Shown here one piece after another: positions 1 to 41,655 of a stretch of 41,655 bases of DNA. Every line of letters begins with the position of its first letter. Within the stretch, counting starts at the first letter, position 1. Made by a program: the position numbers and the translations under genes. This DNA is from a bacterium (GTDB lineage Bacteria > Pseudomonadota > Alphaproteobacteria > Rhizobiales > Aestuariivirgaceae), in contig JALHQC010000038.1 of assembly GCA_022842165.1 (NCBI GenBank), positions 1-41,655 on the forward strand. Direction: 5' to 3'. The notes under the pieces were generated by a model. That model was not told the DNA's origin and did no database searches. It saw only the letters and a program-made list of their open reading frames with translations.

Positions 1-3000
1 AACGCCGTGCTCCAGCGCGTCGTCCCGCGCGAGCTGATCGCCGAACACACCTTCACCGCCACGCCGGGCCACAGCGTCAACAGCGACAAGCTGATTGCCT
101 TCCTCAGCGAGAACGGCTTTTCCCGCACCGGCACCGTGGTGGACCCCGGCGATTTCGCCGTGCGCGGCGGCATCGTCGACATCTTCCCGCCGGGCTCCGA
201 TGCGCCCGTGCGCCTCGACTTCTTCGGCGACGCGCTGGAATCGATCCGCAGCTTCGATCCCGAATCCCAGCGCACGACGTCCACGTTGAAACGCTTCACG
301 CTGAACCCCGCCAACGAAGTGTTGCTGAACGAGGATTCGATAAACCGCTTCCGCAAGTCCTACGCGGAAGTTTTCGGCGGCATCGACATTTCCGACCCGC
401 TCTATGAAAGCGTCACCGCCGGCCGCCGCTATCAGGGCATGGAACACTGGCTGCCGCTGTTCCACGATCACTTGTCCACGCTGTTCGATTATCTCGAAGA
501 CCCCGTCATCACGCTGGACCATACGGCGGATGAAGCCGCCACAGCGCGGCAGGAGCAGATCCACGAATTCTACGACGCCCGCCGCGAAGCGCTGGAAAAG
601 AAGGAAACCTTCGGCGCGGCACCCTACAAGCCGGTGCGGCCTGAGACGATCTACCTGACGGCGGATAACTGGGCCGAGACTCAGTCCAACTACACGGTCT
701 TCGCCTTCTCCCCCTTCGAGAGTCCGGAATCTTCCGCTATATCCTTCGGCGGCAAGCGTGGCCGCAGCTTCGCCGCCGAACGCACGCAGCCCGCGGGCAA
801 TGTCTACGAGGCGGTGAAGACCCACGCCGACAACATCCGCCGCGGCGGCCGCCGCGTGGCGATTGCGACGTGGACGGAAGGCTCCCGCGAACGCCTCGAA
901 ACCATCCTCAAGGATCACGAACTCGCCCCGCTCGCCGCCGCGAAAAGCTGGATTGATTTCTTGTCGTGGGACAAGGCCGTCGCCGGCCTCATCGTGCTGG
1001 GCGTCGAGGAAGGCTTCGAGACGGACGATCTCGTCATCATCGCCGAGCAGGATATCCTGGGCGACCGTCTCGTCCGCCGTGGCCGCAAGACCAAGAAGGC
1101 CTCCGACTTCATCTCCGAACTCTCGGCCTTGACACCGGGCGATCTTGTCGTCCACGTCGATCACGGCATCGGCCGCTTCGAGGGCTTGAAGACTATCGAG
1201 GTGCAAGGCGCACCGCATGACTGCCTGTTCCTCACTTACTCCGGCGGCGACCGGCTGTTCCTCCCCGTTGAGAACATCGAACTTCTCTCGCGCTACGGTT
1301 CCGACGAGCAGGGCGCCAATCTGGACAAGCTGGGCGGCGGCGCCTGGCAGGCCAAGAAAGCAAAGCTTAAAGAGCGCATCCTCAGGATCGCGGAGAACCT
1401 CATCCGCACCGCAGCGGCGCGCGAGCTGAAGCCGGGCGATGTCTTGCCCCCGCCCGAAGGCGCCTACGAGGAATTCAACGCGCGCTTTCCTTATGAGGAA
1501 ACCGAGGACCAGCTCTCGGCAATAGATGCCGTCATCGAAGACCTGCAGAAGGGCCGCCCGATGGACCGCCTCGTCTGCGGCGACGTCGGCTTCGGCAAGA
1601 CGGAAGTCGCACTCCGCTCCGCCTTCGTCGCCGCCATGAACGGCAAGCAGGTGGCCGTCGTCGTTCCAACCACGCTGCTGTCGCGCCAGCACTTCGCCAC
1701 CTTCCAGGCGCGCTTCAAGGGTCTGCCGATCAACATCGCGCAGGCCTCCCGCATGGTGCCGAAGAAGGAGCTGGACGAGACGAAGAAGGGCCTCGCCGAT
1801 GGCTCCGTCGATATCGTCGTCGGCACCCACGCATTGCTGTCGGGCTCGATCAAGTTCCGCGATCTGGGGCTCTTGATCATCGACGAGGAGCAGCACTTCG
1901 GCGTCAAGCACAAGGAACGGCTGAAGGAACTCCGCGCCAACGTGCATGTCTTGACGCTCACCGCCACGCCCATCCCGCGCACGCTGCAGCTGGCCTTGTC
2001 GGGTGTGCGCGAATTGTCCCTCATCACCACGCCGCCGCTCGATCGTCTGGCGGTCCGCACCTACATCTCGCCGTTCGATCCCGTCATCATCCGCGAAAGC
2101 CTGCTGCGCGAGCATTTCCGCGGCGGCCAGAGCTTCTATGTCGTCCCGCGCGTAACGGACCTTGACGAGATCGCCGCCTTCCTGCGCGAGAACGTGCCGG
2201 AGGTAAAATTCCGCGCCGCGCACGGCCGCCTTGCCCCCACCGAACTCGAAGACATCATGACCGGCTTCTACGACCGCACCTTCGATGTGCTGCTCTCCAC
2301 CACAATCGTCGAGTCCGGCCTCGATATCTCAACCGCCAACACGCTCATCATCCACCGGGCGGATATGTTCGGCCTGGCGCAACTCTATCAGCTGCGCGGC
2401 CGCGTGGGCCGGTCGAAGCAGCGGGCCTACGCGCTCTTCACCACGCCCGCCAACCGCACGCTCACAGCGGCAGCGGAAAAGCGCCTCAAGGTTCTGCAGT
2501 CGCTCGATTCACTGGGCGCAGGCTTCACGCTGGCCAGCCATGATCTGGACTTGCGCGGTGCAGGCAACCTGCTGGGCGATGAGCAATCTGGCCACATCAA
2601 GGAAGTGGGCTACGAACTCTACCAGCAGATGATCGAGGAAGCCGTCTCGAAGCTCCGCACCGGCGAGGAAACACTCGACAGCGACGGCCAGTGGTCGCCG
2701 CAGATCAATGTCGGCACCTCCGTGCTGATCCCCGAATCCTATGTGGAAGACCTGCAGGTGCGATTGGGCCTCTACCGCCGCCTCGCCGACCTGCACGAGC
2801 AGAAGGACGTCGACGGCTTTGGCGCCGAACTCCACGACCGCTTCGGCCGCCCACCGGAAGAAGTGCGCCACCTGCTGGAGATCGTCTCGATCAAGCTCCT
2901 GTGCCGTGTGGCGAATGTGGAAAGCGTCGACGCCGGCCCCAAGGGTGCGGTCATGAAATTCCGCGGCGACGCCTTCTCGAACCCCGGCGCGCTGGTGCAG

Positions 3001-3138
3001 TGGATTTCAGGGCAGGGCGCACAAGCCAAGCTCCGCCCCGACATGAAACTCGTCATCATGCGCAACTGGGACAAGCCCGAGGAGCGGTTGAAGGGCACAA
3101 GGCAGCTGATGCAGACGCTGGTGAAGCTGGCGGCGTGA
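1..3138 (+). CDS. mfd: Transcription-repair coupling factor Mfd, 5' end missing
   Basis: Mfd is an ATP-driven translocase that removes RNA polymerase stalled at DNA lesions and recruits UvrA. The reading frame is open from base 1, so the GTG at 7 is internal. About 1045 residues are present against a usual 1150 or so, meaning roughly the first 110 are outside the window. Visible in order are the UvrB-like N-terminal module (VRGGIVDIFPPG), the RNA polymerase interaction domain (VVHVDHGIGRFEG), and the RecG-like motor with Walker A GDVGFGKT, box II DEEQHFG, motif III TATPIPRT, motif V STTIVESGLDI and motif VI QLRGRVGR. The C-terminal D7 region ends in MQTLVKLAA. The 3' end is special: two degenerate copies of its tail lie downstream at 4811-4848 and 5240-5374. 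Confidence 0.97.
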   Translation, partial: NAVLQRVVPRELIAEHTFTATPGHSVNSDKLIAFLSENGFSRTGTVVDPGDFAVRGGIVDIFPPGSDAPVRLDFFGDALESIRSFDPESQRTTSTLKRFTLNPANEVLLNEDSINRFRKSYAEVFGGIDISDPLYESVTAGRRYQGMEHWLPLFHDHLSTLFDYLEDPVITLDHTADEAATARQEQIHEFYDARREALEKKETFGAAPYKPVRPETIYLTADNWAETQSNYTVFAFSPFESPESSAISFGGKRGRSFAAERTQPAGNVYEAVKTHADNIRRGGRRVAIATWTEGSRERLETILKDHELAPLAAAKSWIDFLSWDKAVAGLIVLGVEEGFETDDLVIIAEQDILGDRLVRRGRKTKKASDFISELSALTPGDLVVHVDHGIGRFEGLKTIEVQGAPHDCLFLTYSGGDRLFLPVENIELLSRYGSDEQGANLDKLGGGAWQAKKAKLKERILRIAENLIRTAAARELKPGDVLPPPEGAYEEFNARFPYEETEDQLSAIDAVIEDLQKGRPMDRLVCGDVGFGKTEVALRSAFVAAMNGKQVAVVVPTTLLSRQHFATFQARFKGLPINIAQASRMVPKKELDETKKGLADGSVDIVVGTHALLSGSIKFRDLGLLIIDEEQHFGVKHKERLKELRANVHVLTLTATPIPRTLQLALSGVRELSLITTPPLDRLAVRTYISPFDPVIIRESLLREHFRGGQSFYVVPRVTDLDEIAAFLRENVPEVKFRAAHGRLAPTELEDIMTGFYDRTFDVLLSTTIVESGLDISTANTLIIHRADMFGLAQLYQLRGRVGRSKQRAYALFTTPANRTLTAAAEKRLKVLQSLDSLGAGFTLASHDLDLRGAGNLLGDEQSGHIKEVGYELYQQMIEEAVSKLRTGEETLDSDGQWSPQINVGTSVLIPESYVEDLQVRLGLYRRLADLHEQKDVDGFGAELHDRFGRPPEEVRHLLEIVSIKLLCRVANVESVDAGPKGAVMKFRGDAFSNPGALVQWISGQGAQAKLRPDMKLVIMRNWDKPEERLKGTRQLMQTLVKLAA

Positions 3139-3158
3139 CCTTCTCACCTCGCCAACAA

Positions 3159-3258
3159 CTGTCATCCCCGCACTTGTTGCGGGGACCCATTCATCCACAC
3201 GCGTGAACGCCCAACTTCGCGGCATAATGGGTCGCCGGAACAAGTCTGTCGATGACAG
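3159..3258. repeat. Palindromic intergenic repeat, family 1, copy A
   Basis: A repeat of about 100 bp bounded by an 8-bp terminal inverted repeat, CTGTCATC at 3159 and GATGACAG ending at 3258. An inner hairpin, CCCCGC/GCGGGG-like, lies near its left end. Copies B (4867-4965) and C (5118-5216) share the same layout, including ACCCATTCATCCACA and ATGGGTCG blocks. It starts 20 bp after the mfd stop and may also act as a transcription end for mfd. Such repeats are commonly scattered through rhizobial genomes. Confidence 0.85.
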
Positions 3259-3350
3259 CAAGAACCAACATCCACCCATCTCCCTCATGCTGGCGTGCCC
3301 GCAGAATTTTGGGCTTGGCAAGCGAAAGGTTTCTACGCATAAATTCTAAC

Positions 3351-3508
3351 GCAGCGGCGGTCTTTGGATAGCTCGATGCAGCAATGCAGAGAGTTGGGCG
3401 GGGCATCCCCGCCTGCGACTTTAACCCGGCCATACAAGGCGTTACCCCCGCTGGGTTTCACCCAGGTGCGGTAACGCGAGACGAAGATGAGCAAAGACCG
3501 TCCGCTGC
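3351..3508 (+). ncRNA. Retron msr-msd non-coding RNA
   Basis: Predicted template and primer RNA of the retron whose reverse transcriptase follows at once. The outer arms pair: a1 at 3351-3366 (GCAGCGGCGGTCTTTG) with a2 at 3492-3508 (CAAAGACCGTCCGCTGC), with one bulged T at 3501. Just inside a1 comes ATAGC, whose G at 3371 fits the conserved branching guanosine. The msr part has a TGCA-GCAA-TGCA hairpin (3377-3388) and a 7-bp stem GGCGGGG/CCCCGCC (3397-3413). The msd part has a long hairpin with outer stem GCGTTACC (3439-3446) paired to GGTAACGC (3470-3477) and inner stem CTGGG/CCCAG (3451-3465). Position, arm pairing and hairpin order match known retrons. The exact reverse-transcribed DNA ends cannot be read from sequence alone. 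Confidence 0.85.
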
Positions 3509-4819
3509 ATGCCGGTTGTCCCGATGAATGAATGGAACCTTGCGCGGAATCTTGCGCAGAGCCTCGCGTCGGGGCCATGGTCGAAACACTTCATCCGGCA
3601 GACGCTGAGCCGCAGGCTCCCCGCACAGCTTCACCATCTGGTTGATAAGATGACCGTGGCGCTGCTCAGGAGCCTTCCTTTCGGATATTCCCCGGATCCC
3701 GGCGTCGTCGCCACTGCCTTGGTCGGGCTTGCGAGGTTCCAGGCGATCCACGCCTTTTGCCTGAAGCATGATATCTGGCCCAACCCCGATCTGTCGCCGC
3801 CGCAGATGGCTCCGGTTGCGGCCTTCGTAAAGCTCGATGTGCCGCCGCTTCCAACACTCGATGCGCTCGCCCAATGGCTGTTCCTGCCTGTCGAGCGGAT
3901 GGAATATCTTGCAGACGTGGCAGCGCGATACGAAGCTCATGAAGATGCCGCGGTGAATCACTACCACTATATCCTGCAGCCCAAGAAATCCGGCGGTCTG
4001 AGGATGATTGAAGCGCCAAAGCCTCATCTGAAGGCGGCGCAGCGGCAAATCCTGCATGGCATTCTCGACAAGGTTCCAGTCCACAACAACGCCTTTGGAT
4101 TTGTAAAGGGACGAAACTGCCTGAATGCTGCTGCTCGTCACGCAGGAGAGCAGGCCGTCGTCTGTTTTGACCTGAAGGATTTCTTTGCCTCGATAGGGTC
4201 GGCCCGTGTGTTCGGCCTTTTTCGTTGCCTTGGTTATCCTCATGCGGTGGCAAGAGTTCTGACAGGGCTATGCACGTCACTCACACCATGGTGGATACTG
4301 AACCAGCTGGAAGTTGCCGACAGGCACAATTTTCGCAAATTGCATTTGCCCCAAGGATCACCGGCATCACCATCGCTTGCCAATCTTGCGGTTTTTGCGA
4401 TGGACCGGCGACTGTCAGGTCTGGCGAAGAGCCTGAACCTCAACTACAGCCGATATGCCGACGATCTCAGTTTCTCCGGAGACAGGGAAAGCATCGGGTG
4501 CCTTCTTCGCACTGTACCAGAGATAGTTGCCGATGAAGGCTTTCAGCTGAATCCAGCGAAGACCCGCATCATGTCGAACACCTCCCGGCAGGTGGTGACG
4601 GGTGTCGTGGTCAATCAGCATCTCAATGTGGACCGCAGGGAATATGACCGCGTCAAGGCCATCATTCACGCCTGCGGGAAGCCGCATGACACGCGGCTGG
4701 GCGATCCCCGCTTCCGCGCTGCCTTGCTTGGCAAGATCGGGTGGATCGAGGCAGTCAACCGCCACAAGGGCCAGAAGCTACTGCAGATGCTCTCGGATGT
4801 GGCGGCAGGCAGCAGGTGA
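3509..4819 (+). CDS. Retron-type reverse transcriptase
   Basis: Reverse transcriptase that would copy the msd part of the ncRNA at 3351-3508 into branched or free RT-DNA; retrons act in anti-phage defence. Motifs, numbered from the ATG at 3509: motif A DLKDFF (221-226), QGSPASP (282-288), catalytic YADD (316-319) and the retron hallmark VTGVVVN (363-369). The protein is 436 residues, longer than the usual 320 or so, because of a roughly 110-residue helical N-terminal extension before the core that begins near PTLDALAQWL. An in-frame ATG at 3524 (MNEWNLAR) is an equally good start, since the ATG at 3509 abuts arm a2; neither has a strong ribosome site. No separate effector gene lies between the flanking repeats. 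The last codons and the stop lie inside a duplicated mfd tail. Confidence 0.92.
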   Translation: MPVVPMNEWNLARNLAQSLASGPWSKHFIRQTLSRRLPAQLHHLVDKMTVALLRSLPFGYSPDPGVVATALVGLARFQAIHAFCLKHDIWPNPDLSPPQMAPVAAFVKLDVPPLPTLDALAQWLFLPVERMEYLADVAARYEAHEDAAVNHYHYILQPKKSGGLRMIEAPKPHLKAAQRQILHGILDKVPVHNNAFGFVKGRNCLNAAARHAGEQAVVCFDLKDFFASIGSARVFGLFRCLGYPHAVARVLTGLCTSLTPWWILNQLEVADRHNFRKLHLPQGSPASPSLANLAVFAMDRRLSGLAKSLNLNYSRYADDLSFSGDRESIGCLLRTVPEIVADEGFQLNPAKTRIMSNTSRQVVTGVVVNQHLNVDRREYDRVKAIIHACGKPHDTRLGDPRFRAALLGKIGWIEAVNRHKGQKLLQMLSDVAAGSR

Positions 4820-4848
4820 CACAAACGCTGGTGAAACTGGCGGCGTGA
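4811..4848 (+). pseudogene. Short duplicate of the mfd 3' tail (copy 2)
   Basis: These 38 bases align without gaps to mfd 3101-3138 with six mismatches. Read in the mfd frame they end in TQTLVKLAA and stop, against MQTLVKLAA in the real gene. The same spacer-then-repeat arrangement follows, with family 1 repeat copy B starting 18 bp after the stop as copy A does after mfd. The stop codon of the reverse transcriptase (4817-4819) lies in this remnant, so the retron appears to have joined an mfd tail at about 4810. Confidence 0.85.
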
Positions 4849-4866
4849 TCCACCCTCCCTAACCAA

Positions 4867-4965
4867 CTGTCATCCCCGCGCTTGTCGCGGGGACCCATTC
4901 ATCCACAAGCGCGATCTTGGAACATTCGGCACAATGGGTCGCCGGAACAGGTCCGGCGATGACAC
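4867..4965. repeat. Palindromic intergenic repeat, family 1, copy B
   Basis: Second copy of the roughly 100-bp element: CTGTCATCCCCGCG at the left, GGCGATGACAC at the right, and an inner CCCCGCG/CGCGGGG hairpin (4875-4892). With the mfd tail before it, it forms a direct repeat of the mfd tail plus copy A unit, so the retron is bracketed by two such units. Confidence 0.85.
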
Positions 4966-5001
4966 ACAGGGGCGGTTCTTTTCAATTCATCCGCACACCA
5001 C

Positions 5002-5106
5002 CCTCATGCTGAGGTGCTCCGCCATAGGCGGAGCCTCAAAGCACCAGCCGCGCGCGCTGAAACAGACCCTTCGAGGCTCTGCTTTGCAGAGCACCTCAGG
5101 GCGAGG
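5002..5106. repeat. Palindromic intergenic repeat, family 2
   Basis: A second repeat type, running from CCTCATGCTGAGGTGCTC at 5002 to the inverse GAGCACCTCAGGGCGAGG ending at 5106. GAGCCTCAAAG and CTTCGAGGCTC form inner arms. It lies between family 1 copies B and C. With the other elements it fills 4849-5391, where I see no gene. Confidence 0.75.
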
Positions 5107-5117
5107 CTCACCTTTGG

Positions 5118-5216
5118 CTGTCTTCCCCGCGCTTGTCGCGGGGACCCATTCATCCACACGCGCGATCTTGGAACATTCGGCACAATGGGTCGTCGGAACA
5201 AGTCCGGCGATGACAA
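5118..5216. repeat. Palindromic intergenic repeat, family 1, copy C
   Basis: Third copy of the family 1 element, starting CTGTCTTCCCCGCG and ending GGCGATGACAA. It is closer to copy B than to copy A (shared GCGATCTTGGAACATTCGGC block). It is followed 23 bp later by the longest mfd tail remnant. Confidence 0.85.
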
Positions 5217-5239
5217 CAAGATAGGCGTTGGTACGGCCA

Positions 5240-5374
5240 ATTTCAGGGCAGGGCATCAACGTCAAGCTCCGCGCCGACTTGAAGCTCGTCGCAATGCGCA
5301 ACTGGGATAAACCTCTAGAACGCCTGAAGGTCAACCGTCGTCCAATGTATACACAGCTGAAACTGTTGAATCAG
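5240..5374 (+). pseudogene. Longer remnant of the mfd 3' end (copy 3)
   Basis: Translates in one open frame to a segment collinear with the last 44 codons of mfd (3004-3138). Shared blocks include ISGQG, KLR-D-KLV, MRNWDKP and ERLK, and the remnant ends near KLLNQ with the mfd stop lost. It has no upstream mfd sequence and no start of its own. The divergence from the resident mfd end looks greater than a fresh duplication would show, which suggests an old, displaced or foreign mfd end. It stops 17 bp before the TIR gene's stop codon. Confidence 0.88.
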
Positions 5375-5391
5375 ATGATGATTGCGTCCTG

Positions 5392-6552
5392 CTATCGAGC
5401 AAGTGTTTCAATCACTCTTCTGAATTTGTCGGTTACCATGGGTTCTATAAATCGCCATGGTACACGAACCTCATGGGAACCAAACACAAATGGAAGCACA
5501 TCATAGGGCGAAAAATTGAAGGTCATGCCTTTGTCATCACAGTTAAACTGGGACAATAACTTCCAGACATCTTCGGGGGTTTCTTTATAATCCCCAAAGA
5601 AGTCATTTCCAGAGACTTCACCTTCGAACTCAGCAACGATCACGTTTTCGCAGTAGCTAAGCAATTTCTGTGCATTCTCAATCGAATATCCTAGCACCGT
5701 CTCTATACTCAAGGAGCCCGTTTGTTCGCCGAAAAAGTTTAGTGATCTGATGTAGTGGTTAGGATGAGCAGCGCCAGAATAATTGATAAAGAAGTAAAAT
5801 CGAATAGAAACAATGTCGTTTGATCGATAGAATTCTTCTGTGGTTGCAGACCACTCGTGCTTCCAAACTCCGAACTCGGTGACGAATTGAGGATCTCTCT
5901 CAGGAAGAGGATCGAAATCAATGCGGGTCGAGAAGTAACTTTCTAAGACCATAGCAACAATAGCGCTATTCAAATACGACCAGTATAGTCCGACGTCTGG
6001 ATACTTCAGGTATTCACCGCGGCATTCATAAATCGGGGTTACTCCCTCAAATTCAACTTTCTGAATCCCCTCCGACAGGGCTTCTGCACGAACGATGGAG
6101 TCAGAAGGTTCTGTGAGTGCTGGAGGCATCGGGTCTTGTGTCGGCGCGGGATGCAACTGAGCTCGACGCCTCTCAACACCGTCATGAAGCCTCGCCTGCC
6201 AGTCATTAGCGAAGTCAAAATACTGAAATCGAGTTAGTTCGACTGGCATCTTTATGTCATCCAGTCGAATAGCTATGAGGTAAAGAGACCCCAGCGGTTG
6301 ATCATCAACCAATCTCAAAGATTGGCGAATTTCCCGATTCACTACACCTGGACGATTCATTATCTCGTTAGAGCATAGATGAACGACCAACTCGGCCTGT
6401 TGCTGACCTCGAAGGCGCTCTTGATCCCATTCGACGCCTGCTACAAGCGAAACTTTGTCAAACCAGACTTGATCTCCTAGTCCCTTCAGGAACTCATAAA
6501 CTACCCATGCCGTCCTTTCGTGCTCAGAGGGATAGCCCAGAAAAATCTTCAT
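5392..6552 (-). CDS. TIR domain protein with C-terminal RsiV-like (DUF3298) domain
   Basis: A 386-residue protein starting at the ATG at 6552 (MKIFLGYPSEHE); the upstream GTG at 6567 would add only five residues. Residues 1-115 look like a TIR domain: KIFLGYPSE as the first strand, then FDKVSLVAG, VVHLCSNE and VNREIRQS, where E74 is the likely catalytic glutamate of an NAD-cleaving TIR. A linker rich in P and T follows (about 133-155). Residues 165-380 resemble the RsiV ectodomain: a PdaC/DUF4163-like part around YPDVGLYWSYLNSAIV, then DUF3298 with NYSGAAHPNHY (257-267) and MTFNFSPYDVLPFVFGSHEV. No signal peptide or membrane segment is seen, so the protein should be cytoplasmic. The gene is clearly AT-richer than its neighbours, which suggests transfer. 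Defence function is inferred from the TIR domain and island setting. Confidence 0.82.
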   Translation of the reverse strand: MKIFLGYPSEHERTAWVVYEFLKGLGDQVWFDKVSLVAGVEWDQERLRGQQQAELVVHLCSNEIMNRPGVVNREIRQSLRLVDDQPLGSLYLIAIRLDDIKMPVELTRFQYFDFANDWQARLHDGVERRRAQLHPAPTQDPMPPALTEPSDSIVRAEALSEGIQKVEFEGVTPIYECRGEYLKYPDVGLYWSYLNSAIVAMVLESYFSTRIDFDPLPERDPQFVTEFGVWKHEWSATTEEFYRSNDIVSIRFYFFINYSGAAHPNHYIRSLNFFGEQTGSLSIETVLGYSIENAQKLLSYCENVIVAEFEGEVSGNDFFGDYKETPEDVWKLLSQFNCDDKGMTFNFSPYDVLPFVFGSHEVRVPWRFIEPMVTDKFRRVIETLAR

Positions 6553-6743
6553 TGCTCGTCGTACCACAAATAGACGTTGAAATCGTTGTGAGTAACTAAG
6601 AGAAAGTGGGACTTAGACGTAGTATGCATCTGTAGGAGAGACGTAACCAATATTGACACGGTGCTTATAATAAACCAAGGGAGACTTTAGAAGTTGATGC
6701 TTCCGGGCGATGTGCGATCTGCTGCGGTGCTTCTACAGAACAG

Positions 6744-7388
6744 CTACTCCGCCAACTCCTTCACCACACGCCCAATCGCATCCGCCAGCACCTCCGGTGA
6801 TTGCGCGCCCACCAGCGCGTAGCTCTGGCCGAGGATGAAGGTCGGAACACCCGTCACGCCGATGTCGGTGGAGTGCTGGATTTCGGTCTTCACCTCTTCC
6901 ACGTCCTGCTCGCTCGCCAGAAGCTCGGCGATTTGCGCCGCGTTGATGCCGGTTTCGCCGGCGCATTTCGCCAGCACCTGATGGTCGCTCACGTCGAGGC
7001 CTTCCGCCCAATAGGCCATGAACAGGCGCTCGGCCATGTCGTGCTGGCGCTCGATCGTATGCGACCAGCGGATGAGGCGATGCGCATCCAGCGTGTTGGG
7101 GGTGCGGGTGATGGCATCGAAGTTGAAGGGAACGCCAAGCTCGGCCCCGGCCGCGATCAGCGGATCGTGGATGGTCTTCACCCGCTCAGGCCCGAACTTC
7201 GCCGTCAGGTATTGGGTGCGGTCCAAACCTGCCGGCGGAATGGTCGGGTCCAGCATGAAGGGCCGCCAGCGCACGAAGAACTCGACGCCGTCCACCATTG
7301 ACAGCGCCTTGTCGAGGCGGCGCTTGCCGAGAAAGCACCAGGGGCAGATGACGTCCGACACGACGTCAATGACAAAACGATCCGTCAT
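6744..7388 (-). CDS. FrnE/DsbA-family thiol oxidoreductase
   Basis: A 214-residue thioredoxin-fold protein of the DsbA/FrnE group. The active-site motif is CPWC at residues 15-18 (VVSDVICPWCFLGKRRL), followed by the helical insertion domain. The cis-proline loop is GVTGVPTFIL. It has no signal peptide, so it acts in the cytoplasm; FrnE relatives assist redox handling or stress resistance. The start at 7388 is chosen because GAGGA precedes it at a suitable distance; the in-frame start at 7418 lacks this. It is transcribed alone or after the binding protein gene 135 bp upstream. Its stop sits at the edge of the AT-rich island. Confidence 0.9.
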   Translation of the reverse strand: MTDRFVIDVVSDVICPWCFLGKRRLDKALSMVDGVEFFVRWRPFMLDPTIPPAGLDRTQYLTAKFGPERVKTIHDPLIAAGAELGVPFNFDAITRTPNTLDAHRLIRWSHTIERQHDMAERLFMAYWAEGLDVSDHQVLAKCAGETGINAAQIAELLASEQDVEEVKTEIQHSTDIGVTGVPTFILGQSYALVGAQSPEVLADAIGRVVKELAE

Positions 7389-7522
7389 CGGATGATCCTC
7401 AGCATGGTTCCAGCGCATTCCGGACGGGTGTGCCGTGGGCGGTCCGCGGGAAGCGCGTTCACGAACCGGATGTGGTGGTGCGCCTTATAAGCGGCATAGC
7501 CGCCGCTGACAAATGTTGAAGC

Positions 7523-9307
7523 TTACGGGATGCGCCACAGCGTCGTCGCCTCGAAGCCGGGCAGCGGCTGCTGCTCCGGCCTGCCGATGTGGTTCCACCG
7601 CGCCACCCATTGCCCGCCGGCATTGTAGAAGGGCACGATATAGAAGCCGGACGTCAGCAGCCGGTCCTCGGCCCTGACCGCCGCCACGAAAACCTCGCGC
7701 GTCGTTGCCGTCAGCATGGCGGCAATGGCCTTGTCGACGTTCGCATCGGCGATGCCGGGATAATTGCGCGTGCCCTCGGCCGTCCGCCCCTGCGAACCAA
7801 AATAATTCATCTGCTCGTTGCCGGGCGACAGCGAGTTGAACCACGTCACCGGAATCATGTCGAAATCATAGGAGCGCTGCATGCGGTTGAACTGCGCGGA
7901 ATCGACGATCCGCACATCCGCCTTGATGCCGATCGCGGCAAGCGAGCGCTGATAGTGCAGCGCGATCCGCTCCTGGTCCTTGCTGACGATCGAGATCGTG
8001 AAAGCGAAGGGCTCGCCCGCCGCATTGGTCAGCCCCTCGCCGGTGATGGTCCAGCCGGCTTCCCCCAGCAGCCCCACGGCCTTGCGCAAGGTCTTGCGGT
8101 CGCGGCCCGAGCCATCGCTCACCGGCAGCTGGTAGGTGCCGTCGAGAAATTCCGGCCGCAGCCCGGCGGCGGCATCGCCCAGCACCGCCAGTTCGCGTTG
8201 ATCCGCCGGCACGCCCTTGAAAGAGAGTTCCGAGCCGGAATAATAGCCCTGCGTCCGCCGGAACGCGTTCGAGAACAGATTGGCATTGGCCCATTCGAAG
8301 TCGAACACCATCACCAGCGCCTCGCGCACCCGCACGTCCTCGAACAGCTTGCGCCGCGTGTTGAAGGCAAAGCCGGAAGTCGCCGCCGGCGTCCGCTGCT
8401 CGATCCTTTCGAGCGTGATCTTCCCGTCCTTCACCGCCGGAAAATCATAGGCGGTCGCCCAGCGCGTCGGGTCGGTCTCGATCCGCACATCAGCCTGGCC
8501 CGACTTGAAGGCCTCGAACGCCGCATTGGCGTCGCGGTAATAGTCGAACCGCACCTCGGCGAAATTCCACAAGCCCTTCTGCAGCGGCAGGTCTTTGCCC
8601 CAGTAGTCGGGGTCTTTCACATAGGTGATGCTTTCCCCCGCCTTCACCGGCCCGATCACATAGGGCCCGGAGCCGACGATCGGCTCGAGCGTCGTCTGCG
8701 TGAAATCCTTCCCCTCCCAATAGGCTTTCGAGAGGATCGGCATCAGCCCGACGATCAGCGGCAATTCGCGGTCGCCCGCACTCTGCGTGAAAATGATAGT
8801 GCGGTCATCAGGTGTTTCGACCTTGCTCACCTTGGAGTACGAGTTCTTGAAACCCGGCCGCCCCTTGTCGCGCAGCGTCTCCATGCTGAACACCACATCG
8901 GCGGACGTCACCGGCGTCCCGTCCGAAAACGTCGCCTCGGGCCGCAGCCTGAAGGTGAAGCTCTGGCGGTCGTCAGAAACGTCGATTGATTCCGCCAGCA
9001 GCCCATAGAGCGAGAAGGGCTCCGCCCAGTTCCGCCCCAGCAGGCTTTCGAACACGTAAGTGCGGATGCCCGTCACATCAGCACCCTTGACGATGAAGGG
9101 GTTGACGCTGTCGAAACTGCCGCTCACCGCCTGCCGCAGCTGCCCGCCCTGCGGCGCTTGCGGGTTGGTGTAGGGCAGGTGCCTGAAGTCGGGCGGAAGG
9201 GCGGGCTCGCCCTGCATGGCGATGCCGTGTTGCGGAGCGGCCAATGCGGCACCGGCCAGAAGCCAGCCTGCCGCGGCGAGGGATGCGAAAGCGCGAATCG
9301 TTCTCAT
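7523..9307 (-). CDS. ABC transporter substrate-binding protein, family 5 (YejA-like)
   Basis: A 594-residue periplasmic peptide-binding protein. The start at 9307 (MRTIRAFASLAAAG) gives a signal peptide cleaved after GAALA; the longer open frame to 9415 would bury it behind 36 unlikely residues and overlap the upstream gene. FRHLPYTNPQAPQGG near residue 45 and FDSVNPFIVKG are typical of the YejA/oligopeptide-binding branch. In that branch the protein delivers peptides to an inner-membrane ABC transporter. No permease or ATPase genes are adjacent, so its partner must be elsewhere. It follows hss by 77 bp. Confidence 0.9.
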   Translation of the reverse strand: MRTIRAFASLAAAGWLLAGAALAAPQHGIAMQGEPALPPDFRHLPYTNPQAPQGGQLRQAVSGSFDSVNPFIVKGADVTGIRTYVFESLLGRNWAEPFSLYGLLAESIDVSDDRQSFTFRLRPEATFSDGTPVTSADVVFSMETLRDKGRPGFKNSYSKVSKVETPDDRTIIFTQSAGDRELPLIVGLMPILSKAYWEGKDFTQTTLEPIVGSGPYVIGPVKAGESITYVKDPDYWGKDLPLQKGLWNFAEVRFDYYRDANAAFEAFKSGQADVRIETDPTRWATAYDFPAVKDGKITLERIEQRTPAATSGFAFNTRRKLFEDVRVREALVMVFDFEWANANLFSNAFRRTQGYYSGSELSFKGVPADQRELAVLGDAAAGLRPEFLDGTYQLPVSDGSGRDRKTLRKAVGLLGEAGWTITGEGLTNAAGEPFAFTISIVSKDQERIALHYQRSLAAIGIKADVRIVDSAQFNRMQRSYDFDMIPVTWFNSLSPGNEQMNYFGSQGRTAEGTRNYPGIADANVDKAIAAMLTATTREVFVAAVRAEDRLLTSGFYIVPFYNAGGQWVARWNHIGRPEQQPLPGFEATTLWRIP

Positions 9308-9384
9308 GCGCCGATTGTTACAGAAATTCAGGGAAGCCCTCCATGGCAGCGCGCCGCCGCCCCGCCATGGAGAATGTCTCCGGA

Positions 9385-10815
9385 TTACGGCACCAGAATG
9401 TTCTGGAACTGCCAAGGGTCGCGCTTGTCGATGTCGCCCTCGAAAAGGTGCTCGATCGATTTAAGCGGCGTCCAGTCGGTATAGTAGCCCTTCACGGTGC
9501 CGAGATATGGCCGCTGCACCTCCATGCAGCGCTTGTAATCCATCTCGTCGGTCTCGACGACGCCGGCCGATGGATTCTCGATCGCCCACACGATGCCCGC
9601 CAGTACCGATGAGGTCACCTGCAGCCCCGTGGCGCTCTGATAGGGGGCGAGCTTCCGCGCCTCCTCGATCGACAGTTGCGAGCCATACCAATAGGCATTC
9701 TTCTTGTGGCCATAGACCAGCACGCCCAGCTCATCCATGCCGTCGGCGATCTCGTTTTCGTCCAGCACATGCCACTGCGATTGCCGCTTGCCGCCCGCAC
9801 CCAGCATCTCGTGCCACGAGAGAATGGCGTCGTTGCAGGGGTGATAGGCATAGTGGCAGGTCGGGCGGTAGGTCACCTTCCGGCCGTCCCTCACGGTGAA
9901 ATAATCGGCAATCGAGATCGCCTCGTTGTGGGTCACGAGAAATCCGTAATGCGGCCCCTGCGTCGGCGTCCAGGTGCGCACCCGCGTGTCCGCACCCGGC
10001 CGTTCGATATAGATCGCGGCGCCGTTACCAACCTTGTGCTTCTTGCCCTTGGGCGGCATTTTCTTCTCATGCGTGCCCCAGCCCAGTTCGGCGGGCTGCA
10101 GCCCTTCCGCGATGAAGCCCTCGACCGACCAGGTGTTGAGGAACGTGTCGAAGGGCTTTGGCGCCTTGGTGCGCTGCGTGTCGCGCTCGGCCACGTGAAT
10201 GCCTTTCACGCCGGCGCGCTTCATCAGCTTCGCCCAGCCTTCGCGGGTCGTGGGCTCGGAAACCTTGAGCTTGAGTTCGGCGGCGATGTCCATCAGCGCC
10301 TTCTTGACGAACCACGACACCATGCCGGGGTTTGCCCCGCAGCACGAAACAGCGGTGACGCCCGTGCCCAGTTCCTTCTTCAAGGCAAGCAGGCCCTCGC
10401 GCAGCATGTAGTTGGTGCGCTCGCCGTGGGTGGCATTGGGATTGTCGTAATAGCCTTTCCACGGCTCGATCACCGTATCGACGTAGAGGGAGTTGGTCTC
10501 GCGCGCCACGCGCATGATGTCGAGGCTTCCGACATCGACGGACAGGTTCACGATAAGGGCGCGCTCCGGGCCGGAGGTGAGCAGGGGCTTCAGCACCTGG
10601 CGGTAGTTCTTCCGTGTCAGGCCTTCATTGATGAAGGCCGCGCCCTGATGCTCGGCCAGCTGGCTGCGGGACGCGTCCGGATCGATCACCGTGATCTGCG
10701 AAGGGCTGCACTTGATGTGGCGCAGGATCAGCGGCAGCGTGCCCCGTCCGATCGAGCCGAAGCCGATCATTACGATGGGGCCATTCCAGGTGGCGTGCAC
10801 GGGCCAGTTGGTCAT
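9385..10815 (-). CDS. hss: Homospermidine synthase
   Basis: A 476-residue NAD-dependent enzyme that makes homospermidine from putrescine (two putrescines, or putrescine and spermidine), the typical polyamine of many alphaproteobacteria. A Rossmann motif MIGFGSIGRGTLPL lies at about residues 17-30, and ITVIDPD marks the end of the second strand. The block GVTAVSCCGANPGMVSWFVK is characteristic of the bacterial enzyme. Length fits the family. The start at 10815 is preceded by AGGAGT. It lies 91 bp after the amidohydrolase on the same strand and may share its transcript. Confidence 0.95.
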   Translation of the reverse strand: MTNWPVHATWNGPIVMIGFGSIGRGTLPLILRHIKCSPSQITVIDPDASRSQLAEHQGAAFINEGLTRKNYRQVLKPLLTSGPERALIVNLSVDVGSLDIMRVARETNSLYVDTVIEPWKGYYDNPNATHGERTNYMLREGLLALKKELGTGVTAVSCCGANPGMVSWFVKKALMDIAAELKLKVSEPTTREGWAKLMKRAGVKGIHVAERDTQRTKAPKPFDTFLNTWSVEGFIAEGLQPAELGWGTHEKKMPPKGKKHKVGNGAAIYIERPGADTRVRTWTPTQGPHYGFLVTHNEAISIADYFTVRDGRKVTYRPTCHYAYHPCNDAILSWHEMLGAGGKRQSQWHVLDENEIADGMDELGVLVYGHKKNAYWYGSQLSIEEARKLAPYQSATGLQVTSSVLAGIVWAIENPSAGVVETDEMDYKRCMEVQRPYLGTVKGYYTDWTPLKSIEHLFEGDIDKRDPWQFQNILVP

Positions 10816-10906
10816 TTCATCGGAACTCCTGTGTTGAATGAAAAGAGCGTGCGCAATTAGCGCAAAGCCAAGTCACTGAATACAAGAATCTTGTTGGCCC
10901 AAAAGT

Positions 10907-12346
10907 TCAGCCGGCGATGGGAAAAGAAGGCTTGAACAATTGCTCCGTGGAAGGATGGCCCGGCGCCCGCGCCGTGTGGCTCGCTTCCAGCTTCGCAAAC
11001 AGCGTCTGTGCCCGCTGCCGCAACTCGCCGTCGTCGATGCCCGGCAGCGCGCGGTTCGTCATCACCGGGCGGCCGGCGATCCATGAATGCGTGAAGTCCC
11101 GCCCCGTGCCAGCGAGCAGCATGGTCTTGATGGGGTCGATGATCGGGCCGAGGTGCAGCCCGGTGAGGTCGAACACGGTGATGTCGGCCAGCGCCCCCGC
11201 GTTCAGGCGCCCGATGTCGCTGCGGCCCAGCGCCTTGGCGCCACCCAGCGTGGCGGCGTTGTAGAACGCTGCGGCACTCGCCGTTTCGCCGCCATCCACC
11301 ACGCGGCAGATGTTGAGGCCCTGGCGCATATTGTCGACGAGGTCCGGCGGGTTGGTGTCGGTGCCCATGGCGATGGTGATGCCGCGCGCCGAATAGCTGG
11401 CGAACGAGCGCAGCGCATCGCCAAAGCGCGCGAAGACGACGGGGCAGTGAACCAGCGAAGCGCCGCTCTCCGCCAGCAGGTCGAGATCGCCGTCTTCGAG
11501 GAAGATGCCATGCGGCAGAACGGCGCGCGAATTCAGAAGGCCAAGACCATGAAGCCAGCGATAGGGCGATTGACCGTGCAGCCTGCCGACCAGCTCGACC
11601 TCATAGCGCGACTGGCAGCAGTGCAGCCGCACCGGAACATTTGCAGCGCGCGAAATCTCGGCCGTGCGCTGCAGCAGCTTGGGCGTACAGGTCTCGATCC
11701 TGTTGGGCGCCAGGAAGCCGCGGATCAGCCCATCGCCTGCACCATCGAAATCACGGATGTAGCGCTCCGCCGCAGCGAGCCCGTCGAGCCCCTTTGTCTC
11801 ATCCCAGTGCTGCGAGATGTTGCCATGATCATCGGTGAGCGAGATGCCGGACATGTAGCAAGGCCCGAGATAGGCCCTGAGACCAAGCTCCTGCGCAATC
11901 CCCGCAACGCCCGCGAACTCCTCGTAGGTTTCGCCCCACTGCCGGTAGCTCATCGAGGTGATCGGCATCGCCGTGGTGATGCCGTTGCGGATCAGCTGCG
12001 CGAAGGCATAGCGATACTTGAACTGGCCTTCCTCGAATGTATAGGCATCGCGCGGCCCCTCGCGGAGATAGTCCGCCGTCCATTTGCGCCCCAGCGTCCA
12101 GTCCGGCCCATTGTCGAGCGTCAGCACCGTCGAATCGAGATCGCCCAGCGCATCGAGGTCGATGAACCCCGGCCCGATGATGGCGTTACCATAATCGATG
12201 CGCTCGTCCACATGGCCTTCGAAGCCGCGCCCCACGAAGATGATGCGCGGTCCCTCGAACACCACTTCGCCATTCCGCCAGATGACATGGCCCTTGCCAT
12301 CGAAGCCGATCACCCGGCTCGCGGTCAGCAGAATGCGCTTGGTCAT
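10907..12346 (-). CDS. Amidohydrolase / chlorohydrolase-family protein with altered metal motif
   Basis: A 479-residue TIM-barrel hydrolase resembling AtzA/TrzN and SAH/MTA deaminases. Seen are the N-terminal beta domain, the barrel entry GPGFIDLDALGD (about 58-69), the barrel histidine in PVRLHCCQS, LPHGIFL, and GTDTNPPD with the conserved aspartate. The usual HxH pair after the first strand (GxxNxHxH) is replaced by DLDAL, so metal binding must differ or be lost. The substrate is unknown. The start at 12346 overlaps the upstream gene's stop by four bases (ATGA), which suggests translational coupling. The alternative start at 12391 lies inside that gene. Confidence 0.82.
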   Translation of the reverse strand: MTKRILLTASRVIGFDGKGHVIWRNGEVVFEGPRIIFVGRGFEGHVDERIDYGNAIIGPGFIDLDALGDLDSTVLTLDNGPDWTLGRKWTADYLREGPRDAYTFEEGQFKYRYAFAQLIRNGITTAMPITSMSYRQWGETYEEFAGVAGIAQELGLRAYLGPCYMSGISLTDDHGNISQHWDETKGLDGLAAAERYIRDFDGAGDGLIRGFLAPNRIETCTPKLLQRTAEISRAANVPVRLHCCQSRYEVELVGRLHGQSPYRWLHGLGLLNSRAVLPHGIFLEDGDLDLLAESGASLVHCPVVFARFGDALRSFASYSARGITIAMGTDTNPPDLVDNMRQGLNICRVVDGGETASAAAFYNAATLGGAKALGRSDIGRLNAGALADITVFDLTGLHLGPIIDPIKTMLLAGTGRDFTHSWIAGRPVMTNRALPGIDDGELRQRAQTLFAKLEASHTARAPGHPSTEQLFKPSFPIAG

Positions 12347-12642
12347 TCCGGCTGATCCGCCTGCGCGGGCTGCGCTTGCGCATGCCGCCATGTCTCCCAG
12401 GCGATGCGGGCGGACTTGTAGGCATCGATCACCGAGATGCCATAGATGAAGATACCGCCCACATGCCGCGCGAAAAAGCTCGCCGTCTCCGGCATCATTT
12501 TCACGCTCACCCAGCCGAGGACAATGGTGAAGAACAGGAACATCAGCCCGCGCTGCGGCTTGCCCTGCAGCACATGGCCGGCACCGGGCAGCACAACTGC
12601 GGCAGCGAGAACGGTATAGGGATTTCGGGGTTGCGTGCTCAT
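12343..12642 (-). CDS. Small two-helix membrane protein
   Basis: A 99-residue protein of unknown function. Hydrophobic segments lie at about residues 8-24 and 31-48, with a further weakly hydrophobic stretch near 60-72 (VGGIFIYGISVIDAYKSA). The PGAGHVLQGKPQRG motif between the first segments recalls small TM2-like or DUF5683-like proteins, but I do not claim membership. Its start overlaps the stop of the upstream 226-residue gene by four bases and its stop overlaps the amidohydrolase start, so the three genes form a tight operon. Confidence 0.75.
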   Translation of the reverse strand: MSTQPRNPYTVLAAAVVLPGAGHVLQGKPQRGLMFLFFTIVLGWVSVKMMPETASFFARHVGGIFIYGISVIDAYKSARIAWETWRHAQAQPAQADQPE

Positions 12643-13319
12643 GACTGCTGACTGTGCCAGTCCTCGATGTCGTTGCGCAAGGCCAGCAGCCGGTCGAGCA
12701 TGTCTTTCAGCATGCCGGGGTCGAGAGCGGCCTCCCCGAAGTCCGCCTGCCGGAACACGCCATATCGCGCGCGGTCGGCCTCCGCCATCATCACCACCAT
12801 GCGAAGCCCCTTGGGGTTGATCAGCAGTTCCTTGCCTCGCGGCCCGAAAAACGGCTCGAGATGCGGCGCCACCACATGTGCAGGGATCAGATGCGCGGGA
12901 TCGTCGGTGCGCACCACGGCATGCTCGGGAAAATCTGGCGGCCGTTCGATACTCACCGGCAGCCGGTCAAAATTGGAAAATGTCGCCGGTCCCGCGGGCC
13001 GCATCATCAGATTGAAGGTGGAGGTGATCGGAAGCGCTTCGGGAATCGTCACCATCAGCCACAGGCTCGGCAGCTTGCGAACGGGCAGCGTATCGGTGAT
13101 TGCCTTCACCTGCACTTCATGCCCCTGATAGCGCCCGTTGAGGCAGAGGGTTCCAGCAGCCTCCCCGGCAGTGATGCGCGGCGCGTCGAGTATCCCCGCC
13201 GCCTCCCCAAAAAACGCATGGGGCGCCGCCTTGCGCTTTGCCATGGCGTCGAGGAACTGCCGCGCCAGAAGTGCCGCGAGCGCAAGCGCCGCAATGATGC
13301 TGAAGACTGTCTGCCACAT
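12639..13319 (-). CDS. Membrane-anchored protein of unknown function
   Basis: A 226-residue protein with one N-terminal membrane segment (about residues 4-22, FSIIAALALAALLARQF) and a soluble remainder of mixed beta structure, including the block KLPSLWLMVTIPEALP. No catalytic motif was recognised. It is the first gene of the operon leading into the 99-residue protein and the amidohydrolase. It starts just beyond the terminator of the permease operon. Confidence 0.7.
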   Translation of the reverse strand: MWQTVFSIIAALALAALLARQFLDAMAKRKAAPHAFFGEAAGILDAPRITAGEAAGTLCLNGRYQGHEVQVKAITDTLPVRKLPSLWLMVTIPEALPITSTFNLMMRPAGPATFSNFDRLPVSIERPPDFPEHAVVRTDDPAHLIPAHVVAPHLEPFFGPRGKELLINPKGLRMVVMMAEADRARYGVFRQADFGEAALDPGMLKDMLDRLLALRNDIEDWHSQQS

Positions 13320-13345
13320 GAAACTGTGTTACCGGAACTGCCGTG

Positions 13346-13384
13346 CCGTGGAAACAGAAACGGCCCGCCACGGGGCGGGCCGTT
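13346..13384 (-). terminator. Intrinsic terminator of the permease operon
   Basis: A perfect 11-bp stem, AACGGCCCGCC (13359-13369) and GGCGGGCCGTT (13374-13384), with a four-base loop. Read on the minus strand it is followed by TTTCTGTTTCC. It lies 16 bp after the permease stop. Confidence 0.88.
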
Positions 13385-13399
13385 CCGTCATCTGGCGTA

Positions 13400-14803
13400 T
13401 CAGTAACCGCGCGGCTTTGGCCACGGCATGGTGAACTGGTCACCGCGCTTCACATAGCGGTAGCGGTAGAAGTGGAACCACACCGACATGATGATGTAGA
13501 ACACCACCATCGCGGTCAGTTGCGCGCCGTAGCCCAGGAAGATCGCGAAATAGGTGACTACGCACAGCACGAAAAGCACCACGGCGGGAAGCGGGTGGAA
13601 CGGATGCGTATATCCGCGCCGGATCGTTCCCAACGGCCACTTGTTCCGGAACATGATGATGTTCACGCTCATGAAGGTATAGTGCAGAACGCCCGACAGG
13701 ATCGAGAAGGTGATCGCTTGGCCGAGGTTCGCTATGAATGCGAAGGCCAGTGCAATCGGCAGCAGGAACAGGATCGAGCGGTAGGGTGTCCGGTACTTCG
13801 GATGAACGGCCGAGAACCATGTGGGCAGGTACCGGTCGCGGCCAAGCGAGAACCAGGCACGCGCCGCATCGTTGATGCAGCCGTTGGCGGAAGCCACCGC
13901 CGCGAGGATGGTGGCGATGAACATCATCGTCTCCAGCGTCTTGCTGCCGGTCAGCTTGCCCGCGTCGAGCAGCGGGTAGTAGGTGAAGCCGAGGTACTGC
14001 CACGGCATCAGCGAGGCGCAGATATACCAGGTGAGCGACGCGCCGATCAGCAGCGTGATCATCCCGGCCATGGTGCCATAGGGCAGCGAGCGTGCGGGCG
14101 AGCGTACTTCTTCCGCCGCCTGTGTCGTGCCTTCGATCCCGAGATAATACCAGATGCCCCAGTGGAAACCGGCGATGACACCGATCCAGCCATAGGGCAG
14201 GGCATTCTCCGGCGTCACCATTTCGCCAAGCTTCAGCACCGCGCCCTGGCTCCACGGCTGCACCGAGAAGAACAGGACGATGATGGCGAGATAGGCGATG
14301 GCGGTGATGACGAAGTTCACGTTCAGCGTCATCAGCACGCCGCGGTAGTTGAGCGTCGCCAGTACGACGATGACAGTGGCGATGGCGCCCCTGTAGTGCC
14401 AGTCCCCGAACCCGTCGCCCGCATAGGCCTTGATGGTGTCGGCGATCAGGATGGCGTTCGAAACCTCGAGCATCGTGTAGGCGAACACGAGGTAGAGCGC
14501 CACGTTGAAGGCCATCAGCGGCCCGACGATGTGCTTGGCCTGGGCATATTGCCCGCCGGCGGCGGCAACCGTCGAGGTCACTTCCGAGTCGATCATGGCA
14601 ACAGACGTGTAGAGAAGTCCGATCACCCAGCAGATGATCAGCGCGGCGAGTGTGCCGCCCTTGTCGGCGGCAAAGTTCCAGCCGGTATATTCGCCGACCA
14701 GCACGATGCCCACGCCCAGCGCCCACACATGTGCGGGGCCGAGAACGCGGAGCAGGGAAACCTTTTGTACGGGGGCCGATGAGGCCGCAGCAGCTTGAAC
14801 CAT
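13400..14803 (-). CDS. APC-family amino acid / ethanolamine-type permease
   Basis: A 467-residue inner-membrane transporter with about 12 hydrophobic segments. The first helix region VGIVLVGEYTGWNFA carries the unwound glycine-rich segment of the APC fold, and AAAGGQYAQAKHIVGP matches the second conserved block. The overall pattern is closest to ethanolamine permeases of the amino acid/polyamine/organocation superfamily. The substrate is not proven, and no ethanolamine lyase genes are near. A strong ribosome site GAGGAGG precedes the start and overlaps the stop of the tiny gene at 14814-14975. It is the last gene of a four-gene operon with three small membrane proteins. Confidence 0.85.
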   Translation of the reverse strand: MVQAAAASSAPVQKVSLLRVLGPAHVWALGVGIVLVGEYTGWNFAADKGGTLAALIICWVIGLLYTSVAMIDSEVTSTVAAAGGQYAQAKHIVGPLMAFNVALYLVFAYTMLEVSNAILIADTIKAYAGDGFGDWHYRGAIATVIVVLATLNYRGVLMTLNVNFVITAIAYLAIIVLFFSVQPWSQGAVLKLGEMVTPENALPYGWIGVIAGFHWGIWYYLGIEGTTQAAEEVRSPARSLPYGTMAGMITLLIGASLTWYICASLMPWQYLGFTYYPLLDAGKLTGSKTLETMMFIATILAAVASANGCINDAARAWFSLGRDRYLPTWFSAVHPKYRTPYRSILFLLPIALAFAFIANLGQAITFSILSGVLHYTFMSVNIIMFRNKWPLGTIRRGYTHPFHPLPAVVLFVLCVVTYFAIFLGYGAQLTAMVVFYIIMSVWFHFYRYRYVKRGDQFTMPWPKPRGY

Positions 14804-14813
14804 TGTTGCCTCC

Positions 14814-14975
14814 TCAGAGCTTGTGTTTTTCGGACGTCGCTTCGATCTCGCCTTCGCGCGAGGATGTCAGCGTTTCTTCCGAATAGGATGTATCGACCTT
14901 GAACCAGTCATAGACCATCCAGAGGACGAGTGCGGCGGAAACGGCCCAGCCGATATTGACGACGGTGATCCACAT
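14814..14975 (-). CDS. 53-residue single-helix membrane protein
   Basis: A short gene. It starts at 14975 (MWITVVNIGW) with GAGGAG just upstream and ends at 14816-14814. Residues 3-22 form one membrane segment, followed by a polar tail rich in S, T and E. Its stop lies 10 bp before the permease start and inside the permease ribosome site, so translation of the two is probably coupled. It may be a small permease subunit or stabiliser; this is inference from position only. Confidence 0.7.
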   Translation of the reverse strand: MWITVVNIGWAVSAALVLWMVYDWFKVDTSYSEETLTSSREGEIEATSEKHKL

Positions 14976-14987
14976 GTTTGCCGCTCC

Positions 14988-15368
14988 TCACTTGCCGTTG
15001 AACTTTTCGTCGATCACCTCGCGGTACTCCTTGTCGGAGGCCCGGAAGAGGAAGACGAAATAGCCGACGATCACAACCGTCATGATAAGAAGCTGCAGCC
15101 AGTCGATCGTGTAGTCGAACTTGTTCTGGATGATGTCATGCGCGGCGGCGGCATCGGCAAAGCCGAGCTTCACCCACTGCTCGACCTGAACGGGTGTCTG
15201 CCCCAGCAGCTCCCAGGTCGGGTTCTCGATTTTCTCGATGGCCCGCGAGACGCCCGCCCATCCGGCCTGCAGCGGCAGCCACAGGGCGAGGAAGATCGCC
15301 GCGACGACGAAGATGATGTCAATCCACTGCATGGCCCGGGATTGATCGGGAGGTGTGTATTTTGCCAT
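14988..15368 (-). CDS. Small two-helix membrane protein of the permease operon
   Basis: A 126-residue unknown protein with membrane segments at about residues 15-36 (IDIIFVVAAIFLALWLPLQ) and 89-108 (LQLLIMTVVIVGYFVFLF). Between them is an amphipathic region (VEQWVKLGFADAAAAHDI). It lies 12 bp upstream of the 53-residue gene and 9 bp after the 95-residue gene, on one transcript with the permease. Confidence 0.75.
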   Translation of the reverse strand: MAKYTPPDQSRAMQWIDIIFVVAAIFLALWLPLQAGWAGVSRAIEKIENPTWELLGQTPVQVEQWVKLGFADAAAAHDIIQNKFDYTIDWLQLLIMTVVIVGYFVFLFRASDKEYREVIDEKFNGK

Positions 15369-15377
15369 GGTCCTGCC

Positions 15378-15665
15378 TCAGCCCTTCTTCCGCCGGGATT
15401 CATCGAGCATCTTGATGTCGAGGCCGTAGATGAAGTCCTTGTCGGTGGAATAGTTCTTCACCATGGCCGCGATCGATGCGGTGTTGAAAATCAGCACGGC
15501 CGCCGCGGCCACCAGGGCCACGATGCGCACGCCGCTGTGCGGAATGTGCGGCCAGGACATGAACAGCACGAACAGTACGACGACCCATAGCACGACGATG
15601 AAAGCCCATGCCCCGCGAACGTCGCCACGGTACATCGACTCAATGCGCTCATTGAGATCAGACAT
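15378..15665 (-). CDS. Small two-helix membrane protein, first gene of the permease operon
   Basis: A 95-residue unknown protein with membrane segments at about 20-38 (AWAFIVVLWVVVLFVLFMS) and 46-68 (VRIVALVAAAAVLIFNTAS). The start at 15665 has GGGAGGGAAATAG before it. It is the promoter-proximal gene of the operon 15665-13400; its leader carries the inverted repeat at 15695-15741. Confidence 0.75.
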   Translation of the reverse strand: MSDLNERIESMYRGDVRGAWAFIVVLWVVVLFVLFMSWPHIPHSGVRIVALVAAAAVLIFNTASIAAMVKNYSTDKDFIYGLDIKMLDESRRKKG

Positions 15666-15694
15666 CTATTTCCCTCCCGGCGGCCAGCCATTTT

Positions 15695-15741
15695 CCCCTC
15701 AGCGGGCTGGGCCATCCCCCATTGAGTCGTTTGCTGAGGGG
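15695..15741 (-). promoter_or_regulatory. Inverted repeat in the leader of the permease operon
   Basis: A perfect 9-bp inverted repeat, CCCCTCAGC (15695-15703) and GCTGAGGGG (15733-15741), lies 30-76 bp before the first start codon. The enclosed 29 bases include a further GGG/CCC pairing. It could be an RNA structure controlling the operon or a protein site. It matches no riboswitch I can name. Confidence 0.4.
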
Positions 15742-15830
15742 TAATTTTGTTATCTGTCAGGAAACGCCCGCGCTGGCTGATTGTCAAGCAATCTGGTGAG
15801 GTATTGAGCAGCCCAATGCCCAAAGCTGCG

Positions 15831-16355
15831 TCACCTGCGGGGAGATTTGAAACTTTCCATCAAGCTGCCTAACGCATGGGCAGACTTCGCCGTTCCGAGC
15901 GTCACCATCGTCAGTTCGGGATAGTTGAACAGCCGGTTGAACCGCCCCATCAGCCGCTGTTCCCAGTGGACGTCGAGTGCCGCACGCTCGGGCGGCGCCA
16001 CGTCGAACTGCAGGCTGTAGGATCGCCCGTTGAAGATCACCGCCCATGAAATCGCCGCCCACGGGATAGTCGCGTCGGCGATCCGCCGGTCCACCAGCCC
16101 GCCGTCCCGCATCTCGATGGCGGGCCCTTGCCCCAGCCGCCACACTCGCCACGAGACCCCGGTCATCACCACGCCCACCACCGCCAGCAGCAGCCCGCAG
16201 CCGATCGTCACGCCCGCCAGCCCATTCTCGCCCGCGCCGAGCCAGCTTGCCCCCACGCCCGCGAAGACGAGGCCCACCGCCACCTCGACCGCCCAGAACA
16301 CCGTGAGGATCCGCGCCCAGAACGGCCGGTTGTGAATGATGACGGGCTCTGCCAT
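15831..16355 (-). CDS. Two-helix membrane protein with PH-like domain, function unknown
   Basis: A 174-residue protein. The start at 16355 (MAEPVIIHNRPFWAR) is chosen because it leaves a gap to the divergent parE start at 16449; the longer frame would overlap it. Two membrane segments at about 15-37 and 43-65 are followed by a small beta-rich domain (GGLVDRRIADATIPWAAISWAVI), similar in layout to bacterial PH-domain (YdbT-like) membrane proteins. No function is assigned. It shares a 93-bp divergent intergenic region with parE. Confidence 0.65.
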   Translation of the reverse strand: MAEPVIIHNRPFWARILTVFWAVEVAVGLVFAGVGASWLGAGENGLAGVTIGCGLLLAVVGVVMTGVSWRVWRLGQGPAIEMRDGGLVDRRIADATIPWAAISWAVIFNGRSYSLQFDVAPPERAALDVHWEQRLMGRFNRLFNYPELTMVTLGTAKSAHALGSLMESFKSPRR

Positions 16356-16448
16356 GCCGTAACTGCGCCGCGAGACGGCGATGAAGTCAAGTGTTGCCTT
16401 GATGCCCCTGCACGCGATACTCACGCCTGAAACGATTCGGGAACGAAA

Positions 16449-18497
16449 ATGGCCAAAGCCGCCCAAGCCGCCAAGTCCGCCAAGTCCAAAGACCTCTTCG
16501 ACGATCTCCCTGCAGCCCAGAAGCCGAAAAACACCGCCCCCGCCAGGTCGCGCGGCGAGGAAAGCTATACCGCCGCCGACATCGAGGTGCTCGAAGGCCT
16601 AGAGCCCGTCCGCCGCCGCCCCGGCATGTATATCGGCGGCACCGACGAGAAGGCCCTCCACCACCTCTTCGCCGAAGTCCTCGACAACGCGATGGACGAA
16701 GCCGTCGCCGGCCACGCCACCTGGATCGATGTCCACTACGCCGCCGACGGCTACCTGACGGTGATCGACAATGGCCGCGGCATCCCCGTCGATCCGCACC
16801 CCAAGTTCAAGAACATGTCGGCCTTGGAAGTCATCATGACCACGCTGCACGCCGGCGGAAAGTTTGACTCTGGTGCCTATGAAACCTCAGGCGGCCTCCA
16901 CGGCGTCGGCGTCTCGGTGGTGAACGCGCTGTCGAACCATGTGATCGTCGAGGTCGCCCGCGGCCAGCAGCTCTACCGGCAGGAATTCAAGCGCGGCAAG
17001 CCCACGGGCAAACTCGAAAACCTCGGCAAGGTCTCGGGCCGCCGCGGCACCAAGGTCTCCTTCCATCCGGATGAGCAGATCTTCGGCAAGGGCAACACGT
17101 CATTCTCCGCCGCCCGCCTTTACAGGATGGCGCGTTCGAAATCCTATCTCTTCGGCGGCGTCGAAATCCGCTGGTCCTGCGATCCAAGCCTGATCAAGGA
17201 CAAGGACACGCCCGAAAAAGCCACCCTCCATTTCCCCGGCGGCTTGAAGGACTTCCTCGCCGAGCGCCTCGAAGGTATGACGCGCGTGGTGGACGAGATC
17301 TTCTCCGGCCGCGTCGAGAAGGAAGGCAGCCACGGCACGGTCGAATGGGCCGTCGCCTGGTTCGGCGGCGAGGATGGTTTCTCGTCCTCCTACTGCAACA
17401 CCATCCCCACGCCCGAAGGCGGCACGCATGAGCAGGGCCTCCGCCTCGCCCTCACGCGCTCGCTCAAGAACTACGCCGAACTCTCGAACAACAAGCGCGC
17501 CTCCGTCGTCACGGTGGATGACGTGATGACGTCGTCCGGCGCACTCTTGTCCGTCTTCATCCGCGAGCCCGAGTTCCAGGGCCAGACGAAGGACAAGCTG
17601 GCGACCGTCGAGGCCATGCGCATCGTCGAAAACGCCGTGCGCGATCATTTCGACCATTGGCTCACCGGCCACCCCGCCCAGGCGGACCGGCTGCTGAACT
17701 TCATCATCGACCGCGCCGAAGAACGCCTCCGCCGCCGCCAGGAAAAGGAAGTGGGCCGCAAGTCCGCCGTGCGGAAGCTCCGCCTCCCCGGCAAGCTGGC
17801 CGATTGCGCGGCCAGCCAGAAGGATGGCTCAGAACTTTTCATCGTGGAAGGTGACTCGGCCGGCGGCTCCGCCAAGCAGGCGCGAAACCGCGAGACGCAG
17901 GCCGTGCTGCCTTTACGCGGCAAGATCCTCAACGTGGCCTCCGCCACGAAGGACAAGCTCGCCGCCAACCAGCAGCTGGCAGACCTCGTGCAGGCCCTCG
18001 GCGCCGGCACCGGCGCTTCTTATCGGGAAGACGATCTCCGCTACGACAAGATCATCATCATGACCGACGCCGACGTTGACGGCGCCCACATCGCCTCACT
18101 GCTGATGACCTTCTTCTACCGCCAGATGCCGAAATTGATCGACGACGGCCACCTCTATCTGGCCGTTCCCCCGCTGTACAAACTGGCGCAAGGCGCAAAA
18201 GTCGCCTACGCGCGGGACGACAAGCACCGCGAGGAACTGATGCGCACCGAGCTTTCAGGCCGCGGCAAGGTGGAGGTGAGCCGCTTCAAGGGCCTCGGCG
18301 AAATGCTGCCGGCGCAGTTGAAGGAAACCACCATGGACCCGAAGAAGCGGCATCTCTTGAGAGTAACCCTCGAAGACGCCCTGCGCACCGCCACCGCCAA
18401 AACCATCGAACAGCTCATGGGCAACAGGCCTGAGGAGCGGTTCAACTTCATCAGCGAGCGCGCGGAGTTCGTGAGCGATGAGGGGCTGGATATTTGA
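16449..18497 (+). CDS. parE: DNA topoisomerase IV subunit B
   Basis: ATPase subunit of topoisomerase IV, which decatenates daughter chromosomes with ParC. The protein has 682 residues. It carries a variable Ala/Lys-rich N-terminus, then the GHKL ATPase with EVLDNAMDEA, VIDNGRGIPVD and GGLHGVGVSVVNALS, the transducer domain, and the TOPRIM domain with FIVEGDSAGGSAKQ and MTDADVDGAHI. It lacks the large insert typical of many proteobacterial GyrB proteins, which together with LEPVRRRPGMYIGGTDE favours ParE. It converges on the DGQHR gene, whose stop is 30 bp away, with no clear terminator between. Confidence 0.93.
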   Translation: MAKAAQAAKSAKSKDLFDDLPAAQKPKNTAPARSRGEESYTAADIEVLEGLEPVRRRPGMYIGGTDEKALHHLFAEVLDNAMDEAVAGHATWIDVHYAADGYLTVIDNGRGIPVDPHPKFKNMSALEVIMTTLHAGGKFDSGAYETSGGLHGVGVSVVNALSNHVIVEVARGQQLYRQEFKRGKPTGKLENLGKVSGRRGTKVSFHPDEQIFGKGNTSFSAARLYRMARSKSYLFGGVEIRWSCDPSLIKDKDTPEKATLHFPGGLKDFLAERLEGMTRVVDEIFSGRVEKEGSHGTVEWAVAWFGGEDGFSSSYCNTIPTPEGGTHEQGLRLALTRSLKNYAELSNNKRASVVTVDDVMTSSGALLSVFIREPEFQGQTKDKLATVEAMRIVENAVRDHFDHWLTGHPAQADRLLNFIIDRAEERLRRRQEKEVGRKSAVRKLRLPGKLADCAASQKDGSELFIVEGDSAGGSAKQARNRETQAVLPLRGKILNVASATKDKLAANQQLADLVQALGAGTGASYREDDLRYDKIIIMTDADVDGAHIASLLMTFFYRQMPKLIDDGHLYLAVPPLYKLAQGAKVAYARDDKHREELMRTELSGRGKVEVSRFKGLGEMLPAQLKETTMDPKKRHLLRVTLEDALRTATAKTIEQLMGNRPEERFNFISERAEFVSDEGLDI

Positions 18498-18527
18498 GTG
18501 TTATGATTCTGGCTTACATACGCGCAT

Positions 18528-19694
18528 TTATTCGGGCAATCCAGATTTGTCGAGCAGGTCTCGATAAAGACGTGTCTCACCACTTGTTCCGGGGGGGTAG
18601 TTGTCGGTCGTGAACGATCCATCTGGCAGGTCAATTTTCGACATTAATGCTTCAAAGTGTTCTTTAGGAACTAGATTAGGCCTTACATCATAACTGAGAA
18701 CTGCCGGCCTCATGAATCTCATGAATGCAAGATAGCCGTTCGTCCGGACCAGAATATTGCCCGTTCCGCGATCAGCCCATGACTTGGGCCACTTGTCTTT
18801 AACAGCTTTGAAATAGTTCAGAATGTTAAGAAAAATCTTGTCATCTTCGCCTTTTACAAACGAGTACCTGAAAATAAAACGATACTCGTCACCAGATTTG
18901 AACGCCCACTCCCGTTGCCGTTTGCCTATTTCCCGGTCTACCAAAACATCTTTTGTTATGTGAGAAAGGATTCCTCTTACAACGGTTGCCTGGGACAAAG
19001 TCTCGCCTATACGCCCAGAAGTCGCCACTCCTAACCGCTTGATCAACTGATGAAACGGACTGTCATGTCGACGATCCAGTAGCACTGTAATCTCGTGCGC
19101 TGACTTTTCTGGACTCCGGGTCTTAGCCATTGAAAACAAGTCGTAAACAAGGCTTTTGTTAACTTTTGTTTGGGCTAAATTAACAGTGGAAAATATTTCG
19201 GCCTGTGTCGCTATGTCTGCACCGACAAAAATAGCAACATTCAATTCGAATGTTTGAGCGCAACCATTTTCGAACGCCTTGATGCGATGTTGACCGTCCA
19301 GAACTTTAGCGATGTCTCGGTACAGAATGTCATTGTTAGCGTCATCTTTGTCCAAATAATTCGAAAGAGTGATAACTCCCATGCGAGGGTCTGCAGCTAG
19401 TGGTGCGAATGCACAGCACCTTTCATCCACTGCTATTATGGCGGCTGTTGGAAATGTAGCGTCTTGAGTCGTGATATAGTGCTTGATCTCCGATAGCCTC
19501 TTTGGGTTGACTTCACGTTGGATACCCAAAAATTCATCTATGCCTTCGGATTGGCTCATTTTGCGGATGTCAAACTTGCAGATCTCGTAAAGCGCCAAGG
19601 CGGGAATTGAGCATATGAAGAACTTGCCGACCGGTTGCTCCAGTTGGATCGCAGGCAGAGTAACATTGCGCGGAGACTCGCGAAACTCAAGCAC
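18528..19694 (-). CDS. DGQHR-domain protein (DndB-like)
   Basis: A 388-residue protein carrying DGQHR at residues 133-137 in VLDGQHRIKAFENG, followed by FSTVNLAQTKVNKSLVYDLF and a later TNGYLAFMRF block near 320. DGQHR proteins include DndB, the regulator of DNA phosphorothioation, and ParB/sulfiredoxin-like members of other DNA modification clusters. It is translated from a start that overlaps the membrane protein's stop by 8 bp and is the third gene of the MT-A70 module. The gene is AT-rich compared with parE. Its role in DNA modification or defence is inferred from motif and neighbours. Confidence 0.85.
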   Translation of the reverse strand: MLEFRESPRNVTLPAIQLEQPVGKFFICSIPALALYEICKFDIRKMSQSEGIDEFLGIQREVNPKRLSEIKHYITTQDATFPTAAIIAVDERCCAFAPLAADPRMGVITLSNYLDKDDANNDILYRDIAKVLDGQHRIKAFENGCAQTFELNVAIFVGADIATQAEIFSTVNLAQTKVNKSLVYDLFSMAKTRSPEKSAHEITVLLDRRHDSPFHQLIKRLGVATSGRIGETLSQATVVRGILSHITKDVLVDREIGKRQREWAFKSGDEYRFIFRYSFVKGEDDKIFLNILNYFKAVKDKWPKSWADRGTGNILVRTNGYLAFMRFMRPAVLSYDVRPNLVPKEHFEALMSKIDLPDGSFTTDNYPPGTSGETRLYRDLLDKSGLPE

Positions 19695-20265
19695 CTTGCT
19701 TCTCCAACTTATCGACTTCTCTTTCGAGCCGGTTGACGCCTGTGTCCAATATAGACTCGACTGTTGGCGGCAGAGTGCGACTAAAAGATATAGCTAAGTA
19801 GTGAAAAACCAAGCAGACACCGTAGAAATAGTAGCTAGTTGCTACGAGTTGTCGGTTTGAAACACTTGCGTTATTTGGATTAGAACCGATGTAGACACCC
19901 ACAATTACCATTAGTGCGATGGTCAGCGGGAGAACAAATCTCCGAAGCGCTCTATTATCTAGATCGTTGACGAGCAGAAATACAGTTGCAAGGATAGAGA
20001 ACCCGTAAAGGAATAACTGGCCGCCTCCCATTGGTCTCGTCAGAGTTGCTAATATTTCTTTATCACTGGTCGCCATCCTCAGTTCGACCATTCCTGATGC
20101 AAAAAGAGGTATCAGAGAAATGGTTGAGGCAATTAGTACATCCCATGCGGCAGACGGCGAGAAAAGTCTTCTCAGAAGTGTGCTCTCTCGAAAGCCTCTA
20201 ACGCGGTTGCCGATCCATTTACCGCAGATATTGATCCAATCCATGCCGTCACCAAACAAGCCCAT
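19687..20265 (-). CDS. Four-helix membrane protein of the MT-A70/DGQHR module
   Basis: A 192-residue unknown protein. Hydrophobic segments lie at about 39-60 (VLIASTISLIPLFASGM), 83-101, 109-127 (VLPLTIALMVIVGVYIG) and 140-160. The N-terminus is basic and the C-terminal 22 residues form a likely coiled coil (NRLEREVDKLEKQG). M1 at 20265 and M8 at 20244 are both possible starts; GGTGAC before M8 slightly favours it. It lies 81 bp after the methyltransferase and overlaps the DGQHR gene by 8 bp. A membrane effector role is possible but unproven. Confidence 0.7.
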   Translation of the reverse strand: MGLFGDGMDWINICGKWIGNRVRGFRESTLLRRLFSPSAAWDVLIASTISLIPLFASGMVELRMATSDKEILATLTRPMGGGQLFLYGFSILATVFLLVNDLDNRALRRFVLPLTIALMVIVGVYIGSNPNNASVSNRQLVATSYYFYGVCLVFHYLAISFSRTLPPTVESILDTGVNRLEREVDKLEKQGA

Positions 20266-20346
20266 AACGTACTGTATGCTGTCCGTGCGGAAACTGCAAT
20301 CTGCATTAGTTATTTGCGTTGTTTGATCGCCGTTATTTCTCGGGGA

Positions 20347-20976
20347 TCAACCGGAACGACGATATGTCGCCCAAGTGGGGGTATAGTCTGTGTCTGCTTG
20401 ATTGCCCCATAGTGTCCAACCCTGTTTGGCGCCTCGCGCAAACAACTCTAGATATGGTCCCCGTGAGCAAGCTTCGATCAATTGATATTGCTCGTCTGGC
20501 TTTCGTGAGTGTTCTCGCTTCTTTGTCTGCATCATGTTAACTTGACTGCGACCTGGCTCAAGTGTGCGTGCTTTTTTACCTCGGGTGCCGAATAGCAAAA
20601 CTTCCGTAACATTGCGGAAGTAAAAACCTACGCCGCGTCCGTCCGAACCTCCGTCTTTCCGGATCTTGTGCCAGACGATGTTGCTCTTGTAGTTGAAGCC
20701 CCACGCCTTCATGACTTCTAGACCGTCTGGCAGCAACGCGTTTGGCACCCATAGATACAAGTGAGCGGGTTCTGCAGCCAAATGCGAAACTGGCAGCCCG
20801 CAAATCTCAGCAAGGCGCATGGTGGGATAACGATTTAATCGCCGATGTTCTGGAGCGATCTTCCCTGTTCGGTTTGCAAACTGCCACGGCGGATCAGCGA
20901 GGATCGTTCCAAATTTCCTTCCCGCAACCGTTGCTTGAAGGTCGTCGTGGGTCGATTGAAGAGTTGAAATGAGCAT
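20347..20976 (-). CDS. MT-A70 family adenine methyltransferase
   Basis: A 209-residue SAM-dependent methyltransferase. The catalytic DPPW motif is at residues 28-31 (TILADPPWQF). It is followed by LYLWVPNALLPDG, MKAWGFNYKSNIVWHK, GVGFYFRNVTEVLLFGTRG and KPDEQYQLIEACS, the order found in MT-A70 enzymes that make N6-methyladenine in DNA or RNA. It is the first gene of a minus-strand, AT-rich three-gene module. No restriction endonuclease is adjacent. An exact GAAC-N7-GAAC LexA-type box lies 63-77 bp upstream of its start. Confidence 0.92.
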   Translation of the reverse strand: MLISTLQSTHDDLQATVAGRKFGTILADPPWQFANRTGKIAPEHRRLNRYPTMRLAEICGLPVSHLAAEPAHLYLWVPNALLPDGLEVMKAWGFNYKSNIVWHKIRKDGGSDGRGVGFYFRNVTEVLLFGTRGKKARTLEPGRSQVNMMQTKKREHSRKPDEQYQLIEACSRGPYLELFARGAKQGWTLWGNQADTDYTPTWATYRRSG

Positions 20977-21038
20977 CAGGAAAACCGTTTGATCTTATGA
21001 GAACAATGGCGTGAATCAGTTCACGATGCGTTAAGCAT

Positions 21039-21053
21039 GAACATAAAAAGAAC
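21039..21053. promoter_or_regulatory. Putative LexA (SOS) box
   Basis: GAACATAAAAAGAAC is an exact match to the alphaproteobacterial LexA consensus GAAC-N7-GAAC, here with an A-rich spacer. It lies 63-77 bp upstream of the MT-A70 start. A one-mismatch site, GTTC-N7-GTTA, is next to it at 21019-21033. A similar chance match lies inside the TIR coding region, so the positional evidence matters more than the motif alone. Confidence 0.5.
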
Positions 21054-21096
21054 AAAACCGGAACACTTTTTTGATCGTTGTGAAATTTCTGCAGCC

Positions 21097-21198
21097 CGTC
21101 ATCCCGGCGCAGGCCGGGATCCCGCTTCGGCTAAGTCCGCGTCAAATGTAAAACCGTCAGGTGAGGAGAGCTGGATCCCGGCCTGCGCCGGGATGACG
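21097..21198. repeat. Perfect 26-bp inverted repeat (family 3)
   Basis: The arm at 21097-21122 (CGTCATCCCGGCGCAGGCC then GGGATCC) is an exact reverse complement of the arm at 21173-21198, with 50 bp between. The short open frame across it is repeat-derived, not a gene. With the LexA-type box and tandem repeat, it accounts for the gene-free stretch 20977-21341. Confidence 0.9.
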
Positions 21199-21246
21199 GA
21201 TAGAGGGGAGATGACGGATAGAGGGGAGATGACGGATAGAGGGGAG
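21193..21246 (+). repeat. Three exact tandem copies of an 18-bp unit
   Basis: ATGACGGATAGAGGGGAG occurs at 21193-21210, 21211-21228 and 21229-21246. The unit begins inside the right arm of the 26-bp inverted repeat, so the array probably grew by slippage from the edge of that element. Confidence 0.92.
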
Positions 21247-21341
21247 CACCACCTTGCAATTCGGCTTGTTTTCCATCACCTTTCACCAAGTCGGAATTCA
21301 AACATCTAGTGAGCGCCTGCAACAAGCCAGACGAGGATGCC

Positions 21342-21512
21342 ATGTTGATCATCAATGCCTTTCGCGATTTTGCCGGGGGATTGGCGCGCGGCCTTTCGCT
21401 GTTCTTCACCGAACGCGGCGACTGGAACGAGTGCCTGACGATCCCCGAAGCCGCGCTGACGAAGTGCCTGCATCAGGGCCGTGCCGACTCCACAGGCACG
21501 AAGCCCAGGTAG
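21342..21512 (+). CDS. Small hypothetical protein
   Basis: A possible 56-residue protein starting at 21342 (MLIINAFRDFAGG) with GAGGATGCC just upstream. It has an amphipathic N-terminus and the block ERGDWNECLTIPE. It is set between repeat elements, and I do not recognise a family. It may be real or a remnant. Confidence 0.35.
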   Translation: MLIINAFRDFAGGLARGLSLFFTERGDWNECLTIPEAALTKCLHQGRADSTGTKPR

Positions 21513-21568
21513 CCGTCCGGCGTTTCCGCCTGTCAGGTCGCCAGCCCGCGCGCTCAAGAACATCAGCC

Positions 21569-21671
21569 CGTCATCCCGGCGCAGACCGGGATTCCGCTTT
21601 CCGCGTGCCGAGACCTTCTCTTCAACAGGAACTCCGCCGATACATGGACCCTGGCCTGCGCCGGGAAGACG
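21569..21671. repeat. Second inverted repeat of family 3
   Basis: Arms at 21569-21595 (CGTCATCCCGGCGCAGACC...) and 21646-21671 (GGACCCTGGCCTGCGCCGGG...) are imperfect complements. The element is related to 21097-21198 but has several changes. Confidence 0.8.
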
Positions 21672-21700
21672 GAAAACAGAGAAACGCTAGCGATTTGCTC

Positions 21701-21928
21701 TCATTCGCCCGCGATGGGTAGCAGCTGGTAGACTTTCGCATCCTTCGCCGCAGCTGCAACGTCACCCGCCTTCAGCGCGCGGGTGACGCGGTCGAGCTTC
21801 TCGATGTCATCCGGACCGAGCGTCGGGCTCCAGTCGATTTTATCCTCATAGTTCAAGGTGACTTCCACGTCGGCAGCGAGGCGGCCTTCGTGAATGTGCT
21901 TGATCGACTTTCTGCTAGATCCGGTCAT
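21701..21928 (-). CDS. Antitoxin-like partner of the DUF4258 gene
   Basis: A 75-residue protein starting at 21928 (MTGSSRKSIKHIHEG) with AGGAG seven bases upstream. The core DWSPTLGPDDIEKLDRVTRALKAGDVAAAAK followed by VYQLLPI resembles a small family usually found directly after DUF4258 genes, probably as an antitoxin. The open frame extends upstream in phase to 22069 because the C-terminal part of the DUF4258 gene is in the same frame; the ribosome site supports the shorter start. Confidence 0.65.
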   Translation of the reverse strand: MTGSSRKSIKHIHEGRLAADVEVTLNYEDKIDWSPTLGPDDIEKLDRVTRALKAGDVAAAAKDAKVYQLLPIAGE

Positions 21929-22014
21929 GTCAAACTCCTGCGGCGGAGAAAATCGGCGGTCCATAACGTAGGGTTTGGGCCGATATGCGGTAATCAGGAC
22001 TGCCCAATCTGGTT

Positions 22015-22254
22015 TCAGCCTGTGAATGCCCAAACCGCATGCAGTGGATTGCCATTCAGGTCCCGGCATAACACAAGCACAGTCGGGCCTCGTTTCGCAT
22101 CAGGATAGTCCTCGACGATGGCCGCTTCGGACAGTCCGTTAATCAAATCGAGGGGAAGAATATCATCTTCCTGCATTTCACGAGAGGCGTGGTCGGAGAT
22201 CTGATAGGCCCGCGCAGCGGCAAGATGTTGGATTCTGGTCAGCGTCGGGTTCAT
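22015..22254 (-). pseudogene. DUF4258 toxin-like gene, frameshifted near its 3' end
   Basis: The N-terminal part reads YQISDHASREMQEDDI, VEDYPDAKRGPTVLVLC and GNPLHAVWAF, a normal DUF4258 sequence (start at 22254, MNPTLTRIQ), but then hits a stop at 22015. The expected C-terminal strand, RLKPDWAVLITAYRPKP, is present immediately downstream in the next frame (about 22025-21960). A one-base indel near 22025-22035 would restore the full protein. It is either a pseudogene or a sequencing error. DUF4258 proteins are RelE/MqsR-like and occur in toxin-antitoxin pairs. Confidence 0.7.
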
Positions 22255-22447
22255 CTTGCTGTTGTCTGGCCCATTTGCCGGTTGCCGATTGAAGCATCCC
22301 ACATCGCCGCCGATGCGTCACTCTTTCCGTCAGCGCGACTGGCGTCAGCAAGTAAAGCCAAGTCCCACTCAACAGGAATATCTTGACAAATCCTTCCGCG
22401 CAGGAATATGTTCCGGTTTCGTTCTCTTTGCCGCGGAGGAACCCGCT

Positions 22448-23119
22448 ATGGACTGGAACAGGGCCATCGCCCGCAACACCACTGCTCTTGAAGCGATCGT
22501 CGCAGCGCTGATTGTCCTGATGGGCTTTGCATCCGGCGCTGGTCCGGCGCGCATCTCCCGTGACCTCCACGCCCGCGCGCTGCGCGTGCTGCGGCCGGCG
22601 GAATCGGCGTTGCGGCGGCTGATCGTCATCGCGGCGCGGGGACTTGTGGCGAAGCCTTCTGCCAAACGCCTGAAGCTTCAGGGGCCGATCCTTGCCGGGC
22701 AGGGCGAGGGCCGGGCGCAGTTCCGGCTTTTCGATCAGCGCAAGCGCTTCGGCGTGCAGGCCGGCGCCAGCTTCGGGCGAAGGCTTGAACCGCGCATCCA
22801 TGTCTTCGGGCTCTCCGGCCCGCTCGTGCCTCTGCTCCAGCCTGTTCCGCCGGCGGCGGCCGATACCGAAGTCAACGCCATGCCGCTCCGCCGCCGGCTC
22901 GCGGCTTTCGCATCAGCACTCTCCGATATCCCGCGCCAGGCAAACCGTCTGGCCCGCTGGCGGATGAAGCGCCGGCAGCTGGGGCGGCCCACATTCACAG
23001 AACCCCTGCGGCCCGGCCGCCCGCCGGGCTATCGCCGGAACCCCGCCCACGCGGTCGACCATGTGCTGGCCGAATGCCACGGCCTCGCGCACGACCTGCG
23101 CCTTGCCGACACATCCTGA
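22448..23119 (+). CDS. Hypothetical membrane-anchored protein
   Basis: A 223-residue protein starting at 22448 (MDWNRAIARNTTALE) with GGAGG upstream; the longer frame to 22256 crosses the DUF4258 promoter region and is not used. One membrane segment (about 16-32, IVAALIVLMGFASG) is followed by a basic, Arg/Pro-rich soluble part with RVLRPAESALRRLIVIAARG. I recall similar proteins in other alphaproteobacteria but know no function. The overlapping minus-strand open frame is a composition artefact. Confidence 0.7.
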   Translation: MDWNRAIARNTTALEAIVAALIVLMGFASGAGPARISRDLHARALRVLRPAESALRRLIVIAARGLVAKPSAKRLKLQGPILAGQGEGRAQFRLFDQRKRFGVQAGASFGRRLEPRIHVFGLSGPLVPLLQPVPPAAADTEVNAMPLRRRLAAFASALSDIPRQANRLARWRMKRRQLGRPTFTEPLRPGRPPGYRRNPAHAVDHVLAECHGLAHDLRLADTS

Positions 23120-23210
23120 CGCCACCCACGCCCGCCGCCTTGCAAGCTGCTGCGATTTCGCTCAACCTCCGGCCCGGGAATGGGACGGGCGGCGGCGGGA
23201 ACATGTCATC

Positions 23211-23678
23211 ATGAGCGGAGGAACCTCACCCTGGCTGATACCCGCCATCATCGGCGGCTTTCTCGTCGTATTTCCTATCTTCTGGTGCCTGATCGTCATG
23301 TTCCTGGCCCATGCCGGCGGCTGGCAGAAGCTGGCCAGAACCTATGCCGCCGGCAGCCGTCCGCTCGCGGGAACATCCCATGCCGCCATCACTGGCATGG
23401 TCGGCTGGGTGTCCTACCGCTTCGTGCTCGACATTCATGTCGCGGAGGAGGGCCTGTTCCTCGATGTGATGCCGCTGTTCAGGATGGGCCATCCCCGGCT
23501 TTTCATTCCGTGGGAAGCGGTCAGCGCCCGCCGCAAGGCCTTCAATCTCTTCTGGAAGACCGAGGCCCTGAGCATCGGCACCCCGGTCATCGCCGTCATC
23601 ACCGTGCCGCAAGGCCTGCTGCCCGCCGTGCCGCAGCCTACCGGCGGTGTCGCATCTCCTGGATCTGGAAGCGCGTGA
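23211..23678 (+). CDS. Hypothetical membrane protein
   Basis: A 155-residue protein starting at 23211 (MSGGTSPWLIPAIIGG). One clear N-terminal membrane segment lies at about 8-33, followed by a beta-rich part including GLFLDVMPLFRMGHPRLFIPW, which recalls small PH-like domains. Its 3' end overlaps the convergent DUF1127 gene by 41 bp. The function is unknown. Confidence 0.6.
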   Translation: MSGGTSPWLIPAIIGGFLVVFPIFWCLIVMFLAHAGGWQKLARTYAAGSRPLAGTSHAAITGMVGWVSYRFVLDIHVAEEGLFLDVMPLFRMGHPRLFIPWEAVSARRKAFNLFWKTEALSIGTPVIAVITVPQGLLPAVPQPTGGVASPGSGSA

Positions 23679-23829
23679 TGCCGATGTCCTTCAGCACATG
23701 ATCGTCAAGCTCTTCGAGCATGGCAAGCGAAGTGCGCTGCCGCTTGGGAAACGCGTCGCCGATGAACAGCGCAAACAGCTGGCCGAACGTGCCGGGAGCC
23801 TTGGCCCGCGCCTTTGTGTGGGTTGTCAT
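23638..23829 (-). CDS. DUF1127 (YjiS-like) small protein
   Basis: A 63-residue protein with the family signature LEELDDHVLKDIGITRFQI at about 42-60. DUF1127 proteins are small, basic, and in some alphaproteobacteria linked to RNA turnover and to phosphate and nutrient stress. The start at 23829 has GGAGATAC just upstream. Its coding end overlaps the convergent gene at 23678. Confidence 0.88.
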   Translation of the reverse strand: MTTHTKARAKAPGTFGQLFALFIGDAFPKRQRTSLAMLEELDDHVLKDIGITRFQIQEMRHRR

Positions 23830-23877
23830 CTTGTATCTCCGTATGGTCGAGGGGTCGGGTGCCGTCCCTTGTGGAAC

Positions 23878-24063
23878 TCAGCCGCTGGGATTGAGCAGCG
23901 CTGCGATGAGCTGCTGCAGCCGCGGCGCCTGGCGGAGGCGTTCCTCGCGCGCCCGGTCCCGCGCCAGGCGGTAGCGGCGAAGCCTCAGCGTCGCATGGGC
24001 AATCTGGCGCCGCACATCGTCTTCGGCGGTGCTTGCCGGGCGGATCGAGGTATTTGCGGTCAT
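23878..24063 (-). CDS. Small basic hypothetical protein
   Basis: A 61-residue protein starting at 24063 (MTANTSIRPASTAEDD) with GGAG nearby. It is a single Arg-rich helix (RRQIAHATLRLRRYRLARDRAREER). It is 48 bp upstream of the DUF1127 gene on the same strand, so the two are probably cotranscribed. The family is not recognised. Confidence 0.6.
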   Translation of the reverse strand: MTANTSIRPASTAEDDVRRQIAHATLRLRRYRLARDRAREERLRQAPRLQQLIAALLNPSG

Positions 24064-24222
24064 GAGCGAATCTCCATTCGGCTCGGTGTCTCGTGCTGGT
24101 GTCCGGAATAACCCTTCCAACCCGAACCGCATGTGACTGGCGTCACGAAATCTGGAAAAATGAAGATAATTGTCGCGCGAATGAAATGGTCGTTTCGCCG
24201 AATTCAGGCGCGCAACAACGCT

Positions 24223-24244
24223 GCGGCGAGAAAAATCTCGCCGC
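24223..24244. terminator. Strong hairpin after the VOC gene
   Basis: A perfect 8-bp stem, GCGGCGAG (24223-24230) and CTCGCCGC (24237-24244), with loop AAAAAT, 26 bp beyond the VOC stop. It lacks a clear T run on the minus strand, so it is a possible terminator or a transcript-stabilising hairpin. Confidence 0.4.
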
Positions 24245-24269
24245 AACCTGCGCCATGAATGGGAAGAAC

Positions 24270-24674
24270 TTAGTGGACGGGCGCCGTGGCGTAGGAGCCT
24301 TCGGGCTCGATCAGCCCGATGATGGCGCCGGTCGGATCGGTGACGACCGAGAGCTTGCCGACGCCGGGAAGCCGGAAGGCCGCCCGCAGGATATCGCCGC
24401 CCGCCGCTTCCGCCTTGATTTGCGCGTCAAGAATGTCGTTCACCGCAAGATATGTCATCCAGTGGGAAGGGATGCCCTGGAAGTCCGGCTCGGTCAGCTG
24501 GAAGATACCGCCCACGGCGCGGCCGTCCTTGTGGGCCACCCAGTAGCGGGCGCCGTCGGGCAGGGCGGTCGGCTGGAAGTCCCAGCCCAGCGTGGCATTG
24601 TAGAAATGCCGTGCCTGCTCGGGTTCCCAGGTATTCAGTTCGTGCCACCAGACCTTGAGCGGTGTGGACATCAT
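24270..24674 (-). CDS. VOC-family (glyoxalase/bleomycin resistance-like) protein
   Basis: A 134-residue protein of two VOC-type beta-alpha-beta-beta-beta halves: KVWWHELNTWEPEQARHFY and TYLAVNDILDAQIKAEAAGG. The final strand TDPTGAIIGLIEPEG is typical, with the metal-site Glu in the last strand. The substrate is unknown; many such proteins are annotated as putative glyoxalases. GGGGGAG precedes ATGATG, so the start is 24674 or 24671. It is divergent from the ribosomal operon. Confidence 0.88.
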   Translation of the reverse strand: MMSTPLKVWWHELNTWEPEQARHFYNATLGWDFQPTALPDGARYWVAHKDGRAVGGIFQLTEPDFQGIPSHWMTYLAVNDILDAQIKAEAAGGDILRAAFRLPGVGKLSVVTDPTGAIIGLIEPEGSYATAPVH

Positions 24675-24895
24675 GCGATTCTCCCCCTTGTTCGGGCTAA
24701 GTGTGGTTAGAGTCGCCGTCGCGCCGGAGATTCACGCGCAACATCGGCGCGGATGTGGCGGGATTCGGAACAATTGTGGCCGATCCGCGCCTTGCGCCGC
24801 CGATTCTCTTGTGCGATGCACCATACGGTCGCATTCGGGATGGCATCGCTGATGAAAACCCGCGAAATCAGGACGATAATCCGCGATTTTTGGGG
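24675..24895. other. Gene-free stretch upstream of the str promoter
   Basis: I see no gene, repeat or RNA structure here. The stretch separates the divergent VOC gene from the promoter of rpsL. No rpoC is present upstream of rpsL. Confidence 0.5.
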
Positions 24896-24924
24896 TTGAC
24901 GCCGCCAGTTCACCCCTGTAGATA
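24896..24924 (+). promoter_or_regulatory. Sigma-70 promoter of the str operon
   Basis: TTGACG at 24896-24901, a 17-bp spacer, and TAGATA at 24919-24924. Transcription would start near 24931, giving a leader of about 205 bases before rpsL. The leader includes GATCC/GGATC arms near 25066-25083 but no structure I can name. Confidence 0.8.
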
Positions 24925-25136
24925 CCCTCTCGCTTTCTGGCGGCAGGCAGTCGGTGCTACGCGCTCCGAAACGTTGCGAGGAAAGCGAAGAAGGAACATC
25001 TGAGGTCAAGACCCTCCGGGAACACTGCTGGTCCCTGGGTCCTCTGGTTTTGGAGCACTGCGCGATCCATGAGCCCGGATCACGTCGGTGTTTTTGTTTA
25101 TGTGCAATCGGGTTCGAAGGTAGAGACAAGGCCACA

Positions 25137-25508
25137 ATGCCGACGATCAACCAGCTCATTCGCAAGCCCCGCCAGGCGCCGACGTACCGCAACAAGGTAC
25201 CCGCCATGCAGGCATGCCCCCAGAAGCGCGGCGTTTGCACGCGCGTCTACACCACCACCCCGAAGAAGCCGAACTCGGCGCTCCGCAAGGTGGCCAAGGT
25301 TCGTCTCACCAACGGTTTCGAAGTGGTGAGCTACATCCCGGGTGAAGGTCATAACCTTCAGGAACACTCGGTTGTCATGATCCGCGGCGGCCGTGTGAAG
25401 GATCTTCCCGGTGTCCGTTACCACATCATTCGCGGCGTGCTCGATACCCAGGGCATCGTCAAGCGCCGCCAGCGCCGGTCGAAGTACGGCGCGAAGCGTC
25501 CGAAATAA
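25137..25508 (+). CDS. rpsL: 30S ribosomal protein S12
   Basis: A 123-residue decoding-centre protein of the small subunit. The start is at 25137 ([12 protein letters not shown]); the longer frame to 24954 runs through the leader. The lysines in [14 protein letters not shown] and [13 protein letters not shown], where streptomycin resistance changes occur in other bacteria, are wild type. First gene of the str operon, 19 bp before rpsG. Confidence 0.98.
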
Positions 25509-25524
25509 GAGCGGGGAGACTTAA

Positions 25525-25998
<474 letters not shown>

Positions 25999-26019
25999 GA
26001 GATACAGGAATAAAAGATT

Positions 26020-28092
26020 ATGGCCCGCCAACACGCCATCGAGGATTATCGTAACTTCGGCATCATGGCTCACATCGATGCCGGCAAGACGACCACGACC
26101 GAGCGTATCCTCTATTACACCGGCAAGAGCCACAAGATCGGCGAAGTGCACGACGGTGCTGCCACCATGGATTTCATGGAGCAGGAGCAGGAGCGTGGCA
26201 TCACGATCACCTCTGCCGCTACTACCGCTTACTGGAACGGTAAGCGCATGAACATCATCGACACCCCCGGCCACGTCGACTTCACCATCGAAGTCGAGCG
26301 TTCGCTGCGTGTGCTCGATGGCGCCGTTTGCGTGCTCGACTCGAACCAGGGCGTCGAGCCCCAGACCGAGACCGTGTGGCGCCAGGGCGACAAGTACAAT
26401 GTTCCGCGCATCGTGTTCTGCAACAAGATGGACAAGACGGGCGCCAGCTTCGAACAGTGCATCAAGGACATCAAGGAACGCCTCGGTGCACGTCCCGTTC
26501 CGATCCAGCTGCCGATCGGCTCTGAAGTGGACTTCAAGGGCATCATCGACCTCGTCCGCATGAAGGCGGTCGTCTGGGAGAATGAAGCTCTCGGTGCGAA
26601 CTATCATGACGAAGAGATTCCGGCCGATCTTCTCGACCAGGCTGTTCAGGCCCGTGCCGACATGGTTGAGGCCTGCGCCGAACTCGACGACCAGGCCATG
26701 GACGATTACCTGAATGGCAAGGAACTCGATATCCCGACCATCAAGAAGCTGCTGCGCAAGGCGGTGCTGACCGGCGCCTTCTTCCCGGTGCTCTGTGGAT
26801 CGGCCTTCAAGAACAAGGGCGTCCAGCCGCTGCTCGACGCGGTTGTCGATTACCTGCCTTCGCCGCTCGACCGCCCGCCGATCAAGGGCATCGACGTCAA
26901 GACCGGCGAAGAAACTGTGCGGATTTCTTCCGACACCGAGCCGCTGTCGCTGCTGGCCTTCAAGCTCATGGATGACCAGTACGGCATCCTGACCTTCTGC
27001 CGCATCTACTCCGGCACGCTGCACAAGGGCATCGCTCTTCTGAACTCCACCCGCGACAAGACCGAGCGCGTCGGCCGCATGGTTCTCATGCACGCCAACA
27101 ACCGCGAGGAAATTGCTGAAGCCCACGCTGGCGACATCGTCGCTCTCGTCGGCCTCAAGGAATCGCGCACCGGTGACACGCTCTGCGATCCGGCGAAGCC
27201 CGTCATCCTCGAGAAGATGGAATTCCCGGAACCCGTCATCGAAATGAAAGTTGAGCCCAAGACCAAGGCCGACCAGGAAAAGATGGCTGTGGCGCTTTAC
27301 AAGCTCGCTGCTGAAGATCCGTCCTTCCGCGTTTCGACCGACTCCGAGTCCGGCGAAACCATTATCAAGGGCATGGGCGAACTCCATCTCGACATCAAGG
27401 TCGACATTCTGAAGCGCACCCACAAGGTCGAGGTTCAGGTTGGCGCACCGCAGGTCGCCTATCGCGAGACGATCACGCGCAAGACCGAAGTCGATTACAC
27501 CCACAAGAAGCAGACCGGCGGTACGGGCCAGTTCGCCCGCGTCATCCTCGAAGTCGAGCCCAACGAAAAGGGTGCAGGCTACGAGTTCGAAAGCAAGATC
27601 GTCGGCGGCACGGTGCCCAAGGAATATATCCCGGGTGTCGAAAAGGGTCTCAACTCGGTGATGAACTCCGGTATTCTTGCCGGCTTCCCCATCGTCGATG
27701 TGAAGATCGCTCTGACGGACGGCGCCTACCATGAAGTCGACTCCTCCGCGATCGCCTTCGAAATCGCCTCCCGCATGGCGCTCCGCGAGGCCCTTCAGAA
27801 GGCTGGTGCGGTTCTCCTCGAGCCGATCATGAAGGTCGAAGTGACCACCCCTGAGGACTTCCTCGGCGGCGTCATCGGCGACCTGAACTCACGCCGTGGG
27901 CAGATCATGGGCACCTCGATGCGCGGCAACGCGCAGATCGTCAATGCCATGGTGCCGCTCGCCAACATGTTCGGCTACATCAACACGCTGCGTTCGATGA
28001 GCCAGGGCCGCGCGAGCTACACCATGCAGTTCGATCACTACGCGCAGGTCCCTACAGCGGTGGCCCAGGAAGTCCAGAAGAAGTACGCATGA
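26020..28092 (+). CDS. fusA: Elongation factor G
   Basis: A 690-residue translational GTPase that drives translocation and, with RRF, ribosome recycling. G1 AHIDAGKT lies at 17-24, followed by the RGITI switch, DTPGHVDF, and [13 protein letters not shown]. Domain IV and V blocks include YRETITRK and [16 protein letters not shown]. The length fits canonical EF-G1. It follows rpsG by 21 bp and precedes tuf by 75 bp. Confidence 0.98.
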
Positions 28093-28167
28093 GGCTACAA
28101 CTTCCTGCACCACCTCTGAAAAGCGCAATTGGTAAGACAGTTTAAAGATTAGATACGGAGATATCCG

Positions 28168-29358
28168 ATGGGCAAAGAGAAATTCAACCGCGACAAGCCG
28201 CATTGCAACATTGGCACGATTGGCCATGTTGACCATGGCAAGACGTCGCTGACGGCGGCGATCACCAAGGTTCTGGCGGAATCGGGCGGCGCGACGTTCA
28301 CGGCGTATGACCAGATCGACAAGGCGCCCGAGGAGCGGGCCCGCGGCATCACCATCAACACGGCCCACGTCGAGTATCAGACCAAGGCCCGCCACTATGC
28401 CCACGTCGACTGCCCGGGGCATGCGGACTATGTGAAGAACATGATCACCGGTGCCGCCCAGATGGACGGCGCGATCCTGGTCGTCTCGGCGGCTGACGGC
28501 CCGATGCCGCAGACGCGGGAACACATCCTGCTGGCCCGCCAGGTTGGCGTTCCGGCACTCGTGGTGTTCATGAACAAGGTCGACATGGTCGACGATCCGG
28601 AACTCCTGGACCTCGTCGAGATGGAAGTGCGCGAGCTCCTGAGCTCGTATCAGTTCCCGGGCGATGACATTCCGATCATCCGCGGCTCGGCGCTGTGTGC
28701 CTTGAACAACACCAACCCCGAGATCGGCCATGACGCGGTTCTGAAGCTGATGGCGGCGGTTGACGAATATATCCCGCAGCCGGAGCGTCCGAAGGATCTG
28801 CCCTTCCTGATGCCGATCGAGGACGTGTTCTCGATCTCGGGCCGCGGCACGGTTGTGACGGGACGCGTCGAGCGCGGCATCGTCAAGGTTGGCGAGGAAG
28901 TCGAGATCGTCGGCATCCGCGACACCCAGAAGACGACGGTGACCGGCATCGAGATGTTCAGGAAGCTCCTGGATACGGGTGAGGCTGGCGACAACGTCGG
29001 CGCGCTGCTGCGCGGCATTGATCGTGAAGGCGTTGAGCGCGGCCAGGTGCTGTGCAAGCCCGGCACGGTGAAGCCGCACAAGAAGTTCAAGGCGGAAGCC
29101 TATATCCTGACCAAGGAAGAGGGTGGCCGTCATACGCCGTTCTTTGCCAATTACCGTCCGCAGTTCTACTTCCGCACGACGGATGTGACGGGTGTGGTGA
29201 CGCTGCCGGAGGGCACGGAAATGGTGATGCCTGGCGACAACATCTCGTTCGACGTCGAGCTGATCACGCCGATCGCCATGGAAGAGAAGCTGCGCTTTGC
29301 GATCCGTGAAGGCGGCCGTACCGTCGGTGCCGGCGTCGTCGCCAAGATCACGGATTAA
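28168..29358 (+). CDS. tuf: Elongation factor Tu
   Basis: A 396-residue GTPase that delivers aminoacyl-tRNA. G1 GHVDHGKT lies at 19-26, followed by [25 protein letters not shown], and NKVDMVDD. The C-terminal barrel ends in [22 protein letters not shown] precedes the start. Codon choice looks different from fusA (more ACG, GCG and CTG), which could reflect gene conversion with a second tuf copy elsewhere; a second copy is not visible here. Confidence 0.98.
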
Positions 29359-29372
29359 GGGCAGGTCAGATA

Positions 29373-29681
29373 ATGCAACGCCAGAACATCCGCATCCGTC
29401 TCAAGGCTTTTGACCATCGTATCCTCGATGCGTCGACCAAGGAGATCGTGAATACGGCAAAGCGCACGGGCGCACAAATTCGTGGTCCCGTGCCGCTTCC
29501 CACCCGCATCGAGCGTTTCACCGTGAACCGTTCGCCGCATGTGGACAAGAAGAGCCGCGAGCAGTTCGAAATGCGGACCCACCGCCGTCTGCTCGACATC
29601 GTTGATCCGACCCCGCAGACCGTCGATGCTTTGATGAAGCTCGATCTGGCCGCTGGTGTCGATGTTGAAATCAAGCTCTGA
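29373..29681 (+). CDS. rpsJ: 30S ribosomal protein S10
   Basis: A 102-residue small-subunit head protein, also the NusE transcription antitermination factor. [16 protein letters not shown] and [23 protein letters not shown] are family blocks. It starts only 14 bp after tuf with AGGTCAG upstream. The S10 operon therefore continues from the str operon with no separate promoter that I can see. Confidence 0.98.
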
Positions 29682-29707
29682 ACTTAGAGCTTTCGAGGAG
29701 TGAAGCG

Positions 29708-30412
29708 ATGCGTTCTGGTCTCATCGCACAGAAGCTGGGCATGACCCGCATCTACACGGACGAGGGAACGGTTGTTCCCGTGACCGTGTTGAAGGTCGAT
29801 AACTGTCAGGTCGTCTCGCAGAAGACGAACGACAAGGACGGTTATACTGCTCTGCAGCTTGGTGCTGGCATACCGAAGATCAAGCGGCTGACGAAGGCCG
29901 ACCGCGGCCACTTTGCTGCGGCCAAGGTCGAGCCGAAGCGGAAGCTCAAGGAGTTCCGCGTGTCTCCTGACAACGTGATCCCGGTTGGTGCCGAGATTAC
30001 GGTCGATCATTTCGTCGCCGGCCAGTTCGTCGACGTGACCGCCACATCGACCGGCAAGGGCTTCGCCGGCGGCATGAAGCGCTGGAACTTCGCAGGGCTT
30101 CGCGCCACGCACGGCGTGTCGGTCAGCCACCGTTCCATCGGTTCGACCGGTAACCGTCAGGATCCCGGCAAGGTGTTCAAGGGCAAGAAGATGCCTGGGC
30201 ACCTTGGTGCGGAGACCGTGACCACGCAGAACATCGTTGTGGTCAAGACCGATACCGGCCGTGGCCTGATCATGGTCCGGGGCTCGGTTCCGGGCGTCAA
30301 GGGTGCGTGGGTGTCCGTGCGCGATGCGGTGAAGCGCAAGCTTCCCGACAGCGCTCCGAAGCCCGGCGCGTTCAAGATGTCGGAAGCCGCTCAGGCTCCG
30401 GCAGCAGAGTAA
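29708..30412 (+). CDS. rplC: 50S ribosomal protein L3
   Basis: A 234-residue large-subunit assembly protein that reaches toward the peptidyl transferase centre. [16 protein letters not shown] and [21 protein letters not shown] (the loop near the catalytic centre) are present. An Ala/Pro-rich C-terminal tail extends beyond the E. coli length (209). GAGGAGTGAAGCG is an extensive ribosome site. Confidence 0.97.
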
Positions 30413-30424
30413 GGGTTGACGGAT

Positions 30425-31042
30425 ATGAAAGCCGACATTCACACCATCGAGGCGAAGACGGCCGGCAGCATCGAGCTTGCCGACCACATCTTCGGGCTTG
30501 AGCCGCGCAGTGATCTCATTCACCGCGTCATCCAGTGGCAGCTGAACAAGCGCCAGCAGGGCACGCACCAGGCGAAGTCGCGCGGCGAGATTTCCCGCAC
30601 GACCAAGAAGCTCGGCCCCCAGAAGGGTTCGGGCGGCGCCCGTCACGGTTCGCGCAAGTCCGGCATCTTCGTCGGCGGCGGCAAGGCCTTCGGTCCGCGT
30701 TCGCGCAGCCACGAAACGTCGCTGAACAAGAAGATCCGCGCGCTTGGCCTCCGCCACGCCATCTCGAGCAAGGTCAAGGCCTCGTCCCTGATCATCCTCG
30801 ACAAGGCCGATGCCGACGGCAAGACCAAGACATTGGTCAAGGCCTTCGAGCAGCTGGGTCTCGTCAACGCGCTCATCATCGACGGCGCCGCCGTGAACGA
30901 TGGTTTCGCCAAGGCCGCGCGCAACATTCCGAACATCGACGTGCTGCCCATCCAGGGCATCAACGTCTATGACATCCTTCGCCGCAAGAAGCTGGTTCTC
31001 ACCAAGGCGGCCGTTGAAGCGCTGGAGGCGCGGTTCAAGTGA
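30425..31042 (+). CDS. rplD: 50S ribosomal protein L4
   Basis: A 205-residue large-subunit protein lining the exit tunnel. The loop reads [19 protein letters not shown]. The ATG at 30425 ([12 protein letters not shown]) is chosen over the upstream TTG at 30416, which would add three residues. In E. coli L4 represses the S10 operon through the rpsJ leader; the matching leader is absent here. It overlaps rplW by 4 bp. Confidence 0.97.
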
Positions 31043-31332
31043 CAAAGGAACATTACTACGACATCATCAAGAGCCCGGCGATCACCGAAAAGGGAACGCT
31101 GGTCTCCGAACACAACCAGATCGTCTTCAACGTGGCGCGCACCGCCACGAAGCCCGAGATCAAGAAGGCCGTCGAAGGCCTGTTTGGCGTCAAGGTGAAG
31201 GCCGTCAACACGCTCGTCCGCAAAGGCAAGAAGCGCCGTTTCAAGGGCCAGGTGGCCTTGCTGAGCGACGTGAAGAAAGCCTATGTGACCCTCGAAGAGG
31301 GCCAGCGGCTTGATGTGACGACCGGCCTCTGA
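31039..31332 (+). CDS. rplW: 50S ribosomal protein L23
   Basis: A 97-residue protein at the tunnel exit, docking site for trigger factor and SRP. It begins at a GTG within the GTGA overlap with rplD. The core [14 protein letters not shown] and [15 protein letters not shown] matches the family. Confidence 0.97.
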
Positions 31333-31348
31333 GTGGTGAGATAGAACA

Positions 31349-32179
31349 ATGGCACTCAAGACATTCAATCCAACCAGCGCCGGCCGCCGCCACCTCGTTC
31401 AGGTGGACCGCAGCCAGCTTTGGAAGGGCAAGCCCGTCAAGGGCCTGACCGAAGGCATCCACAACAAGGGTGGCCGTGGCAACACCGGCCGCGTGACGAC
31501 ACGCGGGCAGGGTGGCGCGCACAAGAAGTCCTACCGTCTGGTTGACTTCCGCCGCACCAAGCACGATGTCCCGGCAGTGGTCGAGCGGCTCGAATACGAT
31601 CCGAACCGCACCGCCTTCATCGCCCTGATCAAGTATCAGGACGGCGAACTCTCCTACATCCTCGCGCCGCAGCGCCTCGCCGTTGGTGACACTGTCATCG
31701 CCGGCAAGTCGGTGGACGTGAAGCCCGGCAATGCGATGCCCCTGGGCGCGATCCCGGTGGGCACCATCGTCCACAACATCGAGACGAAGCCCGGCAAGGG
31801 CGGTTCGCTCGCCCGCGCCGCCGGCACCTACGCCATGGTCGCCGGACGCGATCAGGGCTTCGTGCTCCTGAAGCTGAAGTCGGGTGAAACCCGCATGGTC
31901 GACTCGACCTGCCTCGCCAGCGTTGGCGCGGTGTCGAACCCCGACCACATGAACGAAGTGATCGGTAAGGCCGGCCGCACCCGCTGGATGGGCTGGCGCC
32001 CGATCTCGCGCGGTATCGCCCGCAACCCGGTCGACCACCCGAACGGCGGCCGTACTAACGGCGGCAAGCACTGGGCCACACCCTGGGGCAAGCCGACGAA
32101 GGGTTCGAAGACCCGCAGCAACAAGCGCACGAACAAATTCATCGTGCGCAGCCGTCATGACCGCAAGAAGTCGCAGTAA
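31349..32179 (+). CDS. rplB: 50S ribosomal protein L2
   Basis: A 276-residue large-subunit core protein needed for subunit joining and peptidyl transfer. [17 protein letters not shown], the RNA-binding [20 protein letters not shown] region, and the C-terminal [16 protein letters not shown] with the conserved histidine are present. It follows rplW by 16 bp. Confidence 0.98.
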
Positions 32180-32189
32180 GAGGTAGACC

Positions 32190-32471
32190 GTGACACGCTC
32201 TGTATGGAAAGGCCCGTTTGTAGACGGGTACCTCCTGAAAAAGGCGGATGCCGTTCGCGGCGCTGGTGGCCGTACGCAGGCCATCAAGACGTGGAGCCGC
32301 CGCTCCACCATCCTGCCGCAGTTTGTTGGCCTGACATTCCAGGTCCACAACGGCCAGAAGTTCATCCCCGTTCTCGTCTCGGAAGAGATGGTCGGTCACA
32401 AGCTCGGCGAGTTCTCGCCGACGCGGACCTTCCATGGCCACTCCGCCGGCGACAAGAAGGGAGGCAAATAA
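32190..32471 (+). CDS. rpsS: 30S ribosomal protein S19
   Basis: A 93-residue small-subunit head protein that partners S13. It has a GTG start ([16 protein letters not shown]) preceded by AAGAGGTAGACC. Blocks [17 protein letters not shown] and [13 protein letters not shown] are present. It lies 3 bp before rplV. Confidence 0.97.
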
Positions 32472-32474
32472 GCC

Positions 32475-32864
32475 ATGAGCAAGAAAGCTCGCCCGCGCGC
32501 CCTGCCGGAGAATGAAGCGAAGGCCGTAACCCGGTCGATCCGCATCAGCCCGAGGAAGCTCAATGATGTGGCGTCCGAAATCCGCGGCATGAAGGTGGAC
32601 AAGGCTCTGGCCTATCTCACCTTCTCGCGCCGCCGCATCGCCAAGGACGTCAAGAAGACGCTCGAATCCGCGATCGCCAATGCCGAGAACAACCACGATC
32701 TCGACATCAACGCGCTGGTCGTCTCCCAGGCCTGGGTCGGCAAGAACCTGGTCATGAAGCGCTGGATGCCCAATGCCCGCGGCCGCGTCGGTCACATCGA
32801 AAAGTTCTTCAGCGAACTGACGATCATCGTTCGCGAAGTGCGTGAAGAGAAGGAAGCTGCCTGA
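32475..32864 (+). CDS. rplV: 50S ribosomal protein L22
   Basis: A 129-residue tunnel protein whose beta hairpin lies near the macrolide site. [19 protein letters not shown], the loop [18 protein letters not shown] and a typical C-terminal strand are present. The stop shares one base with the rpsC start (TGATG). Confidence 0.97.
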
Positions 32865-33580
32865 TGGGTCAGAAAGTAAATCCGATTGGTCTGCGCCTCG
32901 GCATCAACCGCACCTGGGATTCGCGTTGGTTCGCCAACAGCCGCGAGTATGGCAAGCTCCTCCATGAGGACATGGCTATCCGCGAGTACCTGAAGAAGGA
33001 ACTGAAGCAGGCCGGCGTCTCGAAGATCCTGATCGAGCGTCCCCACCGCAAGTGCCGCGTCACCATCTATTCGGCGCGTCCGGGTGTGGTCATCGGCAAG
33101 AAGGGCGCTGACATCGAAAAGCTGCGCCGCAAGGTGCAGGACATGACGGGCTCGGAAGTTCACCTCAACATCGTTGAAGTGCGGAAGCCCGAAGTCGATG
33201 CAGCGCTGGTAGCAGAGAACATTTCCCAGCAGCTCGAGCGCCGCGTGGCTTTCCGCCGGGCGATGAAGCGCGCCGTGCAGTCTGCCCAGCGCATGGGTGC
33301 TGAAGGCATCAAGATCACCTGCTCGGGCCGTTTGGGCGGCGCTGAAATCGCCCGTACCGAATGGTACCGCGAAGGCCGCGTTCCGCTGCACACGCTGCGC
33401 GCGGATGTGGACTACGGCACGTCGACTGCCTTCACGACCTACGGCACCAACGGTGTGAAGGTCTGGATCTTCAAGGGCGAAATCCTTGAGCACGATCCGA
33501 TGGCGCAGGACAAGCGCATGAATGAGCCGCAGGATTCCGGTTCGCGTGGCGGTGGCCGCCGCGACCGCGACGCGGCTTGA
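32864..33580 (+). CDS. rpsC: 30S ribosomal protein S3
   Basis: A 238-residue small-subunit protein at the mRNA entry channel with helicase activity. The KH domain carries [14 protein letters not shown], and the C-terminal domain has [19 protein letters not shown]. The acidic/basic tail ([12 protein letters not shown]) is short and variable. It starts in a one-base overlap with rplV. Confidence 0.98.
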
Positions 33581-33599
33581 GGTTTGAGGGTTAGCGAAA

Positions 33600-34013
33600 A
33601 TGCTGCAACCGAAAAAGACTAAGTACCGGAAGGCCTTCAAGGGCCGTATCCATGGCCGGGCGACCAGCTGTAACACGCTGGACTTCGGCGCCTTCGGCCT
33701 CAAGGCCGTCGAGCCCGATCGCCTGACCGCACGTCAGATCGAAGCGGCCCGCCGCGCCCTTGCCCGTGGCATGAAGCGCGCCGGCCGCATCTGGATCCGC
33801 GTATTCCCGGACGTTCCGGTGTCGAAGAAGCCGGCCGAAGTCCGCATGGGCTCCGGCAAGGGTTCGACCGAATACTGGGCCGCCCGTGTGAAGCCCGGCC
33901 GCGTGCTGTTCGAGATCGACGGCGTGCCGCGCGAGGTGGCCGAGGAGTCGCTGAACCTCGCTGCCGCCAAGCTGCCGATCAAGACGCGCTTCGTCGCGCG
34001 TCTGGGCGAGTAA
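33600..34013 (+). CDS. rplP: 50S ribosomal protein L16
   Basis: A 137-residue large-subunit protein near the tRNA A site. [19 protein letters not shown], the [18 protein letters not shown] loop and the conserved RVLFEIDGV strand are present. It is preceded by GAGGGTTAGCGAAA, 19 bp after rpsC. Confidence 0.98.
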
Positions 34014-34026
34014 GAGAGTGACCGCC

Positions 34027-34221
34027 ATGAAGAACACAGATATTCGCGTTCTCACCAAGGACCAGGTGAAGGACGAAATCCTGAAGCTCAAGAAGGAGCA
34101 GTTCAACCTGCGCTTCCAGAGGGCGACCGGCCAGATTGAGAATACCGCGCGCATCCGTCAGATCCGCCGCGACATCGCCCGTCTCAAGACGGCGCAGTCG
34201 CAGCAGGCCGCCGCGAAGTAG
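34027..34221 (+). CDS. rpmC: 50S ribosomal protein L29
   Basis: A 64-residue two-helix protein at the tunnel exit. The ATG at 34027 ([14 protein letters not shown]) is chosen over the GTG at 34018, with AGAGAGTGA as its ribosome site. The signature [19 protein letters not shown] is present. Confidence 0.95.
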
Positions 34222-34232
34222 GAGAGAAGAAC

Positions 34233-34481
34233 ATGCCGAAGCGCATCCTCGAGGGCGTTGTAGTCAGCGACAAGAACGACAAGACGATCGTGGTCAAGGT
34301 GGAACGCCGCCTGCGCCATCCGGTTCTGAAGAAGACCGTTCGCCTGTCGAAGAAGTACCACGCCCACGACGAGACCAACCAGGCCAAGGCCGGTGATACC
34401 GTTCGGATTGAGGAGACGCGCCCGCTGTCGAAGCAGAAGCGCTGGACCCTCGTCGAAAAGGTCACCGCAGGCCAGGCCTAA
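34233..34481 (+). CDS. rpsQ: 30S ribosomal protein S17
   Basis: An 82-residue OB-fold protein, a primary 16S rRNA binder. [20 protein letters not shown] and [18 protein letters not shown] match the family. It follows rpmC by 11 bp with GGAGAGAAG upstream. A 46-bp gap to rplN follows. Confidence 0.97.
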
Positions 34482-34527
34482 AGAGAAGAAGCGGGCCCAC
34501 AAGGTCCACGAGTGAACGGGTGATCAG

Positions 34528-34896
34528 ATGATCCAGCAAGAAACAAATCTCGATGTCGCGGACAACTCCGGTGCCCGCCGGGTTCAGTGCATCAAGGTGC
34601 TGGGCGGTTCGAAGCGGAAGTATGCCTCGGTTGGCGACGTCATTGTCGTGTCGATCAAGGAAGCCATTCCGCGCGGCCGCGTGAAGAAGGGTACTGTGAT
34701 GAAGGCCATCGTGGTCCGGACCGCCAAGGACATCCGCCGTGCGGATGGCTCGACGATCCGTTTCGACCGCAATGCCGCCGTGCTGATCAATGCCCAGGGC
34801 GAACCGGTCGGGACCCGTATTTTCGGACCTGTGCCGCGCGAACTCCGTGGCAAGAACCAGATGAAGATTATTTCGCTTGCACCGGAGGTGCTGTGA
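34528..34896 (+). CDS. rplN: 50S ribosomal protein L14
   Basis: A 122-residue intersubunit bridge protein and target of ribosome silencing factor Rsf[19 protein letters not shown], and [13 protein letters not shown] near the C-terminus, are typical. It is the usual first gene of the spc group, here with no separate promoter seen. It shares one base with rplX (TGATG). Confidence 0.98.
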
Positions 34897-35222
34897 TGTC
34901 CGCAGCGAAGATGAAAATCAAGAAGGGTGACAAGGTTGTTGTCACCACCGGCAAGGACAAGGGCAAGTCGGGCGAAATCGTCCGCATGATCCCCACCGAG
35001 AACCGGGCCGTGGTGCGGGGCGTCAATCTCGCCAAGCGCCACACCAAGCAGACGGCCGGCCAGGAAGGCGGCATCGTCTCGAAGGAAATGCCGATCCATG
35101 TGTCGAACCTGGCTCTGCGCGACCCGAAGGACGGCAAGCCGACCCGCATTGGCTACAAGACTCTGGCTGACGGCAAGAAAGTGCGTGTCGCCAAGCGTTC
35201 GGGAGAAGTGATCGATGGCTAA
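34896..35222 (+). CDS. rplX: 50S ribosomal protein L24
   Basis: A 108-residue assembly initiator with an N-terminal KOW motif ([20 protein letters not shown]). The start at 34896 overlaps the rplN stop by one base; the longer frame to 34587 is a shadow of rplN. It overlaps rplE by 8 bp. Confidence 0.96.
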
Positions 35223-35916
35223 GGAAGAGGCAAAGAAGCCGGCGAAGGCCGCTGCTGCCGGCAAGGACAGCGCCAAGGCGCCGGTCGAGAAGAAGGTGAA
35301 GGCTGACAAGTCTGCGCCGAAGAACCCGATCGTGCTCGAGGCCGTGCCAGCCGACTACGTTCCGCGCCTGCGCAAGCATTATGACGAGGTCGTGCGCCCC
35401 GCTCTCACCAAGGAGTTCGGCTATACCAACGCCATGCAGGTTCCGAAGATCACCAAGATCGTTCTGAACATGGGCATCGGTGAGGCGACGCAGGACTCGA
35501 AGCTGGTTCAGACGGCAGTTTCCGAACTCGAGAAGATCGCCGGCCAGAAGGTCGTGGTCACCAAGGCCCGCAAGGCCATTGCCCAGTTCAAGATCCGCGA
35601 GAACCTGGCGATCGGCGGCAAGGTCACGCTCCGCAAGGTGCGCATGTATGAGTTCCTCGACCGCCTGGTCAACATTGCACTTCCCCGCGTCCGCGACTTC
35701 CGCGGCCTGTCGGACAAGAGCTTCGATGGCTATGGCAACTATGCCTTCGGCATCAAGGAACACATCATTTTCCCGGAAATCGACTACGACAAGATTGATC
35801 GTGTCTGGGGCATGGACGTCATCATCTGCACGTCGGCGAAGACGGATGCCGAGGCGCGTGCGCTGATCGATGCATTCAACTTCCCGTTCCGCAAACCCGC
35901 CCGCAAGGCGGCGTAA
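35215..35916 (+). CDS. rplE: 50S ribosomal protein L5 with N-terminal extension
   Basis: A 5S rRNA-binding protein of the central protuberance. The core starts near residue 48 ([13 protein letters not shown]) and carries [25 protein letters not shown] and [16 protein letters not shown]. The full length of 233 exceeds the usual 180-185 because of a roughly 47-residue Lys/Ala-rich, low-complexity head ([17 protein letters not shown]). The only better-placed start would be internal and lacks a ribosome site, so the extension appears real. Confidence 0.96.
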
Positions 35917-35953
35917 GCGGTCACTCGAAACACAAGGCTGAGGTAAAGCCCAT

Positions 35954-36259
35954 ATGGCGAAGACAAGCTCGGTAGAAAAGAACAACCGCCGCCGCAAATT
36001 GGTGAAGCAGCATGCTGCCAAGCGTGCGCGGCTCAAGGCGATCGTTCAGAGCAAGACCGTGACGATGGAAGAGCGTTTCACGGCGCAGTTGAAGCTGGCC
36101 GAAATGCCGCGCAACTCGGCCAAGAACCGTATTCGCAACCGTTGCGAGGTGACGGGCCGTCCTCGTGCATACTATCGCAAACTTAAGATGTCGCGTCTGG
36201 CGCTTCGCGAGTTGTCCAACCAGGGCCTGATCCCTGGCATGGTCAAGTCGAGCTGGTAA
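35954..36259 (+). CDS. rpsN: 30S ribosomal protein S14
   Basis: A 101-residue head protein of the zinc-free long type: no CxxC pairs, and [20 protein letters not shown] is present. It is preceded by GAGGTAAAGCCC and lies 37 bp after rplE. Confidence 0.97.
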
Positions 36260-36284
36260 CAGATACGGACTTCAGGAGAATAGA

Positions 36285-36683
36285 ATGAGTGTTAATGATC
36301 CGATCGGTGACATGCTCACCCGTATCCGGAACGCGCATGAAAGGGGCAAGACCAAGGTCTCCGTTCCGCATTCGCGCCTGCGCGAGAACGTGCTGAACGT
36401 GCTTCAGGGCGAAGGCTTCATCCGCGGCTATGCCGTGGTGCAGCAGGGCACCAACAAGGCCGACATCGAGGTCGAGCTGAAGTATTTCGACGGCGCCCCC
36501 GTGATCCGCGAGCTGCAGCGCGTCTCGAAGCCCGGCCGCCGCGTTTACGTTTCGGTGGCAACGCTCCCGACCGTTTACAACGGCCTTGGCATTTCCATTT
36601 TGTCGACCCCGAAGGGTGTGATGTCCGATGCGGATGCGCGCGCCCAGAACGTGGGCGGCGAAGTTCTCTGCACCGTGTTCTGA
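36285..36683 (+). CDS. rpsH: 30S ribosomal protein S8
   Basis: A 132-residue primary 16S rRNA-binding protein; in E. coli it represses the spc operon. [19 protein letters not shown] and the C-terminal [14 protein letters not shown] are diagnostic. The ribosome site AGGAG is six bases upstream of the start. Confidence 0.98.
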
Positions 36684-36693
36684 GGTAGCTGCC

Positions 36694-37227
36694 ATGTCTC
36701 GTATTGGTAAGAAAGCAGTTCCCGTTCCGGTTGGCGTCACCGTCAATCTGTCCGGCATGGATGTCGCCGTGAAGGGCCCCAAGGGTCAGCTCAGCTTCAT
36801 GCTCACCGACCAGGTGATCGCGAAGATGGAAGCCGGCGGCGTCAAGGTCGATCCGAAGGACAAGTCGAAGCTCGCGCGCTCCGCCTGGGGCATGTCGCGC
36901 ACCATGATCGCCAACATGATCAAGGGCGTGACGACGGGTTATTCGAAGACGCTGGAAATCTCGGGCGTCGGCTATCGCGCGGCCGTTCAGGGCAAGGTCC
37001 TGCAGCTGGCGCTTGGCTATAGCCACGACATCAACTACCCGATCCCGGAAGGTATCGAGATCAAGACGCCGAAGCCGACCGAAATCGTCGTCTCCGGCAT
37101 CGACAAGCAGCGCGTCGGCCAGGTTGCCGCCGAGATCCGCGAATACCGCGGCCCCGAACCCTACAAGGGCAAGGGCGTGAAGTACGCGGGCGAATACATC
37201 TTCCGCAAGGAAGGCAAGAAGAAGTAA
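36694..37227 (+). CDS. rplF: 50S ribosomal protein L6
   Basis: A 177-residue protein near the factor-binding site. [17 protein letters not shown] and the C-terminal [16 protein letters not shown] are typical. The start at 36694 follows the rpsH stop by 10 bp with GAGGTAGCTGCC; the longer frame from 36628 is a shadow of rpsH. Confidence 0.98.
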
Positions 37228-37239
37228 CAGGTGATGGCC

Positions 37240-37596
37240 ATGGCTACAAAATCTCAAGGGCTTCGCAAGGCCCGCGTCCGCAAGGCTCTCGCGGCGCGCG
37301 GTTCACTCCGTCCCCGGCTGTCGGTGTTCCGCTCGTCCAAGAACATCTACGCCCAGATCATCGACGATGCCAAGGGCGTCACGGTGGCTGCTGCCTCGAG
37401 CCTGGAAAAGGACCTGAAGGGCGCAATCAAGACCGGCGCCGACAAGGCGGCCGCGGTGGCAATCGGCAAGCTGATCGCCGAGCGCGCCATCAAGGCCGGC
37501 GTCAAGGATGTCGTCTTCGATCGTGGCGGCTACATGTATCACGGGCGCGTCAAGGCGCTTGCAGACGCTGCCCGCGAGGGCGGCCTGAACTTCTAA
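37240..37596 (+). CDS. rplR: 50S ribosomal protein L18
   Basis: A 118-residue 5S rRNA-binding protein. The ATG at 37240 ([12 protein letters not shown]) has CAGGTGAT as its ribosome site and is preferred to the ATG at 37234. [20 protein letters not shown] and the final [16 protein letters not shown] are family blocks. Confidence 0.97.
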
Positions 37597-37627
37597 TTTA
37601 TCCGGCGAAAGATAGGCGGAAAGCAAT

Positions 37628-38194
37628 ATGGCTAAGGAACGTTCCGAGCGCAGTGATCGCAAGGATAACCGCGAAGAGCGGGACAGCGAGTTTATCGACA
37701 AGCTCGTTCACATCAACCGCGTCGCCAAGGTGGTGAAGGGCGGCAAGCGCTTCGGTTTCGCAGCACTCGTCGTCGTGGGCGACCAGAAGGGCCGTGTCGG
37801 CTTCGGCCATGGCAAGGCGCGCGAAGTGCCGGAAGCCGTGCGCAAGGCCACCGAGTCGGCAAAGCGCGGCCTGATCCGCGTGCCGCTGCGCGAAGGCCGC
37901 ACGCTGCATCATGATATCGACGGCCGTTGGGGCGCTGGCAAGGTCACGCTCCGCACCGCTCCCGCAGGCACCGGCATCATCGCCGGCGGCCCGATGCGCG
38001 CCGTGTTCGAATCGGTCGGCATGGCCGACGTCGTCGCCAAGTCGAAGGGCTCGTCGAACCCCTACAACATGGTGCGCGCCACCTTTGATGCGCTGAAGAA
38101 GCAGGTGAGCCCGCGTTCAGTTGCCTCGCGCCGCGGCAAGAAGGTGTCGGAAGTTCTCCGCCGCACCGGTGCCGGCATCGCGACCGCCGAGTAA
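37628..38194 (+). CDS. rpsE: 30S ribosomal protein S5
   Basis: A 188-residue accuracy-determining protein at the mRNA entry. It has a charged N-terminus ([16 protein letters not shown]), then [38 protein letters not shown] and [14 protein letters not shown]. The length is somewhat above E. coli (167) because of the N-terminal head and C-terminal tail. Confidence 0.98.
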
Positions 38195-38211
38195 GTGAAG
38201 GAACACGGATC

Positions 38212-38400
38212 ATGGCGAATGACAACAAGACCGTCACGGTCAGGCAGATTTCGAGCCCGCAGCGCCGCCCGGCGGCCCAGCGTGCGACGCTGGTCGGCCT
38301 CGGCCTGAACAAGATCAACAAGACCTCGACCCTGCAGGATACGCCTGCGGTGCGTGGCATGATTGCCAAAGTCGCGCATCTCGTGCGCGTGGTGGAATAA
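38212..38400 (+). CDS. rpmD: 50S ribosomal protein L30
   Basis: A 62-residue small large-subunit protein. [15 protein letters not shown] and [19 protein letters not shown] match the family. It lies 17 bp after rpsE with GAAGGAACACGG upstream. Confidence 0.96.
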
Positions 38401-38412
38401 GGAACGACCCCG

Positions 38413-38898
38413 ATGAAGCTCAATCAGATCGCCGACAATCCCGGCGCCAAGCACACGAAGAAGCGCGTTGGCCGCGGCATCGGTTCGGGCCTCGGCAAGA
38501 CGGCAGGCCGCGGCGGCAAGGGCCAGACGGCGCGCAAGGGCGGCGCCAAGGCCGGCTTCGAAGGCGGCCAGATGCCGATCTATCGCAGGCTGCCGAAGCG
38601 CGGCTTCAACAAGCCGAACCAGGTCGACTACAATGAAGTGAACCTGTCGCGCGTGCAGGCTGCCGTCGATTCGAAGCGGCTCGATGCTTCCGCCACTGTG
38701 ACCTCGGCCTCGCTTCTGGCGGCCGGCGTCATCTCGGCACCGCTCGGCGGCGTCCGGCTGCTCGGCAAGGGCGAGATCACGGCCAAGCTCAACTTTGAAG
38801 TCTATCACGCCACGGCGGGTGCGGTTGCAGCCGTCGAAAAGGCCGGCGGCACAGTCAAGATGCTGAAGCCGGTCGAGCCGGTTGCGGAATCGAAGTAA
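38413..38898 (+). CDS. rplO: 50S ribosomal protein L15
   Basis: A 161-residue late assembly protein. The Gly/Lys-rich head [20 protein letters not shown] and the block [18 protein letters not shown] are diagnostic. It follows rpmD by 12 bp and is separated from secY by 63 bp holding a hairpin. Confidence 0.97.
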
Positions 38899-38915
38899 GC
38901 TTGCAAGCGTTGCGC

Positions 38916-38939
38916 GGGTGCCCCACATCTGGGGCTCCC
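38916..38939 (+). promoter_or_regulatory. Hairpin between rplO and secY
   Basis: GGGTGCCCC (38916-38924) pairs with GGGGCTCCC (38931-38939) with one mismatch and a six-base loop. It is followed by GTTTCAG, too few Ts for a firm terminator. It could attenuate or process the transcript ahead of secY. Confidence 0.4.
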
Positions 38940-38961
38940 GTTTCAGCCCGAGGACGATAGA

Positions 38962-40289
<1,328 letters not shown>

Positions 40290-40293
<4 letters not shown>

Positions 40294-40940
40294 ACATCAT
40301 TCTGCTGGGGCCTCCCGGGGCCGGCAAGGGAACACAAGCCAAGCTCATCGAAGAGCGCCACGGCATGAAGCAGCTTTCGACCGGAGACATGCTGCGCGCC
40401 GCGGTCGCTGCCGGAACCGAAACCGGAAAGAAGGCCAAGGCCATCATGGACCGTGGCGAACTGGTATCGGACGACATTGTGGTCGGCATCATCGCCGACC
40501 GTCTGGACGCTCCGGACGTGAAGAAGGGGTTCATCCTCGATGGTTTCCCGCGCAACACGGCCCAGGCCGAGGCGCTGGATACCATGCTCGCCGGCAAGGG
40601 CTTGAAGCTCGACGCCGTGATCGAGATGAAGGTTGATGACGAGGCGCTCGTCGAGCGTATCACCGGCCGTTACACCTGCGCCAAGTGCGGCAAGGGTTAC
40701 CACGACCGGTTCGAAAAGCCGAAGGTTGCCGGCGTCTGCGATGTCTGCGGTTCTACCGAATTCACGCGCCGCGCCGATGACAACGAGAAGACGGTCCGTG
40801 ACCGTCTCGCTATCTACAACAGGCAGACCGCGCCGCTGGTGGCGTATTATGGCGGCAGCGGTCAGCTGAAGACGATCGACGGTATGGCGGACATCGGCAA
40901 GGTGACCCGCCAGATCGAAGGCCTGCTGAAAGGCGTTTAA
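40290..40940 (+). CDS. adk: Adenylate kinase with zinc-type lid
   Basis: A 216-residue enzyme converting AMP and ATP to two ADP. The P-loop GPPGAGKGT is at 7-15, [10 protein letters not shown] follows, and [16 protein letters not shown] binds AMP. The lid carries two CxxC pairs (CAKC and CDVC, about 128-151), the metal-binding form seen in Gram-positives and many alphaproteobacteria. The GTG start lies in a GTGA overlap with secY. Confidence 0.98.
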
Positions 40941-40965
40941 GGCCCGAAATTGCTCAGTCTTGAGG

Positions 40966-40994
40966 TTGACGCGGAAGCGATTCCCTCGTAAAGA
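40966..40994 (+). promoter_or_regulatory. Sigma-70 promoter of the rpsM operon
   Basis: TTGACG (40966-40971), a 17-bp spacer, and TAAAGA (40989-40994) lie in the 200-bp gap after adk. The transcript would start near 41001, giving a leader of about 140 bases before rpsM. Confidence 0.75.
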
Positions 40995-41102
40995 CAGCGC
41001 CAATCTCGGTCCGAACAGGCTGGCTTCAGGGGGAACTGCCTCTTGGGGTACGGCCTTATGCCATTATCGGCTACCGGTCGAAGTGAAAAACAGAAGTGAA
41101 TT

Positions 41103-41120
41103 CAACAGCATATGCTGTTG
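41103..41120. promoter_or_regulatory. 18-bp perfect palindrome in the rpsM leader
   Basis: CAACAGCATATGCTGTTG is fully self-complementary and ends 20 bp before the rpsM start. It could form a leader hairpin for autogenous control of the alpha operon, or be a protein site. Confidence 0.6.
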
Positions 41121-41140
41121 GGGTGATTAGGAGATCAGGC

Positions 41141-41509
41141 GTGGCCCGTATTGCAGGCGTCAACATTCCGACCAACAAGCCCGTGGCGATTTCGCTGCGC
41201 TATATCTATGGCATCGGCCCGGTCAACGCCGTGGAGATTTGCCAGAAGACGAAGATCGACGCCACCAAGCGCGTCAACGAGCTGTCCGATGCCGAAGTGC
41301 TGGCGATCCGCGAAGTGATCGACCGCGACTACATGGTCGAGGGCGATCTTCGCCGCGACGTTTCCATGAACATCAAGCGCCTGGTCGATCTTGGCTGCTA
41401 CCGTGGGCTCCGCCACCGCAAGGGCCTGCCCGTGCGCGGTCAGCGTACCCACACCAACGCCCGCACCCGCAAGGGTCCCGCCAAGGCAATCGCCGGCAAG
41501 AAGAAGTAA
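41141..41509 (+). CDS. rpsM: 30S ribosomal protein S13
   Basis: A 122-residue head protein contacting the P-site tRNA and L5. The GTG start at 41141 ([15 protein letters not shown]) has AGGAGATCAGGC upstream; the longer frame to 41096 has no such site. [16 protein letters not shown] and [20 protein letters not shown] are diagnostic. Confidence 0.98.
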
Positions 41510-41518
41510 GGAACAAAC

Positions 41519-41655
41519 ATGGCCAAGGAAGCTGCACGTCCGCGCCGCAAAGAGCGCAAGAACATCTCCTCGGGTGTTGTTCACGTCAATTCGTCGTTCA
41601 ACAACACGATGATCACCATCACCGACGTTCAGGGCAATGCCATCGTCTGGGCATC
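41519..41655 (+). CDS. rpsK: 30S ribosomal protein S11, 3' end beyond window
   Basis: The first 45 codons of S11, a platform protein of the small subunit. The N-terminal [18 protein letters not shown] and [10 protein letters not shown] blocks are typical. The start is 9 bp after rpsM with AAGGAACAAAC upstream. The gene runs off the window; rpoA would be expected next. Confidence 0.97.

What the first reader, a model, noticed from the sequence alone, without database searches (positions are those of the whole stretch)
5392..6552. TIR domain fused to an RsiV-like lysozyme-sensor domain
The C-terminal half carries DUF3298 hallmarks such as YSGAAHPNHY and FSPYDVLPF, the fold that in Bacillus RsiV binds lysozyme directly. 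Here it is cytoplasmic and joined to a TIR domain with a candidate catalytic glutamate (E74). One attractive reading is a defence protein that detects a phage lysis enzyme or another protein inside the cell and then depletes NAD. I know of no described system with this pairing.
Basis: partly seen in the sequence, partly recalled or inferred. Interest (0 to 1): 0.78.

Follow-up and report, generated by a model that had tools for sequence, protein, structure and literature searches.

The report
Mobile TIR protein with lysozyme-receptor-like fold
A small mobile gene in soil and plant-associated bacteria joins a likely NAD-destroying immune domain to a fold best known from a bacterial lysozyme receptor, which looks like a one-gene anti-phage alarm, although what sets it off is unknown and lysozyme itself is not the likely answer.

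Summary
The 386-aa minus-strand ORF matches TIR_2 and DUF3298 above Pfam cut-offs. A model of its C-terminal half (pLDDT 77) matches, below E 0.001, only DUF4163/DUF3298-type structures, RsiV among them. Ten distinct loci carry this architecture; the nine with a known or placed host are Hyphomicrobiales. E74 is invariant in all ten and aligns with residue 77 of a SPARTA TIR chain.

The gene looks mobile. Here it lies in a 3.6-kb insertion between mfd and a dsbA-like gene, which are 6-121 bp apart in three congeners. Elsewhere it sits beside phage or GTA genes (4 of 10) or on plasmids near recombinases (2 of 10). No neighbour is common to the ten in the flanks held, so a one-gene defence is likely.

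The lysozyme reading is weaker. RsiV's S169 and Y261 are P264 and V356 here, and a related-fold protein was reported not to bind lysozyme (PMC5014341). In its favour, the loops matching RsiV's binding loops are the best-conserved C-terminal segments, and some secreted relatives carry an LprI domain. NADase activity and defence are inferred.

The parts
5392..6552 (-). TIR-DUF4163/DUF3298 protein gene, 386 aa, ATG at 6552, stop at 5392-5394
   Evidence: full-length relatives
6148..6552 (-). TIR domain, residues 1-135
   Evidence: Pfam TIR_2 3.1e-12; closest solved TIRs are SPARTA TIR chains (8qlo, 1.7e-9 with a family profile; Foldseek 8qlp 6.1e-6)
6331..6333 (-). codon of E74, candidate catalytic glutamate
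   Evidence: invariant in 10 of 10 family members; aligns with residue 77 of the chain in 8u7b/8ifk by count; E77A is the catalytic mutant of Maribacter SPARTA (PMC10474274 passages)
6067..6147 (-). variable linker, residues 136-162
   Evidence: mean majority-residue fraction 0.26 against 0.63 (TIR) and 0.56 (C-terminal half) over 10 members
5395..6066 (-). DUF4163 (PdaC-like) + DUF3298 half, residues 163-386, proposed sensor
5749..5781 (-). GAAHPNH loop, residues 258-268, equivalent of the RsiV lysozyme loop 163-171
   Evidence: mean conservation 0.79; RsiV S169 aligns with P264
5479..5517 (-). SPYDVLPFVFG loop, residues 346-358, equivalent of RsiV 251-263
   Evidence: mean conservation 0.81; RsiV Y255 = Y350, P259 = P354, Y261 = V356
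3139..6743 (.). 3605-bp insertion between mfd and the dsbA-like gene that holds this gene and a reverse transcriptase gene
   Evidence: mfd and the dsbA-like gene are 57, 6 and 121 bp apart in congeners L046, L047 and L048; G+C is 42-50% in the 400-base windows over the TIR gene against 61-68% at 2000-3199 and from 6800 on

Best explanation
It is a horizontally moving, single-gene anti-phage (superinfection-exclusion or abortive-infection) protein. The C-terminal DUF4163-DUF3298 half, related to secreted envelope proteins but here without a signal peptide or membrane anchor, acts as a cytoplasmic receptor. When it binds a ligand that appears on infection, most likely a phage protein, at the conserved saddle formed by the GAAHPNH and SPYDVLP loops, the N-terminal TIR domains cluster, E74 hydrolyses NAD+, and the cell stops growing before phage are released. 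Shown here: the two domains, the invariant catalytic-position Glu, the predicted fold of the C-terminal half, conservation of the two saddle loops, signs of mobility, and the absence of a partner gene common to the loci. Inferred: NADase activity, clustering on ligand, identity of the ligand, and the anti-phage phenotype.
For: TIR most similar among solved proteins to SPARTA NADase TIRs, with the catalytic Glu aligned. Receptor-type fold. Ten distinct loci; in an all-against-all blastp of ORFs in the flanks held (8-12 kb a side for most; 5.4 kb on one side of the window gene and 1.5 kb on one side of L018) the only shared neighbour of mobile type is a holin in L014 and L023, so no common partner effector was found. 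Four of 10 lie beside phage or GTA genes: terminase, portal and adaptor plus DUF6107 in L013, holin in L014, a tape-measure-like gene in L016 whose stretch is identical to an IMG/VR contig (L022), holin and tail fibre in the IMG/VR contig L023. Two of 10 are on Rhizobiaceae plasmids near an integrase or recombinase, with HEPN and GIY-YIG genes (L002) or DarT and methyltransferase genes (L003). Low-G+C insertion in the window. Rare: 4 of 397 genomes of the order had the architecture. SpbK shows that a single TIR protein can be switched on directly by a phage protein (PMC12847820: abstract, introduction and one results section).
Against: No activity or phage data. The saddle is conserved rather than variable, unlike what one might expect of a fast-evolving phage sensor, and the same motif is common to secreted DUF3298 proteins, so it may be structural. 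No member was found among 50,697 deposited phage genomes with three family queries. In four of 10 loci (window, L015, L017, L018) no phage or recombinase gene was identified beside the gene, though these flanks were not annotated exhaustively. The C-terminal half is less conserved than the TIR in 36 of 45 pairs, so the signal of sensor diversification is modest. The five models of the C-terminal half ranged from mean pLDDT 50 to 77.
Confidence: 0.58

Rival explanations
1. One reading: the DUF3298 half recognises a phage lysozyme or endolysin (or a tail-tip lysozyme) in the cytoplasm and thereby switches on the TIR. This is a special case of the best explanation.
For: RsiV fold match (5jen_A, E 3.0e-7); the two RsiV-type binding loops are the best-conserved of the C-terminal segments I defined; Y255, which contacts the lysozyme active site in RsiV, is Y350 and Tyr in all members; five secreted alphaproteobacterial proteins, chosen for scanning because LprI was visible by eye, carry LprI, and four of the five pass the DUF3298 cut-off; 2 of 10 genes lie within 3 kb of a phage holin.
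Against: RsiV S169, Q166, S168, T171 and Y261 are not kept; generic DUF3298 proteins share the GAH and PY motifs; Rv1980c does not bind lysozyme (PMC5014341); prophages that carry the gene beside their own lysis genes would trigger it on induction unless it is selective.
Confidence: 0.12
2. The TIR makes a signalling nucleotide (Thoeris ThsB-like) that activates an effector encoded elsewhere in the genome.
For: Several bacterial TIRs are signal producers (PMC12847820 introduction).
Against: No neighbour common to the 10 loci; PADLOC gives no Thoeris model for the protein at E up to 1. The genomes were not searched for distant effectors.
Confidence: 0.1
3. It is the effector of the retron-like reverse transcriptase encoded convergently 572 bp away.
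For: Both lie in the same insertion; the RT has a strongly structured stretch just upstream (z -4.38); TIR effectors occur in retrons (PADLOC RT-TIR_XII).
Against: None of the other 9 family loci encodes a relative of this RT in the flanks held, and none of 11 RT relatives in 10 other genomes has the TIR gene in the roughly 1.5 kb held on each side (0.5 kb upstream for L059); the genes are convergent and separated by mfd-tail and palindromic repeats.
Confidence: 0.05
4. It is not a defence gene but an enzyme or adaptor acting in envelope stress or host interaction.
For: The DUF3298 half is related to envelope proteins; some bacterial TIRs act on eukaryotic hosts (recalled).
Against: No signal peptide or membrane segment seen; patchy distribution, location on phage-like and plasmid elements, low-G+C insertion.
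Confidence: 0.1

Closest known systems
SpbK (Bacillus subtilis ICEBs1 TIR defence protein, activated by the portal protein YonE)
   Same: single protein, mobile element, TIR plus a fused recognition domain, no second effector evident
   Different: SpbK's recognition domain is N-terminal and helical and its trigger is known; here it is C-terminal DUF4163/DUF3298 and the trigger is unknown; NADase activity is shown for SpbK and inferred here
SPARTA TIR-APAZ/short Ago
   Same: closest solved TIR domains by sequence and by fold, catalytic Glu aligned
   Different: no APAZ domain found, no Argonaute neighbour; the PADLOC Aga_TIR-PNTD models match only residues 14-124 or 22-124
RsiV, anti-sigma factor and lysozyme receptor
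   Same: DUF4163 + DUF3298 fold; two conserved loops at the equivalent of the lysozyme-binding saddle
   Different: no transmembrane part; S169, Q166, S168 and Y261 not kept; fused to TIR
Secreted LprI-DUF3298 proteins of Alphaproteobacteria
   Same: among the nearest non-TIR relatives of the C-terminal half found in the order and class scans, GGAH-type loop
   Different: signal-like N terminus by eye and an LprI domain in place of TIR
Retron type XII RT-TIR
   Same: TIR associated with a reverse transcriptase
   Different: there RT and TIR are one protein (PADLOC 'single gene') or adjacent genes in one direction (L071); here they are separate convergent genes not linked elsewhere

Membership tests
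TIR-domain NADase | TIR profile match above curated cut-off | tested here: met
   TIR_2 47.5 bits against 28; 4 of 4 relatives scanned also above
TIR-domain NADase | catalytic Glu in the conserved helix | tested here: met
   E74 invariant 10 of 10, aligned with residue 77 by count in a SPARTA TIR chain
TIR-domain NADase | NAD+ cleavage dependent on TIR clustering | not testable with these tools
   needs enzyme assay
DUF4163/DUF3298 fold family | profile and fold match | tested here: met
   DUF3298 26.4 bits against 24.1, PdaC/DUF4163 below its cut-off; Foldseek 3cyg 8.6e-10, 3s5t 2.1e-9, 4e72 8.4e-8, 5jen 3.0e-7
RsiV lysozyme receptor | lysozyme-contact residues S169, P259, Y261 | tested here: not met
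   P264, P354, V356; S169 and Y261 kept in 0 of 10 members, P259 in 7 of 10
RsiV lysozyme receptor | transmembrane anti-sigma factor | tested here: not met
   no hydrophobic segment (highest 19-residue mean 1.09); TIR at the N terminus
RsiV lysozyme receptor | binds lysozyme | not testable with these tools
   needs ITC or pull-down
Standalone TIR defence protein (SpbK-like) | single gene with fused recognition domain and no partner | tested here: met
   no neighbour common to the 10 loci in the flanks held
Standalone TIR defence protein (SpbK-like) | phage protection triggered by a phage protein | not testable with these tools
   needs phage challenge
SPARTA | APAZ domain and short Ago in operon | tested here: not met
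   PADLOC Aga_TIR-PNTD models match only the TIR part, residues 14-124 (PNTD as the APAZ part is recalled); C-terminal half is DUF3298; flanking genes are mfd, RT and a dsbA-like gene
Thoeris | ThsA effector beside the TIR gene | tested here: not met
   flanking genes are RT and a dsbA-like gene and no neighbour is common to the loci; rest of the genome not searched
Retron effector (type XII or other) | conserved link to a retron RT | tested here: not met
   0 of 9 other TIR-DUF3298 loci with this RT in the flanks held, 0 of 11 RT relatives with the TIR gene within about 1.5 kb

The most novel reading that the evidence does not exclude
A cell-wall-enzyme receptor fold has been captured into the cytoplasm and wired to a TIR NADase, so that the conserved saddle which in RsiV blocks lysozyme here recognises a lysozyme-fold part of an invading phage (endolysin or tail-tip lysozyme) with different contact residues and triggers NAD+ loss before lysis.
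Probability: 0.12. Interest if true: 0.85.

Novelty: new variant of a known kind. Interest (0 to 1): 0.6.

Why it matters
Few fused recognition modules of bacterial TIR proteins have a known trigger (from general knowledge; SpbK is one). DUF4163/DUF3298 has one member with a solved protein ligand (RsiV with lysozyme) and only 11 papers in the searched library mention either domain (listing). A family in which this fold appears to control a TIR makes the question of what DUF3298 recognises directly testable by phage escape mutants, and would add a new sensor class to single-gene TIR immunity.

Tried and rejected
Retron-effector reading: attractive because of the adjacent RT with a structured upstream stretch, set aside because neither gene is linked to the other elsewhere in what was held. 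Antisense ORF 3458-4243: no Pfam family, not pursued. Rfam scan of 3000-7000: three matches, all far below gathering scores. NCBIfam: no family for the protein at E up to 1. Single-sequence scans of genome contigs and viral contigs found no relative; the alignment-based scans did. Two more viral scans returned only loci already known. Class and phylum scans (385 and 398 genomes) gave only the window's own copy of the fusion; the other hits, read by eye, were DUF3298 proteins with signal-like or anchor-like N termini, or TIR proteins without DUF3298. The full-length AlphaFold2 model was poor beyond the TIR (mean pLDDT 54); a second job on the C-terminal half with 11 sequences gave one good model, although the five differed (mean pLDDT 50-77). 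No match to the family in 50,697 phage records with three queries. I considered whether variable C-terminal loops point to an arms race: 214-236 and 309-328 are variable (0.38, 0.47), but the saddle loops are conserved, so this is not claimed. No paper on a TIR protein sensing endolysin was found in one search of four terms (two papers, seen in listing only).

Full report
The observation. The ORF at 5392-6552 is on the minus strand and encodes 386 residues from the ATG at 6552. Pfam finds TIR_2 over residues 3-121 (3.1e-12) and DUF3298 over 314-366 (26.4 bits, cut-off 24.1), with a sub-threshold PdaC/DUF4163 match just before it. The DUF3298 match of this one sequence is thin, so I tested it three other ways. 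Four relatives scanned singly all pass the DUF3298 cut-off, at 28.7-45.7 bits. A profile of six C-terminal halves finds the DUF3298 structures 3cyg (1.4e-11) and 3s5t (9.7e-10) by sequence. An AlphaFold2 model of residues 151-386 (pLDDT 77.4, pTM 0.74; the best of five that ranged from 50 to 77) has six Foldseek hits below 0.001, namely 3cyg (two chains), 3s5t, 4e72 and RsiV 5jen (two chains). The architecture is therefore TIR, variable linker (136-162), DUF4163-DUF3298.

The family. Full-length relatives were found in plasmids (2), in an even sample of the order (10 of 397 genomes with any match at E 1e-5, of which 4, the window's included, have the TIR-DUF3298 architecture on reading the ORFs), in GTDB contigs (9 loci, of which 6 are the fusion and 3 are DUF3298 proteins without TIR) and in IMG/VR (2 loci). 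After merging the same locus seen by different tools (identity of stretches checked) there are 10: window; L002 Agrobacterium tumefaciens plasmid; L003 Rhizobium leguminosarum plasmid; L013 Mesorhizobium sp. LHD-90; L014 uncultured Rhizobiaceae; L015 (=L004) Methyloceanibacter methanicus; L016 (=L022) Fulvimarina manganoxydans; L017 (=L005) and L018 (=L006) Hyphomicrobiales MAGs; L023 (=L055, L057) a viral contig without a named host. The named hosts are Hyphomicrobiales, and the window's genome is in the same order as L015. Identity to the window protein: L013 61, L014 60, L016 53, L004 53, L023 40, L002 41, L003 38, L005 32, L006 20%. Class (385, C-terminal profile) and phylum (398, full profile, E 1e-10) samples held only the window's own copy. 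The GTDB scan used one peptide pattern, so absence outside the order is not proved.

Catalytic site. In the ten-member alignment F4, Y7, D32, G39, W42, G69, E74, L79, R96 and D113 are the TIR-half invariants. The best solved relatives of the TIR are SPARTA TIR chains (8qlo 1.7e-9; Foldseek 8qlp 6.1e-6 with the full-length model, whose TIR part is its most confident part). E74 aligns with residue 77 of the chain in 8u7b/8ifk by counting on the printed alignment. In Maribacter SPARTA E77A is used as the catalytic mutant (PMC10474274, passages only); that the two 77s are the same site is an inference from the same chain offset (profile 2 to residue 4). NADase activity is inferred.

Is it a lysozyme sensor? 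In RsiV two loops reach into the lysozyme active site. S169W alone raises the Kd above 50 uM and the S169W P259A Y261A triple mutant nearly loses binding, while P259A or Y261A alone bind like wild type; residues 163-171 and 255-261 make many of the contacts (PMC5014341, passages). I aligned the RsiV fragment printed by HMMER with the family and three other DUF3298 structures. RsiV T165-T171 falls on G260-H266: Q166 is A or G, S168 is H in all ten, S169 is P in all ten, T171 is H in all ten. In the second loop Y255 is Y in all ten, P259 is P in 7 of 10, and Y261 is V or A in all ten. The family has the generic DUF3298 loops (G-x-A-H, and Y with a later P/Y), shared with 3cyg, 3s5t and 4e72, and not RsiV's. 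The same paper found that Rv1980c, of related fold, does not bind lysozyme. This counts against a simple RsiV-type lysozyme sensor. Two facts count for a ligand of that class. First, these two loops are the best-conserved of the C-terminal segments I defined (0.79 and 0.81 against a mean of 0.56); this could also be structural. Second, DUF3298 proteins with signal-like N termini that turned up in the scans include LprI-DUF3298 fusions: of 8 non-TIR proteins scanned 5 have LprI above cut-off, but these five were put in because LprI was visible by eye, and one of them (L027) has DUF3298 only below its cut-off (17.7 against 24.1), as does L026 without LprI (23.5). LprI is described as first reported in a lipoprotein conferring lysozyme resistance (PMC7933661, abstract start in listing).

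Mobility and partners. Eight regions of relatives around this locus were fetched (L046-L053). In three congeners mfd is followed after 57 bp (L046), 6 bp (L047) and 121 bp (L048) by the dsbA-like gene; in the window 3605 bp separate them. In L050 another insert of about 5 kb lies there; in L049 and L051 no dsbA-like hit was found between mfd and the next gene; in L052 and L053 no mfd hit was in the piece. The window's insert holds a reverse transcriptase gene (3509-4819) and the TIR gene, with partial copies of the mfd 3' end at 4812-4848 and 5225-5365. G+C is 42-50% in the windows over the TIR gene against 61-68% at 2000-3199 and from 6800 on. Four of ten family loci lie beside phage or GTA genes: L013 beside terminase, portal, head-tail adaptor and DUF6107; L014 beside a holin; L016 near a tape-measure-like gene on a stretch that IMG/VR lists as viral; L023 on a viral contig with holin, tail fibre, replication and ParA genes. 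DUF6107 as a mark of gene transfer agents is recalled. Two lie on plasmids near an integrase or recombinase with other likely defence genes. For the other four no phage or recombinase gene was identified beside them, apart from the insertion shown for the window. An all-against-all blastp of ORFs from the ten loci gives, besides the TIR-DUF3298 gene itself and seven pairs of antisense ORFs lying over it, only a holin shared by L014 and L023 and a weak pair of catabolic dioxygenases on L002 and L003. The gene appears to travel alone.

Not a retron effector. The RT belongs with retron-type RTs (PADLOC RT_other 430.7 bits) and has a strongly structured stretch directly upstream (3300-3508, z -4.38); two related RTs have structured upstream stretches too (L060 z -2.73; L059 z -4.01). 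But no relative of this RT lies in the other nine TIR-DUF3298 loci, and no TIR-DUF3298 gene lies within about 1.5 kb of 11 RT relatives from 10 other genomes. The flanks held are limited, so loose association is not excluded.

Mechanism. The closest working model is SpbK, a single TIR protein on a mobile element whose fused domain binds a phage portal protein, which clusters the TIRs and starts NAD+ hydrolysis (PMC12847820: abstract, introduction and the section on YonE read). By analogy the DUF4163-DUF3298 half is the receptor and the TIR the killer. I hold this at 0.58; the trigger is unknown, and a lysozyme-fold trigger is put at 0.12.

Literature. No paper in the searched library (PMC open-licence texts to 5 Aug 2026) holds both 'TIR domain' and 'DUF3298'. 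Eleven hold DUF3298 or DUF4163; judged by title, and for PMC5014341 by passages, none describes a defence system. Most subscription papers are not in the library and supplements were not searched, so the pairing may be listed elsewhere; NCBI already annotates two members as 'TIR domain-containing protein'.

Verdict.

Noticed in passing
window 3351-3508 and 3509-4819 (+): A retron-like reverse transcriptase (PADLOC RT_other, 430.7 bits) with a strongly folding stretch directly upstream whose two ends pair (GCAGCGGCGGTCTTTG with CAAAGACCGTCCGCTGC), like a retron msr-msd. Relatives in L059 and L060 also have structured upstream stretches and no evident effector gene in the short flanks held.
   Followed up: partly
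window 2989-3138, 4812-4848, 5225-5365: Repeated partial copies of the mfd 3' end bracket the RT part of the insert, as if elements had integrated at the mfd terminus. In a relative (L050) the same mfd-dsbA gap holds about 5 kb with a phosphoketolase-like and two cytochrome bd-like genes (named by eye).
   Followed up: partly
window 3159-3258, 4867-4964, 5118-5215: Three copies of a roughly 100-nt palindromic intergenic element (TGTCATCCCCGC...), REP-like, in the insert.
   Followed up: no
window 18528-19694 (-) and 20347-20976 (-): A DndB-domain protein (5.1e-13) near an MT-A70 methyltransferase (1.9e-27), possibly another small mobile or defence segment.
   Followed up: no
L007, L025, L027, L028, L029: Proteins of Alphaproteobacteria with signal-like N termini that join LprI (lysozyme inhibitor family) to DUF3298 (below cut-off in L027), hinting that DUF3298 may often act on cell-wall enzymes.
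   Followed up: partly
L013 1302-9191: The TIR-DUF3298 gene lies just upstream of, and divergent from, a terminase-portal-DUF6107 cluster that looks like a gene transfer agent (DUF6107 link recalled).
   Followed up: no
L009 553-2721 (-): Another genome of the order encodes a TIR domain joined to what looks like a SIR2-type domain in one open frame, two NAD-directed domains in one protein (by eye).
   Followed up: no
L002 10362-19571: The Agrobacterium plasmid copy sits in a likely defence island: HEPN protein, GIY-YIG nuclease, and an ATPase plus S8 peptidase pair.
   Followed up: no
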